NCBI GenBank assembly: GCA_016234935.1
Contig: JACRNL010000005.1
Coordinates: 124,001 to 188,000, forward strand
Direction of reading: 5' to 3'
DNA: 64,000 bases
From: Deltaproteobacteria bacterium
GTDB lineage: Bacteria; Desulfobacterota; GWC2-55-46
Each line of letters starts with the position of its first letter. Positions within the stretch are counted from its first letter, which is position 1. This document shows, piece by piece, positions 1 to 64,000 of this stretch. The position numbers and the translations under genes are program-made. The notes below the pieces were generated by a model. That model made no database searches, was not told where the DNA came from, and was given only the letters and a program-made list of their open reading frames with translations.

Positions 1-43
1 ATACTGACGGTCAAAGAAAAGTAAAATAGCAACGGATGGAATT

Positions 44-712
44 TTGGCAACTTACATTACGGCCCTGACCGGAGCCAGCGGGGCGGTCTACGGCATAAGG
101 CTCATAAGAGAACTCCTGGCAAGGGGAGATGACGTTGAACTGCTCATCTCCCCTTCCGGTTTTCTGCTCCTTGAGGAGGAACTCGGCCTTTACCTTGAAA
201 AGCCTGCCCCCGCACGTCTGAAGCGGGGGGGCGATCCTCGGCCTCGGCCTGAGATTGAAAAGGCAGTGCGCGCTTATCTGGAGCGCGCATACGGCGCAGA
301 GACCAGGCTCAAAGGCTCTTTGCGCTTCACCCCGTCTGACGACATGACGTCAAGGCTTGCAAGCGGCGGCTGTCTCCCGGAGGTCAGGGCTATGATCGTT
401 TGCCCCTGCTCAATGGGGACTCTGGCGCGCATAAGCGCAGGCATATCGGCAAGCCTCATCGAAAGGGCCGCGGATTGCATGCTCAAGGAGCGCTCCGCGC
501 TTGTGCTCGTCCCGCGCGAAACGCCGCTCAGCTCGATTCACCTTGAAAATATGCTCAGGCTCTCGCGGGCGGGCGCGGTCATCCTGCCGGCCATGCCGGC
601 CTTCTACACGCACCCGAAAACAACCGGCGACATGGCCGCATTCATCGCCGGAAAGATACTGGACAGCCTGAAGATAGAAAACAATCTCTATAACAGGTGG
701 AAAAAGCGGTAA
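44..712 (+). CDS. ubiX: UbiX-family flavin prenyltransferase
   Basis: This enzyme makes prenylated FMN, the cofactor of UbiD-type decarboxylases; the partner ubiD lies at 56876-58348. Seen: the N-terminal GASGAVYG flavin loop, the C-terminal RETPLSSIHLENMLRL block and PAMPAFY, all typical of UbiX. The start is a TTG at 44 preceded by GGATGGA; no ATG gives the GASG loop at the right distance. At 222 residues it is longer than the usual 190-200. The extra length lies around residues 54-64, where the DNA (203-233) is a copy of a dispersed C/G-rich palindrome also seen between genes near 56.7 and 60.3 kb. The repeat is read in frame as PAPARLKRGGDP. Confidence 0.93.
   Translation: MATYITALTGASGAVYGIRLIRELLARGDDVELLISPSGFLLLEEELGLYLEKPAPARLKRGGDPRPRPEIEKAVRAYLERAYGAETRLKGSLRFTPSDDMTSRLASGGCLPEVRAMIVCPCSMGTLARISAGISASLIERAADCMLKERSALVLVPRETPLSSIHLENMLRLSRAGAVILPAMPAFYTHPKTTGDMAAFIAGKILDSLKIENNLYNRWKKR
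203..233 (+). repeat. Dispersed CCTGCCC...GCGGGGG palindrome inside ubiX
   Basis: The C-run and G-run flank a CGCACGTCTGAAG core. Close relatives occur between genes at about 29787-29812, 36330-36350, 56699-56726, 60008-60036, 60280-60304 and 60504-60530. In ubiX it is translated without breaking the frame. Confidence 0.7.
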
Positions 713-768
713 ATTTATCTTATATTGCAGCGCGCGTTTTAAATCGTAAGGATGCGTGAAAGGGTAAT

Positions 769-2046
769 ATGCTCGACACTAAGATGCTGAGAGAAAATAT
801 AGCCCAGGCCCAGTGGCGCCTGCGCACGCGCGGGGACGCCGCCGACCTGTCCGCCTTCAAGGAACTTGACGAAAAAAGAAGAGAGCTCCTCAAAGAGGCG
901 GAAACCCTCAAGGAAAAGAGGAACAGCGCCTCCGTAGAGATAGGCCGCATGAAGAAAGACGGCACGGATGCCTCCGTCGAGATGGCCGAGATGCAGAAGG
1001 TATCCGCGCGCATAAAGGCGCTTGACGAGCTTTGCGCCGACAGAGAACGCGAGCTTAACGCACTCCTCCTCATGATCCCGAATCTCCCGCACACGACCGT
1101 TCCCGTGGGAAAGGACGCCAACGACAACGTCACCGTCCGCCAGTGGGGAACGCCCGCCCAGTTCAAGTTCGCCCCCCTTGAGCACACGGATATCGGGGAA
1201 TCGCTGGGCATTATAGACGCCGGGCGCGCGGGCAAGCTTTCGGGCGCGCGCTTTACCCTTTTAAAAGGCGCGGGCGCGCTCCTTGAAAGGGCGCTCATCA
1301 GCTTCATGCTCGACCTTCACACGAAAAGACACGGCTATACGGAAGTGCTGCCTCCGTTTATCGTAAAGGGCGAGATGCTCGTCGGAACGGGCCAGCTCCC
1401 CAAGTTCGAAGCCGACCTTTTCAAAATAGACGGCTGGGACTCATACCTCATCCCCACCGCCGAGGTGCCGCTTACAAACATTCACAGGGACGAAATACTC
1501 GAAGATGAAGCGCTGCCCGTCTGCTACGCGGCATACACGCCCTGCTTCAGGAAAGAGGCCGGCTCGTACGGAAAGGACGTAAAGGGCCTCATACGCCAGC
1601 ACCAGTTCGACAAGGTCGAGCTCGTGAGGTTCACGAGGCCGGAAAGCTCCTACGAGGAGCTTGAACTGCTGACCGGCAACGCGGAGGAGGTTTTAAGGCA
1701 ATTAAACATCCCCTACCGCGTCGTCGCGCTTTGCACCGGGGACCTCGGTTTTTCAGCGGCCAAAACCTACGACATAGAGGTCTGGCTCCCCGGTCAGGGC
1801 AGGTACCGCGAGATATCATCCTGCTCCAACTTCGAGGATTTTCAGGCGCGGCGGGCAGGCATCAGGTACAGGCCGAAAGGCGGAAAACCCCGCTTCATCC
1901 ATACCCTGAACGGCTCCGGCCTCGCAGTTGGAAGAACGCTCGTGGCCGTGCTCGAAAACTTCCAGCAGGAAGACGGCAGCGTCGTCATCCCGGAGGCCTT
2001 GAGGCCCTACGCCGGAGGACTGGAAAAGATAGATAAAAAAAGGTAG
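769..2046 (+). CDS. serS: Seryl-tRNA synthetase
   Basis: This class II synthetase charges tRNA-Ser in the cytoplasm. Seen: a charged helical N-terminal arm (residues about 1-110) that would form the antiparallel coiled coil binding the long variable arm of tRNA-Ser; motif 2 around [14 protein letters not shown]; and motif 3 [18 protein letters not shown] near the C-terminus. Length 425 aa is normal. The ATG at 769 follows a GAAAGG Shine-Dalgarno. A tRNA-Ser(UGA) gene starts 80 bp after the stop, so the enzyme and one of its substrates are adjacent. The stop codon is TAG, which shows that amber is used as a normal stop here. Confidence 0.97.
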
Positions 2047-2126
2047 ATTATAAGGCTGTTCCTGCGGCGAGGCTTCAGCCTCGCTGCTGCGTCTTAAAAA
2101 AATTCGAGCGGCCTGCCGCGCCCGCC

Positions 2127-2211
2127 GGAGGGTTAGGCTAATGGTAAGTCACTGGTCTTGAAAACCAGCGGGCTAACGCCCTTGGGGGTTCGAGTCCCTC
2201 ACCCTCCGCCA
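2127..2211 (+). tRNA. serT: tRNA-Ser(UGA)
   Basis: Acceptor arms GGAGGGT (2127-2133) and ACCCTCC (2201-2207) pair fully. A G discriminator and an encoded CCA follow. The anticodon stem CTGGT/ACCAG encloses the loop CTTGAAA, giving anticodon TGA at 2159-2161. A long variable arm (CGGGCTAACGCCCTTGGG region) and a T-loop TTCGAGT are present, as expected for a type II serine tRNA. Confidence 0.96.
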
Positions 2212-2218
2212 GTTTTTG

Positions 2219-2292
2219 AGCCCGGCACCATTTTCCATTGCCAATAATTGTATTACGCATGAATTTTTAGTGATGGAAAATGGTGCCGGGCT
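2219..2292. repeat. Perfect 20-bp inverted repeat between tRNA-Ser and purH
   Basis: Arms 2219-2238 and 2273-2292 are exact reverse complements, separated by a 34-nt AT-rich loop. The first arm begins 8 nt after the CCA end of the tRNA. No U-run follows the second arm, so it is not a classic terminator. The second arm ends 28 nt before the purH start codon and could act as a leader hairpin, a processing site or a remnant of a small mobile element. No other copy is seen in the window. Confidence 0.75.
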
Positions 2293-2320
2293 GCCGCACA
2301 TATCACCCACGGAGAGTCTC

Positions 2321-3904
2321 ATGAAAAAAATCAGAAGGGCCATTATAAGCGTCACGGACAAGACCGGCGTCGCCGAGTTCGCAAAGGAGCTTTCATCCAT
2401 CGGCGTCGAGATAATATCCACCGGAGGCACGGCGGAGCTTTTAACGAAGGCCGGGATCAACGTCATTCCGATATCGTCATACACCGGCTTTCCGGAGATG
2501 CTTGACGGACGCCTTAAAACGCTGCACCCGAAGATACACGGCGGCATACTCGGCATCCGCTCAAATACGGCGCATCAAAAGGACATGGCGGCGCACGGGA
2601 TATTGCCCATTGACATGGTCGTGGTGAACCTCTACGCCTTTGAGAAGACCATCGCCAAGAGATGTTCCCTTGAGGACGCCATAGAGAACATAGACATCGG
2701 CGGGCCGACGATGATGCGCTCCGCAGCCAAGAATTACAGCGACGTCGCGGCCGTTGTTGACCCTGAAGACTACGCCGCCATAATAGGCGAGTTGCGTGAA
2801 AAGGCCGGCTGTCTGGCCCTTAGCACGCGCTTTCGGCTCGCAAAGAAGGTATTTCAGCTGACGGCGCGCTACGACGCCGCCATATCGAACTACCTCGGCT
2901 CCGTGCCGGACGCGGCGCGGATAGACGCCGCCAAAAAATTCCCCGACACCTTCACCGTGCAGTTTGAAAAGGTGCAGGACCTGAGATACGGAGAAAATCC
3001 CCATCAGAGCGCGGCCTTCTACAGGCGGAGCTGCGGCGCGGGCAAAGGGCTGGCGGACGCGAAACAGCTTCAGGGAAAGGAGCTTTCCTACAACAACATC
3101 CTTGACCTTAACGCCGCCATCACGCTTGCAGCGGAATTTCACGAAAATGCCGCCGTAATAGTTAAACACAACAACCCCTGCGGCGTCGCCGAGTCAAAGG
3201 ACGGCTTGCGCGCGGCTTACGAGACGGCCTACTCAACGGACAAGACGTCGGCCTTCGGCGGCATAGTAGGCCTGAACAAAAAATGCACAAAGGACGTCGC
3301 CGAAGCGCTGACGCGCATCTTTCTTGAGGCCGTCATCGCTCCGGGCTATGAGGAAGACGCCCTTAAGGTATTCGAGGCTAAAAAGAACCTGCGGGTCATA
3401 GACATCGGCTTGATGGACGGGTTCTGCAGGGGCGGCGGCGTCAACGACTACGATATGAAGCGCGTCTCGGGCGGACTGCTTTTACAGACAGTGGACGCCG
3501 AGAGCGCCTCCGACCTGAAGACCGTCACCAGCCGCGCCCCGAATGAGCGTGAGCTTGGAGACCTCTTGTTCGCGTGGAACGTCTGCAGACACGTGAAGAG
3601 CAACGCCATAATACTGGCAAAATCCGGCAGGACGGTGGGCATCGGCGCGGGGCAGATGTCGCGCGTTGACTCGACGAGGATAGCCTTCATGAAGGCAAAG
3701 GACGCGGCCCTTGACGCAGCGGGGTCGACGCTCGCCTCCGACGCCTTTTTCCCGTTCCGCGACAACGTCGACATAGCGGCTGAGCACGGCATCACGGCGA
3801 TCATCCAGCCCGGCGGCTCTATAAAAGACGAAGAGGTAATAAAGGCCGCCAACGACCATGGCATAGCGATGGTCTTTACCGGCATCAGGCATTTCAAGCA
3901 CTGA
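2321..3904 (+). CDS. purH: Bifunctional AICAR transformylase / IMP cyclohydrolase
   Basis: It catalyses the last two steps of IMP synthesis. Seen: an MGS-like IMP cyclohydrolase domain (residues about 1-190, with VTDKTGV, STGGTA and LHPKIHGGIL), then the transformylase domain with DLRYGENPHQ and HNNPCGVA, ending in the typical GIRHFKH. An open frame runs upstream to 2216, but the ATG at 2321 follows GGAGAG and gives the standard 527-aa protein; the upstream part would translate the hairpin repeat. The TGA stop is followed at once by a dispersed palindromic repeat (3905-4036). purD and purE follow on the same strand. Confidence 0.96.
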   Translation: MKKIRRAIISVTDKTGVAEFAKELSSIGVEIISTGGTAELLTKAGINVIPISSYTGFPEMLDGRLKTLHPKIHGGILGIRSNTAHQKDMAAHGILPIDMVVVNLYAFEKTIAKRCSLEDAIENIDIGGPTMMRSAAKNYSDVAAVVDPEDYAAIIGELREKAGCLALSTRFRLAKKVFQLTARYDAAISNYLGSVPDAARIDAAKKFPDTFTVQFEKVQDLRYGENPHQSAAFYRRSCGAGKGLADAKQLQGKELSYNNILDLNAAITLAAEFHENAAVIVKHNNPCGVAESKDGLRAAYETAYSTDKTSAFGGIVGLNKKCTKDVAEALTRIFLEAVIAPGYEEDALKVFEAKKNLRVIDIGLMDGFCRGGGVNDYDMKRVSGGLLLQTVDAESASDLKTVTSRAPNERELGDLLFAWNVCRHVKSNAIILAKSGRTVGIGAGQMSRVDSTRIAFMKAKDAALDAAGSTLASDAFFPFRDNVDIAAEHGITAIIQPGGSIKDEEVIKAANDHGIAMVFTGIRHFKH

Positions 3905-4036
3905 CAAGCCGCCTCAAGCGCCCCATCTACGTCGTTGCCTTCGTCGCTCGGAACGAACGGCGTAGGACACACTACGCCTCGTTCTTCGCTCCTCGTCGCC
4001 TAGTAGCTGGGACTTTTTGAGCAGCTTGTTAAAAAA
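3905..4036 (-). repeat. Family-1 stop-capping palindromic repeat (copy a)
   Basis: It begins CAAGCCGCCTCAAGCGCCCC directly after the purH stop and ends in TTTTTGAGCAGCTTG. The sequence is the reverse complement type of the copy at 7753-7871. Terminal inverted arms (CAGGCTGCTCAAAAA type) and an internal palindrome with CTACGCC/GGCGTAG are visible. Confidence 0.8.
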
Positions 4037-4086
4037 TGGACACGCGGGTTTTTCGGCAAACTACCAGGGTCATTTAAGGCTATGCA

Positions 4087-5355
4087 ATGAAAGTCCTCGT
4101 AATAGGAAACGGCGGCAGGGAGCACGCGCTTTGCTGGAAGCTGGCGCAAAGTCCGCGCGTGACCAAAATATTCGCCGCGCCGGGCAACCCCGGCACCGCG
4201 CTTTGCGCCGAGAACGTTTCCATAGCCCCGGACGATATCGCGGGGCTGAAGGCATTTGCCGCGGCGCGGCAGATAGACCTTACGATCGTCGGGCCGGAGG
4301 TTCCCCTGACGCTCGGAATAGTCGACGAGTTCGAAAAGGCCGGGCTGAAGATATTCGGCCCGTCTAAAAGGGCGGCCGAGCTTGAAGGGAGCAAGATCTT
4401 CTGCAAAGGACTCCTCGTCAGGAATGACATCCCCACCGCGCGCTACAAAAGGTTCGACGACGCGGGCCTGGCCGCGTTCTATCTCGCCGAGGCCTCCCCG
4501 CCGTTCGTCATAAAGGCCGACGGCCTTGCCGCCGGCAAAGGCGTGTTTATCTGCGCGAACGGCGACGAGGCCCATGAAGCGATTGACGCGATAATGAACA
4601 AGATGGTCTTTGGCGGCGCAGGCAGGCGCATAATAATAGAAGAGCTGCTGGAAGGCAGGGAGGCTTCGTTCCTCGCGATAACCGACGGCAAGAGCGTAAT
4701 CCCCCTTGCCCCGGCCGAGGACCACAAGAGGATCTACGACAACGACACGGGGCCCAACACCGGCGGCATGGGCGCGTACAGCCCTACGCCCGCGGTGACG
4801 CCGGAGCTTGAACGGGAAATCATGCAAACCATCATGATACCGGCGGTGAGGGCAATGGCGGCGGAAGGCAGGCCGTATAAAGGCGTGCTTTATGCCGGCC
4901 TCATGATCACGCCCGACGGCAGGCCCAAAGTCCTTGAGTTCAACTGCCGCTTCGGCGACCCTGAGACCCAGCCCATATTGACGCGCCTTGACTCAGACCT
5001 CTTTGAGCTGCTCATGGCCGCGGCGGAAGGCAGGCTTGAGGATATCCGGCTCAGCTGGAACGCGAAGTCGTCCGTATGCGTGGTGATGGCATCGGGCGGT
5101 TATCCTGACAATTACGAAAAGGGCAAGGCCATAAGCGGCCTGGATGAGGCCGCCGAGTTGCAGGACGTCGTTGTTTTTCACGCCGGGACCGCGATGGAAA
5201 ACGGCCTCGTCGTCACCTCCGGCGGCAGGGTGCTCGGCGTGACCGCGCTCGGAGACGGCATACAGGACGCGATTAACAGGGCATACGAGGCCGTCGAAAA
5301 GATCTACTGGGACGGCGTATATTACAGGACAGACATCGGCAGGAAGGCCCTGTAA
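4087..5355 (+). CDS. purD: Phosphoribosylamine-glycine ligase
   Basis: This ATP-grasp enzyme forms GAR from phosphoribosylamine, glycine and ATP in de novo purine synthesis. Seen: N-terminal VLVIGNGGREHALCWKL; the ATP-grasp loop IKADGLAAGKGV near residue 140; the APAEDHKR block and NTGGMGAYSP; and FNCRFGDPETQ. Length 422 aa is normal. It lies between purH and purE, with repeats separating the three genes, so they are probably not one tight transcript unless the repeats are read through. Confidence 0.97.
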   Translation: MKVLVIGNGGREHALCWKLAQSPRVTKIFAAPGNPGTALCAENVSIAPDDIAGLKAFAAARQIDLTIVGPEVPLTLGIVDEFEKAGLKIFGPSKRAAELEGSKIFCKGLLVRNDIPTARYKRFDDAGLAAFYLAEASPPFVIKADGLAAGKGVFICANGDEAHEAIDAIMNKMVFGGAGRRIIIEELLEGREASFLAITDGKSVIPLAPAEDHKRIYDNDTGPNTGGMGAYSPTPAVTPELEREIMQTIMIPAVRAMAAEGRPYKGVLYAGLMITPDGRPKVLEFNCRFGDPETQPILTRLDSDLFELLMAAAEGRLEDIRLSWNAKSSVCVVMASGGYPDNYEKGKAISGLDEAAELQDVVVFHAGTAMENGLVVTSGGRVLGVTALGDGIQDAINRAYEAVEKIYWDGVYYRTDIGRKAL

Positions 5356-5432
5356 GGGCCGCAAAAGCGCCAGCCCGCCGGCAGGCGCGTCATTCCCCCT
5401 CAGCGGGAGAGAAATCAGCGGAGGTTTTTCCA

Positions 5433-5930
5433 ATGGCTAAGAAACCGGTAGTGGGCATACTGATGGGAAGCGATTCCGACCTTTCCGTAATGGAAGAGGC
5501 GGCAAAGGCGTTAAAGGAATTCGCAGTGCCGTTTGAGATGACCATCTCCTCCGCGCACAGGTCGCCGGCGCGGACTTCGGCCTATGCAAAGGGCGCGGAA
5601 AAACGCGGCATTAAAGTCATCATAGCAGGGGCCGGAAGCGCGGCGCATCTCGCGGGCTTTATCGCCGCCGAGACGATATTACCCGTCATCGGCGTGCCGA
5701 TTGACTCAACCTCTCTTAACGGCCTTGATGCGCTTCTTTCAACCGTTCAAATGCCCGGCGGCGTGCCCGTAGCGGCGATGGCCGTCGGCAAGGCAGGGGC
5801 AAAGAACGCCGGCATCTTCGCCGCCGAGATACTCGCCGTGTCCGACCCGGCATTGCGGCAGAGACTGAAGGACTACCGTAAAAAGCTCGCCAGACAGGTC
5901 GAGGAGAAGGCGAAGAGGCTAAAACTCTAA
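5433..5930 (+). CDS. purE: N5-carboxyaminoimidazole ribonucleotide mutase
   Basis: It converts N5-CAIR to CAIR in purine synthesis. Seen: GILMGSDSDL at the N-terminus, the SAHRSPART catalytic loop and AGAGSAAHL, as in class I PurE; 165 aa is the usual size. GGAGG lies 9 nt before the ATG. The TAA stop is followed without gap by a family-1 palindromic repeat. A purK gene is not visible in the window. Confidence 0.96.
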   Translation: MAKKPVVGILMGSDSDLSVMEEAAKALKEFAVPFEMTISSAHRSPARTSAYAKGAEKRGIKVIIAGAGSAAHLAGFIAAETILPVIGVPIDSTSLNGLDALLSTVQMPGGVPVAAMAVGKAGAKNAGIFAAEILAVSDPALRQRLKDYRKKLARQVEEKAKRLKL

Positions 5931-6110
5931 CTGCCTGCTGAAAAACTCTCATATTGTGCAGGCTGCTCAAAAAGCCCCCGACCCATGCTCCGCATGGGTA
6001 CCCCGAAGGAGTCGAGGAGTAAGGAATGAGGCGTAGTTTTCTCTACGCCGCAATGACGAACGACAAAGACGACGCCGCAGATGGGACTTTTTCAGCAGCC
6101 TGCTGAAAGA
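5931..6110 (+). repeat. Family-1 stop-capping palindromic repeat (copy b, nested)
   Basis: A truncated left end (CTGCCTGCTGAAAAAC, 5931-5946) is followed by a full copy from CAGGCTGCTCAAAAAG (about 5959) to TTTTTCAGCAGCCTG (about 6104). An internal palindrome ATGCTCCGCAT is present. The right end lies just upstream of, and partly in frame with, the next gene. Confidence 0.8.
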
Positions 6111-6116
6111 CTAAAA

Positions 6117-6749
6117 TTGCCAACCCGCTCAAAACCCATAATCCTTGCCGCCGCATCCCCTCTCGGCAAAGCCGTTGAGATATTTAAAAACGGCGGCGTG
6201 GTCGCCTACCCTACCGAGACCTTTTACGGACTCGGCGTCGACCCCTTTAACGAAAAGGCCGTCAAGCGGCTCTTTTCCCTGAAGGGCCGCGAAAAGGGAA
6301 AGCCCGTATCGCTTATAATAAAAGACCGCGCCATGCTTGACGCCGTTGCCGAGGCCGTCCCGCCGATAGCCGAAAGGTTGATGAAAAAATACTGGCCCGG
6401 CCCGCTCACGATAATTTTTAAAGCCAGCCGGGGACTGCCTTCATCGGTTACGGGCTCTACCGGCACTATCGGCGTCAGGGTCTCAAGCGGCGCAGCCGCA
6501 AAGCGGCTCATGAACGCGCTCTCATCCCCTTTGACCGCCACGAGCGCAAATCCGTCCGGCAGCCCGGCCTCGGCATCCGCCGGACAGGTGGTTGATTACT
6601 TCAACGGCAATATCGACCTGCTGATTGACGGCGGAACGCTTCAAGGCAGCTCAGGCTCCACGATCGTTGACGTGACCGGCGACGAGCCGCGCATAGTGCG
6701 CGAAGGGGAAGTACCGTCCGGGGAAATCCTGCGTGACGTAAAAGATTAG
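6117..6749 (+). CDS. Sua5/YciO/YrdC-type L-threonylcarbamoyladenylate synthase
   Basis: This family makes threonylcarbamoyl-AMP for t6A37 of tRNAs. Seen: AYPTETFYGLG, KGREKGKP and TSANPSGSPAS, in the family order; the length is about 210 aa. The frame is also open from an ATG at 6081, but that ATG lies inside the palindromic repeat, so it would translate the repeat as MGLFQQPAER. A TTG at 6117 after GAAAGA is the more natural start. The protein lacks the long C-terminal Sua5 domain. YciO-like members of unknown role look similar. Confidence 0.88.
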   Translation: MPTRSKPIILAAASPLGKAVEIFKNGGVVAYPTETFYGLGVDPFNEKAVKRLFSLKGREKGKPVSLIIKDRAMLDAVAEAVPPIAERLMKKYWPGPLTIIFKASRGLPSSVTGSTGTIGVRVSSGAAAKRLMNALSSPLTATSANPSGSPASASAGQVVDYFNGNIDLLIDGGTLQGSSGSTIVDVTGDEPRIVREGEVPSGEILRDVKD

Positions 6750-6782
6750 ACTCCGCCGGCCTGAAAAAGTTATAATTGCGAT

Positions 6783-7550
6783 ATGAGCTCTTCCATGGAC
6801 AACCGGGCGCATTTTTCAGGCATATGCATGGAAAAATGCGGGGGTCTTTGCTGTAACCCTTGGTGGGGGATAATCTCCTATACAATGGTCAAGGCCAACG
6901 GCCTGGCTAACCTCGACGCCTTCAAGGGAGAGGTCATAAAAGGCATCCGGCTGAGGCAGGAGCGGATAACCGCGGCCTACGTGACAAATGAACGGCCCCG
7001 GCGCGCGCTTTTTAAAACCCCGGAAAGATACAACGTCTCCGTAAAGGAGATACGGGCAAACGGCTCTGCGCTTGAGATAAATATCATCGCCATGTTCGCT
7101 TTCCGCTGCATGTATATCTCTCCGCTATCCGCTGGAAATGCCTGCCTCATCCACCCGGCCGTTCTCGGAGGGAAGGACGTCAGGCCGCCGCACTGCGCGG
7201 CGCTGGGCGCGCCGGAGGCAAGGCCAGATGAAAAAGGGTACTGCCGCGTAATTCACGCGGCCCAGGGGTTGAACCCCCTCAGGGGGCTCAGCCCCCTCAA
7301 GGGGCCGTCCACAAGCGACGCTTCAACGGCCGCCGCCGTGGAGCTTGAAAAAAATATCAGCCTGAAGTCCTTTCGAGAGGGCTTCCCGACCATCGAAGCG
7401 GCGGCGGACAATGTCATAAACGGCCTGAAGGACTATTGCTCCAAAAACCTGCCCCATCTGCTCCGGCGGGAAAAGCCCGCTGCCCCCGGCAGAAACGAGC
7501 CATGCTGGTGCGGCTCAAACCTGAAATACAAAAAATGCCACGGACAGTAG
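6783..7550 (+). CDS. SEC-C motif protein with N-terminal cysteine cluster
   Basis: Function unknown. Seen: a C-x3-C-x3-CC cluster at residues 15-24, as in YkgJ-type metal-chelating domains; more cysteines in the middle region; and a C-terminal SEC-C zinc motif, GRNEPCWCGSNLKYKKCHG, of the type found at the end of SecA and of many small metal-binding proteins. Residues about 162-175 (GLNPLRGLSPLKGP) are encoded by a G/C palindrome (7264-7306) that recurs in unrelated genes, so this stretch is an insertion rather than part of the family. The gene follows the Sua5-like gene after 33 bp. Confidence 0.75.
   Translation: MSSSMDNRAHFSGICMEKCGGLCCNPWWGIISYTMVKANGLANLDAFKGEVIKGIRLRQERITAAYVTNERPRRALFKTPERYNVSVKEIRANGSALEINIIAMFAFRCMYISPLSAGNACLIHPAVLGGKDVRPPHCAALGAPEARPDEKGYCRVIHAAQGLNPLRGLSPLKGPSTSDASTAAAVELEKNISLKSFREGFPTIEAAADNVINGLKDYCSKNLPHLLRREKPAAPGRNEPCWCGSNLKYKKCHGQ
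7264..7306 (+). repeat. In-gene G/C palindrome (copy 1) in SEC-C protein
   Basis: It consists of alternating G4-5 and C4-5 runs joined by TTGAA, CTCA and CTCAG linkers. Read here as GLNPLRG-LSPLKG. It is a two-module copy. Confidence 0.9.
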
Positions 7551-7651
7551 AAGACAATTTCCACGGACTAAATCCTTTGTCATTCCAAATAAAACATAAT
7601 GCGGGGTTTTTCAGGCCAACAGGGCGCTAAAAAACTAATATACTCCGGCAG

Positions 7652-7871
7652 GCTGCTCAAAACATGTCCCCGCAGACTTTAAGCGGGGAAGCCCCAGCTA
7701 CTAGGCGACGAAGACAACGACATATCTGTTTTTTTAAGCGGTCTGCTAAGGGCAGGCTGCTCAAAAAGCCCCAGCTACAAGGCGGCGAGGAGCGAGGCGT
7801 GCTTTTGGGCACGCCGCAGTGACGAGCGACGAAGGCAACGCAGTAGATGGGGCGCTTGAGGCAGCCTGCTA
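7652..7871 (+). repeat. Family-1 repeats, tandem truncated and full copies (c, d)
   Basis: This fills most of the 318-bp gap 7551-7868, which has no gene. A short copy (7652-7749, CAGGCTGCTCAAAAC to GCGGTCTGCTAAG) is followed by a full one (7753-7871, CAGGCTGCTCAAAAAGCC to GCAGCCTGCTA). The last three bases of the full copy are the stop codon (TAG on the minus strand) of the transporter gene. The first 100 bp of the gap (7551-7650) show nothing recognisable. Confidence 0.8.
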
Positions 7872-9092
7872 AAGGAACATCGTGACAAGCATGGCAACGG
7901 TCAAAGCCATCACGATGCCTACGGTAGACCAGGCAATCGAATTGTACAGGCTGGAGTTAACGTACTCGTTCATGAGGTCGCTTTTATTGATAAGGTAGAG
8001 GACGAATATCAGCACGAACGGCAGCATCACTCCGTTTATGACCTGAGAAATCCACATGACGGAGATGAGCGGCACGCCGGGGATGAGGATGATCAGCACG
8101 CCCAGGACGATGAGCGCGGTGTAGATGCCGAGAAACTGCGGGGCCTCCTTGAAGTTCCTGTCCACGCCCGCCTCCCACCCCATCGCCTCGCAGATATAGT
8201 AAGAGGTCGCCAGCGGAAGGATGCACGCGGAAAAAAGCGACGCATTGGCAAGGCCGATGGCGAAAAGGGCGGTGGCGTATTTTCCGGCAAAGGGCGCAAG
8301 GGCCAGGGCCGCGTCCTCGGCGCCCCGTATGCGTATGCCGGCCTTAAAGAGCGTGGCCCCGCACGCGACGATGATAAAAAACGCGACTACGTTCGTCATA
8401 ATCGAGCCGATGATGACGTCTACCCTCGTGGCCCAGTACTGATTTTTCTTTATCTTTTTTTCCACCACGGCGGACTGCAGATAAAAGAGCATCCACGGCG
8501 CTATCGTCGTGCCGACAATGCCCACAAGCATGGAAAGATACGACGAGTCCATGTAAAAAGAGGGCTTAACTGCGGCTATGGCCACCTGCGTCCAGTCCGG
8601 CTTGGCCATTATCGCGGAGACGATGTAGGTGAAGTACGCAAGGCAGACCACGAGAAATATCCGTTCAAAGAGGATATAGGTTCCCTTTACCACAAGCAGC
8701 CAGATGAAAACCGCGCCAAGAGGCACGGAAATATATTTGCTGACGCCGAACAGCTCAAGGCTGGCGGCCAGTCCTGAGAACTCGGCGGCGGTGTTGCCGA
8801 GATCGGTAAGAAAAAGAAAGACCATCAGCCAGAAGGTTATCCTTATGCCGTAGTTCTCGCGTATGAGGTCCGCCAGCCCCTTGCCGGTGACCACGCCCAT
8901 GCGCGCGCACATCTCCTGCACGACGATGAGCGCGACCGTAATGGGCAAGAGCGTCCAAAGGAAGGCATATCCGAAATGCGCCCCGGCTATGGAATAGGTG
9001 GCTATCCCGCCCGCGTCGTTGTCTATATTGGATGTGATAAGACCGGGGCCGATGACCATCAGCAGGATGGCCGCCTTCTTCCTGAAACTCAT
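7869..9092 (-). CDS. Nramp-related divalent metal transporter, probable NRMT-type Mg2+ importer
   Basis: An inner-membrane transporter of the SLC11/Nramp superfamily, 407 aa with about 11 hydrophobic segments. The start IGPGLITSN aligns with the canonical Nramp TM1, but the metal-binding DPGN is DAGG (residues 26-29) and the TM6 MPH is APW. Loss of the TM1 Asn and the TM6 Met (to Gly and Ala) is, as I recall, the mark of the NRMT branch that moves hydrated Mg2+ rather than Mn2+/Fe2+. It lies 48 bp downstream of a soluble MgtE-like sensor on the same strand, which fits Mg2+. Its TAG stop is formed by a palindromic repeat. A canonical Nramp is at 53559-54896. Mn2+ remains possible. Confidence 0.85.
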   Translation of the reverse strand: MSFRKKAAILLMVIGPGLITSNIDNDAGGIATYSIAGAHFGYAFLWTLLPITVALIVVQEMCARMGVVTGKGLADLIRENYGIRITFWLMVFLFLTDLGNTAAEFSGLAASLELFGVSKYISVPLGAVFIWLLVVKGTYILFERIFLVVCLAYFTYIVSAIMAKPDWTQVAIAAVKPSFYMDSSYLSMLVGIVGTTIAPWMLFYLQSAVVEKKIKKNQYWATRVDVIIGSIMTNVVAFFIIVACGATLFKAGIRIRGAEDAALALAPFAGKYATALFAIGLANASLFSACILPLATSYYICEAMGWEAGVDRNFKEAPQFLGIYTALIVLGVLIILIPGVPLISVMWISQVINGVMLPFVLIFVLYLINKSDLMNEYVNSSLYNSIAWSTVGIVMALTVAMLVTMFL

Positions 9093-9140
9093 CTCAAATC
9101 TCTCCTAAAAAAACCGATGGGGAATTTTTTAAGGCGTTTG

Positions 9141-10403
9141 TCAGGCGGAGCGTCTTTTTGTCCTTTTATCCTGCATCAGAAACCAGTCAATGATGCCGCC
9201 TATGGTCACGATGCCGACGATCTCCCCTTCACCGCTTACGACGGGGATGGCGACGAGAGAATACTTCGCCATCTTCTCGGCAACCGCCTTTTCTTTGACG
9301 TCCGGCGCGACGGTCTTCAGGTCATGCTCCATTATGTCCTCAAGGCGCGCGTCCGGCGCGGCGAGGATGAGCTCTTTGAGCGTGACGACCCCGAGGAGCT
9401 TTTCACCCGCGTCAATGACGTAGATGTATTTGGCGTCCTGTATCTCCAGCACGTCCTCCCTGAACTTCACAAACACCTCTTTTACCGACAGGCCTGGATG
9501 ATACGCGAGGTATTCGTTCGTCATCATGCCGCCGGCGGTGTCCTCCTCGTAGCCGAGCAGCTCCTGGATGCTCTGGGCCTCTTCCCGCTCGACGTTTTCA
9601 AGTATCTCCTTTGCCCTTTCCGTAGGCATGTTGTTAAGAACGTCGGCGGCCTCGTTCGGCGACATCTCCTCGATGATGTCAGACGCCCTGGCGGTTTCTA
9701 TCTGGTTCAGTATCTCCACCTGCATCTCCGGCCCAAGCTCGGAGATGGTATCGGCGGCGGTCTCTATGTCAAGGTCGTTGATGATGCCGCCGCCCTCCTC
9801 CCTCGAAACCTGGCTTATTATCTCCGCGAGGTCCGCCGGATGAAGCTCGGATACGTTCTGGCGCGCCACGGTCAGGGTGATGGCTTTGAGTTCCGGCTTC
9901 AGCGGCTGGAGGTAGTTCCACGTTATGAGGTTTTGCGGGAGCCTGGCGGTGAAGAAGTTAAAGACCTCTTCGCTCCACCTCTCGACGCCCAGGCGCCTTA
10001 ATATGCCGCGAAGCCCCACGTCAACGGAGAGCAGCACGGCGCTTGCGCCGTAACCCTCGAGCTTTATGTCGTTCACGCGGACTATCTTCACGCCGTTGAT
10101 GTCGACTATCTGCTTGTCGAGTATGTCCCTGACGGTCAGCAGATCCTTTTTATTTTGCTCATACGGCGATAGCCCGCCGGTGTAGAGCGACGTCGAAATA
10201 ATGCGCTTGTTGAAGATATTTACGGCGTCCCACTTGATCTCGAAAAGCTTTTTCTTCCTTTTGATGATGAGCGAATGCACCTTCGGCAGCGGCTCGCCCT
10301 TTACGACGACGACGTCCATGACCCTGCCTATGACCTCGCCCCTGGGGTCAAAGACGGATTTTGAAAGTATCTCGCTTAAAAAAATCTCTCCAAAAAGCGC
10401 CAT
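9141..10403 (-). CDS. Soluble PRC-barrel / MgtE-N / tandem CBS protein, probable gating subunit
   Basis: 420 aa with no membrane segment. In order: one or two PRC-barrel-like beta regions (residues about 1-160); an MgtE N-terminal helical repeat domain with HPADLAEII near 188 and MSPNEAADVL; the connector EEDTAGGMMTNEYLA, as in MgtE; and two CBS domains to about residue 410. In the MgtE channel the N and CBS domains bind cytosolic Mg2+ and close the pore. Here these domains exist without the pore and sit upstream of an Nramp-related transporter in the same operon. The likely role is control of that transporter by cytosolic Mg2+ or nucleotides (inference). Confidence 0.88.
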   Translation of the reverse strand: MALFGEIFLSEILSKSVFDPRGEVIGRVMDVVVVKGEPLPKVHSLIIKRKKKLFEIKWDAVNIFNKRIISTSLYTGGLSPYEQNKKDLLTVRDILDKQIVDINGVKIVRVNDIKLEGYGASAVLLSVDVGLRGILRRLGVERWSEEVFNFFTARLPQNLITWNYLQPLKPELKAITLTVARQNVSELHPADLAEIISQVSREEGGGIINDLDIETAADTISELGPEMQVEILNQIETARASDIIEEMSPNEAADVLNNMPTERAKEILENVEREEAQSIQELLGYEEDTAGGMMTNEYLAYHPGLSVKEVFVKFREDVLEIQDAKYIYVIDAGEKLLGVVTLKELILAAPDARLEDIMEHDLKTVAPDVKEKAVAEKMAKYSLVAIPVVSGEGEIVGIVTIGGIIDWFLMQDKRTKRRSA

Positions 10404-10500
10404 GGCAACGGTTTCTCCGGTTTTTCCTCTTCCCTTCGCCCCATAAGAGGCGGTACTGGCAAAGTTTACATTACTTTTTTAAATTTTTTAATTATACTAT
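10404..10500 (-). promoter_or_regulatory. AT-rich promoter region of the MgtE-like/transporter operon
   Basis: On the minus strand the 90 bp before the start are AT-rich, with a possible GGAG Shine-Dalgarno 16 nt ahead of the ATG and a TATAAT-like stretch inside the inverted repeat listed next. No M-box or other riboswitch fold is recognised. Confidence 0.4.
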
Positions 10501-10510
10501 TTTTAGTATA
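10493..10510. promoter_or_regulatory. Candidate operator: TATACTA-n4-TAGTATA
   Basis: Perfect 7-bp arms with a 4-nt spacer, about 90-107 bp upstream of the MgtE-like gene start, overlapping a TATAAT-like box. The size and symmetry fit a dimeric metal- or redox-responsive repressor. The regulator is not identified. Confidence 0.4.
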
Positions 10511-10548
10511 TCAAAAACCAGAGGTCAGGGCGGTTTTTATTTGGACGT

Positions 10549-10613
10549 CCTTAAAAAAACATGGGGGAACTTTCTTCAGAAAGTTCCCCTTGAAGGGGCT
10601 CAGCCCCCATGTC
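10549..10613. repeat. Hairpin GGGGGAACTTTC/GAAAGTTCCCC plus noncoding G/C palindrome
   Basis: A stem of GGGAACTTTC and GAAAGTTCCC (about 10565-10588) runs straight into CCCCTTGAAGGGGCTCAGCC (10586-10605), an intergenic copy of the element found inside genes. This shows that the in-gene palindrome also exists outside genes. Confidence 0.7.
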
Positions 10614-10630
10614 TCCTTGCGCGAGGAATT

Positions 10631-10774
10631 AAAGTTTTTTGGCCGCCTGCAATGGAGCAAAGCTAAATGGTTGGATTTAGGCTTTAGCCGTGCGCAGCAC
10701 CTGCGGTGAGCAAAGCTAAAGGGGTGTATTTTGACCTTAGCCGTGCGCAGCACCTTTTTTTCAAAAAAGGCAAG
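10631..10774 (+). repeat. Modular family-2 repeat with two 53-bp units
   Basis: The frame AAAGTTTTTTGGCC...TTTTTTTCAAAAAAGGCAAG encloses two units of the type GAGCAAAGCTAAA...TTAGCCGTGCGCAGCACC. Each unit has a short variable centre flanked by complementary CTAAA/TTTAG arms. It fills much of the 411-bp gap 10404-10814, which has no gene. Confidence 0.75.
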
Positions 10775-10814
10775 TTTTCAAAAAACCTTCTCTCATGTCT
10801 TTCGCTTCATACCG

Positions 10815-11165
10815 CTAAAACACCATTACCTGGCCGCCTTCGCTTATCCAGCGGGCAAGGTCTATTGTCTTGCCGACAACCGCGCCCGGGACGAAGTCGT
10901 CCTGCGTCAAACCCCTTGCGCTCGTGCAGGTGAGGCAGGAGCGAACCTCGACCCCTTTTTCAATGAGGCCGGCCAGCATCTCGCCTGTATTGTAGTAGCC
11001 GTGCGGAGGCGACTGCCCTTTTTTAGCGGCCGCCACGCTGTCTCCGTAAAGAAATATTCTGACCTTCGACCCGGCGACCAGAAGCGCCTGCGAAAGCCGG
11101 AGCGCATTCCACACCTTCTCATTGCCGTAAGGCGCGTCCTGCAGCACTATCGTTACCATGTTCAT
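10815..11165 (-). CDS. DsrE/DsrF-family sulfur-relay-like protein
   Basis: A small cytoplasmic protein of 116 aa with the DsrE fold: VTIVLQDAPYGNEKVWNALRL at the start and SCLTCTSARG with two cysteines near residue 78, where DsrE-type sulfur carriers hold their active cysteine. AAAGGAG lies 9 nt before the ATG. No other dsr or tus gene is nearby, so the partner is unknown. It could carry persulfide sulfur for tRNA or cofactor synthesis, or be one of the many uncharacterised DsrE-like proteins. Confidence 0.75.
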   Translation of the reverse strand: MNMVTIVLQDAPYGNEKVWNALRLSQALLVAGSKVRIFLYGDSVAAAKKGQSPPHGYYNTGEMLAGLIEKGVEVRSCLTCTSARGLTQDDFVPGAVVGKTIDLARWISEGGQVMVF

Positions 11166-11277
11166 GCCCGTTCTCCTTTCAAGCCGTATTGGGAAAATAT
11201 AATTGCATAACTGCGACCATTGTAAGGCTTTTCTGTGCCGCCTTTACACGGAGGCGAAAAATTGTTATTATTTTAAA

Positions 11278-11691
11278 ATGAAAAAGAACCTTAAATACGG
11301 AGCAAAGGCCGTAAAAAAGAGCCGCCTTGAGGCATGGCCGAACCCAAACCCTGAAAGGGATTATACCATAGAAATAAGCTGCCCGGAGTTCACCTGCGTC
11401 TGTCCGCGTTCAGGATACCCGGACTTCGCCGAGGTGCGCCTGACCTACGTTCCTGATAAGTCGGTAGTCGAGCTTAAATCCTTAAAACTCTACTTGAACT
11501 CCTTCCGCGACAGGGCCGTATCTCACGAGGCGGCTATAAACATCATCTTTAGCGACCTTCAAAAACTCCTCAAACCGAGAAAGATGGAGGTCTGCGGCGA
11601 CTTCAACGTCCGCGGCAACGTCAAGACGGTCATAAAGGTCGGGTTGCAGGGGAAAGAGCCGAGCGGGGCAAGAGTTGCTGTTGAAGGCTGA
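11278..11691 (+). CDS. queF: NADPH-dependent 7-cyano-7-deazaguanine reductase
   Basis: It reduces preQ0 to preQ1 in queuosine biosynthesis. Seen: [19 protein letters not shown] with the active-site cysteine, and [15 protein letters not shown], the QueF signature. This is the short (YkvM, about 137 aa) unimodular form. The frame is open from 11203, but the ATG at 11278 gives the usual N-terminus. GGAGG at 11250-11254 is rather far upstream. FolE2, which supplies the pathway precursor, is at 42951-43727. Confidence 0.93.
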
Positions 11692-11719
11692 TTTTTTCAG
11701 TTATCACTTCTTTTTTCTG

Positions 11720-11830
11720 TCATCCCCGAATGACAAAACGCATCAAACCGCCGCTTCAGCCAGCCCCCGAATGTTTCTATCGGGGGATATGCGAGGGCAG
11801 GCACGCAGGGGTTGAACCCCTTCAAGGGGC
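11720..11830. repeat. Intergenic repeats: CCCCGA..TCGGGG palindrome and G/C palindrome
   Basis: CATCCCCGAATGAC and CCCCCGAATGTTTCTATCGGGGG (about 11722-11787) belong to a family also seen near 23.6, 29.7, 34.1, 60.0 and 62.6 kb. At 11807-11830 an intergenic copy of the GGGGTTGAACCCC element follows. The region is convergent between queF and the response regulator gene. Confidence 0.65.
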
Positions 11831-11849
11831 AGGCTGGAATGACGTCTCA

Positions 11850-13244
11850 TTAACCTTTATCCTTGAACGCCATCTTGTCGAGGCCGTATTTTTCGAGGCT
11901 TCTGCTGACGGTCCTTGTGCTCACGCCGAGCAGTTCGGCCACTTTGTTTATCTGGCCCTTTTCCTGCTGCATATATTGCGTGAGATAGGCCTTGTCAAGC
12001 TCCTCAAGCACCGTCTCCTTTGCCTTTGCAAAGGGCATGCGCGACGGCATGTCGGAGAACATGCCGGACTGGGCCCGGGCGTTGTGGTTAAGGCCGGACA
12101 TTTTGTCTATCCAGCGCCGCGGGTTGGTGAGGACGGCGCGCTCTATCGCGTTTTTAAGCTCCCTTACGTTGCCGGGCCAGGGATGGGAAAGAACCTGTTC
12201 TATGGCCGAAGGGGCAAAGCCTTCGATATTCTTGTTGTACCGCTTTTTATACAGGTCGAGGAAGTGGTTGGCGATTATCAGTATGTCGTCTTCGCGCTCA
12301 CGGAGGGACGGCATCGCTATCTCGATGACGTTCAGGCGGTAGTAGAGGTCTTCGCGGAACTCGGCCTCTTTAACGGCCTCTTCGAGGTTCCTGTTCGTGG
12401 CGGCCAGGATGCGGGCGTCGAGCTTGATCGGCTTGACGCCGCCAACGCGCACAAACTCCTTTTCCTGCAGAACGCGCAGCAGCTTTGCCTGTATCTCAAG
12501 GGACGTGTCGCCTATCTCGTCTAAAAAAACGGTGCCTTTCCCGGCGGATTCGAGCTTGCCTATCTTCAAGGCGTGCGCGCCCGTGAAAGAACCTTTTTCG
12601 TGGCCGAAAAGCTCCGACTCGAGAAGGGTGTTCTGTATCGCGGTGCAGCTTATGGCGACGAAGGGCTCGGCCTTCCTGTGGCTTGCGTCGTGGATGGCGC
12701 GCGCCACAAGCTCCTTGCCCGTGCCGGTCTCGCCGCGTATGAGGACGGTGACGTCGGTTTGGGCGACGGAATTGATAAGCTCGAACACGTCCGTCATCTT
12801 TTTGCTTTTTCCGACGATGGAGTAAAACGATTCGGACGTCGTCAGGCGGCGCCTTAAGTCAGCGACCTCTTCGGCAAGCTCCTCCTTTTCCATCACCTTC
12901 CTGACGCGCACGGACAGTTCCCTGCCGCTGATGGGTTTACAGAGGAAGTCGCTTGCCCCGGCCTTCATGATGTTGACCGCGGTGTCAACGTCTCCGAAGC
13001 CGGTGAAAACGATAACGGGTATGGGTCTTTTGTGGTTTTGGGCGGCCTTGAGTATCTCGCTGCCCGATATCCCCGGCATGTTCATGTCGGTCAGTATCAG
13101 GTCTATGTCGGAGACGGCCTCTATGGTCTTTATCGCGCTTAAAGGGTTTGAAAAGGTTGCAACGGTATAGCCCTCTTTTTCAAGTATCTCGGCTATATCC
13201 CCTATGACCTTTTCCTCGTCATCAATGACAACGACCTTTTTCAT
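11850..13244 (-). CDS. Sigma-54-dependent response regulator, NtrC family
   Basis: 464 aa: receiver domain (residues 1-120, VIDDEEK, phosphoacceptor Asp in DLILTDMNMPG, KP at about 103), AAA+ sigma-54 activation domain (Walker A GETGTGKE, Walker B VFLDEIGD, arginine finger region NVRELKNAIERA) and a C-terminal Fis-type HTH ending GVSTRTVSRSLEKYGL. The sigma-54 loop reads GSFTGA instead of the usual GAFTGA. It is the last gene after the hybrid kinase and the single receiver on the same strand, 218 bp downstream. It presumably drives sigma-54 promoters in answer to that kinase (inference); targets are not visible. Confidence 0.94.
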   Translation of the reverse strand: MKKVVVIDDEEKVIGDIAEILEKEGYTVATFSNPLSAIKTIEAVSDIDLILTDMNMPGISGSEILKAAQNHKRPIPVIVFTGFGDVDTAVNIMKAGASDFLCKPISGRELSVRVRKVMEKEELAEEVADLRRRLTTSESFYSIVGKSKKMTDVFELINSVAQTDVTVLIRGETGTGKELVARAIHDASHRKAEPFVAISCTAIQNTLLESELFGHEKGSFTGAHALKIGKLESAGKGTVFLDEIGDTSLEIQAKLLRVLQEKEFVRVGGVKPIKLDARILAATNRNLEEAVKEAEFREDLYYRLNVIEIAMPSLREREDDILIIANHFLDLYKKRYNKNIEGFAPSAIEQVLSHPWPGNVRELKNAIERAVLTNPRRWIDKMSGLNHNARAQSGMFSDMPSRMPFAKAKETVLEELDKAYLTQYMQQEKGQINKVAELLGVSTRTVSRSLEKYGLDKMAFKDKG

Positions 13245-13445
13245 GGTTGCACCAATTCCGGGGGCGTTTTTTAGATTCTAAATAAAAAAGAGTCCGGTCA
13301 ACAAGAAGACCTGCAAAAGATATAACAAGCTATATATTCCTTGCAGAATTTTAAAATTATAGCATGGTTTTTGAATTATTGACGAGATAAATCCGTTCAG
13401 GTTGAAACGCGGGAAGGCTTGCTCATAACGACAAGGGCTTATTTG

Positions 13446-13465
13446 AGTTTTTCAGCATCCTGTTA
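13446..13465 (+). repeat. Family-1 repeat end forming a stop codon
   Basis: TTTTTCAGCATCCTGTTA ends exactly on the TAA stop (minus strand) of the receiver gene. Only the terminal arm is present. Confidence 0.6.
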
Positions 13466-13855
13466 GACCCTGCAGGTCATGAGGTCAAGAAGTTCTTTAA
13501 TGAGAAAGGGTTTGTCAATGGACGGGCATCCGGTATCCCGGATAAAATTCCTTGTCCGCTCCGTCTCCGTATCGCCCGTGATGAATATTACGCGGGTCAG
13601 GAGGTAGGGCTTCATGGTCTTAACGTGATTGTAGAACTCTATGCCGTCCATCTTCGGCATCTTGACGTCAAGCAGTATGAAGTCATAATCCGCGTCCATT
13701 ATCTTTAAAAGGGCCTCGACCCCGTCCGCGGCCGTATCAAAGGCGCCCACCGCCGGGCCGACGACCTCCTTGACCACGTCTATGACCACGGTCTCGTCGT
13801 CTACCATGAGGAGCGTCCTGCCTGAAAGCGCACCGCCGTCCATTAACCCGTTCAT
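13463..13855 (-). CDS. Single-domain response regulator (receiver)
   Basis: 130 aa made of one receiver domain: LLMVDDE, phosphoacceptor Asp in FILLDVKMPKMDG, VIFITGDTE and KPF. The frame is open further upstream, but the ATG at 13855 sits one base after the stop of the hybrid kinase and follows GGGAGGTGGG, a strong ribosome binding site. It closely resembles the kinase's own C-terminal receiver (both share MKPYL-type and RVIFxTGDTExE segments), so one arose by duplication of the other. It has no output domain and probably acts as a phosphate shuttle or sink. Confidence 0.92.
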   Translation of the reverse strand: MNGLMDGGALSGRTLLMVDDETVVIDVVKEVVGPAVGAFDTAADGVEALLKIMDADYDFILLDVKMPKMDGIEFYNHVKTMKPYLLTRVIFITGDTETERTRNFIRDTGCPSIDKPFLIKELLDLMTCRV

Positions 13856-13856
13856 G

Positions 13857-16343
13857 TCAGCCCACCTCCCTTTCCATCGTTTCCATCTCGTATTCGCACA
13901 TGCTGTCAAGCAGCGCCTTCGTGGAAAACGGTTTTGAAAGATGCCTGCATCCGGTGATCTTGATGAAGGAGTCGGTGCTCTCGCTCTCCGTGTCGCCGGT
14001 CACGAAGATGACCCTGTCCGCGAGATAGGGCTTGACGTCGCTGATGCACCTGAAGACCTCCATGCCGCTCATCCCCGGCATCTTTATGTCAAGAAGTATG
14101 AGGTCAAAATCCCTGTCCATTATCGCGGCGACGGCGTCAACGCCCGTTAAGGCGGTCTCGACGGACAGCACATGCGGCCCCACGCTGTCCCTGACGGCCT
14201 TTACCACGCCTTCCTCGTCGTCAACGATGATTATGCTCTTGCCGGCAAGGAGCTTGTAATCCATAGCCTCGCTGACAGCGAGCAGATTGGTTTTTTTCAT
14301 GTCAACGTCGCTGAGTATAAGCGTTATCGTGAAGACCGTGCCGCTTGACGGGGAGCCGGCCACCGCGATGTTGCCGCCCATGCCCTCGATTATCCTCCTG
14401 CTTACGGACAGGCCCAGGCCCGTGCCCTTGCCCACGTCCTTGGTGGTGAAGAAAGGATCGAATATCCTGTCTATTACCTTTTCCGGAATACCGGGGCCGT
14501 CGTCCGCGACCTCTATGGTAACGAGGCCGGAAGGCAGGACCTCCGTGCCGATGCGCACCAGGGATCCCTTCTGGCTCTCCTCGATGGCGTCCTTGGCGTT
14601 CTGGAGCAGGTTGATTATGACCTGCTGAAAGAGATTTCTGTTGCACCTCACCGCGATCGGGCGGGCGTCGAGCTCAAGGTTGACGCGAACTCCGGCCTGC
14701 TTCAACTGGTGGCGCATAAGGTCCACGGCCTTTTCGATAAGGCGGTTGACGTCAATGTCCTCCACCTCCGTTGTCTGCTCCCTTGCGAAGATAAGGAGAT
14801 CGCGGACAATGGTCTTTATCCTGAATATGCCGTCTTTGATGTGGTCTATGCGCTTGATTTCCTTGGGTTCCCTGTCAAGGACCGAGCCCTCGAGAAGCTC
14901 GATGTTGGCCATCATCACCTGCAGGGGGTTATTGACCTCGTGCGCAATGCCCGCGGCCATTTCGCCGAGGGCGGCGAGCTTGGAAGACAGCATGATTCTT
15001 TTCTGGATGAGCCTGTCCTCGGTCACGTCCTTGACGGTGACGACGAAGCCTTCCTTCCTGTTTGCGGCTGTCTTCAGGTTGCCGGTGGAAACCTGGAGTA
15101 TCTGGCCGTTGTCATTTATCTCCTCGGTGATAACCTTGCCGTCAAGCGCCGGGCCGATTTCCCTTACCTTTTTAAGTATCTTTGAAAAATCACAAATATC
15201 GGCGTAGGTGTGCGGGCAGTTCCCTATATCGGGAGCGAAACCTGCCCTGCCGCATTCCAAGCCGTGCTTGCAGTGGCCGCTTACAAGCTCAAGCCCTTTT
15301 TTATTTATCGACGTGGTGTGTCCATTCCTGTCTATGAGGAACACCCCTTCGCTCATGCTTGAAAGGATATCCGCGAGCCTTCTTTCCTCGGCTGACAAAT
15401 GATTGAGAAGCCCTTCTATGACGACGTTGGCGTGCTGAACCATGGCGTTGAAAACCTTTGCGCCGAAGACCTTGTCTATCTCTATGCCGCCGCTCGAATA
15501 GGAGATGAGGATGATTACGCCGATGGGTTTGCCGTTATACAAAAGCGGCTGCTCGATGATGTGGCCTTCCGCCGGCCCCCTGAGGGGGTTCAACCCCGTG
15601 TCCGCCTTCCTTGTGCGGTCAGCGCCGTTGCTGATAGGATATACGTTAAGCGCGGGCATCTGTTCCTTTCCTGAAAATTCGCAGTAGCTTCCCGCGCGCG
15701 TGAAAAGCCTTTCGGAAATGCTTTGCGCGTCTTTGTCGTCAAGGAGGCCGTGCGTGGAATATATCCTTCCCTCGGACAGGTTCTTGCCGCATAGGATATA
15801 CGCGCCGACGTCGTAGTCAACGGCGGCGGCAAGGGTCTTGAAGAAATTATCCATAAGGGACGCCGTGTCGAACACGCCGGAGGATGCGTCCATGAAGCCA
15901 TAGATAACGTCCAGATGGACGTCGCGCGATTTTATCTCTCCGGCAATCACGTTATGGAGCTTATTGAACCTGCCCACGAGATAGCCGATCTCGTCGTTTG
16001 TCTGAAGCTCGAGCGGCCCGGTGTCAATGCCCTTTTCAAGCTCCGAAAGATGCTGTTCGAAACGCTTCAGGGGTAAAATGACGACCTTGCTCAAAATGGC
16101 CATCAGGCCGATAAACGCGACGGCCATCGCCCCCCAGAAGGGCGGGAAGAGCAGGACGTCTTTCATCTCCGACCACCCTTCCGTCACATACTCGTGAAAG
16201 AAGACGTAGCCTAAAAACGGCGCGAACATGAAGATGGCCACCGGAATGGCCACCTTCAGCCCAATCTTGCTTGCATAGCCCCTCATAGGACACCAGAACT
16301 TGAATTTTTTGTGCCCATTATTATTGAATCTGTCTTCGGCCAT
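13857..16343 (-). CDS. Hybrid sensor histidine kinase (HAMP-GAF-PAS-HisKA-HATPase-REC)
   Basis: 828 aa. Two membrane segments near residues 28-50 and 66-90, a HAMP-like region, a GAF-like domain (about 150-320), a PAS domain (about 325-450) carrying a cysteine-rich stretch (GHCKHGLECG, then NCPHTYADIC), the H-box GIAHEVNNPLQ, N-box NLLQNAKDAI, G-boxes DDGPGIP and GKGTGLGLSV, and a C-terminal receiver with FDLILLDIKMPG. The cysteines could bind a metal or Fe-S cluster and sense redox state (inference). Residues GLNPLRGP in the GAF part come from a palindromic insertion (15574-15597). It heads an operon with a receiver and an NtrC-type activator. Confidence 0.93.
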   Translation of the reverse strand: MAEDRFNNNGHKKFKFWCPMRGYASKIGLKVAIPVAIFMFAPFLGYVFFHEYVTEGWSEMKDVLLFPPFWGAMAVAFIGLMAILSKVVILPLKRFEQHLSELEKGIDTGPLELQTNDEIGYLVGRFNKLHNVIAGEIKSRDVHLDVIYGFMDASSGVFDTASLMDNFFKTLAAAVDYDVGAYILCGKNLSEGRIYSTHGLLDDKDAQSISERLFTRAGSYCEFSGKEQMPALNVYPISNGADRTRKADTGLNPLRGPAEGHIIEQPLLYNGKPIGVIILISYSSGGIEIDKVFGAKVFNAMVQHANVVIEGLLNHLSAEERRLADILSSMSEGVFLIDRNGHTTSINKKGLELVSGHCKHGLECGRAGFAPDIGNCPHTYADICDFSKILKKVREIGPALDGKVITEEINDNGQILQVSTGNLKTAANRKEGFVVTVKDVTEDRLIQKRIMLSSKLAALGEMAAGIAHEVNNPLQVMMANIELLEGSVLDREPKEIKRIDHIKDGIFRIKTIVRDLLIFAREQTTEVEDIDVNRLIEKAVDLMRHQLKQAGVRVNLELDARPIAVRCNRNLFQQVIINLLQNAKDAIEESQKGSLVRIGTEVLPSGLVTIEVADDGPGIPEKVIDRIFDPFFTTKDVGKGTGLGLSVSRRIIEGMGGNIAVAGSPSSGTVFTITLILSDVDMKKTNLLAVSEAMDYKLLAGKSIIIVDDEEGVVKAVRDSVGPHVLSVETALTGVDAVAAIMDRDFDLILLDIKMPGMSGMEVFRCISDVKPYLADRVIFVTGDTESESTDSFIKITGCRHLSKPFSTKALLDSMCEYEMETMEREVG
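15574..15597 (-). repeat. In-gene G/C palindrome (copy 2) in the hybrid kinase
   Basis: One module, read on the minus strand as GLNPLRGP within the GAF-like domain. The frame is kept on both sides. Confidence 0.9.
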
Positions 16344-16620
16344 TTACCGACTCCGTTAAAATCAGCCTGCTCTAAACGCCTGTCTTCGCCGCGGCAAGGC
16401 AGATTGTAAAAAATATAGTTTGTATGACCTTGATTAAAAGCAATTTCCCTGCCAAGTTGCCGGGCATGTTCAAAAATCCGGACATAATTTTCAAATCCCT
16501 TTTTATATTTTACAACCTGTTGTTTTCCCAAATTTTTTTGCGCCTTATAGCATGGCCTGTCAACCGCGTAAAAACCCATGACATTTATGTCTGAGCAATT
16601 TTTTAGTTATAACGGGCCGC

Positions 16621-16658
16621 AAAAAATGACAAGGCTGTCTTATTGAGACAGCGTTGTC
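16621..16658 (-). terminator. Intrinsic terminator of the helicase gene
   Basis: On the minus strand a 13-bp stem with one mismatch (16628-16640 with 16646-16658, loop of 5) is followed by ATTTTTT (16627-16621). The stem overlaps the last codons and stop of the helicase. The 16344-16639 gap otherwise shows no gene. Confidence 0.75.
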
Positions 16659-19600
16659 GCATTTTTCAACCCCTTGAGGGGGCTGAGCCCCCTCAGGGGG
16701 TTCGACTTTTCAGAGCAGATGTTGTTAAAGGCGCACCATGAACAGTTCCGGTAATCCGGCGTTGCGTTAAATGCCCTTTTCCTGACGCCTTCGCTGACCT
16801 CTGCTATCACGGCAAGGGTGGCGTCCATTTCCTTTTGTCCGAATTGAGCCTCTCCTGAAATGCCCGACTCAACGAAGTAAAGCGCGCACCCTGCCGGGAA
16901 TTTTTGAAATGCGGTTTTATAGGCAAGCGTATAGAGTTTGAGCTGAAGCGACTCCTTCGCCTTTTTCGCGGCCTTTTTCGCGTCCCTGACGTCGGAGGTC
17001 TTGAAATCCATGATGAAATCCTCCCCGCCCCGGTTTACTATGATATCCCACCGGCCTTTAAGAATGCTTTCTCCTTGAAGGGGTTCAACCCCCGCCTCGA
17101 TGCTGAACTCCTTTTCAACCGCCACAGGCGTGAACTCGCCGCCCGCGGCGTAAAAACGCCGAAGGGTTTCAACGCCGGATGAAAACCTTTCGTTCTCATG
17201 CCCCTTTGACAAAAACCCCTCGCTCCGCCATGAAGCATTAAAGACGCCGAGCAGCTCGTCAACGGACGCCTCCATGTTGTCAAGCCTTCGCCTGAAGTAA
17301 AACGCGATGGCGTCGTGCACGGCCTTGCCGTAGATAATATTATGATGCGGCAGGAGCGGTATCTTCAAAACGTGCGCGAACCTGTATTTATAAGGGCAGG
17401 TGAGGTAGTCGTCTATCTGGTAAAAGCTGAGGCGCACCGCGCCGTCTTCGGCGCAATGCGCCGCCTGTGCGGCAGGCTGAGCCTGTGCAACGCTCTGGCC
17501 CGCTTGCGCGCGGCCAAAGGCCGCGATGGCGTCCAGCGCGTTGGTTTTCATTGCCGGCGCCTCCGGAGCGTCAACTCGAAGGGGTTCAACCCCCGGCAAG
17601 AGGGCCTCAGCCACGAACCGGCTCGGTTTTTTCGCGCGCGCGCCGCCGCAGTTTGCCGCGCTCGTCAGGAAAAGCTCGTCCCTGGCCCTCGTCATGCCCA
17701 CGTAAAAAAGCCTTCTTTCCTCCTGAAGGTGAAAGTCCCCGGCAGGCAGGATGTCCTTTATAAGAGCGTCCGGCAGTTCGATAGGCTCTTTTTTCTCGGA
17801 GCGCGGAAAGCGCCTGTCAACGAGATTGACCATGAATACCGTGGAAAACTCAAGCCCCTTTGCCTTGTGGACGGTCATCACCTGAACCGCGTCCTCGTCA
17901 AAGCCCGGCTCCGCGGCTGAGGGGTTTTCCCCTGCCTCGATAAACAACCTTAAAAGCTCCACAAGCGCGCCGGCCTTCTTCACAAGGAGCCTTTCCTCCA
18001 TGTGCGCCGTAACCTCGAAAAAACGGGCGATGTTCTTAACGGTCTCCACCGAACGCGCGGAGCCTTCCTTCACAAGGCTTGCGATATAACCTGAGTCCGT
18101 CAGAAAATTATAGAGCACCCTTCCGGCGGATTCCTCAAGGGCCATCGCGCTGAAACGTTCAACGTCGCCGGTTATGCGGCGTATTATTTGCGCGCCTTCG
18201 GCGGAGACATGCCCGCCGAGGCGGCCCCCTGCGGCGTCCTTCATGATGTAGATAAGCGGCCTGTGCGTCCTTTTTGAGAGATTATTAAGCGGAATTATAT
18301 CCTCCGCCTTGAGACCGTAGATAAAAGACGACGCAAGGTGAAAGAGCGAAAGGTTGTCGTTAAAATCCGTCACGCACCTTAAAAAGGAGATCAGCAGAGA
18401 GATATCCTCCCTTGCATACAGGCCGCTGCCGCCTGAAAAATGGCACGGCAGGCCGAGGTTTTCAAGCGCGCAAAGGAAGGGCCTTGCATCGCTCCGGGCG
18501 CGCACGAGCACGGCAAAGTCCTTGTAGCGCGCGCCGTTCATTCCGCCTTGGCCGCCCTGGGCGGCCTTTTTAAAAATAGTATCCGCGACAAAGCCGGCCT
18601 CGCCCTCGATGGTGTCAAAGTGCATCCGCTTTACGCCCGCGGCTTCATTTAAACCCGCGGCCTCCGGCCTTGCGGATATGAGCCTCTTGTCTATCCCGCT
18701 TTGCACCTCAAGACGGTCGGGGTCGTTATGCCTTATCAGCCTGTAGGAGGCGTCTAATATGGACTGCACCGAGCGGTAGTTCCTCTTGAGCGTTATGAGC
18801 TGATGGCCGGGGAAGACCTCCCTGAACTTCATGACGTTGCTTGAGGCCGCGCCGCGGAATTTATAGATGCTCTGGTCGTCGTCGGCAACGGCCATTATGT
18901 TCTCATGCCCTTTGCCAAGGAGCCGCAAAAGCTCAAACTGAGCGTAATTCGTGTCCTGAAACTCATCGGCGAGGATATATTTAAACCTTTCTCCGTAGCG
19001 CTTGAGGATATTTGGCCTTTGCCGGAAGAGTTTTAAAACAAGCGTGATGAGGTCCCCGAAGTCCAGATACCCGGCCTTTGCCATTATCTCCGCGTACTTC
19101 TCATACGTCCTTGAAAGCTCGGTCTTTTCCTTTAGATAATCCATCGCCTCTTTCGAGGAGGCGTCGGTTTCACCTTGAAGCCTTTCGATAAAGGCCGAAA
19201 ACTCCCCGGGCGTGACGTCTTCGTCTTTAAGCCTTGAGATGGAATTTATAATGGCGGAGAGGTATTTTGAAGGGTCGCCGAGCGGACGATAGTAATCCAT
19301 CGGCAGGTCAAAAAGGCGCTCTTTTAAAAATATGACGGTCTCGGCCTCGCTGAGAACCTTGAAGTCCGTGGTAATCCCGATGGCAAGGGCATTGTCGCGC
19401 AGGACCCTTTCCCCGAAGGCGTGGAACGTGGATATCCATACGCTTGAGTAGCCGTATGGCACGGCCCTGTCCACGCGCTCTTCCATCTCGGCGGCGGCCT
19501 TTTCGGTAAATGTAAGGGCGAGGATATCCGCGGCGGGCACGCCCGACGCGATGAGCCGGGCTATCCTCGCGGTAATGACCTTTGTCTTGCCGGTGCCGGC

Positions 19601-19684
19601 CCCCGCGACGACAAGCAGAGGCCCAGCGCCGTGGTTAACCGCCTTTTTTTGCTCTTCGTTCAGCTCGTCAAGAATATCTTGCAT
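16640..19684 (-). CDS. UvrD/PcrA-type helicase fused to RecB-like Fe-S nuclease
   Basis: 1014 aa. SF1A helicase: Q-motif EEQKKAV, Walker A GAGTGKTK near 30, ADEFQDTN (motif II), DDDQSIYKFRGA, VMTVHKAKGLEF and FYVGMTRARDEL. The C-terminal PD-(D/E)XK nuclease has GKAVHDAIAFYF, DFIMDFKTSD and QLKLYTLAY, plus four cysteines (YLTCPYKY; CSWC-x4-NIC) that would hold a 4Fe-4S cluster as in AddB/AdnAB-type nucleases. It may act alone in end resection or repair; no addA or recC partner is adjacent. Three palindromic insertions are translated in it (PGVEPLRVD, AGVEPLQGES, and SNPLRGLSPLKGL at the extreme C-terminus). Confidence 0.92.
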   Translation of the reverse strand: MQDILDELNEEQKKAVNHGAGPLLVVAGAGTGKTKVITARIARLIASGVPAADILALTFTEKAAAEMEERVDRAVPYGYSSVWISTFHAFGERVLRDNALAIGITTDFKVLSEAETVIFLKERLFDLPMDYYRPLGDPSKYLSAIINSISRLKDEDVTPGEFSAFIERLQGETDASSKEAMDYLKEKTELSRTYEKYAEIMAKAGYLDFGDLITLVLKLFRQRPNILKRYGERFKYILADEFQDTNYAQFELLRLLGKGHENIMAVADDDQSIYKFRGAASSNVMKFREVFPGHQLITLKRNYRSVQSILDASYRLIRHNDPDRLEVQSGIDKRLISARPEAAGLNEAAGVKRMHFDTIEGEAGFVADTIFKKAAQGGQGGMNGARYKDFAVLVRARSDARPFLCALENLGLPCHFSGGSGLYAREDISLLISFLRCVTDFNDNLSLFHLASSFIYGLKAEDIIPLNNLSKRTHRPLIYIMKDAAGGRLGGHVSAEGAQIIRRITGDVERFSAMALEESAGRVLYNFLTDSGYIASLVKEGSARSVETVKNIARFFEVTAHMEERLLVKKAGALVELLRLFIEAGENPSAAEPGFDEDAVQVMTVHKAKGLEFSTVFMVNLVDRRFPRSEKKEPIELPDALIKDILPAGDFHLQEERRLFYVGMTRARDELFLTSAANCGGARAKKPSRFVAEALLPGVEPLRVDAPEAPAMKTNALDAIAAFGRAQAGQSVAQAQPAAQAAHCAEDGAVRLSFYQIDDYLTCPYKYRFAHVLKIPLLPHHNIIYGKAVHDAIAFYFRRRLDNMEASVDELLGVFNASWRSEGFLSKGHENERFSSGVETLRRFYAAGGEFTPVAVEKEFSIEAGVEPLQGESILKGRWDIIVNRGGEDFIMDFKTSDVRDAKKAAKKAKESLQLKLYTLAYKTAFQKFPAGCALYFVESGISGEAQFGQKEMDATLAVIAEVSEGVRKRAFNATPDYRNCSWCAFNNICSEKSNPLRGLSPLKGLKNATTLSQ
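16665..16705 (-). repeat. In-gene G/C palindrome (copy 3) at helicase C-terminus
   Basis: Two modules, read as SNPLRGLSPLKGL just after the last Fe-S cysteine (NICSEK). They end nine codons before the stop. Confidence 0.9.
17071..17093 (-). repeat. In-gene G/C palindrome (copy 4) in helicase nuclease domain
   Basis: One module, read as GVEPLQGE between the nuclease motifs. It uses a reading frame shifted by one from copies 1-3. Confidence 0.88.
17576..17594 (-). repeat. In-gene G/C palindrome (copy 5, half module) in helicase linker
   Basis: Read as PGVEPLRVD in the linker between the helicase and nuclease domains. The distal G-run is lost. Confidence 0.75.
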
Positions 19685-19821
19685 CAGGCGGCCTCATGAC
19701 CTTTTACGGGAAACTAAAAAAGAGCGCATCTTGAAATGTAAAACAAGGGAAGTTCACTATGAAGGATGCTTATATTATACTATAAGCGCAACGGGTAAGG
19801 GTAATGAAATCAGCCTGCCTT

Positions 19822-19888
19822 GTAGGGTGGGCACAGCCCACCATTTACAGGAGCGAGTAGCTATTTTGGTGGGCGGTGCCCACCCTAC
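19822..19888 (+). repeat. 67-bp GTAGGGTGGGCAC palindromic repeat (copy 1)
   Basis: The outer arms GTAGGGTGGGCAC/GTGCCCACCCTAC enclose a second pair (GCCCACC/GGTGGGC). It is identical over all 67 bp to 60104-60170. The flanking 19685-19953 gap has no gene. Confidence 0.9.
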
Positions 19889-19911
19889 GGAACTTTGCAA
19901 TCTTTTGAACT

Positions 19912-19950
19912 AAAGTTCTTTGGCCTACCTTTCTTTCAAGAAAGGTAGGC
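19912..19950 (+). repeat. Family-2 repeat, empty form
   Basis: TAAAGTTCTTTGGCC followed by CTACCTTTCTTTCAAGAAAGG hairpin, with no 53-bp unit inside. It ends four bases before the stop of the next minus-strand gene. Confidence 0.7.
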
Positions 19951-19953
19951 GCT

Positions 19954-21075
19954 TCATGAAAAAATATCGCCGAAGGCATTGACAAGCAGCGCGTTCTCTC
20001 TTCTTTCCTTAACGGCGATGCGGCAATACGCGGGACCGAGCCCCTTAAAGCCGGCGAGGTCGCGGATGAGGATGCCTTTTTTAAAAAGCCTCGCCTTAAG
20101 CTCAGGCGCGCCCGGGCCGCCCGCGTTTATCCTGAGCATTAAAAAGTTCGCCGCAGAGGGAAAAACCAAAAGACCCTTCATCGCGCCCAGCTTCCCGGTT
20201 AAAAAACCTTTTTCCCTTTCCAGCCATCTCAATGTGTTGCGGATATACGCCCCGTCCCCGAGCGACGCAACGGACGCCGCTTGAGCAAGCGTGTTCACAG
20301 ACCACGGCGGGATGTTTCCTGAAAACCTCTTGATGACGCCGCGGTGCGCTATAAGACAGCCGCTCCTTAACCCCGCCATGCCGAAGAACTTCGTCATGGA
20401 GCGCAGCACCAGAAGGTTTTTAAAGCGCGCCGCCTCTTTTTTAACGGACTGCCCCTTGAAGGGGCTGAGCCCCCTGAGGGGGCCGAGCCCCTCGCAAAAA
20501 TCCATAAACGCCTCGTCTACCACGAGCACGGTCCCGGCCTTTTCGCAGAATCCGGCAAGGTCAACAATCGCCTCTTTTTCCATAAGCACACCCGTTGGAT
20601 TCGAAGGGTTGCAGAGATACGCGATATCCGGCCTGCCTTTTTGCACGGCCTTTTTAAACCTGTCAACGTCCAATGAAAAACCGTCCCTTCCCCTGAGCAC
20701 AAGGCTGTCAACCTTGCATCCGTTGTATTCGAGCGACCTCCTGTATTCGCTGAACGCGGGCTCGGCAATAAGCGCCTTTTTCGGCTTTAAGACCTGCGGG
20801 ATGAGGCGGATAAGCTCGGTTGAACCGTTCCCGGGCAGTATCTCTTCCGCGCAAATTCCGTGATATGCAGAAAGGGCCTTTTTAAGCGCGGCAGCGGCCG
20901 GCTCCGGATAGGACGCAATCAGCCTCAATGCCTTCCTTACCGCCGTCCTCGCCCCAGGGCAAAGCCCTGCCGGATTTATGCTCGCGCTGAAATCTATTAT
21001 CCCCTCAGGCGAAAGTCCGGCCTTTTGAGCCGCCTCCCAGATATTGCCGCCGTGCGTGTCCTTCATCCCGCCCAT
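19954..21075 (-). CDS. cobD: Threonine-phosphate decarboxylase-like aminotransferase (CobD/CobC type)
   Basis: A PLP enzyme of fold type I that makes (R)-1-amino-2-propanol phosphate for the cobalamin nucleotide loop. Seen: THGGNIWEAA at the N-terminus, IIDFSASINPAG, CNPSNPTGVL, and SMTKFFGMAGLR with the PLP lysine. Histidinol-phosphate aminotransferase is the nearest alternative; HGGN and the cbiB-cobQ genes 3 kb away favour CobD. The frame is open to 21177, but that part translates a hairpin repeat; ATGs at 21075 or 21066 give the standard start. Residues EGLGPLRGLSPFKGQ come from a palindromic insertion. Confidence 0.87.
   Translation of the reverse strand: MGGMKDTHGGNIWEAAQKAGLSPEGIIDFSASINPAGLCPGARTAVRKALRLIASYPEPAAAALKKALSAYHGICAEEILPGNGSTELIRLIPQVLKPKKALIAEPAFSEYRRSLEYNGCKVDSLVLRGRDGFSLDVDRFKKAVQKGRPDIAYLCNPSNPTGVLMEKEAIVDLAGFCEKAGTVLVVDEAFMDFCEGLGPLRGLSPFKGQSVKKEAARFKNLLVLRSMTKFFGMAGLRSGCLIAHRGVIKRFSGNIPPWSVNTLAQAASVASLGDGAYIRNTLRWLEREKGFLTGKLGAMKGLLVFPSAANFLMLRINAGGPGAPELKARLFKKGILIRDLAGFKGLGPAYCRIAVKERRENALLVNAFGDIFS
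20452..20491 (-). repeat. In-gene G/C palindrome (copy 6) in cobD
   Basis: Two modules read as GLGPLRGLSPFKG. They lie shortly after the PLP-fold segment VDEAFMDF, where related enzymes have a short loop. Confidence 0.9.
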
Positions 21076-21127
21076 TATACGCCCGCGCCGCGCCGAAATC
21101 CAGCTTGGCAGGCCGGGGCCGTCTTGG

Positions 21128-21293
21128 GGAGAAAACCTTTCTGAAGAAAGGTTTTCTCCCCAAACCCCTTTTTCCAAAGACTTTTAGTAGTGAAGTTTTT
21201 TGAAGAGAGTTTGAAAGAAACTTTTTTTCAAAAAAGGTGCTGCACACGGGTAAAGTTTAAATACGACCCTTTTGCTTTGCCCACCGCAGGTGT
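21128..21293 (-). repeat. Hairpin and divergent family-2 repeat
   Basis: AAAACCTTTC/GAAAGGTTTT hairpin near 21132-21158, then a divergent modular repeat (TTTTTTTCAAAAAAGGTGCTG...TTGCTTTGCCCACCGCAG). No gene lies between 21178 and 21316. Confidence 0.6.
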
Positions 21294-21316
21294 GCTCTCA
21301 AACTCTCTTCAACCTG

Positions 21317-22042
21317 CTAAGCGGCTTTTATTTGACCGGGGGATTCAAGGACGGCGCGGGCGTCAACGGCCACGACGCCGTGTTCATGGACGATGAGGGG
21401 ATTTATTTCAAACTCTTTTATGCCGTCTGTTTCACTTATCATTCCGGCAAGTTTTACGATGACGTCGGCAACGGCCTCGATGTCTTTTGCGGAGCTTCCG
21501 CGAAAACCGGCAAGCAGGGGATAACCCTTGACCTCCCGCATCATCTCGACGGCCTCGTTTTTATCCACCGGGGCAAGCCTGAAGGCGACGTCTTTCATAA
21601 GCTCCACTGCCGCGCCGCCGAGGCCGAACATCACCACCGGGCCGAACTGCTCGTCCTTTACCACGCCCACGATAACCTCGACGCCATTCGGGGCCATCTT
21701 CTCGATTATAAAGCCTTCTATGCAGGCCGTCGGGCTTTCATCGGCTACGGCGAGGATCATGAAGGACATCTTTTCTTCAAGCTCCCCGGAGTTCTTTATG
21801 CCCACGGACACGCCGTGCATGTCGCTCTTGTGAACGATATCCGGGGAGATTATCTTGAGGACAACGGGATAGCCGATTTCCTCCGCGTTCTTCACCGCGT
21901 CCTCCATATCCTGCACGACGCAGAAGATCGGCACGGAAATAGACGACAGGCGCAGTATCTCCTTGGCCACAGGCTCTGACAGGGTTTTTTTCCCTGCGTC
22001 AGAAGCATCTTTCACAATATTTTTTATCTTTTCGTTGTCCAT
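21317..22042 (-). CDS. ADP-forming acyl-CoA synthetase, beta (ATP-grasp) subunit
   Basis: 241 aa. ATP-grasp domain of NDP-forming acetate-CoA ligase: GYPVVLKIISPDIVHKSD, GVEVIVGVVKDEQFGP, MFGLGG and EFEINPLIV are family motifs. With the alpha subunit just upstream on the same strand it would convert an acyl-CoA, ADP and phosphate to the acid, CoA and ATP, a substrate-level ATP step common in fermenters and syntrophs. The frame is open to 22108, but the ATG at 22042 starts the usual MDNEKIK-type N-terminus. The substrate (acetyl-, aryl- or other) cannot be told. Confidence 0.9.
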   Translation of the reverse strand: MDNEKIKNIVKDASDAGKKTLSEPVAKEILRLSSISVPIFCVVQDMEDAVKNAEEIGYPVVLKIISPDIVHKSDMHGVSVGIKNSGELEEKMSFMILAVADESPTACIEGFIIEKMAPNGVEVIVGVVKDEQFGPVVMFGLGGAAVELMKDVAFRLAPVDKNEAVEMMREVKGYPLLAGFRGSSAKDIEAVADVIVKLAGMISETDGIKEFEINPLIVHEHGVVAVDARAVLESPGQIKAA

Positions 22043-22219
22043 GCGGTGTATGCCTTTTTCATTTTTCAGCAGGGCCAAAATGAGGCGCCGGCTAAATATA
22101 GGGAACAACCGAACCCCGCAGCCTTTCGCGCCACCCTTATTTCAAAAGCCGTTTCAAACATGAACATCTTTTTTATAGCATCTTAACATAGTCTTTCGAA
22201 GTGACCAAAGTTATGCCGG

Positions 22220-23605
22220 TCAAACCGGGGCGCGTTGAGTTATTTTCCCGTCGGCGAGCACCATGGCGGCCTTAACCGCGCTTTCGGGAGTAAGGAATAC
22301 GGGCAGTCCCTGTTTTCTGAAAAGTTCCATCCTGCTTCGCGTGAACTCTCCGCCCGGCGTGCAGATGATCACGGGCTTGCCGGACTTGCGGGCCTTGTCC
22401 GCGATGAGTTTCGGGAGATTGTCGCTGAGCGCCGGCGGCCCCCACATAGGTGCGACTATCGCGATATCGTAATGGTCCCCGGCCATCGTCTTTTCAAGTG
22501 AGTCCGCAAAAAGCCCGTCCGTGGCGCTGCCGGTCAGGTCCATGGGGTTTGAGACGGCGAAGTACGAAGGCACGGTCTTTTTCATCTCATCGTGCAATTC
22601 TTTGGGCAAAGGCGCGGCCTGGAGTCTGGCCCAGGCGCAGGCGTCGGCAAGCGCCACGCCTATGCCGCCTCCGTCGGTTATTATCATCACCCGTCTGCCG
22701 CGCGCGGAGGGAAGACCCATGCCATAGGCCTTGCACGCGCTTATGAAGTCCTCGTAGCCGCCGAGTTCTATTATGCCGGCCTTTTTAAAGGCGGCGCGGT
22801 AGACCTCATACCTTCCCGCGATGGCCCCTGTGTGCGAGCGCGCCGCTCCGGCGGCCTCGGCTGTTTTGCCGACCTTGATCGCAAGGACCGGTTTTTTAGC
22901 GGAGCAGGCGGCGGCGGCGGCAACGAACCTTCTGCCGTCGCTGACGGATTCGATATAAACGGCCACCGCGCCGGTATGCTCGTCGTCCGCGAGGAATTCA
23001 AGGCAATCGGCTTCGTTCATGTCGGCCTTGTTGCCGTAGCTGACCACTCTGGCGACGCCTATGCCCTCGGCGGCCAGCTCGTCCATTGCCGTGACGGCAA
23101 ACGAACCGCTCTGCGAAATTATGGACAGCCGTCCTTTTTGCGGCCTTTTTATCCTCTCAAAGGAGATGAAAAAGGTATCAAGCCGCGACACCGTGTCGTA
23201 TATGCCCATGCAGTTAGGGCCGATAATGCGCACGCTTGAAGACAGCCCGCGAAGCTCGTTTTCAAGCGTGATCCCCTCCGCCCCCGCCTCTGCGAAGCCG
23301 CCGCTTATGACGACGGCGCCCTTTATATCATCCCTTGCGTCCCTTATGAGGCCGGGGGTCAGGGCGGCAGGCACGGCGAAGACGGCTACGTCAACTTCTT
23401 CCTTGATGTCCGTGAGCGAGGGATAGCAGTCCATCCCTTCGATGGATGAATATTTAGGGTTGACCGGAAATACGCGGCCGGGAAAGCCGATGCGCCTTAG
23501 GCTTTCGAGGATAATGTTGGATATCCTGCCCTTTACCGGGGTCGCGCCCACTATGGCGACAGTCCGGGGGCTGAAGAAAAAATCCGGCTTGCTAACTCTT
23601 GTCAT
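22220..23605 (-). CDS. ADP-forming acyl-CoA synthetase, alpha (CoA-binding/ligase) subunit
   Basis: 461 aa. CoA-binding Rossmann domain with VAIVGATPVKGRISN and VFPVNPKY; succinyl-CoA-ligase-like domains with ISQSGSFA and SYGNKADMNE; and RSHTGAIAG carrying the phosphorylated histidine. The split into separate alpha and beta genes is the arrangement of archaeal ACD; many bacteria have both on one chain. ATGs at 23650 and 23635 are also in frame, but they lie in a dispersed CCCCGA/TCGGGG repeat, so 23605 is preferred. It is 177 bp upstream of the beta gene. Confidence 0.9.
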   Translation of the reverse strand: MTRVSKPDFFFSPRTVAIVGATPVKGRISNIILESLRRIGFPGRVFPVNPKYSSIEGMDCYPSLTDIKEEVDVAVFAVPAALTPGLIRDARDDIKGAVVISGGFAEAGAEGITLENELRGLSSSVRIIGPNCMGIYDTVSRLDTFFISFERIKRPQKGRLSIISQSGSFAVTAMDELAAEGIGVARVVSYGNKADMNEADCLEFLADDEHTGAVAVYIESVSDGRRFVAAAAACSAKKPVLAIKVGKTAEAAGAARSHTGAIAGRYEVYRAAFKKAGIIELGGYEDFISACKAYGMGLPSARGRRVMIITDGGGIGVALADACAWARLQAAPLPKELHDEMKKTVPSYFAVSNPMDLTGSATDGLFADSLEKTMAGDHYDIAIVAPMWGPPALSDNLPKLIADKARKSGKPVIICTPGGEFTRSRMELFRKQGLPVFLTPESAVKAAMVLADGKITQRAPV

Positions 23606-23674
23606 TTCTTTTTTTCTGTCACTTTTTTCCGTCATCCCCGATTGAAGCATTCGGGGACGGATCCGGCCCCGGCA

Positions 23675-23893
23675 TTATTTGGATTTAGGGTTGTCGAGCT
23701 TAAATGCAACCTTGATGACGGCCTGATATTCGGCGACCTTTCCGTCCGCTATTCTTCCGTGCTGTTCCATGACCTCAAACCACGCAAGACCGTGCAAAGT
23801 CAGCGCGGCCTTTGCCACGGCGTTTGAAATGGCCTCCTCGTAGCTTTTTGACGATACGCCGACGAGTTCTATTTTTTTATACGTTCTGTCCAT
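23675..23893 (-). CDS. Dodecin family flavin-storage protein
   Basis: 72 aa, the size of dodecins, with YKKIELVGVSSKSYEEAI, a central tryptophan in LHGLAWFEV and the C-terminal EYQAVIKVAFKL strand. Dodecins form hollow dodecamers that bind flavin or CoA near the conserved tryptophan. GGAGG precedes the ATG by 7 nt. The 3' end is next to the acyl-CoA synthetase genes on the same strand. Confidence 0.93.
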   Translation of the reverse strand: MDRTYKKIELVGVSSKSYEEAISNAVAKAALTLHGLAWFEVMEQHGRIADGKVAEYQAVIKVAFKLDNPKSK

Positions 23894-24008
23894 GTCTGCC
23901 TCCGGTTTACGAGGTTTAACAGCGTTTAGATGCTTTTATAATCTTTTGCGGCGACGCATCAGCCCTTTATAAGAGCAATAAAATCTTTTGCGGCGCCATA
24001 TCAGCCTT

Positions 24009-25010
24009 TTATAAGAGCAATAAAACAGCCTTGCGTATGATGACCGTTGCAATGACCATGATAAAGGCGGAGGAATACATCATCTTTATCGCAGACAGGG
24101 CCGTCCCGGACATTATCCGGGCGGTTCCATCGCCTATGAACGGTTTTTCAAACGGTATCCCGTTGTAAGTGGACGCCCCTCCGAGCCTTATGCCGAGCGC
24201 GCCTGCAACCGCGGCCTCGGGCCAGCCGGAATTAGGCGACGGGTGCTTTCCGGCGTCCCTTATGACCGTCCTCAGCGCGCCTCTCCAATTATAGCTCAAA
24301 ATAAAGGACGCCATGACCATAAGGAGGGCCGTAAGCCTTGCGGGGACGAAATTAGCCGCGTCGTCAAGGCGCGCCGAGGCCCAGCCGAAACGGATGTACT
24401 TCGCGTTCTTATAGCCTGCCATCGAATCGAGCGTGTTTACGGCCTTATACGCCATCATCAGGGCCGGGCCACCGAGGGCAAGATAAAAGAGCGGGGCGAC
24501 AACGGCATCGGAAGTATTCTCCGCCACCGTCTCGGCGGACGCCTTTAATACGGCCTCTTTTGACAGGTTTTCCGTATCCCTGCCGACTATCCTTGCGAGC
24601 CTTTTTCTCGCCGCCTCAATGCCGCCGGGGCCGTCCCCGCCCGTGCCGTCGGCGTTTAACGCGCTCAGCACGGAGAGCGCCTCGTCGCCGAGCGACCTTA
24701 TCGCAAGGCATGTCCAGATGATATAAACACAAAGCGCCGAGAAAACAAGAAAAGAACGGCTATACGCGAGGTAAAGAAGGGCCGCCGTTACCGCGTAGGC
24801 AAGCCCGACGACGGCAAGGGCAAAGACCGCGCCGCAAAACCTCTCCATGAAAGGCGAACAGGCAACCGGCCTTAAAACCCGCTCGAAAAGAACGGCAGCC
24901 CTGCCTATCCAGCGCACAGGGTGCGGCATCCAGACCGGATCGCCCGCGATGAGGTCAATGGCCAAGGCCAAAAGGAGGACGCAAATAAAATCAAGCATGC
25001 TGCCGGTCAT
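24009..25010 (-). CDS. cbiB: Adenosylcobinamide-phosphate synthase
   Basis: A membrane protein of 333 aa that joins aminopropanol (phosphate) to cobyric acid. Seen: the N-terminal ALAIDLIAGDPVWMPHPVRW, VAENTSDAVVAPLFY, and NTLDSMAGYKN, all strongly conserved in CbiB, with several hydrophobic helices. The start overlaps the cobQ stop by 4 bp (ATGA), which implies translational coupling. Together with cobD it covers the lower-ligand arm attachment of B12. Confidence 0.95.
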   Translation of the reverse strand: MTGSMLDFICVLLLALAIDLIAGDPVWMPHPVRWIGRAAVLFERVLRPVACSPFMERFCGAVFALAVVGLAYAVTAALLYLAYSRSFLVFSALCVYIIWTCLAIRSLGDEALSVLSALNADGTGGDGPGGIEAARKRLARIVGRDTENLSKEAVLKASAETVAENTSDAVVAPLFYLALGGPALMMAYKAVNTLDSMAGYKNAKYIRFGWASARLDDAANFVPARLTALLMVMASFILSYNWRGALRTVIRDAGKHPSPNSGWPEAAVAGALGIRLGGASTYNGIPFEKPFIGDGTARIMSGTALSAIKMMYSSAFIMVIATVIIRKAVLLLL

Positions 25011-26590
25011 TGTTTTACAGACCCGGGCGGGCGCGCCGGCAGACCGATTATCCGGACTATTTTTTTCATGTCAAGGTTATCCTCCACAACCCGCGCAAGG
25101 CGGTCAAGGGCCGCCTCGGTGGCTTCAAAATGAGAACTGCCTGACCCGGCGGCGGCAATGCCCTTTTTCAGCCTCAACCTGTTAAGGAGCGCCGCCCTGA
25201 AAAGGGCGTTGTCGAATATGCCGTGTATGTAAGTGCCCCAGAGCAGGCCGCCGTTTAAAACCGCTCCGTCAGACCGCTTTGCTGTGCGCCCGTTCCTTGC
25301 GGTTATACGGGCAAGGGGCGGCTCGGCGGAGCTTGTCTCGCCCATGTGTATCTCATAGCCCTCAACAAGGCCGTTTGCAAAGCCGTTTGCAACCACGTCG
25401 GCCTTAACGCGGAAGGTCTTTTTTTCCTTTTTTAAAACAGTATGCGCGTCAATGAGGCAAAGCCCGTCTGTTTTCCATGGCCGCTTCCTGCCGGACTCCT
25501 TCAAGGAGCCGGACTCAACGCCGTGAGGGTCGGCCACCGTCCTTCCGAGCATCTGAAATCCGGCGCAGATACCGGCCAGCATGCCGCCTTGTTCAACAAA
25601 TCTTTCAAGCTCTTCCTGAAAACCCCTTTTTTTGAGCCACGCAAGGTCTTCAAGCGTGTTTTTACTGCCCGGGATTATGACCATATCGGCGTCTTTGACG
25701 CCATCAGACTTTTCGATAAACTCCATCTCCACGCCGGGGTCGTATCTGAACGGGTCGAAGTCCGTGAAGTTCGAAATGCGCGGCAGTTTGATGATCCTTA
25801 AGCGTATTGTCCGTTGATTTTTTGATGCGCCGTATTTTTTCCCTCTTTCAAGGCTGACGCTGTCCTCATCGGGCAATAAAATGTCCTTCATGTACGGTAT
25901 GACGCCGAGCGTCGGCACGCCCGTCCGTCTTTTTAGAAATGACAGGCCCGGCTTAAGGAGGCCTGCGTCTCCACGGAACTTGTTGACAATAAACCCGGCC
26001 ACGCGCGCCCTCTCGGTTTTCGTAAGAAGCTCGACAGTGCCGACAAACGAGGCGAAGACCCCGCCCCTGTCTATGTCGCCGACGATCACCACCGGGCTTT
26101 TCGCGATGGCCGCCATGCCCATGTTGGCGATGTCGTTCTTCCTTAAATTCACCTCTGCCGGACTTCCCGCGCCCTCGATGACGATTACGTCATACCGCTT
26201 TGAGAGCCTTTCAAAGCTCTCCCTGACAAACCTTTTCGCCTGCCCCTTGAAGCCGTGGTATTCCCGCGCGGTCATGGCTTCGTAGACGCGGCCGTGGATT
26301 ATCACCTGAGAGACCGAGTCCGCCGAGGGCTTGAGAAGGACGGGGTTCATGTCAACGGACGGCTCTATGCCCGCGGCCCGCGCCTGAAGGGCCTGCGCCA
26401 TGCCTATCTCCCCGCCCTCAGCGGCCACGAATGAATTAAGGGCCATGTTCTGCGCCTTGAAGGGCGCGACGCGGAGGCCCCTTTTCGCAAGGATGCGGCA
26501 AAGGGCCGCCGTCAGCAGGCTTTTGCCCGCGTGCGAGGACGTCCCCTGAATCATCACGCATCTTGCCTTATTGCCCTGTTTTTTTATCAC
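25007..26590 (-). CDS. cobQ: Cobyric acid synthase
   Basis: 527 aa. It amidates adenosylcobyrinic diamide at four side chains using glutamine. Seen: the P-loop-like GTSSHAGKSLLTAAL of the dethiobiotin-synthetase domain, MNPVLLKPSAD, GDIDRGGVFAS, then a class I glutaminase domain with LAGICAGFQMLG (nucleophile Cys) and GTYIHGIFDN. The start is GTG at 26590; an internal ATG at MIQGTSS is an alternative. A short self-complementary stretch at 25491-25520 resembles the dispersed palindromes but lies in a variable part after the family motif DPHGVES. Confidence 0.95.
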   Translation of the reverse strand: MIKKQGNKARCVMIQGTSSHAGKSLLTAALCRILAKRGLRVAPFKAQNMALNSFVAAEGGEIGMAQALQARAAGIEPSVDMNPVLLKPSADSVSQVIIHGRVYEAMTAREYHGFKGQAKRFVRESFERLSKRYDVIVIEGAGSPAEVNLRKNDIANMGMAAIAKSPVVIVGDIDRGGVFASFVGTVELLTKTERARVAGFIVNKFRGDAGLLKPGLSFLKRRTGVPTLGVIPYMKDILLPDEDSVSLERGKKYGASKNQRTIRLRIIKLPRISNFTDFDPFRYDPGVEMEFIEKSDGVKDADMVIIPGSKNTLEDLAWLKKRGFQEELERFVEQGGMLAGICAGFQMLGRTVADPHGVESGSLKESGRKRPWKTDGLCLIDAHTVLKKEKKTFRVKADVVANGFANGLVEGYEIHMGETSSAEPPLARITARNGRTAKRSDGAVLNGGLLWGTYIHGIFDNALFRAALLNRLRLKKGIAAAGSGSSHFEATEAALDRLARVVEDNLDMKKIVRIIGLPARPPGSVKQ

Positions 26591-26664
26591 GGCCTGCCGA
26601 TTGAAATAATCATCATAAGAGCTTATAATAAATCACAAAACCGGGCAAGCCATATTCCACTTGC

Positions 26665-26806
26665 CTTTCTTGAAAGAAAGGTGCTGCGCACGGCTAAAGC
26701 CTAAATATAACCACTTAGCTTTGCTCACCGCAGGTGCTGCGCACGGCTAAAGCCAAGATGCAACCCTTTAGCTTTGCTCACCGCAGGCGGCCAAAGAACT
26801 TTAATT
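26665..26806 (-). repeat. Modular family-2 repeat with two 53-bp units
   Basis: Reverse orientation: TTTCTTGAAAGAAAGG, then two units of GGTGCTGCGCACGGCTAAAG...TTAGCTTTGCTCACCGCA, then GGCCAAAGAACTTTAATT. The variable centres of the two units differ (CTAAATATAACCA against CAAGATGCAACC). Confidence 0.8.
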
Positions 26807-26812
26807 CAAGCT

Positions 26813-27571
26813 ATGACAATACAGGGCAGAATAATAATCGAAGAACGGATTGAATCAGGCGGGGACTACCGCCTCGGCGGAGCTGCCCTTAAAAACCTTC
26901 TTTTATGGAAGCCGCGGCTTGCAGGGGCAGTGACGATTTCTGACGCCGCCGGAAAGCTTTTCCGCGCGCGGGTCATCGAGCTTGACGCAAAAGCAGGCCG
27001 GCTCTTTGCGTTTGAGGAGGCCGGCTCTGAAAGCCCGCCTTTTCTTGAACTGACCCTTGTCCAGGCCCTTCCTGAAAAGGAGCGCATGGAGCTTATCATC
27101 CAGAAGACCACGGAGCTTGGCGTAAGCCGCATCATACCTTTTAAATCGCTGCGGTCCATCAGCCTTGATGAGCGCGAACGCGGACAGAAAAAGTCGCACA
27201 AATGGCAGGATATCGCCCTGAAGGCCTCAAAACAATCGAGAAGACCGTCCATTGCCGAGGTTCTGCCCTATACATCCTTTAATGACGCGATAAATAATAT
27301 AAATGACGCCCAAATCAAGATAATGCTCTCTGAACAAAAGGGTATTGCCCATCTGAAAGATTTTTTAAGCGGCAAAGGGGCTGAACCCTTTCAAAGTGAT
27401 GCGAAAAGCATTGCCGTATTAAGCGGCCCTGAGGGCGGTTTTTCCAATGAAGAGGTCAACGCGGCAATAAAACAGGGTTTTAACCCGGTAAGCCTCGGGA
27501 GTAGAATCTTACGCGCTGAAACAGCATCCATCCTCGCCGTTGGCCTGATACAATATGAATTGGGCGGTTAA
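26813..27571 (+). CDS. rsmE: 16S rRNA (uracil(1498)-N3)-methyltransferase
   Basis: 252 aa SPOUT methyltransferase: LVQALPEKERMELIIQKTTE, PFKSLRS, VLSGPEGGFSNEEV and SLGSRILRAETA are the RsmE motifs, the last forming the knotted SAM site. The frame is open from 26774, but that would translate the upstream repeat; the ATG at 26813 fits the family. Residues KGAEPFQSD (27377-27396) look like a decayed half-module of the in-gene palindrome. Confidence 0.95.
   Translation: MTIQGRIIIEERIESGGDYRLGGAALKNLLLWKPRLAGAVTISDAAGKLFRARVIELDAKAGRLFAFEEAGSESPPFLELTLVQALPEKERMELIIQKTTELGVSRIIPFKSLRSISLDERERGQKKSHKWQDIALKASKQSRRPSIAEVLPYTSFNDAINNINDAQIKIMLSEQKGIAHLKDFLSGKGAEPFQSDAKSIAVLSGPEGGFSNEEVNAAIKQGFNPVSLGSRILRAETASILAVGLIQYELGG
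27377..27396 (+). repeat. Decayed in-gene G/C palindrome (copy 7, half module) in rsmE
   Basis: GGGGCTGAACCCTTTCAAAG differs from the module by a few bases and is read as GAEPFQS in a variable loop. It is weaker than the other copies. Confidence 0.5.
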
Positions 27572-27851
27572 TAAGCCATTAAGCCGCGTAAGTTGGGTTG
27601 AAGCATGAAACCCGACAAATAACAAGCCGCCGGATTGAACAGGCGGTCAAGAATCACAGCCATTGCATCGGATTGCGTGCCTCGACCAAACCTGCCATGC
27701 TTTTATGCCTAAAAAACAGGCAGGGGGCAGAATAATTTTACACCTTTTATTCTGCAAAGACGAATAGTTGCGGATTTAGGGGTAGAATAAAAACACCATA
27801 GGGTATCGGATCTGTTATATCCGCTTAAAATCTCTGAAAAGGAGGTCTCTT

Positions 27852-28865
27852 ATGAAACAGGTTGTTCTCATAACGTTGTTTCTGATTGTTCAACTCCTTG
27901 CGAGCGCGGCAATTGCAGAGCAGACCGCAACCAACAGCGCAAGCGCTTTTAAGATACGACTGCCCGACGGTCTTTACCTCTATCAGCCAAGGACAAACTG
28001 GCAGGATTACTTCAGCCCCTTGATTATTGTTGAAGATGGCAAGTTGATTAACCCCTATGCGCTCTTAAAAAAACATGGCAAAGAGCCGTTCGAAAAAAAA
28101 TATTTCCAAGGCAGGCAGTTCAACGTCTTTATCGGCAAAGAGCCTGTGGGAAAACTGAGCAACGTGAAACTCTTGGATCGAGATTGCGATACAGATGAAT
28201 TCCTGTTGTTTTATTCCAGCAAAGGCGAATATGAAGGAGGCCGATTGCCTGTTACATACGAGAGGCCTCTGTCTGTAAACCTTGACAAATACAATGTATT
28301 CAAAGCCGTTGCCGCGCCAAAGGATATCGGCCTGCCCGCGCAAAAGGATGAATTCATTGCAACAGAGGAGGACAGGGCATTGGCATCTGCGGCAATAAAA
28401 AAGGATCTTGTCCAGCCGGCCTTAAGACGCATAGAAAAGTTCTGGAAAGAGCTTAACCAGGAAAAGATAGAAATGATAATCCTTGAAGAAGCGCTTGATT
28501 CCGTCATTGCGCTCGATATTGATGGCAATGGAAAAAAAGATCTTCTCGGCATATTCACGGTATATGGCATTAACACAAAGAGAGAGCGTTTCGGCGGCGG
28601 AGGGACTTCAGAGATGCTCTTTGTTCTATGGGACACTGGCAAAGTAGAGGAGGTCATGTCAGATGAGAACGGCTGGCCTATCTTCAACTTCGTAGGGCCT
28701 ATTGACATTGACAAGGACGGGGTCCAGGAGCTTATAGCGCAAAGGAGAGTAAGACCTACCAGGGAACCTTATGACCAGGGCGTGGAGATAAACATCCTGC
28801 GACACGGCCCATTGGGATGGGAAAACATCTACAAATCAGGCACTCTGTGCACAGACGTTCACTAA
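27852..28865 (+). CDS. Exported protein of unknown function with two calcium-loop-like motifs
   Basis: Not recognised as a known family. 337 aa with an N-terminal signal peptide (KQVVLITLFLIVQLLASAAIA, cleavage likely before EQTA). Two acidic loops, DIDGNGKKDLL near residue 220 and DIDKDGVQELI near 295, resemble the D-x-D-x-D/N calcium loops of FG-GAP/VCBS repeat proteins. AAAAGGAGG is a strong ribosome binding site. GC content is clearly lower than in the neighbours, which suggests acquisition. The next gene, an M23 peptidase with amber codons, begins 20 bp downstream and is probably in the same operon; both are likely periplasmic or cell-surface proteins. Confidence 0.7.
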   Translation: MKQVVLITLFLIVQLLASAAIAEQTATNSASAFKIRLPDGLYLYQPRTNWQDYFSPLIIVEDGKLINPYALLKKHGKEPFEKKYFQGRQFNVFIGKEPVGKLSNVKLLDRDCDTDEFLLFYSSKGEYEGGRLPVTYERPLSVNLDKYNVFKAVAAPKDIGLPAQKDEFIATEEDRALASAAIKKDLVQPALRRIEKFWKELNQEKIEMIILEEALDSVIALDIDGNGKKDLLGIFTVYGINTKRERFGGGGTSEMLFVLWDTGKVEEVMSDENGWPIFNFVGPIDIDKDGVQELIAQRRVRPTREPYDQGVEINILRHGPLGWENIYKSGTLCTDVH

Positions 28866-28885
28866 CAAAAAGGAGGAGTTTTTTT

Positions 28886-29590
28886 ATGAACTTTCAGAAC
28901 GCGATAAATAACATCTTGCAGACAAAGTTTATCGACGGCAGCTTCCGCTAGGCTGCGGTGACTTATTCAAACAACGAAAGGCAGGGTTTTAACGCCATGC
29001 GCAACGGCCGCATGCACAAGGCAGCGGACATAAACTATCAAGGGTTTGGCCAGACCGGCATAAATCGCAAGCACCCAGAGGTTGGCTCGCCTGTCTCAGG
29101 CACTATAACTGACATTAACCCGCGATTTGGCATAATAGAAGTCAAAGATACGCAGGGATACAGGCACAGGATATGGCATCTTAACGCGTGGGATAAAACT
29201 TTTGTAAAAGACAAAAGCCAGGTAATAGCAGGCCAGTATATCGGCGATATGGGAGGCAGGGGACCGAACGGCGCAAAACAGTATGACCAGCACGTTCATT
29301 ATGAGGTCATAACGCAGCCTGATCCTAATGTCCGTGGAGATTTAGGCGATTTCATAGACCCTGAGGCGTTCTGGAACAGCCGCCTTTATTACGAATTAAA
29401 CGCAGGCAGGCTGAACCATGTCCCGCTTGAGCCGGCCTCCCTGCTTGACTAGGCAACGCAGGATTTGCTGAACAGCCTTTCGCAGGGGCTTAATATCATC
29501 GGCAGCAACGAAACGCTGAAACGAGAAGGCAACCATGTATGGCGCATAAAACCAAACGGCTCGACAAGGGGCTACTTCTTAAGCGAGTGA
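28886..29590 (+). pseudogene. M23-type peptidase gene with two in-frame UAG codons
   Basis: A start with a perfect site (AGGAGGAG, then ATG at 28886) opens a frame that continues to TGA at 29588 except for TAG at 28949-28951 and TAG at 29450-29452. The central part (residues counted from 28958) has the M23/LytM zinc motif MHKAAD (His20, Asp24), IWHL and HVH (112-114), so the catalytic set is intact. The segment after the second TAG (ATQDLLNSLSQGLN...) has no other stop for 45 codons. Each TAG is one transition from CAG (Gln). Either two recent nonsense mutations, or suppression/readthrough, explains this. A GTG at 28958 could also start a 164-aa core protein. No signal peptide is clear. Confidence 0.65.
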
Positions 29591-30113
29591 GGCAAGACTG
29601 CTCAAAGCCCCCTCGTAATCGCGTCAAAAACAACCATTGCTTCATGAGCCTTGTAGATACCGTCTTGCCTGTCATCCCCGAATGCCTTTATCCCCGATAC
29701 AAGCAATCGAGAACGGATATGGTTTTGATTGTTACTTTAGATTCGTCCCCGAAGTCTTAACCGGGGATTAAAACCTCCCCCGCTTTAAGCATGCGGGGGC
29801 GGGCGGGAATGACAATATATAAACCCTTTGGAATATGCAAGGCTGGATTGCCGCTTTTTGGCAACCCAGCCTTTCCCGGTATTCGGTAGGTTGCGATGGA
29901 GCCGCAATCCAACCTGCGCTGCTGTCTGATTTTATAACATGCGCTCACAGATTAATAAGGACCTTGATTTTTTCCGCTTGTGAAGCTCCTGAAAAAGATA
30001 TATTATTCCAACGTAGGGGCAGGTTCTAAACCTGCCCTGCCGTCAGCGTGGCCGGTTGATTAACGGCACACAACGCATTACTTGGCAGCGCCTTTTCCCG
30101 CGTCATAATAAAG
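29591..30113. other. 523-bp gene-free region with palindromic repeats
   Basis: It holds CATCCCCGAATGCC...CCCCGATAC (about 29668-29700), CCCCGAAG/ACCGGGG and CCCCCGC..GCGGGGG (29745-29815), an imperfect hairpin GGCTGGATTGCC/GGCAACCCAGCC (29841-29873) and GCAGGTTCTAAACCTGC (30019-30035). No convincing coding frame is seen. Confidence 0.6.
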
Positions 30114-30284
30114 ATGAAAAAACAGCCCCTTATCTGCATAAAGTGCAATTTTGCCGGGTTTCTTGACCCGAAAAAAGAGGTTTGCTGGTTTACAGGCGGC
30201 CTTTATTGCAAAAAACTCGACATCATAGTCGGAAAATACGAGGAATGTAAGGCAAAGGATTCTACGGAAAAAGGGAAAAAATAG
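30114..30284 (+). CDS. Small cysteine-rich protein (56 aa)
   Basis: Begins MKKQPLICIKCNFAG; five cysteines in all: C-x2-C at residues 8-11 and three more at about 24, 32 and 44. This pattern suggests a zinc ribbon or Fe-S site. The codon use is like the neighbours and the ATG is preceded by a weak TAAAG. Function unknown. It ends 47 bp before the SpoIIM-like gene on the same strand. The short length makes it less certain than its neighbours. Confidence 0.5.
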   Translation: MKKQPLICIKCNFAGFLDPKKEVCWFTGGLYCKKLDIIVGKYEECKAKDSTEKGKK

Positions 30285-30331
30285 CCGCGGTATCAGCTTA
30301 CAAAAAAAGCGTTTTTAATAAGGCCGGCACA

Positions 30332-30973
30332 TTGCTCAAAAGGTTTAAAAACTTGCTCGCAGAAGCCTTCGATGTTGCCAGGCGCAGAAAAAACCTTATT
30401 GTTTTTTTTGCGGCAACGCACGTCATATTCCTCCTTTTCGGCCAGTGGATGGTGGCGCAGGGTATCTCAGGGGCCATGATTCTGCGCGAAGAGCAGATGA
30501 AGATGATCCAGGACCTTCCTTTCCTGAAACCCCTCACCGGGATGCTCTCCGACAGCCTTTTCTTAAAGATAGCCTATACATTCTTTTTCAACCTTGCCTT
30601 CGGCGCGTTTTTTTCAACCACTCTTACGGGATCCGTCTTTTTCCTGCCCTATGTCGTCGCGGTGTGGAGGAGCTTTATCATCGGCGTCATTATATCCGGG
30701 CTTGACATCACGGCATTTAAATTCATAATCTTCTACGGGACTTTCATTCTGGAATTCGGCGCTTACTGCCTGTCTTCAGTTGTGGGCACGGATATCGGCC
30801 TTTCCATCATCTGGCCCTCAAGGAAGGGGACAACGTCGCGCAAAGAGGCTTTTTTAGTCAGCATCAGAGAGGGCAAGCGCCTTTATCTCCTCGTTATGAT
30901 AATACTTTTCCTGGCCGCAATCTGGGAGATGGGCTGGCTCCATTATTTCGGCCCTTTTTTCATAAATCCTTGA
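30332..30973 (+). CDS. Stage II sporulation protein M-like membrane protein
   Basis: 213 aa, SpoIIM/DUF95 family. Several hydrophobic segments: residues about 24-42, 78-100, 103-125, 128-150 and 185-205, with NLAFGAFFSTTLTG and YGTFILEFGAYCLSS typical of the family. In Bacillus SpoIIM helps cell wall hydrolysis during engulfment. In non-sporulating bacteria the role is unknown, often next to transporters or RDD proteins. No ATG is near the start, so a TTG at 30332 after AATAAGG is proposed. Confidence 0.8.
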   Translation: MLKRFKNLLAEAFDVARRRKNLIVFFAATHVIFLLFGQWMVAQGISGAMILREEQMKMIQDLPFLKPLTGMLSDSLFLKIAYTFFFNLAFGAFFSTTLTGSVFFLPYVVAVWRSFIIGVIISGLDITAFKFIIFYGTFILEFGAYCLSSVVGTDIGLSIIWPSRKGTTSRKEAFLVSIREGKRLYLLVMIILFLAAIWEMGWLHYFGPFFINP

Positions 30974-31022
30974 AGGGTGTGCAGAATATTGGCAAATAAG
31001 GTAACGCCAAATATTTTGTACA

Positions 31023-31065
31023 TTAAAGTTTTTTGGCCTTACCTTTTTTTCAAAAAAGGTAAGCA
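31023..31065 (+). repeat. Family-2 repeat, empty form
   Basis: TTAAAGTTTTTTGGCCTTAC followed by CTTTTTTTCAAAAAAGGTAAG: the hairpin frame without any 53-bp unit. The flanking gap 30974-31175 has no gene. Confidence 0.75.
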
Positions 31066-31175
31066 AATAAAGATTTCGCTTGGATGAACATTTGACATGT
31101 GCTATAAGGTTTAACCGGATGTGATGCCGCGCAGGGTTTAGAAACTACTAAAATCCCGACATATACTTTGAGCCA

Positions 31176-31901
31176 ATGGGATCCATTTCAGAAAATCTCA
31201 TAAACGTCATCGAACGGGTGAACAGGGCGGCCAGAAAGGCTGGACGCGACCCTGCCGAAATCACCCTCGTAGCCGTCGCCAAGTCCGTGGAGCCGAAGAA
31301 TATCAAAGAGGCTATCGCGGCCGGCGTGAGCGTATTTGGCGAAAATTACGTGCAGGAAGCGCAGGAACACCGCTCAAAGATAAAAGACAGATCAATAAAA
31401 TGGCACTTCATAGGCAGCCTTCAGTCGAACAAGGCCAAGGCCGCCGTCGAGCTTTTTGACTTCATACAGACCGTTGACAGCCTCAAGCTTGCGCTGGAAT
31501 TAAACAAACGGGCAAAGGATCAGCCAAAGGGGCCTGTTGATTGCCTCATACAGGTCAACATCGCGCGGGAGAAGACAAAGGCCGGGGTAGACTCGGACGG
31601 CGCGTTGAAACTCGCGCGCGCCATGTCAGCGATGCCGAACCTGCGGCTTCGCGGCCTCATGGCCATCCCCCCTTTCTATGACCAGCCGGAGATGTCCCGG
31701 CCATACTTCGTCACGCTGAGGCGCCTTGCCGAACACATCAATAAAGAACGCATCCCCGGCGTGTCCCTCAAAGACCTCTCAATGGGCATGTCAAGCGACT
31801 TCGAGATAGCCATAGAAGAAGGCGCCACCATAATACGCGTGGGCGCCGCAATCTTCGGGCTAAGGGCGCAAAAGCCGCCCGCTAAAAAACCGGCTAAATA
31901 A
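31176..31901 (+). CDS. yggS: YggS/PROSC-family PLP-binding protein
   Basis: 241 aa single-domain PLP protein that keeps free PLP levels in balance and affects amino-acid pools. Seen: LVAVAKSVEP with the PLP lysine near 36, FGENYVQEAQE, WHFIGSLQSNKAK and LSMGMSSDFEIAI. Its stop overlaps the proC start (TAATG), a sign of coupling. It heads the yggS-proC-yggT-divIVA-DUF167 set, an order known from many Gram-negative and Gram-positive bacteria near cell-division genes. Confidence 0.95.
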   Translation: MGSISENLINVIERVNRAARKAGRDPAEITLVAVAKSVEPKNIKEAIAAGVSVFGENYVQEAQEHRSKIKDRSIKWHFIGSLQSNKAKAAVELFDFIQTVDSLKLALELNKRAKDQPKGPVDCLIQVNIAREKTKAGVDSDGALKLARAMSAMPNLRLRGLMAIPPFYDQPEMSRPYFVTLRRLAEHINKERIPGVSLKDLSMGMSSDFEIAIEEGATIIRVGAAIFGLRAQKPPAKKPAK

Positions 31902-32776
31902 TGCTGACTAAAAAAACCATCGGCTTCATCGGCGCAGGCAACCTTGCCGAGGCGCTCATAAAAGGGCTTATTTCGTCCAAAACCGCCTCGCCCGCGAATA
32001 TCCTCGTGAGCGACTGCGCGGCCGCAAGGCTCGTCCACATCACGGGGACCTATGAAGTAAGGGCCCTTACGAAAAACTATGAAACCGCCAGGGACGCTGA
32101 TATAATATTCATCACCGTCAAGCCGAAGGACGCGGCCGGGGCTGTTATCGAGATAGCGCCGGAACTTGACGGAAAAAAGGTCATAATCTCCGCCGTGGCG
32201 GGCGTAACGACCGACGCGATAACGCGCTGGACTATTTCCGGCTGCAAGAACGGCGAAAAAGGCATACACCCGCCCATCATAAGGGCCATGCCGAACACCC
32301 CTGTCATAGTCCGCGAGGGCATGACGGCCCTTTATGCGGGCGAATACGTCAAGCAGGACCACCTGAAATTAGCAAGGGCCGTGTTCGAGGCGGTCGGCAA
32401 GGTCATCGTCCTTGAGGACGAAGCCCTCATGGACGCTGTCACGGGCCTCTCTGGAAGCGGCCCTGCCTATATTTTCCTTGTCATGGAAGCCATGATGAAC
32501 GCCGGAATAAAGCTCGGCCTGTCTGAAGGAGACGCTAGGACCCTCGCGCTTCAAACGACCCTCGGCGCGGCCGCGCTTGCCGGACAGAGCAAGGAAACGC
32601 TGCAAGAGCTGCGCCGCATGGTAGCCTCCCCCGGCGGCACTACGATAGAAGGCCTTAAAAAGCTCGATGAGGGCGGCTTGGATGCCGTCATTATGGCCGC
32701 CGTCAAGGCCGCCGCGACGCGGGCAACCGAGATTTCAAGGGAAGCCTCAGAACCGCCTGCTCCGGAAAAAAAATAA
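31901..32776 (+). CDS. proC: Pyrroline-5-carboxylate reductase
   Basis: 291 aa, last step of proline synthesis. Seen: IGFIGAGNLAEALIKGL (NADPH-binding), VKPKD, AMPNTPVIV, TGLSGSGPAYIFLVMEA and VASPGGTTIEGL. The C-terminus has a short charged tail (EASEPPAPEKK). It is coupled to yggS by one-base overlap. Confidence 0.96.
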   Translation: MLTKKTIGFIGAGNLAEALIKGLISSKTASPANILVSDCAAARLVHITGTYEVRALTKNYETARDADIIFITVKPKDAAGAVIEIAPELDGKKVIISAVAGVTTDAITRWTISGCKNGEKGIHPPIIRAMPNTPVIVREGMTALYAGEYVKQDHLKLARAVFEAVGKVIVLEDEALMDAVTGLSGSGPAYIFLVMEAMMNAGIKLGLSEGDARTLALQTTLGAAALAGQSKETLQELRRMVASPGGTTIEGLKKLDEGGLDAVIMAAVKAAATRATEISREASEPPAPEKK

Positions 32777-32870
32777 ACGCGGGCGCAGGCAATACCTCAG
32801 GATTTTTGCTTTAACAAAGGCCGGATTTTTGATCAGCCGTAAAAGGCGTATCACGCAAGGAGATGCAGCC

Positions 32871-33167
32871 ATGTTCGTCTTTTCAAACTTCCTCTACGCC
32901 GCCGCGCATATACTGGACTACGCGCTGTCGGCCTACATGTGGATAATCATAATCCGCGCGCTGATTTCCTGGGTGAACCCGGATCCATACAATCCTATCG
33001 TCCGTTTTTTATACGCGATCACGGAGCCTGTCCTTTACAGGGTCAGGCGCGTCCTTCCGTTCATGGGCGGGCTTGACCTCTCACCCATGATCGTCATTTT
33101 TGTCATATACTTTTTACAGTTCTTTCTTGTCAGGACCTTGCTGGACGTCGCGATGAAAATGAGATAA
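32871..33167 (+). CDS. yggT: YggT family membrane protein
   Basis: 98 aa with two hydrophobic segments and the signature LISWVNPDPYNPIVRFLY followed by GLDLSPMIVIF. The frame is open far upstream, but AAGGAGATG precedes the ATG at 32871 by 8 nt and gives the family length. Function is poorly known; links to division-site or osmotic functions are reported for relatives. Confidence 0.92.
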   Translation: MFVFSNFLYAAAHILDYALSAYMWIIIIRALISWVNPDPYNPIVRFLYAITEPVLYRVRRVLPFMGGLDLSPMIVIFVIYFLQFFLVRTLLDVAMKMR

Positions 33168-33180
33168 CGGAGGCACGGGT

Positions 33181-33681
33181 ATGAAGATTTCGCCGCTTGA
33201 AATAAGAAGCCAACCGCTTAAAAAAAACCTCATGGGCGGATACGACGCGCGCGAGGTTGACGCGTTCAGGGAGATGGCCGCGATGGCCCTTGAGGAGTCC
33301 GCAAAGGAGATAGACTCCCTTGAGGAAAAACTCCGGAACACCGCGGCGCGCCTCGGCGGCCTCATTGAAAACGAGACTACCCTTAAAGACGCCATCACCA
33401 CGGCCCAGCGCATAATGGACGACATCCGCGCCAACGCGAGGAAGGAGGCCGAACTCCTTATAGCCGAGGCCAGAGTGCATGGCGACGAGATAGTCCGGCA
33501 GGCGCAAAAAAGGGCGCAGGAGCTTGGGCAGGACATATACCGGCTGAAGCACCAGCGGCTTGAGCTCGAATCCTCGCTTAAATCCATACTTGACTATCAC
33601 ACATCCAAGCTCCTTATTGACGAAGTTGATTCAAAAAGGGGCGATGAAAACGCGGACAAGGTGCGGTATCTGCCTAAGTAG
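33181..33681 (+). CDS. DivIVA-domain protein
   Basis: 166 aa. The N-terminal block KISPLEIRSQPLKKNLMGGY and ARE.DAF match the DivIVA membrane-curvature domain; residues about 30-140 are charged heptad-rich and would form a long coiled coil. In Gram-negative bacteria such proteins are less studied than in Firmicutes and may mark cell poles or septa. A GGAGG site lies before the ATG, 13 bp after yggT. Confidence 0.92.
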   Translation: MKISPLEIRSQPLKKNLMGGYDAREVDAFREMAAMALEESAKEIDSLEEKLRNTAARLGGLIENETTLKDAITTAQRIMDDIRANARKEAELLIAEARVHGDEIVRQAQKRAQELGQDIYRLKHQRLELESSLKSILDYHTSKLLIDEVDSKRGDENADKVRYLPK

Positions 33682-33696
33682 AAAGAGGATTAACAG

Positions 33697-34050
33697 ATGA
33701 AGGCATCCAAACCCGCCTCGCCAATTACTTCCGCAGCCGCTTCCGGCAAATTCCAATTTCTCAGGCAGACCCCCAAAGGTCTGTTCATCCACGTCAGGGT
33801 CCAGCCGCGCGCCTCTAAAAATTCCGTTGACGACGTTGCGGGAGACGCCCTGAAGCTCCGCATAACCTCGCCGCCGGTTGAGGGCGAGGCAAACAGGGCT
33901 GTAATCGAACTCCTCTCCAGGCTGCTCTCCATTAAAAAGACCGCCTTTTCAATTGACGCCGGAACAAAGTCAAGGGACAAGCGCGTCAGAGTCGAAGGCT
34001 TTACGCTTAAAGAGCTTGAACACGGGTTTTTAAGTTTAAGGAAGGGCTGA
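33697..34050 (+). CDS. DUF167 (YggU) family protein
   Basis: 117 aa. IHVRVQPRASKNSV and LKLRITSPPVEGEANRAVIELLS are the DUF167 motifs. The N-terminal 25 residues (SPITSAAASGK) are extra and low in complexity. Function unknown; the gene is a habitual neighbour of yggT and divIVA and closes this operon. Confidence 0.92.
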   Translation: MKASKPASPITSAAASGKFQFLRQTPKGLFIHVRVQPRASKNSVDDVAGDALKLRITSPPVEGEANRAVIELLSRLLSIKKTAFSIDAGTKSRDKRVRVEGFTLKELEHGFLSLRKG

Positions 34051-34099
34051 GGCGGCACGCCTGCGCAGGACTAAAGCCTTGGTCTTACATATTTCCGAA

Positions 34100-34270
34100 G
34101 GCTTATCCATTGTCATTCCCGAGGTTTTAATCGGGAATCCGGAGGGGCATCGAAGCATCTAATTTTGAAGCAACCATATCCCCGATAAATACATTCGGGG
34201 ATGACAGCCAAGACGGTATCTACATAAAAGTATCGTGTATCGTTCCCACGCCCCAACGCGGGAACGGTAA
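34100..34270. repeat. Repeats after the DUF167 gene
   Basis: TCATTCCCGAGG...ATCGGGAATC and ATCCCCGATA...TCGGGGATGACA (about 34110-34207), then CGTTCCCACGCCCCAACGCGGGAACG (34237-34262). They lie between convergent genes and may serve as bidirectional terminators. Confidence 0.6.
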
Positions 34271-34299
34271 ACCCTCACTGCCCCTTTTCTGAACGCGCG

Positions 34300-36024
34300 C
34301 TAAACCTTCGGCCAAACAATATCCCTTCCGTTCTCTTTGGCGCTGTAAAGGGCCTTATCAGCGGCGTTGATAAGGGAAATGGCGTCGGTGGCCCCTTGAA
34401 GGGGCTGAGCCCCCTGAGGGGGCTCAGCCCCTTCAAGGGGTTCAACCCCCTCGCCTAATTCCGCGGCGCCGATGCTGATGGTCAGGTCGCCGTTGGGCTG
34501 CTGTTCTTCGAAGGGGAATGGCTCCTCCTTTATCCTGAGCCTTATGCGTTCGGCTGCTGCAAGGGCGTCCTTGAGGCCTGTTTCCGGGAGTATCATGGCA
34601 AACTCCTCCCCCCCGTATCTCGCGGCTATGTCAACCTCCCTGAGATTTTTAGAGAACAGCTCGGCCACCTTCCTCAGGGCCGCGTCCCCGTATGTGTGGC
34701 CGTGCGCGTCATTATAATTTTTAAAAAAGTCTATGTCCGCCATAAGAAGCGACAGGGGCCTTTTGAAGCGGCGGGCGGCTTTAACGGCCTTTTCAAGTTC
34801 GTCTTTAAAGTGCCGGTGGTTGTAAATGCCGGTAAGCCCGTCGGTCACGGCCAGGCCGCGCAAAGCCTCGTCGCGCCGCTTTACGGCCTCGGCCATTGTC
34901 CTGAAGGCCTTTGAGAGCTGGCCTATCTCGTCGTCGCTCTTAACCTCAAAACTCGGCATCTCTCCGGCCGCCACCTTCCCGGTGGCGTGAGCAAGCTCAC
35001 GGACGGGCTTGGTCACGTATTCTCCGACAAAGTATGTCAGTATCAAGACCAGCAGGATGATCACCGCCATGGCAAGTATGGTGTATCTTATGATGGAAAA
35101 CTCCACGTATATCCGATCGCTCGAAAGAACGTAGGCAATAGACCATTTGTTTTCATTCAGTCTGTCCTCGAAACCCGCGTCAACGGGCCTGTAACTAACG
35201 TAGTAATCATTCCCATTAAAAGAGAACTGGTCTATCCCCTTTCCCCCTGCCACAATCTTTTTGTATATCTCCGCAAGGCCGGCCGGCGTATCAGGGGATA
35301 CGGCCTTTGGAAAAGGCTCATTTTCACCTATGTTCATGTCCGTGCGCGCCAGGAATTCCCCTTTGTCATTAATTACAAAGGCATATCCCCTGTCCGGATT
35401 TATTATCTTTTTCAAAAGCCGCTGAAAATGCGCCATGCTTACCTCAAAGTGCAGTATCGCGGCCTTCTTCCCGTTCACCACGATAGGCGTCGCGGCAGGC
35501 AAAACCCATCTGCCGGTGTCCTCTGAAATGACCGGCTCGCCGTGAAAGACCTCCTCCTCTTTCACCTTGAACGCCTCTTTAAAAAAATGAGACCTGTCCT
35601 CACCCGAGCTAAGCTCGTTTTCATCCGCTAATTTATCGAAGATTATCCTTGATAGCTCCTGTCCATCCGCGCGTATGAAGCAGGCCTCGTCCAACATGTC
35701 CGGGTAGATGCTCCTCAGGTGCTTCAAGGTCTTTTTTTGCTCGCCAAGCCATTTGTCTTTATGCTCTTTGTCAAAGAAGTACATCTTAAAAGCGACATTC
35801 TGCGAGGCCAGGACAAGGTCTTTGCCTGTCTCATGGAAGAGCCTGTCTATCTGGCTTGAGGCCTCGTTCACGTTCCATGTAAGCTCTTTGTAGACGTTCC
35901 TGAACATGGCGTCTTTCGAGGTAAAATACAAAAAAACCGACATGACCGCGAGCGGGACAAGGGCGATAAAGAAAATCGCCGCTGATATCTTGGCCCGTAT
36001 GCTCTTTTTCAGGAAATTTATCAT
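34300..36024 (-). CDS. Membrane diguanylate cyclase with Cache sensor domain
   Basis: 574 aa from the ATG at 36024. One N-terminal membrane segment, a periplasmic Cache-type domain (about 35-320), a second membrane segment, a HAMP domain and a GGDEF domain with GGEEF. An RxxD inhibitory site (REVD) stands five residues before GGEEF, so product inhibition by c-di-GMP is expected. The frame is open to 36249, but that part covers dispersed repeats. Between SIGAAELG and ADKALYSAKENGRD it carries 20 residues from a 59-bp palindromic array (GVEPLEGAEPPQGAQPLQG). The loop there is tolerant in this family. Confidence 0.93.
   Translation of the reverse strand: MINFLKKSIRAKISAAIFFIALVPLAVMSVFLYFTSKDAMFRNVYKELTWNVNEASSQIDRLFHETGKDLVLASQNVAFKMYFFDKEHKDKWLGEQKKTLKHLRSIYPDMLDEACFIRADGQELSRIIFDKLADENELSSGEDRSHFFKEAFKVKEEEVFHGEPVISEDTGRWVLPAATPIVVNGKKAAILHFEVSMAHFQRLLKKIINPDRGYAFVINDKGEFLARTDMNIGENEPFPKAVSPDTPAGLAEIYKKIVAGGKGIDQFSFNGNDYYVSYRPVDAGFEDRLNENKWSIAYVLSSDRIYVEFSIIRYTILAMAVIILLVLILTYFVGEYVTKPVRELAHATGKVAAGEMPSFEVKSDDEIGQLSKAFRTMAEAVKRRDEALRGLAVTDGLTGIYNHRHFKDELEKAVKAARRFKRPLSLLMADIDFFKNYNDAHGHTYGDAALRKVAELFSKNLREVDIAARYGGEEFAMILPETGLKDALAAAERIRLRIKEEPFPFEEQQPNGDLTISIGAAELGEGVEPLEGAEPPQGAQPLQGATDAISLINAADKALYSAKENGRDIVWPKV
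34392..34450 (-). repeat. In-gene G/C palindrome (copy 8, longest, three modules) in diguanylate cyclase
   Basis: Three modules in a row, read as GVEPLEG-AEPPQG-AQPLQG. This is the largest in-gene copy in the window. Confidence 0.92.
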
Positions 36025-36500
36025 ATTGTCCGCTGACGGCCGTGGCCGGAGCAGTATCGTTCCCACGCTCCAGCGTGGAAATGCAGCCCCGGACGCTCCA
36101 GCGTCCTGTATTAAAAACGATATTTTAGTATGCTCCGCAACTTGCTGTGGGGGGTCATTTTGAAAAAACCGGAAAAAGCCGCGGCCTCTTTGGAAGAATG
36201 CGCGAGATAGAAAAACCATGCGGGGTCTTTGATGCTTTAATGTTAACACAAAATAGGCGGATGTAAAGGCAGAGGCAAGGCTTTTTGGATTTCAGCAGGG
36301 CCTTATGCGGGTTCAGGTTTGTAACCTCCGCTTTAGACACGCGAGGGCAGGCTTGAACCCGTGAGTTCGTGCGGGGAGCGCAGATAGCCGGCAGGCGTGG
36401 CCGTTCTTTGCATCTGCGAATCAAAAAGGTTCAGGTTGCAAACCTGAACCCGCGATAAAAAATAATCGTCATAGCGCCTGTGCGCTCAAAGCACTTGCGG
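36025..36500. other. Gene-free region with several repeat families
   Basis: It contains CGTTCCCACGCTCCAGCGTGG (36058-36078) and GGACGCTCCAGCGTCC (36090-36105), a degraded CCTGCCC/GCGGGGG-type palindrome (36330-36350), and GGTTCAGGTTGCAAACCTGAACC-type hairpin (36428-36450). No gene is seen in this part. Confidence 0.6.
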
Positions 36501-36501
36501 C

Positions 36502-36530
36502 TTGCCAATCCCTTCGCGGTATGCTATAAA
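36502..36530 (+). promoter_or_regulatory. Sigma-70 promoter of a candidate small RNA
   Basis: TTGCCA (36502-36507), a 17-bp spacer and TATAAA (36525-36530). Transcription would start near 36537, at the foot of a perfect 11-bp stem. Confidence 0.6.
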
Positions 36531-36535
36531 AAAGA

Positions 36536-36660
36536 CGAAGCCCCTTAGGCTCCGGTTAGAGAATCACAAGGGGCTTCGTGCGTCCTGAGCCGGGCTTTCC
36601 AGATGTATGGACACGCAGCGTCTACCCGCGGCTCAAGCCGTTTGTATTTGTTGTTTTTTG
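36536..36660 (+). ncRNA. Candidate structured small RNA with own promoter and terminator
   Basis: A perfect 11-bp stem (36536-36546 with 36568-36578, 21-nt loop) is followed by a GAGCCGGG...CCCGCGGCTC long-range pairing and a terminal hairpin CGGCT-CA-AGCCG (36629-36640) with a T-rich tail ending in TTTTTT (about 36641-36659). The promoter listed above is correctly placed. No open frame fits. It does not match 6S, tmRNA, SRP, RNase P or a riboswitch that I know. It lies about 80 bp before an XRE regulator gene and could act on it or be independent. Confidence 0.5.
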
Positions 36661-36741
36661 AAAATCGCTTTCAACGCGGCGTGCGTTATGATTGCAATTA
36701 TACAACTTTAAATGAATAAGTCAAGAATAATTTTCTTATGA

Positions 36742-37129
36742 ATGAAAAAAACTGCTGACAGGCGCGGAGTTCGCTAACCTTTTTTTACAACGGATTGAGG
36801 GCGAAAGGCCCCATACATGGGGCAAGCGTAATGGTATAAATAGAGGTATTATACAAAATATAACGAAAGGAAAAATACCCGACCCGCACAACTTGCTGCT
36901 CATTGCCGGCGCGCTCGGCGTCTCCGTTGACTGGCTCCTCACCGGCAAGGAAGGCCTGCGGACAAAACCAGCGGATGTGAGTGCGCCGCGCTCGGCAAAA
37001 GAAAAAGAATACCTCGACAAGCTGCTTCTGCTGCTGCGCAATCCCGCAACCAAAAAGGTTATTAAGGAAAATATAGACACTTTCCTGAAGGTGCCCGTGC
37101 CTGCGCCCGGAAAAAACGGGGCTGAGTAA
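36742..37129 (+). pseudogene. XRE/CI-type transcription regulator with apparent frameshift at an A7 run
   Basis: A frame beginning after TGA at 36743 reads KKLLTGAEFANLFLQRIEGE...QNITKGKIPDPHNLLLIAGALGVSVDWLLTGKE, a helix-turn-helix of the CI repressor type, followed by a C-terminal helix like that of the regulator at 60638-61150 (DWLLTG then a KLL-LR-P...FLK pattern). No standard start exists in this frame. An ATG at 36742 followed by seven A's would enter it if one A were absent, giving MKKLLTGAEF. The gene is either frameshifted, mis-sequenced at the homopolymer, or expressed by slippage. A shorter product from TTG at 36893 would lack most of the HTH. Confidence 0.6.
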
Positions 37130-37169
37130 TAATCCGGCCCTGCTTCATGCGGCTTACCGCAAAACAAAA

Positions 37170-37197
37170 GGGAGGAACTTTTATAAAAGTTCCTCCC
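37170..37197. terminator. Bidirectional intrinsic terminator
   Basis: Perfect 12-bp stem GGGAGGAACTTT with a TATA loop. On the plus strand CTTCTCATTTTT follows; on the minus strand CTTTTGTTTTG follows. It separates the convergent XRE gene and rpoD. Confidence 0.85.
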
Positions 37198-37350
37198 CCT
37201 TCTCATTTTTCACCAATACCCTTTTCAAAGGGCCAGCCTTATACTCCGACATGAGCCGTGCCGGATAACTCGCCGCTTACCCCTCCGCGAAACTCCTTTT
37301 CAAAAGGCCAACCCGCGGCTTCGACAGAAGCGCGCCGGATAACTTACATC

Positions 37351-38886
37351 TTACCCCTCCGCGAAACCCTTGAGCAGTTTTGCCCTTGTGGGATGCCTCA
37401 GGCGCCTGATGGCCTTTGCTTCTATCTGCCTGACCCTTTCTCTGGTCACTCCGAGCACCTTGCCTACCTCTTCAAGCGTGTAGTCCTGCCTCTCGCCTAT
37501 GCCGAAGCGCATGCGGAGGACCTTTTGCTCCCTCTGCGTGAGGCTGTCAAGCACGACGTTCGTCTGGTCTGACAGGTCTTTTTCAATGGCCGCGTCCGAC
37601 GGGGACGGCGACTTCTCGTCTTCTATAAAATCCCCGAGCGAGCTCTCTTCGTCGTCTCCGATAGGCGTCTCAAGGGAAAGCGTCTGCTTCATGAGCCTCA
37701 GGATGCGGCGCACCTTGGCGATCGGGATGTCCATCCTCTCGGCTATCTCTTCTGGATAAGGCTCTCTGCCAAGCTCCTTCAAGAGCTGGCGCGACGTCTG
37801 AAGGAGCCTGTTGATGGTCTCGATCATGTGCACGGGTATCCTGATGGTCCTGCCGTGGTCGGCGATAGACCTCGTTATGGCCTGCCGTATCCACCACGTG
37901 GCGTAGGTGGAGAACTTGTAGCCCTTCTTGTAGTCGAACTTGTCAACGGCCTTCATAAGGCCGATGTTCCCCTCCTGGATGAGGTCGGAGAACTTCAGGC
38001 CGAGGTTAATATACCTCTTCGCGATGCTCACGACAAGGCGCAGGTTGGCTTCGATAAGCCTCTGCTTGGACTCCCACATGTTGTAATCGTGCACCTTTAC
38101 GGCCCTAGCGAGTTCCTTCAAATCCTGCCTCTTCATCTCAAGGCGCCTCAGTATCCTCTTGACGCGGAGCTTTGCCCTCTCGGCGCGCTTCGGGCCTTTT
38201 TTATGCTCCTCCCTTTCAAGGAGATTCTCGACGCGGATGATGCGTTTGACTATCCTCCGGATGAGGTTTGCGCTCAAATTTACGTCTTTGAGGAGCTTGT
38301 ACGCGCCCTCCGGCTTTCTCCTTTTGAGCTTTTCGAGCTTCGCTATCGCCTCGTCGGAATCGCTGCTCTCCTCAAGCTGGACGGTCTCTTCTGCCTCTTC
38401 GATAAGCTCGCGCAGCGACGCCTTTCCCTGCTTGACCCTCTCAGCTATCCTTAAAACCTCCCTTACGGCAAAAGGGCTTGTAAGGGTAAGGCGGCGAAGC
38501 TCTCCCTTGGCCTCTTCTATGTTCTTGGCGTAGGTTATCTCCTCTTCCCTTTTAAGGAGGGGCACGGCGCCCATCTCGCGCATGTAGATGCGGACAGGAT
38601 CCTCCACGCGCTCGGCATCGAGCACTTCTATCTCCTTGACCTCTGCCGGCTCTTCCGCCTCGGCGGCCTTGTCCGCCGTGTCCACTACGTCTATGCCGAG
38701 GTCGCCGAGCGTTTCAAGGAGGTTGTCCATCTCGTCAACCGAGAAGTTCTCCTCGGGAAAGGCGTCGTTTATCTCGTCATAGGTGAGAAACCCCTTTTCC
38801 TTCCCGATCTCGATAAGATTCGCTATGTCTGCCGTGCGGGTGCCGCCGCCTGCCGCGCCATGCGCGCCACTGTTTTTCCTGGTCAT
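37351..38886 (-). CDS. rpoD: RNA polymerase primary sigma factor (sigma-70)
   Basis: 511 aa. Region 1.1-like N-terminus ([21 protein letters not shown]), region 1.2 [16 protein letters not shown], a charged non-conserved region, region 2 with [15 protein letters not shown] and TIRIPVHM, region 3, and region 4.2 with [30 protein letters not shown]. The frame is open to 38985, but the ATG at 38886 after AAGGA is the usual start. A consensus-like promoter lies 135-165 bp upstream (39020-39049). dnaG, its frequent partner, is not in the window. Confidence 0.97.
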
Positions 38887-39019
38887 AGGTCCATTCCTTT
38901 TCCTTGAAACTCCCGCAACCACCGGCCCTCTGCTCCGTTCATAAATTGCGAAAGATATTTTTCTTCTCCTGTTTGCTCCCGTCATGCAAGGCTTGGCTTA
39001 CACACAAAAAAAGTATATT

Positions 39020-39049
39020 ATTATACTCTAACTGTATAGCAATTGTCAA
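39020..39049 (-). promoter_or_regulatory. Consensus sigma-70 promoter of rpoD
   Basis: On the minus strand: TTGACA (39049-39044), 18-bp spacer, TATAAT (39025-39020). Both hexamers are perfect. It gives an rpoD leader of about 125 nt. Confidence 0.85.
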
Positions 39050-39154
39050 TACCCGTCAAGCATCTGTAAATTCAGGCTTAAGGTGGCGCCGGCCGTTCTT
39101 TTGAGAAAAGGCCTTGATAAAAGACCCATTTATATTTATAATATCCCGTTATTG

Positions 39155-39183
39155 TTGAACGGATATGAATTTTGCATTAAAAT
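39155..39183 (+). promoter_or_regulatory. Probable promoter of the hem operon
   Basis: TTGAAC (39155-39160), 17-bp spacer, TAAAAT (39178-39183). The leader to hemE would be about 100 nt. The 38887-39292 gap holds only the rpoD and hemE promoters, with no gene. Confidence 0.6.
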
Positions 39184-39292
39184 CCAGCCTTGCGCGCTAA
39201 AAATACGTGAAAATACAGCCGGTTAATGTTCCTATAAACAAGCCATAGGCGTCAAATCTTCTATTGACCGAGAGGGAGGTTCTTTTAAAAAA

Positions 39293-40318
39293 ATGGTAAA
39301 CGACTCTTTTTTAAAGGCATGCAGGAGGCAGAAGGCGCAGCATACGCCCGTGTGGCTTATGCGCCAGGCCGGACGCTACATGAAGGAATACATGGCCATA
39401 AGGAAGAACCACTCCTTCCTTGAGATGTGCCGCACGCCGGAGCTTGCGTGCGAGGTGACGCTTCAACCCGTCCGGGCGTTCGACATTGACGCGGCCATCA
39501 TATTCGCCGACATACTGCTGCCGCTGCCGGGCATGGGCATAGACCTCGAATTCGCCAAGAACGAAGGCCCGCACATCAAAAACCCGGTCCGCACAAGAAA
39601 AGACGTGGAGGCGATACGGCTCATGAACCCTGAGGAGGACGTCCCGTATCTTCTCACGGCCATAAAGATGGTCAAAAAAGAGCTTAACGGAAAGGTCCCG
39701 CTCATCGGCTTTTCCGGCGCGCCCTTTACCATAGCCAGCTACATCATCGAAGGCGAGGGCTCGAAAAACTACATCCACGCCAAATCCCTCATGTACAACG
39801 ATCCGGACTCATGGCACATGTTCATGGACAAAATATGCGGCGTCACCATCGCCTACCTGAACGCGCAGATCGACGCCGGCGTGGACGCGGTGCAGCTCTT
39901 CGACAGCTGGGTCGGCTGTCTCGGACCGGATGATTACAAAGAATACGTCCTTCCCTACACCAAAAAGGTCGTTGACGGCGTTAAAAAGACCGTGCCGCTC
40001 ATAAACTTCAGCACCAACACCGGCACGTATCTTGACCTCGTGGCCGAGGCTGGGGGAGACGTCATTGGAGTCGACTGGCGCGTAAGGCTCGGCGACGCGT
40101 GGAAGACCATAGGCTACGGCCATGCCATACAGGGCAACATAGACCCCGTAATCCTCTTCAGCGACCCGAAGACCATCAGGAAAAAGGTCAAGGCGATACT
40201 CGACATGGCCCAGGGAAGGCCGGGCCACATCTTCAACCTCGGCCACGGCATCAACGTCGGCACGCCGGTGGACAACGTAAGGGCCCTTGTGGACAGCGTG
40301 CATGAGCTGAGCAGGTAA
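39293..40318 (+). CDS. hemE: Uroporphyrinogen decarboxylase
   Basis: 341 aa. It removes four carboxyl groups from uroporphyrinogen III. Seen: WLMRQAGRYMKEY near the N-terminus, FADILLPLPGMG, GFSGAPFTIASYIIEG, FDSWVG and HIFNLGHGI, all standard. GGGAGG stands about 14 nt before the ATG. First of hemE-hemH-hemG, the protoporphyrin-dependent branch of haem synthesis. Confidence 0.97.
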   Translation: MVNDSFLKACRRQKAQHTPVWLMRQAGRYMKEYMAIRKNHSFLEMCRTPELACEVTLQPVRAFDIDAAIIFADILLPLPGMGIDLEFAKNEGPHIKNPVRTRKDVEAIRLMNPEEDVPYLLTAIKMVKKELNGKVPLIGFSGAPFTIASYIIEGEGSKNYIHAKSLMYNDPDSWHMFMDKICGVTIAYLNAQIDAGVDAVQLFDSWVGCLGPDDYKEYVLPYTKKVVDGVKKTVPLINFSTNTGTYLDLVAEAGGDVIGVDWRVRLGDAWKTIGYGHAIQGNIDPVILFSDPKTIRKKVKAILDMAQGRPGHIFNLGHGINVGTPVDNVRALVDSVHELSR

Positions 40319-40352
40319 TTTTTATTCTAAAAAAAGGCTTCGAGGATACGGC

Positions 40353-41285
40353 ATGACGAATAACTTAAAGAAAGCGGTTCTTGTTCTGGCCTTCGGCGGC
40401 CCGTCTTGCATTGACGACGTCGAGCCGTTTTTAAAAAACATCCTGAAAGGCAGGACGATCCCACCGGCGCTCCTTGCAAGCGCGATCGAACGCTACAGGA
40501 TAATCGGCGGCAAGTCGCCGCTCCTTGAGATAACAAACGCCCAGGCCGCGGCCATCGAAAAATCCATGAACAAAGACGGCGGCTCTTACAAGGTCTACAC
40601 GGGCATGCGCTACTGGCGCCCCCTGATTAAGGACACGATTAAAAAGATGCACGATGACGGCGTGCGCGAGATTCTTGCCGTCACGATGGCGCCGTTTAAC
40701 TCGCCCCTTGCCACCGGCGGCTACGAGGACGACGTCTATCAGGAAGCCAAGGCAAGCTACCCGGACGACTTGACGATTAAATGGCTGCACGACTGGCACA
40801 TCAGGCCGGAGTTCATCTCCCTTATAGCCGATAACATAAGGGAAGGCCTCTCGGCGTTCGAGAAAAAAGAGGACGCGCTTGTCATATTCTCAAACCACAG
40901 CGTCATCATGTCCGCGCTCGAGGGCGACCCCTACCAGATGAAGATAGACATGGCCGTCGCCGAGATAGTAAAGAACTGCCCATGCGACCATAAGACGGGC
41001 TTTCAGAGCGTTGGAAGGGGCAACCCCCTTGACTGGCTCGGCCCGAGGGTGGAAGACCTTATCGAAGGCGCTAAAAAGGCCGGCAAAAAGGGCGTCCTTA
41101 TCGTGCCCCTCGGCTTTGTCTCAGACCACGTTGAGACCCTTTACGACATAGACATTCTTTTCAGGGGCATAGCGGAAAAAAACGGGCTTATCTTCAAAAG
41201 ATGCCCATCGCTCAACACCAACCAGCGCTTCACGGAGCTTCTCGCGAAGATATTAAAGTTAGCCATTGAAAGATTCAATTATTAA
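40353..41285 (+). CDS. hemH: Ferrochelatase
   Basis: 310 aa. It inserts iron into protoporphyrin IX (or coproporphyrin III in other lineages). Seen: LVLAFGGPSCIDDVEPFL, GMRYWRPLIKDTI, the active-site region FSNHSVIM...GDPY, FQSVGRG and the C-terminal PLGFVSDHVETLYDIDI. The usual SAHS is SNHS, with the histidine kept. The presence of a hemG/hemY-type oxidase downstream fits the protoporphyrin route. Confidence 0.95.
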   Translation: MTNNLKKAVLVLAFGGPSCIDDVEPFLKNILKGRTIPPALLASAIERYRIIGGKSPLLEITNAQAAAIEKSMNKDGGSYKVYTGMRYWRPLIKDTIKKMHDDGVREILAVTMAPFNSPLATGGYEDDVYQEAKASYPDDLTIKWLHDWHIRPEFISLIADNIREGLSAFEKKEDALVIFSNHSVIMSALEGDPYQMKIDMAVAEIVKNCPCDHKTGFQSVGRGNPLDWLGPRVEDLIEGAKKAGKKGVLIVPLGFVSDHVETLYDIDILFRGIAEKNGLIFKRCPSLNTNQRFTELLAKILKLAIERFNY

Positions 41286-41327
41286 TACAAAAAAGTGGCG
41301 CGAGGCATCTACCGGGCCTGTTAAGGG

Positions 41328-41474
41328 CAGGCCGCTCAAAAAGCCCCCGACCCATGCTCCGCATGGGTGCCCCGAAGGCGACGAGGAGCGAGGAGTGAGG
41401 CGTGCTTTTGGGTACGCCGCAATGACGAGCGACGAAGGCAACGCAGTAGATGGGGCTTTTTCAGCGGCCTGCTA
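41328..41474 (+). repeat. Family-1 palindromic repeat (copy e)
   Basis: CAGGCCGCTCAAAAAGCCCC to TTTTTCAGCGGCCTGCTA, with inner palindrome ATGCTCCGCAT and TACGCC/GGCGTG segments. It lies between hemH and hemG and ends 7 bp before the TTG start of hemG. Confidence 0.85.
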
Positions 41475-41480
41475 AAACAT

Positions 41481-42938
41481 TTGACAAAACGCGTAATCAT
41501 AATAGGCTCCGGCATTGCCGGGCTTGCCGCTGCATACAACCTCCGGGAACATCAGTCTTCCTCCGCCTCCGGCGCGTTTGAAATAGTCCTGCTCGAAAAA
41601 AAAGACGCGCCCGGCGGCAATATCAAGACGGAAAAGATCGACGGCTTTCTGATAGAAGGCGGGCCGGACTGCTTCCTGTCTGAAAAGCCGTGGGCGTGGG
41701 AACTCTGTAAACGCCTCGGCCTTCAGGCCAGCCTCCTTCAAACGAACGAGGTCGCAAAAAAGACCTTTGTCCTTTCCAAGGGCAGGCTCCACGAGCTTCC
41801 CGAGGGCGTCATACTCATGGTGCCCACGCGGATAATGCCGCTGGCGTTCTCAGGCCTCATTTCCATACCCGGCAAGATACGGATGGCCCTTGAGCTCTTT
41901 ATCCCGAAAAGGAAGGAAACCGGCGACGAGTCCCTCGGCGGCTTCGTCACCCGCAGGCTCGGCAAAGAGGCGCTCGACAAGATAGCCGAGCCGCTTGTCG
42001 CGGGCGTTCACGCCGGAGATCCGGCGACCATGAGCGTCAGGAGCTCTTTTCCCAAGTTCGTCCAGCTTGAGGAGGAGCACGGAAGCCTCATACGCGGCAT
42101 GATTAAACGCATGGCGCTGATGAAAAAGACGCAAAAGCCCGGCAGTCCCTTGCCCGGCCAGAAGCTCACCATGTTCATAACCCTTAAAGAGGGTCTTTCC
42201 CATCTTATCAATACCCTGACCGAGCGGATCCTCGCGGCTGGAAATACGGCTATCAGGACCGGCGCCGCGGTTACCGGCGTCCTTGAAAAACAGGGAAAAT
42301 TCGAGGTCGGCATCGAAGGCGCGCCTTCGATGACGGCGGACGCGGTAATCATAGCCGCGCCTGCATACGCGGCGGCAAAAACGCTTGCCGGCCTTGATGC
42401 GGAGTTAGCCGAAAAGCTCCTCGCCATCCCCTATGTGTCCACGGCCACCGTGTCCATCGCCTTTAAGAAAAAGGATATCGTCCGGCCTCTAAGCGGCTTC
42501 GGCTTCGTCATACCGCGCACCGAGGGCAGGAAGATAATGGCCGCGACATGGTCGTCCGTCAAGTGGAGCCACAGGGCGCCGGATGACTCCGTGCTCGTAA
42601 GATGCTTTGTCGGCGGGGCGAAAAACGCCGAGCTTGTAAACCTCGGCGATGCTGATATGATTAAGATGGTCAGGGCGGAGCTCGAAGACATCATGGGCAT
42701 AGACGCCGAGCCTGTGCTTGTAAAGGTCTACCGCTGGATAAACTCCATGCCGCAATACACCATCGGACATGATGAACGGATTGCTGAAATAGAACGGCGG
42801 TGCGCGCGCTATCCCGGCCTCTTTCTCACCGGAAGCGCCTATCACGGCATCGGCATAGCGGACAGCGTTAGAAACGCCGAAATAACGGCAAAAAAGGTCC
42901 TGCATTTTTTAGCGGGCAGGCAGCCCGCCTCCCGTTAA
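41481..42938 (+). CDS. hemG: Protoporphyrinogen/coproporphyrinogen oxidase (HemG/HemY type)
   Basis: 485 aa FAD enzyme. Seen: VIIIGSGIAGLAAAYNL (FAD-binding) right at the start, EKKDAPGGNIKTE, GPDCF, EPLVAGVHAGDP and, at the C-terminus, GIGIADSVRNAE. A longer frame from 41367 would translate the family-1 repeat; the TTG at 41481 (TTGACAAAACGC) gives the natural N-terminus. Oxygen dependence is expected for this type, so the host is likely not a strict anaerobe, although acceptors other than oxygen are possible. Confidence 0.94.
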   Translation: MTKRVIIIGSGIAGLAAAYNLREHQSSSASGAFEIVLLEKKDAPGGNIKTEKIDGFLIEGGPDCFLSEKPWAWELCKRLGLQASLLQTNEVAKKTFVLSKGRLHELPEGVILMVPTRIMPLAFSGLISIPGKIRMALELFIPKRKETGDESLGGFVTRRLGKEALDKIAEPLVAGVHAGDPATMSVRSSFPKFVQLEEEHGSLIRGMIKRMALMKKTQKPGSPLPGQKLTMFITLKEGLSHLINTLTERILAAGNTAIRTGAAVTGVLEKQGKFEVGIEGAPSMTADAVIIAAPAYAAAKTLAGLDAELAEKLLAIPYVSTATVSIAFKKKDIVRPLSGFGFVIPRTEGRKIMAATWSSVKWSHRAPDDSVLVRCFVGGAKNAELVNLGDADMIKMVRAELEDIMGIDAEPVLVKVYRWINSMPQYTIGHDERIAEIERRCARYPGLFLTGSAYHGIGIADSVRNAEITAKKVLHFLAGRQPASR

Positions 42939-42950
42939 CCGCGTAACCTT

Positions 42951-43727
42951 ATGCCCGGTAAATTAAAAGACATACAGAGCGGCCCTGATTCAAGGCGCAT
43001 AAACATCGACAAGGTCGGCGTCAAGGACATCCGCTACCCCATCGCGGTGCTTGACAAAAAAAACAAATTCCAGCATACCATCGCCTCCATAAACATGTAC
43101 GTCGACCTGCCGCACCAGTTCAAGGGCACGCACATGAGCAGGTTCATAGAAATCCTGAACGAACACCGCAGGGAGATAACGGTAAAGAACTTCCCGGACA
43201 TCCTTAAAAAGATGAAGGCGCGCTTTAGCGCCTCCACGGCGCATCTGGAGCTTGAGTTCCCGTATTTCGTTGAAAAGGCCGCGCCGGTATCGCGCTCCAA
43301 GGGCCTCATGGAATACCGCTGCCGGTATGCCGGAAGCCTCGGCAAGGAGCTTGACTTCAGCCTTGAGCTCATCGTGCCGGTCCTGACGCTCTGCCCATGC
43401 TCAAAGGAGATTAGCAAGCGCGGCGCGCACAACCAGAGGGGGCTTGTAAAGGTCGCGCTGCGCTTCAAGGGGTTTGTCTGGATAGAGGACATAATCAAGA
43501 CAATTGAAGCATCGGCAAGCTCTCCGGTCTACTCGCTTCTGAAGCGCGTCGACGAAAAATACGTCACCGAAAAGAGCTACGACAACCCCATGTTCGTCGA
43601 GGACGTTGTCCGCGAGGTTGCCGTAAACCTTGAAAAGATGAAAAAGCTGACGTGGATACGCATAGAGGCCGAAAACTGGGAGTCCATCCACAACCACAGC
43701 GCATACGCGTTTTTGGAGAGGAAGTGA
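42951..43727 (+). CDS. folE2: GTP cyclohydrolase FolE2
   Basis: 258 aa. Type IB GTP cyclohydrolase, forming dihydroneopterin triphosphate for folate and for queuosine/preQ0. Seen: VGVKDIRYPIAVLDK, VDLPHQFKGTHMSRF, the zinc/metal-binding cysteine region TLCPCSKEIS and GAHNQRG, and NHSAYAFLER. Unlike FolE1 it is not tied to zinc alone and is often found where zinc is scarce. It lies 12 bp after hemG, so it is probably co-transcribed. queF is at 11278. Confidence 0.95.
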   Translation: MPGKLKDIQSGPDSRRINIDKVGVKDIRYPIAVLDKKNKFQHTIASINMYVDLPHQFKGTHMSRFIEILNEHRREITVKNFPDILKKMKARFSASTAHLELEFPYFVEKAAPVSRSKGLMEYRCRYAGSLGKELDFSLELIVPVLTLCPCSKEISKRGAHNQRGLVKVALRFKGFVWIEDIIKTIEASASSPVYSLLKRVDEKYVTEKSYDNPMFVEDVVREVAVNLEKMKKLTWIRIEAENWESIHNHSAYAFLERK

Positions 43728-43797
43728 TTTTTGCGGGTTTTACTTCCAAGAAGGAGAGAGGAATAAAACTGCCGTCAAAAAAGCGTTGTCCCCGTCT

Positions 43798-44193
43798 CTA
43801 AATAAAAACCTGCTCCACGGCCACGAATGCCATTGCGGCCTCTTTTGAATAGGTGATGCTCAGGAATATCTTTCTGCCGCCAAGCGCGTCAACCGCGCCG
43901 CTATGCAGCCTGATGGCGGGGCGCCCGTTCCCGTCGTTTACGACCTCTATGTCCTTCCAGCCGAATACCGCCTCCGGGGCAAAGGAAAGCGCCTTTACGC
44001 AGGCCTCTTTTGCCGCGAACCTTCCGGCAAGGTGCTTGGGCGGCGACCTTTTTTTCATGGAATAGGCCAGCTCGCCTTTGGTGAATATGCCCTCGCAAAA
44101 GCGCGGGTTACGGCTTGATTTCCGTATGCGCCTGATGGACACGATGTCAATGCCCGTGGTAATCTGGTTTTTGATTTCAGTCAAATCATTCAC
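43798..44193 (-). CDS. acpS: Holo-[acyl-carrier-protein] synthase
   Basis: 131 aa. It attaches 4'-phosphopantetheine to ACP. Seen: TGIDIVSIRRIRK with the Mg2+-binding Asp, LAGRFAAKEACVKAL with the catalytic FAAKEA motif, and LSITYSKEAAMAFVAVE. GGGTGA precedes the ATG directly. It is separated from the gene upstream by 80 bp of palindromic repeats. Confidence 0.95.
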   Translation of the reverse strand: MNDLTEIKNQITTGIDIVSIRRIRKSSRNPRFCEGIFTKGELAYSMKKRSPPKHLAGRFAAKEACVKALSFAPEAVFGWKDIEVVNDGNGRPAIRLHSGAVDALGGRKIFLSITYSKEAAMAFVAVEQVFI

Positions 44194-44217
44194 CCTTTAA
44201 CCATATAAGCCGTCTTA

Positions 44218-44270
44218 CAGGACGCTGGAGCGTCCTTGGCTGCGTTCCCACGCCGGAGCGTGGGAACGAT
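44218..44270. repeat. GGACGCTGGAGCGTCC and GTTCCCACGCCGGAGCGTGGGAAC palindromes
   Basis: Two hairpins in tandem, of the CGTTCCCACGC family also present at 34237, 36058, 56693 and 56806. They could end transcription of the radical SAM operon. Confidence 0.75.
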
Positions 44271-44273
44271 AAG

Positions 44274-45749
44274 CTACCGCAAGACGCGCCACCCTGTGAT
44301 TATCAGGTCTTTCAGCCCCTTTAAAGACGACACCTTTTTAAGCTGATACCATACCCTTGCCGGACTCAGATAAAACCGCCTGTTGGCCTTTTTTATGGCC
44401 TTCTCTAAATCGTCCTTTGTAAGCTCAGGGTATGAAACCAGCGCCTTTTCCGTGGGCGAGAGGTTTTCTTCCAGATTGTTTATCTCCGGCTCCACGGCCC
44501 AGCCGTGCTTCCTCGCCCTTACGTCGAACTCGGTGCCGGGAAAAGGCGTGGCGATGGAGAACATGCAATAGTTTATGGGAAGCCCGCTTACGCCTTTGAT
44601 GGTGGCCTCGACGCTTTCCCTTGTTTCAAGCGGGGACGCGCCAAAGAGGATGTTCGCCTTCGGCTCTATGCCGTATTTATTCAGAAGGTTCACGGATCTG
44701 GCGACGGCGGCGACCTTCATGTCCTTTTTCACGTCGTCAAGGACGCCCTGGTCAAGGGACTCTATGCCGAGGTCTATGTAGCGGCATCCGGCGTCTTTCA
44801 AGGCCTTTACAAGCGTCTCGTCGAGTATCAGATCGCAGCGCGCGAGCACGCCGAACGGAAGGCCGACGCCTTTGAGTCCTTCGCAGATATCGAGTATCCT
44901 CTTCTGGCCGCCGAATATAAAAAGGTCGTCCACGACCGACACCGCCTTGTAGCCCTGGTCTTTGACGGCCTTGAACTCGGCGGCGATATTCGCGGGCGAG
45001 CGCAGTCTTACCGGCGGCTTTTTGCCGCCGTTAAACCTCTTCCACTCAAGCTCTCTGGCCCAGCTTATGGCGTTAGGGACGCAGTAGTAGCAACGGAAGC
45101 TGCACCCCCTTGAGGTCAGTATAAGCGTCACCGGCCTCTCAACGAGCTTGGGGTTGAAGTAGTCGTCTTTTCTGTCGTCTATGAAGTGGCGCGCCGGAAA
45201 TGGCAGAGAGTCGAGATCCTCGATTATGCCGTATGTCCCGTTTTCGGCGATAATCCCGCCTTTGAGATAGGTCAGGCCCTTTATCCGCTCAAAGCCGCCC
45301 TTGCCCTTTGCAATTGCCCGGACGATATCGCGTATGATGAACTCGGCCTCGCCGCGGGCGATGAACACGCGGTCGCTAAGGAGGAAGTTTCCCGGCTTCA
45401 GGGTAGGATGCGGGCCGAAGAATATCACCCGCGCGTCCGTGTCTTCCAGTATGCGGCGCGCGGCCCTTATGTCAAGGGATTCGGCAAGGAGAACCGTGTG
45501 GAATATGTAAACCTCGTAATCCGCCCCCTGATGGGGTTCAACCCCTGAGACAAAGGCCGTGAACTCAGCCCACGAATTCGAATATGTAAAATCTTTGTAG
45601 CCTACGTCGTGGCCTTCCTTCTCAAGAAGGGCGGCGGCGTAGAGTATCGGCAGCTCCGGCTGTTTGTAATAGGTGAAGGTGCAGCCGTAGACCCTCTCAG
45701 GCACTTTTCCGGCGCTCTTTGCCGGCGGGATTATAAAACATATTTTCAT
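44274..45749 (-). CDS. B12-binding-domain radical SAM protein
   Basis: 491 aa. An N-terminal cobalamin-binding-like Rossmann domain (about 1-150: FIIPPAKSAGKVPERVYG, VIFFGPHPTL), then the radical SAM core with RGCSFRCYYC (CxxxCxxC) near residue 205 and GIESLDQGVL. Members methylate or rearrange varied lipids and cofactors. The neighbours (rfbD, glycosyltransferase, mltG) suggest a lipid or cell-envelope substrate, but this is inference. Residues SGVEPHQGAD, at the foot of the N-terminal domain, come from a palindromic insertion (45524-45546). Confidence 0.9.
   Translation of the reverse strand: MKICFIIPPAKSAGKVPERVYGCTFTYYKQPELPILYAAALLEKEGHDVGYKDFTYSNSWAEFTAFVSGVEPHQGADYEVYIFHTVLLAESLDIRAARRILEDTDARVIFFGPHPTLKPGNFLLSDRVFIARGEAEFIIRDIVRAIAKGKGGFERIKGLTYLKGGIIAENGTYGIIEDLDSLPFPARHFIDDRKDDYFNPKLVERPVTLILTSRGCSFRCYYCVPNAISWARELEWKRFNGGKKPPVRLRSPANIAAEFKAVKDQGYKAVSVVDDLFIFGGQKRILDICEGLKGVGLPFGVLARCDLILDETLVKALKDAGCRYIDLGIESLDQGVLDDVKKDMKVAAVARSVNLLNKYGIEPKANILFGASPLETRESVEATIKGVSGLPINYCMFSIATPFPGTEFDVRARKHGWAVEPEINNLEENLSPTEKALVSYPELTKDDLEKAIKKANRRFYLSPARVWYQLKKVSSLKGLKDLIITGWRVLR
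45524..45546 (-). repeat. In-gene G/C palindrome (copy 9) in radical SAM protein
   Basis: One module read as GVEPHQG in the cobalamin-binding domain, with one base changed (CATCAG). Confidence 0.85.
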
Positions 45750-45779
45750 TTTTTAACGGCCTCTGTTTGCGGCGTCTAT

Positions 45780-46811
45780 TTACGTTTTTTGGCCGGCCTT
45801 CCAGCTCAAAACAGCCCAGCACCAGACGATGTTTCTTATAATGTGCACAAACGGCAGCAGAAAACAGGCAGGGTCTTTTTGTTTTTTAAAAATACCAACG
45901 GCAAAGGCTAGGCGGTCAATCAAAATTATCCCCAGAACAAAAAAGGCCGCCGACAGCGGGTATAAAAAGCCGCCGGGAAATAAAAAAAAGATTATCACGG
46001 CGCACGCCGCCAAAAGAAAAAAAAGTGCCGTCAGCGGAACCTGCAGTATCATGCGCAGGCCCGACACGCTGTCCCCTGCGGCCCGGCCCGGGTGTTTGCG
46101 TATGAGCTGGAGCCTGCCGAAGGCGGAGCTGAACTGCTGCCGGACGTAGCCCTTGAAGTCCGCCTTCCAGAAGTGGTCGCACAGGGCGTCCTTCCTGAAG
46201 ACGAGCTTATAACCGGCGTTTTGAAGCCGGTAGCTCATATCGTTGTCATAGCCGTAAGTAAAGGCCGTGTCAAACAGGCCCGCTTCATCAAGCGCGCTTT
46301 TCCTGTATGCGGTGTCTCCGGTGCAGACATGCGTGACGAACTTATCCGGGATGGCGTCGTATCTCGCCTCGACGTCGTAACCCATCATGCGCGCCCAGAA
46401 GGAGACGCCCTTTGGCGTCTTGTAATAGCCCTGCACGGCGGCCACCGCCGAATTTCCAAGCTCCTCGACAACCTTTCTGAGCCAGCCTCGCGTAAGGACA
46501 ACGTCGGAATCAACCGAGCATACAATGGCGGAGCGCGCCGCTTTAAAGCCGTTGTTGGTGGCCGCGGCCGCGCCCTGGTTGGGCTGGTCTATTATCTTTA
46601 AATCGCCTTGATCCCCCCTCCCTGCCTGAAAGGCCCTGACTATCTCAAGGGAGGAGTCCCTTGAGCCGTCGTTGACGACTATCACCTCGACCGGGGCAGG
46701 ATAGTCCTGTTCAAATATCGCCTTCAATACGTCGGCTATCCGCCTCTCGGCGTTATACATGGGGATAACTATGCTGACTTCAGGGCTGACTTCCGGAAAA
46801 CCGTTTTTCAT
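45780..46811 (-). CDS. Family 2 glycosyltransferase, membrane-associated
   Basis: 343 aa. GT-A fold: SIVIPMYNAERRIADVL, VIVVNDGSRDSS, VCSVDSDVVLTRGWL (DSD-type metal site) and GYDNDMSYRLQ. Two or three hydrophobic segments near the C-terminus (about 255-320) anchor it in the membrane. It begins one base after the rfbD stop and so is translationally linked. It probably adds a sugar in polysaccharide or glycolipid synthesis. Confidence 0.92.
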   Translation of the reverse strand: MKNGFPEVSPEVSIVIPMYNAERRIADVLKAIFEQDYPAPVEVIVVNDGSRDSSLEIVRAFQAGRGDQGDLKIIDQPNQGAAAATNNGFKAARSAIVCSVDSDVVLTRGWLRKVVEELGNSAVAAVQGYYKTPKGVSFWARMMGYDVEARYDAIPDKFVTHVCTGDTAYRKSALDEAGLFDTAFTYGYDNDMSYRLQNAGYKLVFRKDALCDHFWKADFKGYVRQQFSSAFGRLQLIRKHPGRAAGDSVSGLRMILQVPLTALFFLLAACAVIIFFLFPGGFLYPLSAAFFVLGIILIDRLAFAVGIFKKQKDPACFLLPFVHIIRNIVWCWAVLSWKAGQKT

Positions 46812-46812
46812 T

Positions 46813-47715
46813 TCACGCGCCTGCCTTGCCGTAGAGTTCGGCGAGCATCTTTCTCAGCGACACCCTCCAATGAGGGATCTTCAAATCCGGCAGCGCCTTT
46901 TTAATCTTATCCTTGCACATCACGGAATAGGCGGGCCGTTTGGCCGGGGTCGGATAGCCGCCGGTCAATATCGGCAGAATCTCTTTACATTTAAAAGGCC
47001 CAGCATAGCGCTCCGCCTCTTCGATTATCGCGACTGTAAAATCATACCAGCTGGCAACGCCCTCGTTTGAATAATGATAGACGCCCGCGGGCATATTGCC
47101 GGCGCCCTTGGCCGCGAGCGCCAATGCGCCGGCAAGGTCCTTTGTCCAGGTCGGACTGCCGGTCTGGTCGTAGACTACGCGCAAAACTGCCTTATCGGCG
47201 GCGAGCCTGAGCATGGTCTTTACGAAATTAGGGCCGGACGCGCCGTAGAGCCATGACGTGCGGACAATAATGTGCCTTGGGTAGCGCCTTAACAGCTCTT
47301 CTCCCTGAAGCTTCGTCTCTCCGTAGACGCCAAGCGGATTGGCCCTGTCGGTCTCAAGGTAAGGCGTGCTTTTCAGGCCGTCAAAGACAAAGTCCGTGGA
47401 GACGTGGATGACGGCGGCGTTGACCTTTTCGGCGGCGTTGACGATATTTTCCACGCCGCCGGCGTTAACCGCTTCGGCCCTTTCGCGCTCCTTCTCCGCA
47501 AGGTCCACTTTAGTATAAGCGGCGCAGTTGATGATGACGTCGGGGCGCGCCTTCAGGGCCGCGTCAACGACCTGTTTTTTATCCGTAACGTCCAATGAAC
47601 GCGAGTCAAAGGCCGAGACGCCCAGCCCTTCGGCCTCAAGCAGACCTTTAAGGTCGCTACCGAGCTGGCCTCGGCTGCCGGTCAAAAGTATCTTTGGGTT
47701 TTGCGTCATTGGCAT
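46813..47715 (-). CDS. rfbD: dTDP-4-dehydrorhamnose reductase
   Basis: 300 aa, extended short-chain dehydrogenase. Seen: ILLTGSRGQLGSDLKGLL, NCAAYTKVDLAE, HVSTDFVFDG, and NPLGVYGETKLQGE with the YxxxK catalytic pair. It makes dTDP-L-rhamnose for surface polysaccharides; rfbA-C are not in the window. ATGs at 47715 and 47709 are both possible; the first lies six bases after the mltG stop. Confidence 0.94.
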   Translation of the reverse strand: MPMTQNPKILLTGSRGQLGSDLKGLLEAEGLGVSAFDSRSLDVTDKKQVVDAALKARPDVIINCAAYTKVDLAEKERERAEAVNAGGVENIVNAAEKVNAAVIHVSTDFVFDGLKSTPYLETDRANPLGVYGETKLQGEELLRRYPRHIIVRTSWLYGASGPNFVKTMLRLAADKAVLRVVYDQTGSPTWTKDLAGALALAAKGAGNMPAGVYHYSNEGVASWYDFTVAIIEEAERYAGPFKCKEILPILTGGYPTPAKRPAYSVMCKDKIKKALPDLKIPHWRVSLRKMLAELYGKAGA

Positions 47716-47721
47716 GGCGGC

Positions 47722-48771
47722 TTATATCCTGTCCGCGTTGTTTCGTTTTTTCGTCTGTTTTGCGATGCGCCTCTGGTAGAGGTTCACGGCCTCGTTGTGC
47801 TCTTTAAGGCTCTTTGAAAAATAGTGCGTGCCGTCGTTCTTCGACACGAAATAAAGATAGCCTGCGTCGGCAGGCTTCAATGCCGCTAAAAGCGAGGCCC
47901 TTCCCGGGCTGGCTATCGGCCCCGGAGGAAGGCCGTAAATGACGTATGTATTATAGGGCGTCCTCGTCAAAAGCTGTTTTTTCTTCAGGTTGCCGTCGAA
48001 CTTGTTTATCGCGTAGATGACCGTCGGGTCGCTCTGGAGCTTAATCCTCTTTTTAAGCCTGTTGTGAAATACCGACGAGATAAGCGGCCTTTCCTCAGGC
48101 GCGCCCGTCTCTTTTTCGATTATAGACGCGAGGGTGACGAGTTTTTTCATGGTCATGCCCCTTTTGCGCGCATCAGGGTCTATCTCCTTGTAGTAGACGT
48201 CCTTGAACCTGTTGGTCATCCGCGTCAGCATCTCGTCCGTGGTCATGCCCTTTGTGAAGGCGTATGTGTCCGGGAAGAGATAACCCTCAAGGGTGCCGCC
48301 CTCAAAACCGAGAATGGCCGCGAACCTCTTATTCAACGCCCTTTCCCTGAACTCAGCCTCGTCGTCTATAAGCCCCGCCTCTTTAACGGCCGCCGCTATC
48401 TCGCTGATGCTGTAACCCTCGGGTATCACCACCGTATAGTTCTTGACCTTGCCCTTGACGAGCATGTCGAGTATCTCTTTGGGGGGCATTGTGACATTGA
48501 ACTCATACTCCCCCGCCTTTATTATCTTAAACGCGCCGATAAGCTTTGCCGCGAAGACGAAGTTGCCAGCGCTCCTGATGACGCCGGCCTTCTCAAGATT
48601 ATCAGCCACTGCCCTGAAGCTCGCGCCCTTTGGAACGCTGACAATGCGCAGACCGGCCTCTCTGGACGCGGGCGCGTAAAATATGATGTAGAAATGGGCG
48701 GCAAGGAGACAGATAGTCGCCAGGACGGCAAAGATTATGTATTCCGCTGTGCGTTTCGGACGTTTTTGCAT
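47722..48771 (-). CDS. mltG: Endolytic murein transglycosylase
   Basis: 349 aa. One N-terminal membrane anchor (IIFAVLATICLLAAHFYIIF), then the YceG-like domain with LASIIEKETGAPEERPLISS (catalytic Glu), IKLQSDPTVIYA and YGLPPGPIASPG. It cuts nascent glycan strands and sets their length. The ATG at 48771 is preferred over a longer frame that overlaps ruvX. It begins four bases after the ruvX stop, the common ruvX-mltG pairing. Confidence 0.95.
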   Translation of the reverse strand: MQKRPKRTAEYIIFAVLATICLLAAHFYIIFYAPASREAGLRIVSVPKGASFRAVADNLEKAGVIRSAGNFVFAAKLIGAFKIIKAGEYEFNVTMPPKEILDMLVKGKVKNYTVVIPEGYSISEIAAAVKEAGLIDDEAEFRERALNKRFAAILGFEGGTLEGYLFPDTYAFTKGMTTDEMLTRMTNRFKDVYYKEIDPDARKRGMTMKKLVTLASIIEKETGAPEERPLISSVFHNRLKKRIKLQSDPTVIYAINKFDGNLKKKQLLTRTPYNTYVIYGLPPGPIASPGRASLLAALKPADAGYLYFVSKNDGTHYFSKSLKEHNEAVNLYQRRIAKQTKKRNNADRI

Positions 48772-48775
48772 GGGT

Positions 48776-49228
48776 TTAATCTTTGCTGGAATTTTTGCGG
48801 CTGTCGAGATATCCCTGCAGGATATATGCGGCGGCCATTTTATCAACCGCCTGCTTTCTTTTAGCGCGGCTCACGTCGCCGCTTAGCATCACCCTCGTGA
48901 CGGCCACGGTTGAAAGCCTCTCGTCCCAAAAGACGACAGGCAGGGTTTTCATCCGGCCATGCCTTTGACTTAGCGCCTGACCGAGCTTTTGGGCAAATAG
49001 TTCGGTCTGCGCGGCCCTTTCTCCCTTTGACCCGTCCATGTTCACCGGCAGGCCGATGACGACCCCGCCGACCTCGCGCTCTTCCATGAGCGCGGCAAGC
49101 TCGGCCATGTCGCGGCTGATGCCAGTTCGTCTCAGCGTATACAGAGGCATCGCCATAGAGCCGGTTTCATCGCTTAAAGCGACGCCTATGGTCTTCGTGC
49201 CAAGGTCAAGTCCCAAATATCGCATCAT
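48776..49228 (-). CDS. ruvX: Putative pre-16S rRNA nuclease / Holliday junction resolvase (YqgF)
   Basis: 150 aa RNase H-like fold: RYLGLDLGTKTIGVALSD with the first Asp, VVIGLPVNMDGSKGERA, and VFWDERLSTVAVTRVM. In E. coli YqgF trims the 5' end of 16S rRNA; a resolvase role has also been proposed. First gene of the ruvX-mltG-rfbD-GT2-radical SAM run. Confidence 0.95.
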   Translation of the reverse strand: MMRYLGLDLGTKTIGVALSDETGSMAMPLYTLRRTGISRDMAELAALMEEREVGGVVIGLPVNMDGSKGERAAQTELFAQKLGQALSQRHGRMKTLPVVFWDERLSTVAVTRVMLSGDVSRAKRKQAVDKMAAAYILQGYLDSRKNSSKD

Positions 49229-49335
49229 CTAATAATATACATTTTTACCCCTGTTTTTTCAATGTATTTCTTGACTTTGGCAGGCCGTTAATATATGATT
49301 TTAATCCGGCGTTGAAGCTCTTTCCAATCAAAAAC

Positions 49336-49410
49336 GGGCGGTTAACTCAGCGGTAGAGTGTCACCTTCACACGGTGGAAGCCACTGGTTCGAACCCAGTA
49401 CCGCCCACCA
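49336..49410 (+). tRNA. tRNA-Val(CAC)
   Basis: Acceptor GGGCGGT (49336-49342) pairs with ACCGCCC, followed by A and an encoded CCA (ends 49410). D-arm ACTC/GAGT, anticodon stem TCACC/GGTGG around loop TTCACAC giving anticodon CAC, T-loop TTCGAAC. Length 75 nt. Confidence 0.95.
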
Positions 49411-49419
49411 TTTTTTCTC

Positions 49420-49576
49420 AGCAGGTTGCTGAAAAACTCGAAATTTGGACAGGCTGCTCAAAAACGTCCAGATGCGAGGCGTCGAGAAGCGACGAATGAG
49501 GCGCACTTTAGTTGTGCGCCGCAGTGAGAAGCGACGAAGACAACGAAGCAGATGGGCGTTTTTCAGCAGCCTGTTA
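49420..49576 (+). repeat. Family-1 palindromic repeat (copy f, nested)
   Basis: A truncated left end (CAGCAGGTTGCTGAAAAACTC) is followed by a full copy from CAGGCTGCTCAAAAACG (49450) to TTTTTCAGCAGCCTGTTA. The last three bases are the stop codon of hydG on the minus strand. Confidence 0.85.
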
Positions 49577-50968
49577 GAAATAAAGATCCCTTTCGCCTTG
49601 TTTAATCCTTTCAAGCTTTTCGATGGTCTGTTTTTTTATTGCCGGGTTTTCTATGGCTTCGATGGACTTTCTTATTATCTCCATGCCGAGCGTTCTGCCC
49701 TCCGGGGAGGCGGTGTCCTCGATGTATTCAAACAGGGTAAGGATGCTGTTCGGCTGGCAGAATGCTTTGATGCCCCTGCCGGATTCATGTATGTCGCCGG
49801 GCTTTGCAAGCTCCATGAAGGCGCTGCCCGTCCTTTGCTTCCTGTAACAGGCCGTGCAAAAGCTCGGCGTAAAGCCCTGCTTCATTACGCCGATGGCTGT
49901 CTCGTCAAGCGACCTTTTGTCCGAAAGCTCGAACTGGGCAATGTTATCCCCTTTGCTTTGACCGCCCGGCGCCGTGCTTGAGGCGGCGCTGGTCTGGCTT
50001 ATGCCGAGCCTGAAGGCCGTCTTTCTGATTTCAGGCCGCTCCCTCGTCGTTATTATCATCCCTGTATACGGAACGGCAATCCTGAGAACGGCTATGAGCC
50101 TTAAAAATTCATCATCCTTAACAAGAAAATCCGGCGTCATCTCCACGGACGCGGCCGGCCTGAACCTCGGCACGGAGATGGTATGCGGCCCGACGCCGAA
50201 GGTCTTTGAAAGATATTCAGCGTGCGCGATAAGCCCTAACGTTTCAAAACGCCAGTCATAAAGCCCGAAAAGCACGCCTATCCCGACGTCGTCTATGCCG
50301 CCTTTAAAGGCATTATCCAGCGCATAGAGCTGCCTTGTATAGTCGCCCTTCGGCCCCTTGTGCATCTTTTCAAAGGCCGGCCTGTGATAGCTCTCCTGAA
50401 AGAGCTGATACGTGCCTATGCCTTTGGCCTTGAGCAGCCTGTAATTTTCCACGGTCGTGGCGGCGATATTGACGTTTAAACGCCGTATCCCGCCCTTGCC
50501 GGTCTTTGCCGAATAGACCGCGTCTATTGCCTCGAGGATATAGTCTATGGGGTTATTGACAGGGTCTTCCCCTGCTTCGATAAGCAGCCTCCTGTGTCCC
50601 ATGTCTATGAGGCGGCGGGCCTCGGCGCGTATCTCGTCCATTGTGAGCTTCCTGCGCCCGGCCTTGTTGCCTGCATGGAAGCCGCAGTATCCGCAGTCGT
50701 TCACGCAGTAGTTGCTGAGGTATAGCGGGGCGAAGAATACGAGCCTTGCGCCGTATATGGCGTTCTTGATGAAGGCCGCGGTCTCGAATATGCCGCTTTC
50801 AGCTTCAATGCCCTCAACGTTTAAAAGCATTGCCGCCTCTTCAAGGGTAAGCCCTTCAAGCCGTTTCCCCTTGGCAAGCAGGTCTGACAGCGCTTCCATT
50901 GAAGGCTTTGCAGCCTTCTCAAGGGCATCTTTGATTCTTCTTTCGTTAATGAAAGTATCCTGCATCAT
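49574..50968 (-). CDS. hydG: [FeFe]-hydrogenase H-cluster radical SAM maturase HydG
   Basis: 464 aa. It cleaves tyrosine to give the CO and CN ligands of the H-cluster. Seen: radical SAM YLSNYCVNDCGYCGF (CxxxCxxC), FQESYHRPAFEKMH, and the C-terminal CTACYRKQRTGSAFME, whose cysteines bind the second Fe-S cluster and separate HydG from ThiH. The ATG at 50968 or 50965 is likely. The TAA stop is part of a palindromic repeat. The HydE-like gene lies 187 bp upstream on the same strand; hydF and hydrogenase structural genes are not visible here. Confidence 0.95.
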   Translation of the reverse strand: MMQDTFINERRIKDALEKAAKPSMEALSDLLAKGKRLEGLTLEEAAMLLNVEGIEAESGIFETAAFIKNAIYGARLVFFAPLYLSNYCVNDCGYCGFHAGNKAGRRKLTMDEIRAEARRLIDMGHRRLLIEAGEDPVNNPIDYILEAIDAVYSAKTGKGGIRRLNVNIAATTVENYRLLKAKGIGTYQLFQESYHRPAFEKMHKGPKGDYTRQLYALDNAFKGGIDDVGIGVLFGLYDWRFETLGLIAHAEYLSKTFGVGPHTISVPRFRPAASVEMTPDFLVKDDEFLRLIAVLRIAVPYTGMIITTRERPEIRKTAFRLGISQTSAASSTAPGGQSKGDNIAQFELSDKRSLDETAIGVMKQGFTPSFCTACYRKQRTGSAFMELAKPGDIHESGRGIKAFCQPNSILTLFEYIEDTASPEGRTLGMEIIRKSIEAIENPAIKKQTIEKLERIKQGERDLYF

Positions 50969-50992
50969 CTCAAATCTTGCCCTCATTTGCCC

Positions 50993-51097
50993 GTAGTGCG
51001 AGGCCTTAGCCTCGCTTCCCCGCTTAAAACCTGCGGGGACATGGTTTTACAGCACTCTTGCCTGATTGCAACAAGCTCGGTAGAAGCCTCGCACTAC
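50993..51097. repeat. 105-bp GTAGTGCGAGGC palindromic repeat (copy 1)
   Basis: Arms GTAGTGCGAGGC/GCCTCGCACTAC enclose GCGAGGC...GCCTCGC and CCCCGC..GCGGGG hairpins. A second copy of the same length, about 90% alike, is at 60335-60439. Confidence 0.88.
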
Positions 51098-51155
51098 GAA
51101 CCTCTCCCCCGCCGCCTCAGTCGTAGAAACAGGTCTTCAGACCTGTTATCCGCCA

Positions 51156-52445
51156 TTATTTTTCAAATTCCTCGAACATTTTTTTTTCGAGCATACGGTA
51201 GCTCAGCGCTTCCTTGAACAGGCCGTAGTTTTCCCAGATTTCTTCTTTGCCATGGTACTTGTCCGGGTATATCCGGTAGTGGCCCCTGTATTTTTCAGGG
51301 GTAAGATTGAACATCAATGAATTGGCGCCGGAGGACAGTCCGAGCCTTCTTCCCTCCTCGCTCTCTATCGTCTCAAGGGCGGTTGTCACGGGTATCTTCG
51401 CCTTCGGCATGAAGAGCCTTGAAACGGCCGTGACCTTCAGGGCCATTTGCGCGCTTCCCGCGGGATGTCCGGCAAGCGGGGTGGACTGGCAGGGGATGAA
51501 CGGGCCGACAGAAACCATATTCGCGCCAAGCTCCTTCATTGTGATTATATCTTCGGCTATTGCCTCTTCCGTCTGGCCGGGAAGGCCGATGAGGAAGCCT
51601 GACGCAAGGTAGTAGCCGAGCTTTTTTATCCCTTTTAAAAGCTCAAGCCTCTTGTCAAGTAACTGCCCTGGATGGATGGAGTCATACAAGGCGCGGTTTG
51701 AAGTTTCAAAGCGCATAAGCGCCCCGCTTGCCCCGGCGGCCTTCATCCTAACGTAGCATTCAAGGCTGCGTTCGCCCACGCTCATGAAGACAAATACCCT
51801 GCAAATCTTTTTTATCCTGACGATTATATCTGCGAGCATATCATCGGTATAATAAAAATCGTCGCCGGACTGAAGGACTATGAGTTTGTATCCGCGCCTA
51901 TTGACGGCGTCGCCTGCCGTTTCCGCTATCTCGTCCGGCGTCATCCTGTAACGCCTGACGTCCGCAGAGCCTTTTCTCAAGCCGCAGTAAAAGCAGTCCC
52001 TCACGCAGTGGTTTGAAAATTCGACTATCCCGTGTATGCAGAAAAAATCCTTCAGATGGGCCTGCCTTACCGTATTGGCCTCGGCAAAAAGGGTTTCAAG
52101 CTCCAGCGGGTCTTCGGTCTTTAAAAGCCTTATAATATTCTCTTTCGAAAGCCCGCCTGCGGCGTGGCTTTTTAACAGTTCCAGAAACTCCCTGTCTAAC
52201 CTTGAAACGTCTATGTGGCCTTTTGGCTCAAGCAGGGCTAATATCTCACCGGCGTCTGTTTGGCTTATCCTGCGTATGGCGACGTCATAGGCGCACAGCA
52301 CCCAGTCCCCTGCCTTGAGGCCGGGCAATTCCACAGCCTGTATCTTACGGACGCCGCCCGAACCTTCGACGGTAATATCCGCAACAGATGAACCTGCGAC
52401 AGAATTTTCTACTGATAACACCTTTGCCGGAATCGTCAGGCACAT
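51156..52445 (-). CDS. hydE: HypC-HydE fusion: hydrogenase maturation chaperone domain joined to radical SAM maturase
   Basis: 429 aa. Residues 1-75 are a complete HypC/HupF domain: MCLTIPAKVLSVE with the essential Cys2, and GDWVLCAYDVAIRRISQTDA. From about residue 90 a HydE-type radical SAM enzyme follows: VEFSNHCVRDCFYCGLR (CxxxCxxC), QSGDDFYY, SGFLIGLPGQTEE and SVGPFIPCQSTPL. HypC normally carries the Fe(CN)2CO unit for [NiFe] hydrogenases; HydE works in [FeFe] H-cluster assembly. The join is seamless, with no stop or frameshift. The neighbour hydG supports the HydE role. HydE and PylB are related; the hydG context favours HydE. Confidence 0.9.
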   Translation of the reverse strand: MCLTIPAKVLSVENSVAGSSVADITVEGSGGVRKIQAVELPGLKAGDWVLCAYDVAIRRISQTDAGEILALLEPKGHIDVSRLDREFLELLKSHAAGGLSKENIIRLLKTEDPLELETLFAEANTVRQAHLKDFFCIHGIVEFSNHCVRDCFYCGLRKGSADVRRYRMTPDEIAETAGDAVNRRGYKLIVLQSGDDFYYTDDMLADIIVRIKKICRVFVFMSVGERSLECYVRMKAAGASGALMRFETSNRALYDSIHPGQLLDKRLELLKGIKKLGYYLASGFLIGLPGQTEEAIAEDIITMKELGANMVSVGPFIPCQSTPLAGHPAGSAQMALKVTAVSRLFMPKAKIPVTTALETIESEEGRRLGLSSGANSLMFNLTPEKYRGHYRIYPDKYHGKEEIWENYGLFKEALSYRMLEKKMFEEFEK

Positions 52446-52610
52446 TGGTTTGATATTGCCGGACGCGCGCCATGAAAGTTCGTGCGCCGGATATTCTCCG
52501 TAAATTTTTACATTGAATTAAACCGTCTTAGAGATTGTACTCCGGCATCCGTTTGCCGTCAATACGCGCGGCAGGCAGGGTGGTCTGAAAAACTCGGAGA
52601 GGAATGAAAA

Positions 52611-52704
52611 AGATTAAAGTTTTTTGGCCGCCTGCGGTAGCAAAGCTGAATGGTTGCATTTTAGCTTTAGCCGTGCGCAGCACTTTTTCAAAAAAGGTAA
52701 GTGA
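52611..52704 (+). repeat. Modular family-2 repeat with one 53-bp unit
   Basis: TTAAAGTTTTTTGGCCGCC, one unit (TAGCAAAGCTGAATGG...TTTAGCCGTGCGCAGCAC), then TTTTTCAAAAAAGGTAAG. It stands between the divergent hydE and DUF4124 genes. Confidence 0.8.
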
Positions 52705-52778
52705 GATAATCCTTGCAAACCGATGCAAAACGTATAAAAATAAGCCCTCACCCGATAAAACAGCTTTCGGAGCTTCTC

Positions 52779-53576
52779 ATGAAACAGGCCTTTTTATATC
52801 TTACAGCCCTGTCGCTTGCGTGCATACTTTTGCCGTCATTATGCAATGCCGAGATATACAAGTACGTTGACAAAAACGGGACTGTCATCATGGTGGACGA
52901 CGTGACGAAGGTCCCTGAAGCCTACCGCGGCCAGATGGAAGTGAGCGGCGGCCGTCGCAGCAAGGAAAGGCCGGCCACGGCCCTGCCAACGCAGGCTGAC
53001 TCGCAAAAACTGCTTAAAAACCTCACTGCCGAACCGTCAGCTCCGGTTGCAGGGGTCGAGCCCCTTGAAGGGGTTCAACCCCCGAAAGACGAAACCAGAC
53101 CCGCCGCCTTAATGCGGCGAATTTCCGCGGCCCTTGACAAGCCCGGCCTTGGCGTCGGATTAAAAATCATTATCGTTGTTATAGCCGCAATAGCCGCGTT
53201 TCTCGTTATAGGCAGGGCCGCCGAGACGGTTGAAGCGAAAAAGGCCGGCGTCCTCATCTGCATACTTTTGATAGGCGCGGTCTCGGTCTTTCTTTTCAGG
53301 GTGTCCGCGCAAAAGGCCGCGGACAGGATAGCCGCCGTGATGAAAAACGTTCGAGGCATTCAGGGGAAGCTGCAAGGGCGGACGGAAACGGCCCGGACAA
53401 TCGAAAATGAATTTAAGGGCGAACCCGGCCCAGCGCCGCCGAGTCTGCCGGGCCAGACGGACACAGCCCGGATGAACGATAATGACCTTTTGAAAGAACC
53501 GGACGCCGCGGCATTGAATGCAGCGCCGGGCGAAGAAAAGATCACCTTAACAATGCCGCTACCGCCCAGAGATTGA
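52779..53576 (+). CDS. DUF4124-domain exported/membrane protein
   Basis: 265 aa. Signal peptide (FLYLTALSLACILLPSLCNA) followed at once by the DUF4124 motif EIYKYVDKNGTVIMVDD. Further on there are two hydrophobic segments (about 130-150 and 160-178) and a charged, low-complexity C-terminus. Function unknown; the N-terminal domain is common in periplasmic proteins. The start at 52779 follows GGAG; the frame is open earlier. Residues AGVEPLEGVQPPKD derive from a palindromic insertion (53051-53083). The 3' end overlaps the convergent Nramp gene by 18 bp. Confidence 0.85.
   Translation: MKQAFLYLTALSLACILLPSLCNAEIYKYVDKNGTVIMVDDVTKVPEAYRGQMEVSGGRRSKERPATALPTQADSQKLLKNLTAEPSAPVAGVEPLEGVQPPKDETRPAALMRRISAALDKPGLGVGLKIIIVVIAAIAAFLVIGRAAETVEAKKAGVLICILLIGAVSVFLFRVSAQKAADRIAAVMKNVRGIQGKLQGRTETARTIENEFKGEPGPAPPSLPGQTDTARMNDNDLLKEPDAAALNAAPGEEKITLTMPLPPRD
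53051..53083 (+). repeat. In-gene G/C palindrome (copy 10) in DUF4124 protein
   Basis: Nearly two modules, read as GVEPLEG-VQPPK in the linker between the DUF4124 domain and the membrane segments. Confidence 0.9.
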
Positions 53577-54896
53577 CATTGACAGTGACAACAGAAGCAG
53601 ATTGACCGCTCCGGGCCTTACGGTATCCGCCAAGAGCAGCGCGTTCAAAAAAACCGCGACGCCCGCCGAAGTCCAGAGGAGCGTATTTTCCAGCCACGCG
53701 GTTTTAAACTGCCCCATGACCCGTTTGGATGACGTCAATATTATGAGAGGCAGCACGGTCAGCGGAAGCTGAATGCTCAATACCACCTGACTCCAGATGA
53801 GGGCGTTAAAGGCGTCTGAAATCAGGAAAACAAAAAAGAGCGCGCTGATAAGCGTAATGAGCGCGCCTGTGCGCGAATGGCTGTCCTTCAGGTCAAGCGG
53901 TTCGCCGAACATCCCGGCAAAGATGCTCGCCCCGGCCATGGCCGCCGTGACAGACGACGAAAGGCCGGACAGAAGAAGGGCAAAGGCAAAGACCGTCGCG
54001 GCCAGAGAACCGAGAAAGGGCTTTAGCGTCACGTGCGCCTCGGTCAGCGTGGAGATGGTCAGCCCGTTGGAATAAAAGACCGCCGCCGCGACCAGCATCA
54101 TCGCGCTGTTTATAACCCAGCCCGCGCTCATGGCCGAGAGCGTGTCGAGAAACTCATATTTAAGCCTCTTTTTCATCACCTCCGCGCCCTCAAGGTTCCA
54201 CTGCCTGCTTTGGATTATCTCGGAATGCAAAAATATATTATGCGGCATAACGACCGCCCCTAAAACGCTCATAAGCACGGGCAAAGACCCGGCGGGGATG
54301 GACGGGACTGCCCAGTTTCGAAAAGCCCCGCCTGCGCCGAGCCATTCCACCTTGACAAGTAAAAGCTCAAATATAAAACTTATCCCGATAAGCGCCACAA
54401 AGGCGATTATCCATCTTTCTATCTTCTTATAGCTGTTTGAAAACACCATAAAGCCCGTGAACGCGGCGGCAAAGACCGCGCCCACGGCAAGGGGCGCGCC
54501 GGTGAGCATATTTATCCCTATGGCCGCGCCTAATAGCTCCGCAAACGCCGTAGCCGCAGACGCGCCGACCGCGCTGAGGAGTATGACTCTACTCGTCCAT
54601 TTGCCGAAAAACTTTGCGCAAGCCTCGGCAAGACAAAGCCCTGTGACTATCCCTAAATGGGCCGCATTATGCTGTATGACGATGAGCATGAGCGTCCCGA
54701 GCGAAACCACCCAGAGAAACTTATACCCATACACCGACCCCGCCGCCATATTAGCCGCCCAGTTGCCCGGGTCAATGAAGCCAACGGTCACGATGAACCC
54801 CGGCCCGATATACCTCAAAAGCTCCAGCCCGCCGAGCTTTGGGGTGTGATTGGCGAAGATGTTTTTTATTTTAACGAGGTTTTTTTGGTGGAACAT
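53559..54896 (-). CDS. Canonical Nramp-family Mn2+/Fe2+ transporter
   Basis: 445 aa, about 11 membrane segments. The TM1 metal site is FIDPGNWA and TM6 has VVMPHNIFLHS, both canonical, so Mn2+ and Fe2+ are the expected substrates, driven by protons. QHNAAHLGIVTG is also conserved. It contrasts with the DAGG/APW paralogue at 7869-9092. No regulator is adjacent. Confidence 0.94.
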   Translation of the reverse strand: MFHQKNLVKIKNIFANHTPKLGGLELLRYIGPGFIVTVGFIDPGNWAANMAAGSVYGYKFLWVVSLGTLMLIVIQHNAAHLGIVTGLCLAEACAKFFGKWTSRVILLSAVGASAATAFAELLGAAIGINMLTGAPLAVGAVFAAAFTGFMVFSNSYKKIERWIIAFVALIGISFIFELLLVKVEWLGAGGAFRNWAVPSIPAGSLPVLMSVLGAVVMPHNIFLHSEIIQSRQWNLEGAEVMKKRLKYEFLDTLSAMSAGWVINSAMMLVAAAVFYSNGLTISTLTEAHVTLKPFLGSLAATVFAFALLLSGLSSSVTAAMAGASIFAGMFGEPLDLKDSHSRTGALITLISALFFVFLISDAFNALIWSQVVLSIQLPLTVLPLIILTSSKRVMGQFKTAWLENTLLWTSAGVAVFLNALLLADTVRPGAVNLLLLSLSMSISGR

Positions 54897-55028
54897 GGGT
54901 GACCGTTTTTTTGGTTTGATGTTTTGATTATAGCGGGAATGAGGGGAAAATGCGGGAGAAAATAAGGATTATTCACAGATGGGCGGTTGGGGGTTGTTTG
55001 GTGGGGGGGCGTAGTTCAACCCGAGCTA

Positions 55029-55550
55029 CTATACTGAAGCACCAAATTGAGTAGTATGACGGAGAAACAACTGAAGTTTATAGTTTCCTCGACTAGACAC
55101 ATAGGGTAGCCCTGAGCGAACGAACCCGGAACGTTCGAGAGTACGGTGCATGCGCACATTGTCCATGCGCGATGTAGCGAACATGCCCATGCCACCGACA
55201 GCGGCAATCGCAGCACTTACGAGCTTGTGCGAGAAACCACGACTACGAGCGGACGGTATTACATGAACCCATCCAAGCTCATAAGGGAAGGCTGAAGTCT
55301 CAAGAGCAACGCCAGCCTTTTCGGACACTGACCTACGATAATTTGGCAAAGGCTGTTTCAATGCAGCAACGCCCATAAGGTGTTGTTCTTCAGTCATAAA
55401 AACGAGGAATTTTGCAGCGTTTCGAACGCGAATCTCCAGACCAGAGGCCGCAACCTCTCCCCCAGTACAAACCAGATTAACGAAGCGCTCTAATTCGGCA
55501 TCAGAACATTCCGTAGGTTTTTTAACGATGATACACTCGGAACGACTCAT
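55029..55550 (-). CDS. GNAT-like N-acetyltransferase
   Basis: 173 aa. Acetyl-CoA loop region PSARSRGFSHKLVSAAI near 100-116 fits the GNAT R/Q-x-x-G-x-G/A pattern loosely (RSRGFS), with ELGWVHVIP before it and the C-terminal RTLERSGFVRSG. Substrate unknown. The base composition is lower in GC than the neighbours and the gene stands alone between repeats, so it may have been acquired. Confidence 0.7.
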   Translation of the reverse strand: MSRSECIIVKKPTECSDAELERFVNLVCTGGEVAASGLEIRVRNAAKFLVFMTEEQHLMGVAALKQPLPNYRRSVSEKAGVALETSAFPYELGWVHVIPSARSRGFSHKLVSAAIAAVGGMGMFATSRMDNVRMHRTLERSGFVRSGLPYVSSRGNYKLQLFLRHTTQFGASV

Positions 55551-55946
55551 AGATGTCTGTTACCGACCTCTGTCCAATTTTTGCGAAGTGTAATTTACTG
55601 CCTTATATTTTCGGTGTCCACAGTTCCTTATATGCGAGACCTAAGCTTGTAGGGTGGGCATCGCCCACCAAAATATCAGCGACGCACTATGTAAATGGTG
55701 GGCTGTGCCCACCCTACGCCTAACACTTTCTTAGTATAGCAGAAGTGCAGCAATGGTGATTTTTTCACCCCCGCCCCGCCCTCCCCCGTCAAGGGGGAGG
55801 AGAAAAAAATCCAACGGCTTATAATAAGAATAATTTGGGTTGAGGAACAAAACCCAACACAATGCGATTGTTGCAATTGTGATCGCCCGCGTAGCGCCGT
55901 ATCTTATCATTCGTTGGGTTTCATACTTCAACCCAACCTACTTATT
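55551..55946. other. 396-bp gene-free region with three repeat families
   Basis: It contains a GTAGGGTGGGCAT palindrome (55649-55717, a divergent relative of 19822-19888), a CCCTCCCCCGTCAAGGGGGAGG stretch (55780-55801) and a palindrome with TTGGGTT...AACCCAAC arms (55846-55941). No coding frame is convincing. Confidence 0.65.
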
Positions 55947-56639
55947 CTACCCTTCCCCTTTCACCCCATACCCCAGATAATTCATCGAGGTATCGCGGGA
56001 AATCTTGAACTCTAACTTCAGCGTGTCAAGGCTCATGCCCTTTATTTCCATTGTCTCAACGTTGTTTTCCTTGAGTATCCGCACGAGGACCGAGGGTTTG
56101 ATGAATTTATTGAAGTCGTGAGTGCCGTTGGGGATCATGTGCAGGATATTTTCAGCGGCGAAGACTGCGAGAAGGCGCGCGCGGACGGTTTTGTTTATCG
56201 TGCCGAAGAAAAAGATGCCGCCGGACTTGAGCATCTTCAGCGCATCGGCGAGAAAACCTTTTAAATCGTCCACGTGCTCAAGCACCTCGGCGCAGACGAT
56301 GACGTCAAACTTCTCCGGGTCTTCCATCAAAAGGCCGGAGGGCGAAAGGACTCGGTAGTCTATCGAAAGCCCGGCCTCGTCAGCGTGCTTTTTAGCCGCG
56401 TCTATGGCAACAAGGGAAAGGTCGATGCCCGTGACCAGCGCTCCGCTTAAGGCAAACCTCTCGGACAAAAGCCCGCCGCCGCAGCCGATATCAAGCACGC
56501 GGGCGCCCTTTAAATCCCCTGCCTTTTTAGCGAAGTAATCAAAGCGCAGCGGATTTATCAGATGGAGCGAAAAGAGCCTGCCCGAAGAGTTCCACCAATC
56601 GCCGCCGAACTTATCGAATTTTTCGGATTCAGTTGTCAT
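55947..56639 (-). CDS. ubiG: UbiG-type O-methyltransferase
   Basis: 230 aa class I SAM methyltransferase acting on quinone-ring hydroxyls. Seen: EKFDKFGGDWWNSSGRLFSLHLINPLR, a UbiG N-terminal signature; VLDIGCGGGLLSE (SAM motif I); and ICAEVLEHV-type motif (CAEVLEHVDD). The frame is open to 56759, but that part would translate palindromic repeats, so the ATG at 56639 is chosen. It is 0.2 kb downstream of ubiD across a repeat block on the same strand. Confidence 0.92.
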   Translation of the reverse strand: MTTESEKFDKFGGDWWNSSGRLFSLHLINPLRFDYFAKKAGDLKGARVLDIGCGGGLLSERFALSGALVTGIDLSLVAIDAAKKHADEAGLSIDYRVLSPSGLLMEDPEKFDVIVCAEVLEHVDDLKGFLADALKMLKSGGIFFFGTINKTVRARLLAVFAAENILHMIPNGTHDFNKFIKPSVLVRILKENNVETMEIKGMSLDTLKLEFKISRDTSMNYLGYGVKGEG

Positions 56640-56659
56640 AGGCCGCCTCGCAATGCACC

Positions 56660-56835
56660 TGATTACAGGACGCCGGAGCGTCCAGGGCTGCATTCCCACG
56701 CCTGCCCTCGCGTGTCTGAAGCGGGGGCCGGAGCGTGGGAACGATAAACGATAAAACAAAGACTCCCCTCACCCTGCCCTCTCCCCAAAGGGGAGAGGAA
56801 TTAAATTCCCACGCTTCTGCGTGGGAACGATAATT
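56660..56835. repeat. Cluster of palindromic repeats between ubiD and ubiG
   Basis: GGACGCCGGAGCGTCC (56667-56682), TTCCCACGC...GCGTGGGAACG with an inserted CCTGCCC/GCGGGGG element (56693-56743), a CCCTCTCCCCAAAGGGGAGAGG hairpin (56778-56799) and TTCCCACGCTTCTGCGTGGGAACG (56807-56830). Confidence 0.8.
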
Positions 56836-56860
56836 AAAGCACGAGCCCGCGCAGCGGAAG

Positions 56861-56901
56861 TAAAGTTTTTTGGCCTTACCTTTTTTTCAAAAAAGGTAAG
56901 C
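56861..56901 (+). repeat. Family-2 repeat, empty form, overlapping the end of ubiD
   Basis: TAAAGTTTTTTGGCC then TTACCTTTTTTTCAAAAAAGG hairpin. On the minus strand the hairpin is translated as the last residues of UbiD (GLPFLKKR) and supplies its TAA stop. Confidence 0.8.
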
Positions 56902-58348
56902 CGTAGTCCGCCCACTTTCTGTCGACGAGGTCGATTATCTCTTTGTCCATTTCCATCTTCTCTCCCCATTTGCGCGTTGCTTCAGGGGGGATCTTTGTGG
57001 TCGCGTCTATGCCCATCTTGCTGCCGAGGCTGTCAAGGGGGGAGGAAAAGTCCAGATAGTCAATCGGCGTGTTCTCGATGATAATAGTGTCCCTTTTAGG
57101 ATCGACCCTTGTGGAGAGCGCCCAGACGACGTCGGCCCAGTCGTGCACGTTGATGTCGTCGTCAACGACGATGACGTATTTGACGTACATGAACTGCTTC
57201 AAGACGCCCCAGATGCCCATCATCAATCTTCTTGCGTGGCCCGGGTATTCTTTTTTAATTGACACGACCGCTATCCTGTAAGACACAGCCTCCATGGGCA
57301 GGGAAAAATCCCTGACTTCGGGAAACTGCAGTTTCAAGGACGGCAGGTAGAGGCTGTTTAATACCGTTCCTATGACCGCGTCCTCCTTTGGCGGCCTTCC
57401 GGTGATGGCCGTAAGATACGTCGGATTTTTTCTGTGCGTGATAGCCTTAAGATGAAATACCGGGAACGGCTCGGCCGAGTTGTAGTAGCCCGTGTGGTCG
57501 CCGAACGGGCCCTCCGGCGCGGTGTCGCCGATGCGTATCTCCCCTTCAAGGATTATCTCGGCGGTCGCTGGAACCTTCAGCGGGACGGTCTTGCACTGGA
57601 CAAGCTCTATGGCCTTTTTCCGGAGGATGCCGGCAAAGTGATACTCTCCCACGTCTTCCGGCACCGGCGTGACCGCGGCTATTATCGTCGCAGGCTCCGC
57701 GCCGATGGCAACGGCAACTGGCATGGTCTTGCCTTCGGCCTCCCAGAGCCTCTGATGGCCCGCCCCGCCCCTGTGCTTCAGCCAGCGCATGATGGCGCGC
57801 TTGCCATCCAAGACCTGCATCCTGTAAACGCCGACGTTATACGGCCCGCCGGACGGCGCCTGCGTTACGACGAGCGGCCAGGTGATAAGCGGCCCGGCGT
57901 CCTTTGGCCAGCACTTTAAAACCGGAAGCATTGAAAATGCCGCGTCCGCGCCCTCAAGGACTACATCCTGGCACGGCGCGCTCCTGACGGTCTTGGGGCC
58001 CAGCGTCAGAATCTTGCCGAAAAACGGCAGCTTTTTAACTGCGTCCCACAACCCCTCCGGCGGCTGGGGCCTTTGCAGGAGCGCGATGAACTCGCCTATC
58101 TGCCGGAGCTCGTCCTCTTGGACGCCGAGGCCCAGGGCGACCCTCTCCCTTGTGCCGAAAAGGTTGGCGATTATGGGAACCCTGCTCCCTTTTACGTTTT
58201 CAAATATAACCGCCGGGCCGTTGTTTTTGACGAGCCTGTCCATTATCTCCGCGGCCTCGAGCACCGGGTCTACCTCTGCCTTAACACGCTTCAGCATGCC
58301 CTTTTTTTCAAGCGCGTCGAGAAATTCCCTTAAATCAGCGTATGCCAT
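56876..58348 (-). CDS. ubiD: UbiD-family 4-hydroxy-3-polyprenylbenzoate decarboxylase
   Basis: 490 aa. It decarboxylates the prenylated hydroxybenzoate using prenyl-FMN from UbiX. Seen: YADLREFLDALEKKGMLKRV, EGPFGDHTGYYN, AITHRKNP and TRVDPKRD. The last eight residues and the TAA stop are encoded by a dispersed hairpin repeat. Menaquinone (futalosine route) UbiD homologues look similar; the adjacent chorismate lyase, UbiA and UbiG favour a 4-hydroxybenzoate-derived quinone. Confidence 0.94.
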   Translation of the reverse strand: MAYADLREFLDALEKKGMLKRVKAEVDPVLEAAEIMDRLVKNNGPAVIFENVKGSRVPIIANLFGTRERVALGLGVQEDELRQIGEFIALLQRPQPPEGLWDAVKKLPFFGKILTLGPKTVRSAPCQDVVLEGADAAFSMLPVLKCWPKDAGPLITWPLVVTQAPSGGPYNVGVYRMQVLDGKRAIMRWLKHRGGAGHQRLWEAEGKTMPVAVAIGAEPATIIAAVTPVPEDVGEYHFAGILRKKAIELVQCKTVPLKVPATAEIILEGEIRIGDTAPEGPFGDHTGYYNSAEPFPVFHLKAITHRKNPTYLTAITGRPPKEDAVIGTVLNSLYLPSLKLQFPEVRDFSLPMEAVSYRIAVVSIKKEYPGHARRLMMGIWGVLKQFMYVKYVIVVDDDINVHDWADVVWALSTRVDPKRDTIIIENTPIDYLDFSSPLDSLGSKMGIDATTKIPPEATRKWGEKMEMDKEIIDLVDRKWADYGLPFLKKR

Positions 58349-58372
58349 GAAGTCCTTTTTGAGTCATACAGG

Positions 58373-59248
58373 TTAAAAACGCAAATCAATGATTATCGCT
58401 AAAAGCACGATAGCGCCTATTACCGCGTTTGCAAGAAATGCCTTGAATCTTCCTTCGCGCGCCGTATTTTTCTTTACATCCAGCACCGTGCCCATAAAAA
58501 GGAAAAAAGCAACGCCGACGCCGGCATAATAAAAAACGCCGCGTCCGGAAACCCACCCTGCCGCCGCGAGAAAGACGGCTGTTAAAAAATAACTGACAAC
58601 GAGCGCAGCGTAAACCTGCCTGCCGAAGTATATGGCCGTTGATTTTACACCTATGCGCATGTCGTCGTCCACGTCCATGAGCGCGTAGATGGTATCATAG
58701 GCCGTTGACCAGAATATGTTGGCGATGAATATCAGGACGGCGGCCATGCCGATTGAATTAGTCGCCGCTGACCAGGCCATGACCGCGCCCCAGCCAAAGG
58801 CTATGCCCAGAAACATCTGCGGAAAATGGCTCACCCTTTTCACGAAGGGATAGACGGCCGCGAGGGCGAGACCGATGACCGATAAAAGCACGGTGAAGGG
58901 GTTAAGGAAAAGCACGAGAATAAATGCGAGCATTGAAAGCGCGGCAAAGACGAACAGGGCGTCCATGACCGTCAGCAAGCCGCTTGCCAGCGGCCTTTGC
59001 CTCGTTCTTTCCACATGCGGGTCGAACTTCCTGTCCGCTATGTCGTTTATGGCGCATCCCGCGCTCCTCATAAGAAAGGTGCCGAAGATGAAAATCGCCA
59101 GATGCTTTGCCGTCGGATAGCCGCCCGAAGCCAGAAAAAGCGACCACAGCGTGGGCCAGAGGACCAGGAGCGTGCCATATTGCTTCGGCAATCTGATGAG
59201 GTCCGATATTGCTGTAAGTTTTTTCATGCAAAGGGCGTTCGTGTTCAT
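58373..59248 (-). CDS. ubiA: 4-hydroxybenzoate polyprenyltransferase
   Basis: 291 aa membrane protein with about 8-9 helices. The two Asp-rich motifs are present: AINDIADRKFDPHVERT and TIYALMDVDDDMRIGVKST. It attaches the isoprenoid tail to 4-hydroxybenzoate. A GTG at 59260 is also in frame and overlaps the upstream stop; the ATG at 59248 directly follows it. It lies between ubiC and ubiD with small gaps, a ubiC-ubiA-ubiD operon. Confidence 0.95.
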   Translation of the reverse strand: MNTNALCMKKLTAISDLIRLPKQYGTLLVLWPTLWSLFLASGGYPTAKHLAIFIFGTFLMRSAGCAINDIADRKFDPHVERTRQRPLASGLLTVMDALFVFAALSMLAFILVLFLNPFTVLLSVIGLALAAVYPFVKRVSHFPQMFLGIAFGWGAVMAWSAATNSIGMAAVLIFIANIFWSTAYDTIYALMDVDDDMRIGVKSTAIYFGRQVYAALVVSYFLTAVFLAAAGWVSGRGVFYYAGVGVAFFLFMGTVLDVKKNTAREGRFKAFLANAVIGAIVLLAIIIDLRF

Positions 59249-59249
59249 T

Positions 59250-59891
59250 TTATTTGGCACGCGGCGCCGGAATGACGCCCGGGCTGAAAACTTCGGTTAT
59301 CCCGGCCTTGATTATCCAGACGCCCGATGAATCCCTGTTAAAAAGGATGTAGCGCCGCGCCATGAGAGGCGTGTCCGCGCCAATACCCAGGTCCATCGCG
59401 GCCTTAGGGCATTTCAAGACCGCCACCTCGAGCCTGTCTTTGCAGACAGGTATCTTCCTCGCGCTCAAAACCCTTCCAAGCGGCACGCTGCTTTCCATTT
59501 CAAGGGCGTTTAAAAGCCCTTTCTCAATGCGCTCAAGCGGAATCAGCGTTTGCGCGTAGACGAGCAGCCTTCCGCCTGCGGTCAGCCAGACCTCCCTGTG
59601 CATGGCGGGCTTCCGAGGGGCCTCCTCAAGGTAGGCCGCCGCCTCGTCTGTCAGGTTGCAGTTGGCCCTGAACTCCACCACGGCCTCCACGCGCGCGGGT
59701 TTTTTTGGCTGGCCTGAAAGAAGCTCAAGCTCCAGCGTAAGCGAGCCGTCCGAAAGGAGCAAAAACCTCTGCTCTGGCTTCAGCCTTGAAAGCTCCGCCC
59801 CCTTGAAGGAGTTCAACCCCCTGAGGGGGCTCAGCCCCTCGCCGACCCTCGACCAGTTCGTGAGAAGGCCATATGCAAAGCCACCCGCCAT
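59250..59891 (-). CDS. ubiC: Chorismate lyase-like protein (UbiC / DUF98 type)
   Basis: 213 aa. It would form 4-hydroxybenzoate from chorismate. Seen: FLLLSDGSLTLELELLSG, HREVWLTAGGRLLVYAQTLIP, VPLGRVL and MARRYILF, the order found in chorismate pyruvate-lyases and DUF98 relatives. AGGA lies 8 nt before the ATG at 59891. Residues EGLSPLRGLNSFKGAE, in the N-terminal part, come from a palindromic insertion (59798-59838). Position ahead of ubiA and ubiD supports the role. Confidence 0.85.
   Translation of the reverse strand: MAGGFAYGLLTNWSRVGEGLSPLRGLNSFKGAELSRLKPEQRFLLLSDGSLTLELELLSGQPKKPARVEAVVEFRANCNLTDEAAAYLEEAPRKPAMHREVWLTAGGRLLVYAQTLIPLERIEKGLLNALEMESSVPLGRVLSARKIPVCKDRLEVAVLKCPKAAMDLGIGADTPLMARRYILFNRDSSGVWIIKAGITEVFSPGVIPAPRAK
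59798..59838 (-). repeat. In-gene G/C palindrome (copy 11) in ubiC
   Basis: Two modules read as GLSPLRGLNSFKG between the N-terminal helix and the first conserved block (SRLKPEQRFLLLSDGS). Confidence 0.9.
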
Positions 59892-60637
59892 AAAAAAAAT
59901 CCTGTGTGCGATTAAAACAGCAAACCCGAAATCAGAAATTAACACATCAAAGGGGATTGGTCAATATCGCGCCCTCCGCAGGGATGGGCAAGGCTTTGGT
60001 TTCAGGCCTGCCCTCGCATGTTAGAAGCTGGGGGGGGTTTTAATCGGGAATCTAAAACCATATCCCCGATAGAAACATTCGAGGATGACAGCCCGATAGC
60101 GAAGTAGGGTGGGCACAGCCCACCATTTACAGGAGCGAGTAGCTATTTTGGTGGGCGGTGCCCACCCTACGAAACTCAAAAAAAACTCCCCATTCCACCT
60201 TCCTGTATAGGGAGAGGGAATGGGGAATAATGAAAAAAGTGCCGCGCACGGCAAAAGCATGGAATGTTGTCATTCCCGCCTGCCCTCGCGTGTTAGAAGC
60301 GGGGGAGCAAATGTGTTGTCAAGAATCATATATCGTAGTGCGAGGCTTCAGCCTCGCTTCCCCGCTTAAAGCCTGCGGGGACATGGTTTTGCCGCCTCCT
60401 TGCTTGATTGCAGCAAGCTCGATAGAAGTCTCGCACTACGATTTTTTTCTCTTCTCCCCCTGCGGGAGGGCAGGGCGGGGGTGAACCGGCCGCCCTCTCT
60501 CTCCCCGCTTTAAACACACGAGGACAGGCTCGACCCTCTCCCGCGCCTGCCCTTGTGTGTTCCCCGATAGAAACATTCGAGGATGACAGAAAAAAATCCA
60601 CCGCAGGCGCCAGGCGTCGTTAAAGATGATTCCTTGC
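59892..60637. other. 746-bp gene-free region made almost wholly of dispersed repeats
   Basis: It holds a CCTGCCC/GCGGGGG element and CCCCGATAG/GAGGATGACAG palindrome (60008-60092), the 67-bp GTAGGGTGGGCAC repeat (60104-60170, identical to 19822-19888), another CCTGCCC element (60280-60304), the 105-bp GTAGTGCGAGGC repeat (60335-60439), and further C-rich palindromes to 60590. It acts as a sink for every family seen in the window. Confidence 0.8.
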
Positions 60638-61150
60638 TTAACCCTCTGCCTGATTTTTTTTCTCCGGCTCCTTTTCCGCGGCCGTGTTCGGCATGGAAGC
60701 AATCTTGTCCTGAGAAGGCTGTTCCGCCGCCTTTAAAAATGCGTCGACTGCATACTTTATGGCGGTGGCATTGCTCTTGTTTGGGCCGCGAAGGACTTTG
60801 AGCAGCTTGCCGACGTAGATTATCTCATCAGCGCTCAGACCCGCCAGTCCCCCGCCCCTTGTCCCTTCGCCTTTGCCGTATGGAGACGTATCTTCCGCGG
60901 CCAGATAACTTGCGAACTCTCCGCCGCGGCTTAATTTGTGCACGTCGCCCTCTCCGGTCAGGAGCCAGTCCATGGAAAGACCATATAAGTTGGAAAACCT
61001 CAATACAAGGTCAGTTGGCATCTCTCCGCGTTTCTTGTAGTTTGAAAGGGCCTGGGGCGTAACGCCAAGCGCCCTGGCAACGGCGGAGTCGTTCTTGAGC
61101 TTGCCGGCCCACCTCATGCGTTCAATAATATCGGAATAATTTACGCCCAT
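60638..61150 (-). CDS. XRE/CI-type transcription regulator
   Basis: 170 aa. Helix-turn-helix at residues 8-65 (DSAVARALGVTPQALSNYKK, then LSMDWLLTGEG), as in phage CI-like Bac_CI_repr domains, followed by a middle linker rich in G and a C-terminal helical part (EIIYVGKLLKVLRGP...FLKAAEQP). The final 25 residues are charged and low in complexity. It is a paralogue of the broken regulator at 36742-37129. No target is visible, and no other phage gene is near. Confidence 0.85.
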   Translation of the reverse strand: MGVNYSDIIERMRWAGKLKNDSAVARALGVTPQALSNYKKRGEMPTDLVLRFSNLYGLSMDWLLTGEGDVHKLSRGGEFASYLAAEDTSPYGKGEGTRGGGLAGLSADEIIYVGKLLKVLRGPNKSNATAIKYAVDAFLKAAEQPSQDKIASMPNTAAEKEPEKKNQAEG

Positions 61151-61742
61151 AGTCTTTTCTTTAAAACCCCCTTCTCCTTAATATGTAAGAATACTCCCGA
61201 TGAAGTTCACATGCGCTGCGCACGGCTAAAGTCAAAATGCAGCCCTTTAGCTTGGCTCACCGCAGGTGCTGCGCACGCTAAAGTCTAAAATGATACACCT
61301 TAAACTTTGCTCACCGCAGGTGTGATTTCCAATTGCTGCACCCGCCGGACAGGTTAAAAAAATCATGGTGAATTATGCGGATTTCCCGGATATTGCACAA
61401 AGAATGCCGCTAACGAACAGCGTTGACCAGTCAGCCGGAGGAGTAGAGAGAAATACAGTAGGAGTGTGCTGAGTGGAGTCTACATCTCACCCAAGTTATG
61501 CATTTTTGAATACGAAAGTAAATAAGCATATCTCATTTAAAACATAGTGTCAACCGTGATTATCCAAGAATCGTTTTTACTTATCTTTACTTATCAACTT
61601 AGACGTTATTTTGCACATTTTGCCGTGCATATTCAAGTTAAAAAAGACGGGTGGCGACTGCAAATGTCTTTAAATGAAACATGGCTCATTAAAACCGCCG
61701 AGATGCATGGTATATATTGTGGTTGGATAATTTTGTGTTTTT
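61151..61742. other. 592-bp region without a supported gene
   Basis: A modular family-2 copy with two 53-bp units lies at 61208-61323 (CTGCGCACGGCTAAAG...TTAGCTTGGCTCACCGCAGG, then the second unit). The remainder (61324-61742) is AT-richer than the rest, with no convincing gene, RNA or repeat. A frame from GTG 61547 overlaps pyrF and lacks a ribosome binding site. Confidence 0.6.
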
Positions 61743-62492
61743 TCAGAAGTTTCCGCAGATTTTACGATTTTTCAATGCGCGCTCTATCTCAGATGATATC
61801 TTTTGCGCGGCCTTAACCGGGTCAGGCGCGTTTCTGATCGGCCTTCCCACGACGATGTAATCAGCGCCGTTGAGGATTGCTTCATAAGGGGTGGTTGTGC
61901 GCTTCTGATCGCCGGCGTCATCGTCCGCCGAGCGTATGCCCGGCGTGACAATTAAAAAATCCTCTCCAAACTCGGCCCTGACGACAGAGGCCTCAAGGCC
62001 GGAACAAACCACGCCTGCGCAGCCGGCTACCCGTGCAAGCCTTGCCCGGTGAAGCACTAATGAAGCCGGGTTTTTGTACTTCGGGTCAACGCCCGCCTCC
62101 GAAAGGTCTTCCTCTGAAAGGCTGGTCAGCACCGTTACGCCGAGCGCCTTTGTCGGACTGCCGGCGCAGGCTTCTGTAACGGCCTTTAAAAGCCCCCTGC
62201 CCTCGTCGCAATGGACGGTGACGAAGTCGACATTCAGCCCGGCCGCCCGCTTCATCGCGCCTTTTACCGTTTCCGGGATATCGTGGAACTTCATGTCGAG
62301 AAAGACGGCCGCGCCGGGCGCCTTTGCCTTCACCTCTTTCACGACCGAAGGGCCGCAAGCCGTAAAAAGCTCAAGCCCTATCTTGAAAACCCCGACGCGG
62401 TCTTTAAGCAGGTCAACAAGCCCGAGCGCCTCATCAGGCGTCGGAACGTCAAGCGGAAAGATAATCCTGTTTTGCGGGGAGATAAGGTTCAT
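61743..62492 (-). CDS. pyrF: Orotidine 5'-phosphate decarboxylase
   Basis: 249 aa. Last step of UMP synthesis. Seen: IIFPLDVPTPDEAL, FLDMKFHDIPETVKGA with the D-K-x4-D catalytic set, TVLTSLSEEDL, VTPGIRS and YIVVGRPI. Length and motifs are standard. pyrE is 200 bp upstream on the same strand across repeats. Confidence 0.96.
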   Translation of the reverse strand: MNLISPQNRIIFPLDVPTPDEALGLVDLLKDRVGVFKIGLELFTACGPSVVKEVKAKAPGAAVFLDMKFHDIPETVKGAMKRAAGLNVDFVTVHCDEGRGLLKAVTEACAGSPTKALGVTVLTSLSEEDLSEAGVDPKYKNPASLVLHRARLARVAGCAGVVCSGLEASVVRAEFGEDFLIVTPGIRSADDDAGDQKRTTTPYEAILNGADYIVVGRPIRNAPDPVKAAQKISSEIERALKNRKICGNF

Positions 62493-62496
62493 GTAA

Positions 62497-62625
62497 TTGG
62501 CGCTGCGCGCGGCTAAAGCTAAAAAAGCTGTTCCTTACTTTATAGCTTTGCTCACCGCAGGCGCTGCGCGCGGCAGAGTCAGAAGTATTGTCATTCCCGA
62601 AGGTCTCTATCGGGGATGACAGAAA
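62497..62625. repeat. Family-2 53-bp unit and CCCGA/TCGGG palindrome
   Basis: GGCGCTGCGCGCGGCTAAAG...TATAGCTTTGCTCACCGCAG (62497-62561) with a partial second unit, then TCATTCCCGAAGG...ATCGGGGATGACAG (about 62592-62622). They fill the gap between pyrF and pyrE. Confidence 0.7.
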
Positions 62626-62692
62626 AAGTGCAGGCGCGATGTCTCGGTGCAGGGACACGCCGAAACATCGAAACCCTTTAAAATAAAAATCC

Positions 62693-63346
62693 TTAACGGC
62701 TCTTGCCGACAAGCTCGAAGGGTTTGGTCTTGACCGGCGTTTCCTTTTCCTTGACCATCTTCTGATGGAATTCAAGGAGGTCTAATTTAGTGTAGAGCGC
62801 ATTTAGCTTGAGGCCGGTCTTTGCCTCTATGTTCTCGGCCCCGCCTTCCTGCCTGTCAACGAGGGCATAGACCTTCCTTACGTTAAGCCCTGCCTCCCTG
62901 GCCCTCTGCACCGCGGTTATTATGGACTCTCCGGTCGTCACCACGTCGTCGATTATGGCAACCCATGCGCCGGGCTTGACATTGCCTTCTATCCACTGCT
63001 CTGTGCCGTGCTTCTTGGGCTCTTTCCTTATTACGAACGCGTCAAGGAACTTGCCGTTCATGGTGCTGACAAGCGCGGTCGCCATGGCAATGGGGTCGGC
63101 CCCCATCGTAAGGCCGCCGATGGCGTCAATAGGCTCGAGCTTTACCTCCTGAAAAAACGCGAAGCCCACGAGTTCCATGCCCTCGGCGCTGAGGACGGTC
63201 CTTCTCGCGTCAATGTAAACGTCGCTCTTTTTGCCGCTTGAAAGCGTAAAACCCTTTTCAGGGTCGAACATGAAAGACCTGACATAGATTATATCGAGCA
63301 GATCCTTCTTATATTCCTGGCTCATTTCAACATCTTGTGCGCTCAT
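62693..63346 (-). CDS. pyrE: Orotate phosphoribosyltransferase
   Basis: 217 aa. It joins orotate and PRPP to OMP. Seen: FTLSSGKKSDVYIDAR, GGLTMGADPIA, IRKEPKKHGTEQWIEG and VAIIDDVVTTGESI (PRPP loop). AAGGAGCC precedes the ATG at 63346; the longer frame to 63409 is not needed. Confidence 0.96.
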   Translation of the reverse strand: MSAQDVEMSQEYKKDLLDIIYVRSFMFDPEKGFTLSSGKKSDVYIDARRTVLSAEGMELVGFAFFQEVKLEPIDAIGGLTMGADPIAMATALVSTMNGKFLDAFVIRKEPKKHGTEQWIEGNVKPGAWVAIIDDVVTTGESIITAVQRAREAGLNVRKVYALVDRQEGGAENIEAKTGLKLNALYTKLDLLEFHQKMVKEKETPVKTKPFELVGKSR

Positions 63347-63433
63347 ATTTCCGGCTCCTTTTATATTTGGATTGAATCTGATTGTATCCGTAAATTCTAA
63401 CGCAATCAAGCCCTGTAATTCAAGCTGTTTTTG

Positions 63434-63473
63434 CCTTACCTTTTTTGAAAAAAAGGTAAGCCCAAAAAACTTT
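63434..63473 (-). repeat. Family-2 repeat, empty form
   Basis: CTTACCTTTTTTGAAAAAAAGG hairpin followed by CCAAAAAACTTTAATT, the reverse-complement frame with no unit inside, ahead of pyrE. Confidence 0.7.
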
Positions 63474-63525
63474 AATTCCTGCTGGCGCAGGTTCGTGCGT
63501 GACGCAAAATCTCACCTTTTTTTTG

Positions 63526-63561
63526 AAAAAAAACGGCGCTTTCCGGAGAGGAAAGACGCCG
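63526..63561 (-). terminator. Intrinsic terminator after kamA
   Basis: On the minus strand: CGGCG-T-CTTTCC, a TCTCC loop, GGAAAG-CGCCG, then TTTTTTTT. It lies 31 bp after the kamA stop. Confidence 0.85.
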
Positions 63562-63591
63562 CCGTGGAGGAAACATTATTCCGGGCCTTAT

Positions 63592-64000
63592 TTACGGTAT
63601 GGTCGCCGGCTCCATATAATTGAATATCTTGTTTTCGTAGTTCCTGAGCGTGGCCTTGTTCTTTGCCTGAGAGATAAGGTATGTCGGCGCCACCGGTATC
63701 TTTCCGCCGCCGCCGGGGGCGTCTATGACAAAGGTCGGCACGGCGTAGCCCGTGGTGTGGCCCCTTAACTCTTCCATGATGTTTATGCCGACCGAGACCG
63801 GCGTCCTGAAGTGGTTGGTGCCGATGGCCAGGTCGCACTGGTAGAGGTAGTATGGCCGCACCCGTATCTTCAATAGCTCCTGCATGAGCTTTTTCATGAC
63901 CACCGGCCTGTCGTTTATGCCGCGCAGGAGCACCGTCTGGCTGCCGAGCGGTATGCCCGCGTCCGCCAGCATGCCGCAGGACTTCACGACCTCCGGCGTT
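63592..64000 (-). CDS. kamA: Lysine 2,3-aminomutase family protein, C-terminal part
   Basis: Partial; the frame runs off the window end. 136 codons are visible, corresponding to the C-terminal third of the radical SAM/PLP family: [49 protein letters not shown] and [11 protein letters not shown], whose lysine holds PLP. The radical SAM cysteines lie beyond the window. EF-P-modifying (EpmB) and glutamate 2,3-aminomutases share these motifs; the strong GGGGK match favours KamA-type. Confidence 0.9.

Follow-up and report, generated by a model that had tools for sequence, protein, structure and literature searches.

A HypC-HydE fusion encoded beside hydG points to an alternative route of [NiFe]-hydrogenase maturation

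Introduction

In the standard route of [NiFe]-hydrogenase maturation, HypC holds the Fe(CN)2CO unit on its Cys2 residue, and the cyanide of the canonical Hyp pathway is derived from carbamoyl phosphate. To our knowledge, Fe(CN)2(CO) has been described for all known [NiFe]-hydrogenases. During its assembly the iron is held by HypD C41 together with HypC C2, and cyanide is supplied via HypE (PMC12130793). In [FeFe] systems, HydG cleaves tyrosine to yield [Fe(Cys)(CN)(CO)2]-, and passes this product straight on to HydE, where it is adenosylated and reduced; [Fe2(SH)2(CO)4(CN)2]2- is the product that HydF uses (PMC12752695). A stretch of bacterial DNA of 64,000 nucleotides, hereafter referred to as the window, encodes a HypC domain and HydE in one polypeptide, which raises the question of what kind of metal site such a protein, together with the HydG encoded next to it, helps to build.

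Results

The Fusion Gene and Its Surroundings

The features of the locus, in window coordinates, are as follows:
51156-52445, minus strand, hypC-hydE fusion gene of 429 aa, a single uninterrupted ORF with an ATG start and Cys as residue 2
52230-52445, minus strand, HypC domain, residues 1-72, identified by PF01455, fold and N-terminal invariance
52440-52442, minus strand, Cys2 codon of the HypC domain
51213-52157, minus strand, HydE radical-SAM domain, residues 97-411, identified by TIGR03956 above its cut-off and by structure match
51984-52007, minus strand, CX3CX2C radical-SAM [4Fe-4S] motif, C147/C151/C154
49574-50986, minus strand, hydG of 470 aa (TIGR03955), the next gene downstream of the fusion, in the same orientation

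The preliminary description of this DNA had read the gene as a HypC domain with Cys2 preceding a complete HydE in one frame, which is borne out by the ORF at 51156-52445 and its matches to PF01455 and TIGR03956. The full-length protein is predicted with a pLDDT of 81 and a pTM of 0.83. A gene that by eye encodes an NRAMP-type metal transporter is located upstream on the same strand (window 53559-54896). The spacer between hypC-hydE and hydG contains an element of 107 bp that has inverted ends of 13 bp (CGTAGTGCGAGGC; window 50992-51098), a second copy of which, identical at 95/107 positions, is found at window 60334-60440.

Distribution and Phylogeny of the Fusion

When 84,980 species genomes were scanned for the HypC-HydE fusion, it was identified in 13 further genomes (loci L040-L052; 14 with the window), so that the survey of HydE for N-terminal HypC domains, which had been suggested beforehand, returned a recurrent architecture; no HypC motif occurs in the open frame of any of the 27 ordinary HydEs examined. 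Besides the window's genome, the hosts are Deltaproteobacteria, one genome labeled Proteobacteria (Pseudomonadota), Planctomycetota including a Brocadiaceae, and Patescibacteria (Moranbacteria, Peregrinibacteria and one other genome). All 13 relatives are metagenome assemblies. Within the window's phylum the fusion is present in 3/395 genomes, the window's own genome counted.

In L051 and L052 the contig stops within the fusion gene; 12 full-length fusions were compared. By their HydE parts, the full-length fusions group in a single clade (100/99), separate from 28 ordinary HydEs, and their partner HydGs likewise form one clade (100/98), which suggests that the hypC-hydE/hydG pair moved together. 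hydG directly follows hypC-hydE in the window and in 11/11 loci that show the next gene (L040-L050), with one short ORF separating the two in L045.

The HypC Domain

PF01455 (HupF_HypC) matches residues 1-72 of the fusion with 46.7 bits against a cut-off of 28.5, and with TIGR00074 (HypC, cut-off 48) the window's protein scores 28.6, L043 43.3, L047 58.8 and L048 60.8. When the domain is predicted alone (pLDDT 83.5), its top PDB matches are crystal and NMR structures of HypC, headed by 2z1c (Z 10.4) and including 3vys and 2ot2; the HypC fold expected of the N-terminal domain is thus kept in structure prediction. The first nine residues, MCLTIPAKV, and with them Cys2, are invariant in 14/14 fusions. 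The H-x-G-F motif, the His of which is His45 in T. kodakarensis HypC, is found in every aligned HypC encoded beside HypD, whereas all 14 fusions have it replaced by residues of the x-x-x-D-x-A type. The domain therefore shares Cys2, the MCLxIP start and a small beta-barrel with a C-terminal helix with the HypC/HupF/HybG chaperones (PF01455), but is fused to HydE and encoded in a genome without HypD.

The HydE Part and Its HydG Partner

Residues 97-411 match TIGR03956 (HydE) with a score of 269.1 against the equivalog cut-off of 254.6, and the relatives in L043, L047 and L048 score 271.6, 295.3 and 267.0. The model of the fusion superimposes on T. maritima HydE (7o1o) with a Z of 42 and an rmsd of 2.2 A over 335 residues. 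PylB or another radical-SAM family was considered as the identity of the C-terminal part and rejected (PylB model 158.7 against its own cut-off of 348.2; PylB structure Z 36), so that the assignment to HydE rather than PylB stands on both scores and structure. The fold, the CX3CX2C motif (C63/C67/C70 in T. maritima numbering), Q107, E161, M224, T269, Y306 and the adjacency to hydG are as in HydE. The substrate pocket, in contrast, is altered: T. maritima R54, T134, R155 and G195, which are fixed in 27/27 ordinary HydEs, correspond to H, F, G and A in all full-length fusions (12/12; the first three being H138, F220 and G241 in the window's numbering), and T103, kept in 26/27 ordinary HydEs, is L in 12/12. 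T134 and R155 presumably line the substrate cavity of TmHydE. Together with the N-terminal HypC domain and with genomes that contain no HydA and no HydF above cut-off, these replacements set the protein apart from the HydE maturase of the [FeFe] H-cluster (TIGR03956); taken singly, the fusion protein is a variant of HydE.

The downstream gene matches TIGR03955 with 541 bits against a cut-off of 312. Its product has the auxiliary-cluster cysteines (CTAC...C) and a GPHTIS motif; an insertion of 7 residues lies after the second of these cysteines and before the third. All complete fusion-linked HydGs contain the auxiliary-cluster cysteines (CX2C...C) and GPHT, the His of which we assume to be an iron ligand, as do ordinary HydGs. 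Score, cysteines and GPHT thus resemble the HydG tyrosine lyase of [FeFe] maturation, from which the fusion-tied HydGs differ in forming their own clade and in having no HydF or HydA partner.

Gene Content of the Fusion Genomes

The fusion genomes were searched whole with family models. That of the window is rated 100% complete, and the 13 others are metagenome-assembled and possibly incomplete, so single absences are weak evidence, though the pattern repeats. A [NiFe] large subunit (PF00374) is encoded in 14/14 fusion genomes. HypD gave no match in any of the 14, and neither HypE nor HypF was found above cut-off (0/14 each). Equally, the [FeFe]-hydrogenase catalytic domain of HydA (PF02906) and HydF above cut-off are absent from all 14, hence there is no H-cluster to build. 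Each genome has exactly one HypC, namely the fusion itself. Of the two features asked about in the preliminary description, a [NiFe]-hydrogenase is accordingly always there and a separate hypC never.

Several matches below cut-off were rejected. The three best HypE-like hits, in G396, G399 and G400, score 109-122 bits against a cut-off of 251.6 and were not taken as HypE because the C-terminal PRIC tail is missing. Matches to the HypF model are partial (16-39 bits against a 466-bit cut-off) and are not HypF; judging by the part of the model that is matched, they probably represent acylphosphatase-like, YrdC-like and kinase-like fragments. Matches to the HydF model cover the GTPase domain only and are seen in all control genomes too. 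Among the 14 control genomes, HypD was found in E. coli, Synechococcus, Methanocaldococcus and Methanosarcina, all four of which match PF00374, and four controls have an above-cut-off [NiFe] hit, corresponding in count and in listing to the four with HypD; the search therefore detects ordinary HypD in bacteria and archaea.

[NiFe]-Hydrogenases and Gene Neighborhoods

The large subunits of the fusion genomes have the metal-binding R-I-C-x-x-C and D-P-C/U-x-x-C motifs and usually the A-P/A-R-G and P-T/S motifs, so far as second-shell motifs go with a canonical look. They are very diverse, down to about 18-30% identity, and include a [NiFeSe] large subunit with an in-frame TGA in DP-U-MAC (L041:5699-7252 and following, the same gene as in L068) in a genome without HypD; from this diversity it appears that the route proposed below serves several types of [NiFe]-hydrogenase. 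The window's genome encodes its small and large subunits on a contig other than that of the fusion (G000:C5:136464-138577). Genes that by eye are SelB-like and SelD-like adjoin this hydrogenase (L118:4468-8329), the large subunit of which has Cys at the selenocysteine place despite these neighbors.

Genes for [NiFe] subunits, HypB or a maturation protease lie near the fusion in nine loci (L040, L041, L044-L049 and L051). The order in L048 is hypC-hydE, hydG, small subunit, large subunit, and in L047 it is the same with one extra gene between the subunits. HypB and [NiFe] subunits follow hypC-hydE/hydG in L044 and L045, a protease and HypB are near the fusion in L046, [NiFeSe] subunits and a protease are upstream of it in L041, a homolog of the latter protease is near it in L040, and [NiFe] subunits occur within 10 kb in L049 and L051. 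None of these genes was seen near the fusion in the window, L042 or L043, and L050 and L052 are short contigs.

Discussion

Which Hydrogenase Is Served?

A gene noticed at first sight in one window, all relatives of which come from metagenome assemblies, might be explained as an error of assembly or annotation, or as a chimera in decay. The same architecture, however, recurs in independent assemblies, in 14 genomes from at least four phyla, with an invariant N-terminus, two well-modeled domains and HydE and HydG trees of one clade each, which leaves this explanation with virtually no credit. The family scores of HydE and HydG, both above cut-off, would suit a system that matures an [FeFe]-hydrogenase with HypC as an extra iron carrier, but 14 genomes, one of them rated 100% complete, hold neither a HydA-type domain nor HydF above cut-off, and the fusions differ from ordinary HydE at pocket positions that are fixed in the latter, so that this reading is close to refuted. 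The preliminary description had proposed that the HypC cysteine holds or hands over an iron intermediate in the H-cluster pathway and thereby links two routes usually seen as separate. The link between the two routes stands, but its target is probably not the H-cluster; the flow more likely runs in the reverse direction, with [FeFe]-type maturases feeding the [NiFe] site.

HydG and HypC-HydE might also build some other Fe-CO-CN cofactor, destined for another enzyme, the iron unit of the [NiFe]-hydrogenases then coming from another, undetected route or these enzymes being non-functional. The tie between the products of the fusion locus and the [NiFe]-hydrogenases is a genomic association, and the three loci with no [NiFe] gene near the fusion (the window, L042 and L043) would be in keeping with such a cofactor. 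Against it stand the co-occurrence with [NiFe]-hydrogenases in 14/14 genomes, the location of each genome's sole HypC in the fusion, the [NiFe] subunit, HypB or protease genes adjoining it in nine loci, and the lack of any other recurrent neighbor family that resembles an apo-enzyme. We consider this explanation improbable.

A Proposed Maturation Route

On genomic grounds it is likely that HydG and HypC-HydE constitute an alternative [NiFe]-hydrogenase maturation route, which replaces HypC, HypD, HypE and HypF. The proposal builds on gene architecture, co-occurrence, absences, motif conservation, phylogeny and folds, from which we infer all of its chemistry and the physical delivery. As its conserved motifs suggest, HydG would convert tyrosine to CO and CN- and build a mononuclear Fe(CO)2(CN)-cysteine unit, which would pass to the HydE part of the fusion. 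With its changed pocket, HydE may release a mononuclear iron carbonyl-cyanide rather than a [2Fe] dimer, and the fused HypC would take the iron unit on Cys2 and deliver it to the apo large subunit, so that the fusion would be giver and taker in one chain. Nickel insertion by HypA/HypB and then proteolysis would take the ordinary course. Delivery of CO/CN-ligated iron to the large subunit by the fusion is suggested by genomic association. Compared with canonical HypABCDEF, the putative end product would be alike, namely iron with CO and CN ligands for a [NiFe] large subunit, and HypB and the maturation protease are encoded in several fusion loci; by contrast, HypD is missing, no match above cut-off exists for HypE or HypF, and CN and CO would come from tyrosine via HydG.

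The ligands count against the route, as in the HydG product, Fe(CO)2(CN), a second CO takes the place of the second CN of known [NiFe] sites, Fe(CN)2(CO). Either the ligand count must change by exchange somewhere, or the [NiFe] site is unusual. Since the unit made by HydG is Fe(CO)2(CN), hydrogenases that mature in this way could have two CO and one CN at their [NiFe] site instead of Fe(CN)2(CO). We regard such a site as compatible with the sequences though rather unlikely; a mild argument against it is that the residues which surround the ligands in the large subunits look canonical.

In the open-licence literature, no report was found of HydE or HydG in [NiFe] maturation, nor of [NiFe]-hydrogenases without HypD. 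The component families are known, and the pathway as a system would on the genomic evidence be of a new kind. If the proposal is true, a HypDEF-free route with [FeFe]-type radical-SAM enzymes would show the two organometallic pathways to be interchangeable modules, and fewer genes would be needed to produce [NiFe]-hydrogenases in other hosts. Questions that become testable are whether HydE dimerization depends on the residues changed in the fusions, whether HypC Cys2 is able on its own, without HypD, to bear an Fe-CO-CN unit, and whether a different set of ligands is tolerated at the [NiFe] site.

Related Loci

Relatives of the window's genome, most of them without HydE, encode HydG-like proteins of 450-490 aa (L154-L162), in which the auxiliary-cluster cysteines are present and GPHT is missing. 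In Patescibacteria and a Diapherotrites archaeon, stand-alone HypCs with an MCLTIP start are encoded next to genes for an EamA transporter and for a DUF6390-like protein, at the following positions:
L056:4446-8494, stand-alone HypC locus
L059:5098-9081, stand-alone HypC locus
L060:9415-13606, stand-alone HypC locus
L053:1900-3787, stand-alone HypC locus
L062, around 10001-11837, stand-alone HypC locus

H-x-G-F is absent from those stand-alone HypCs of the L053-L062 loci that were aligned, and within these loci no HypD motif is found. The loci possibly represent another HypD-free arrangement. Those in L056, L059 and L060 also contain HypA-like genes and the genes for both [NiFe] subunits, small and large.
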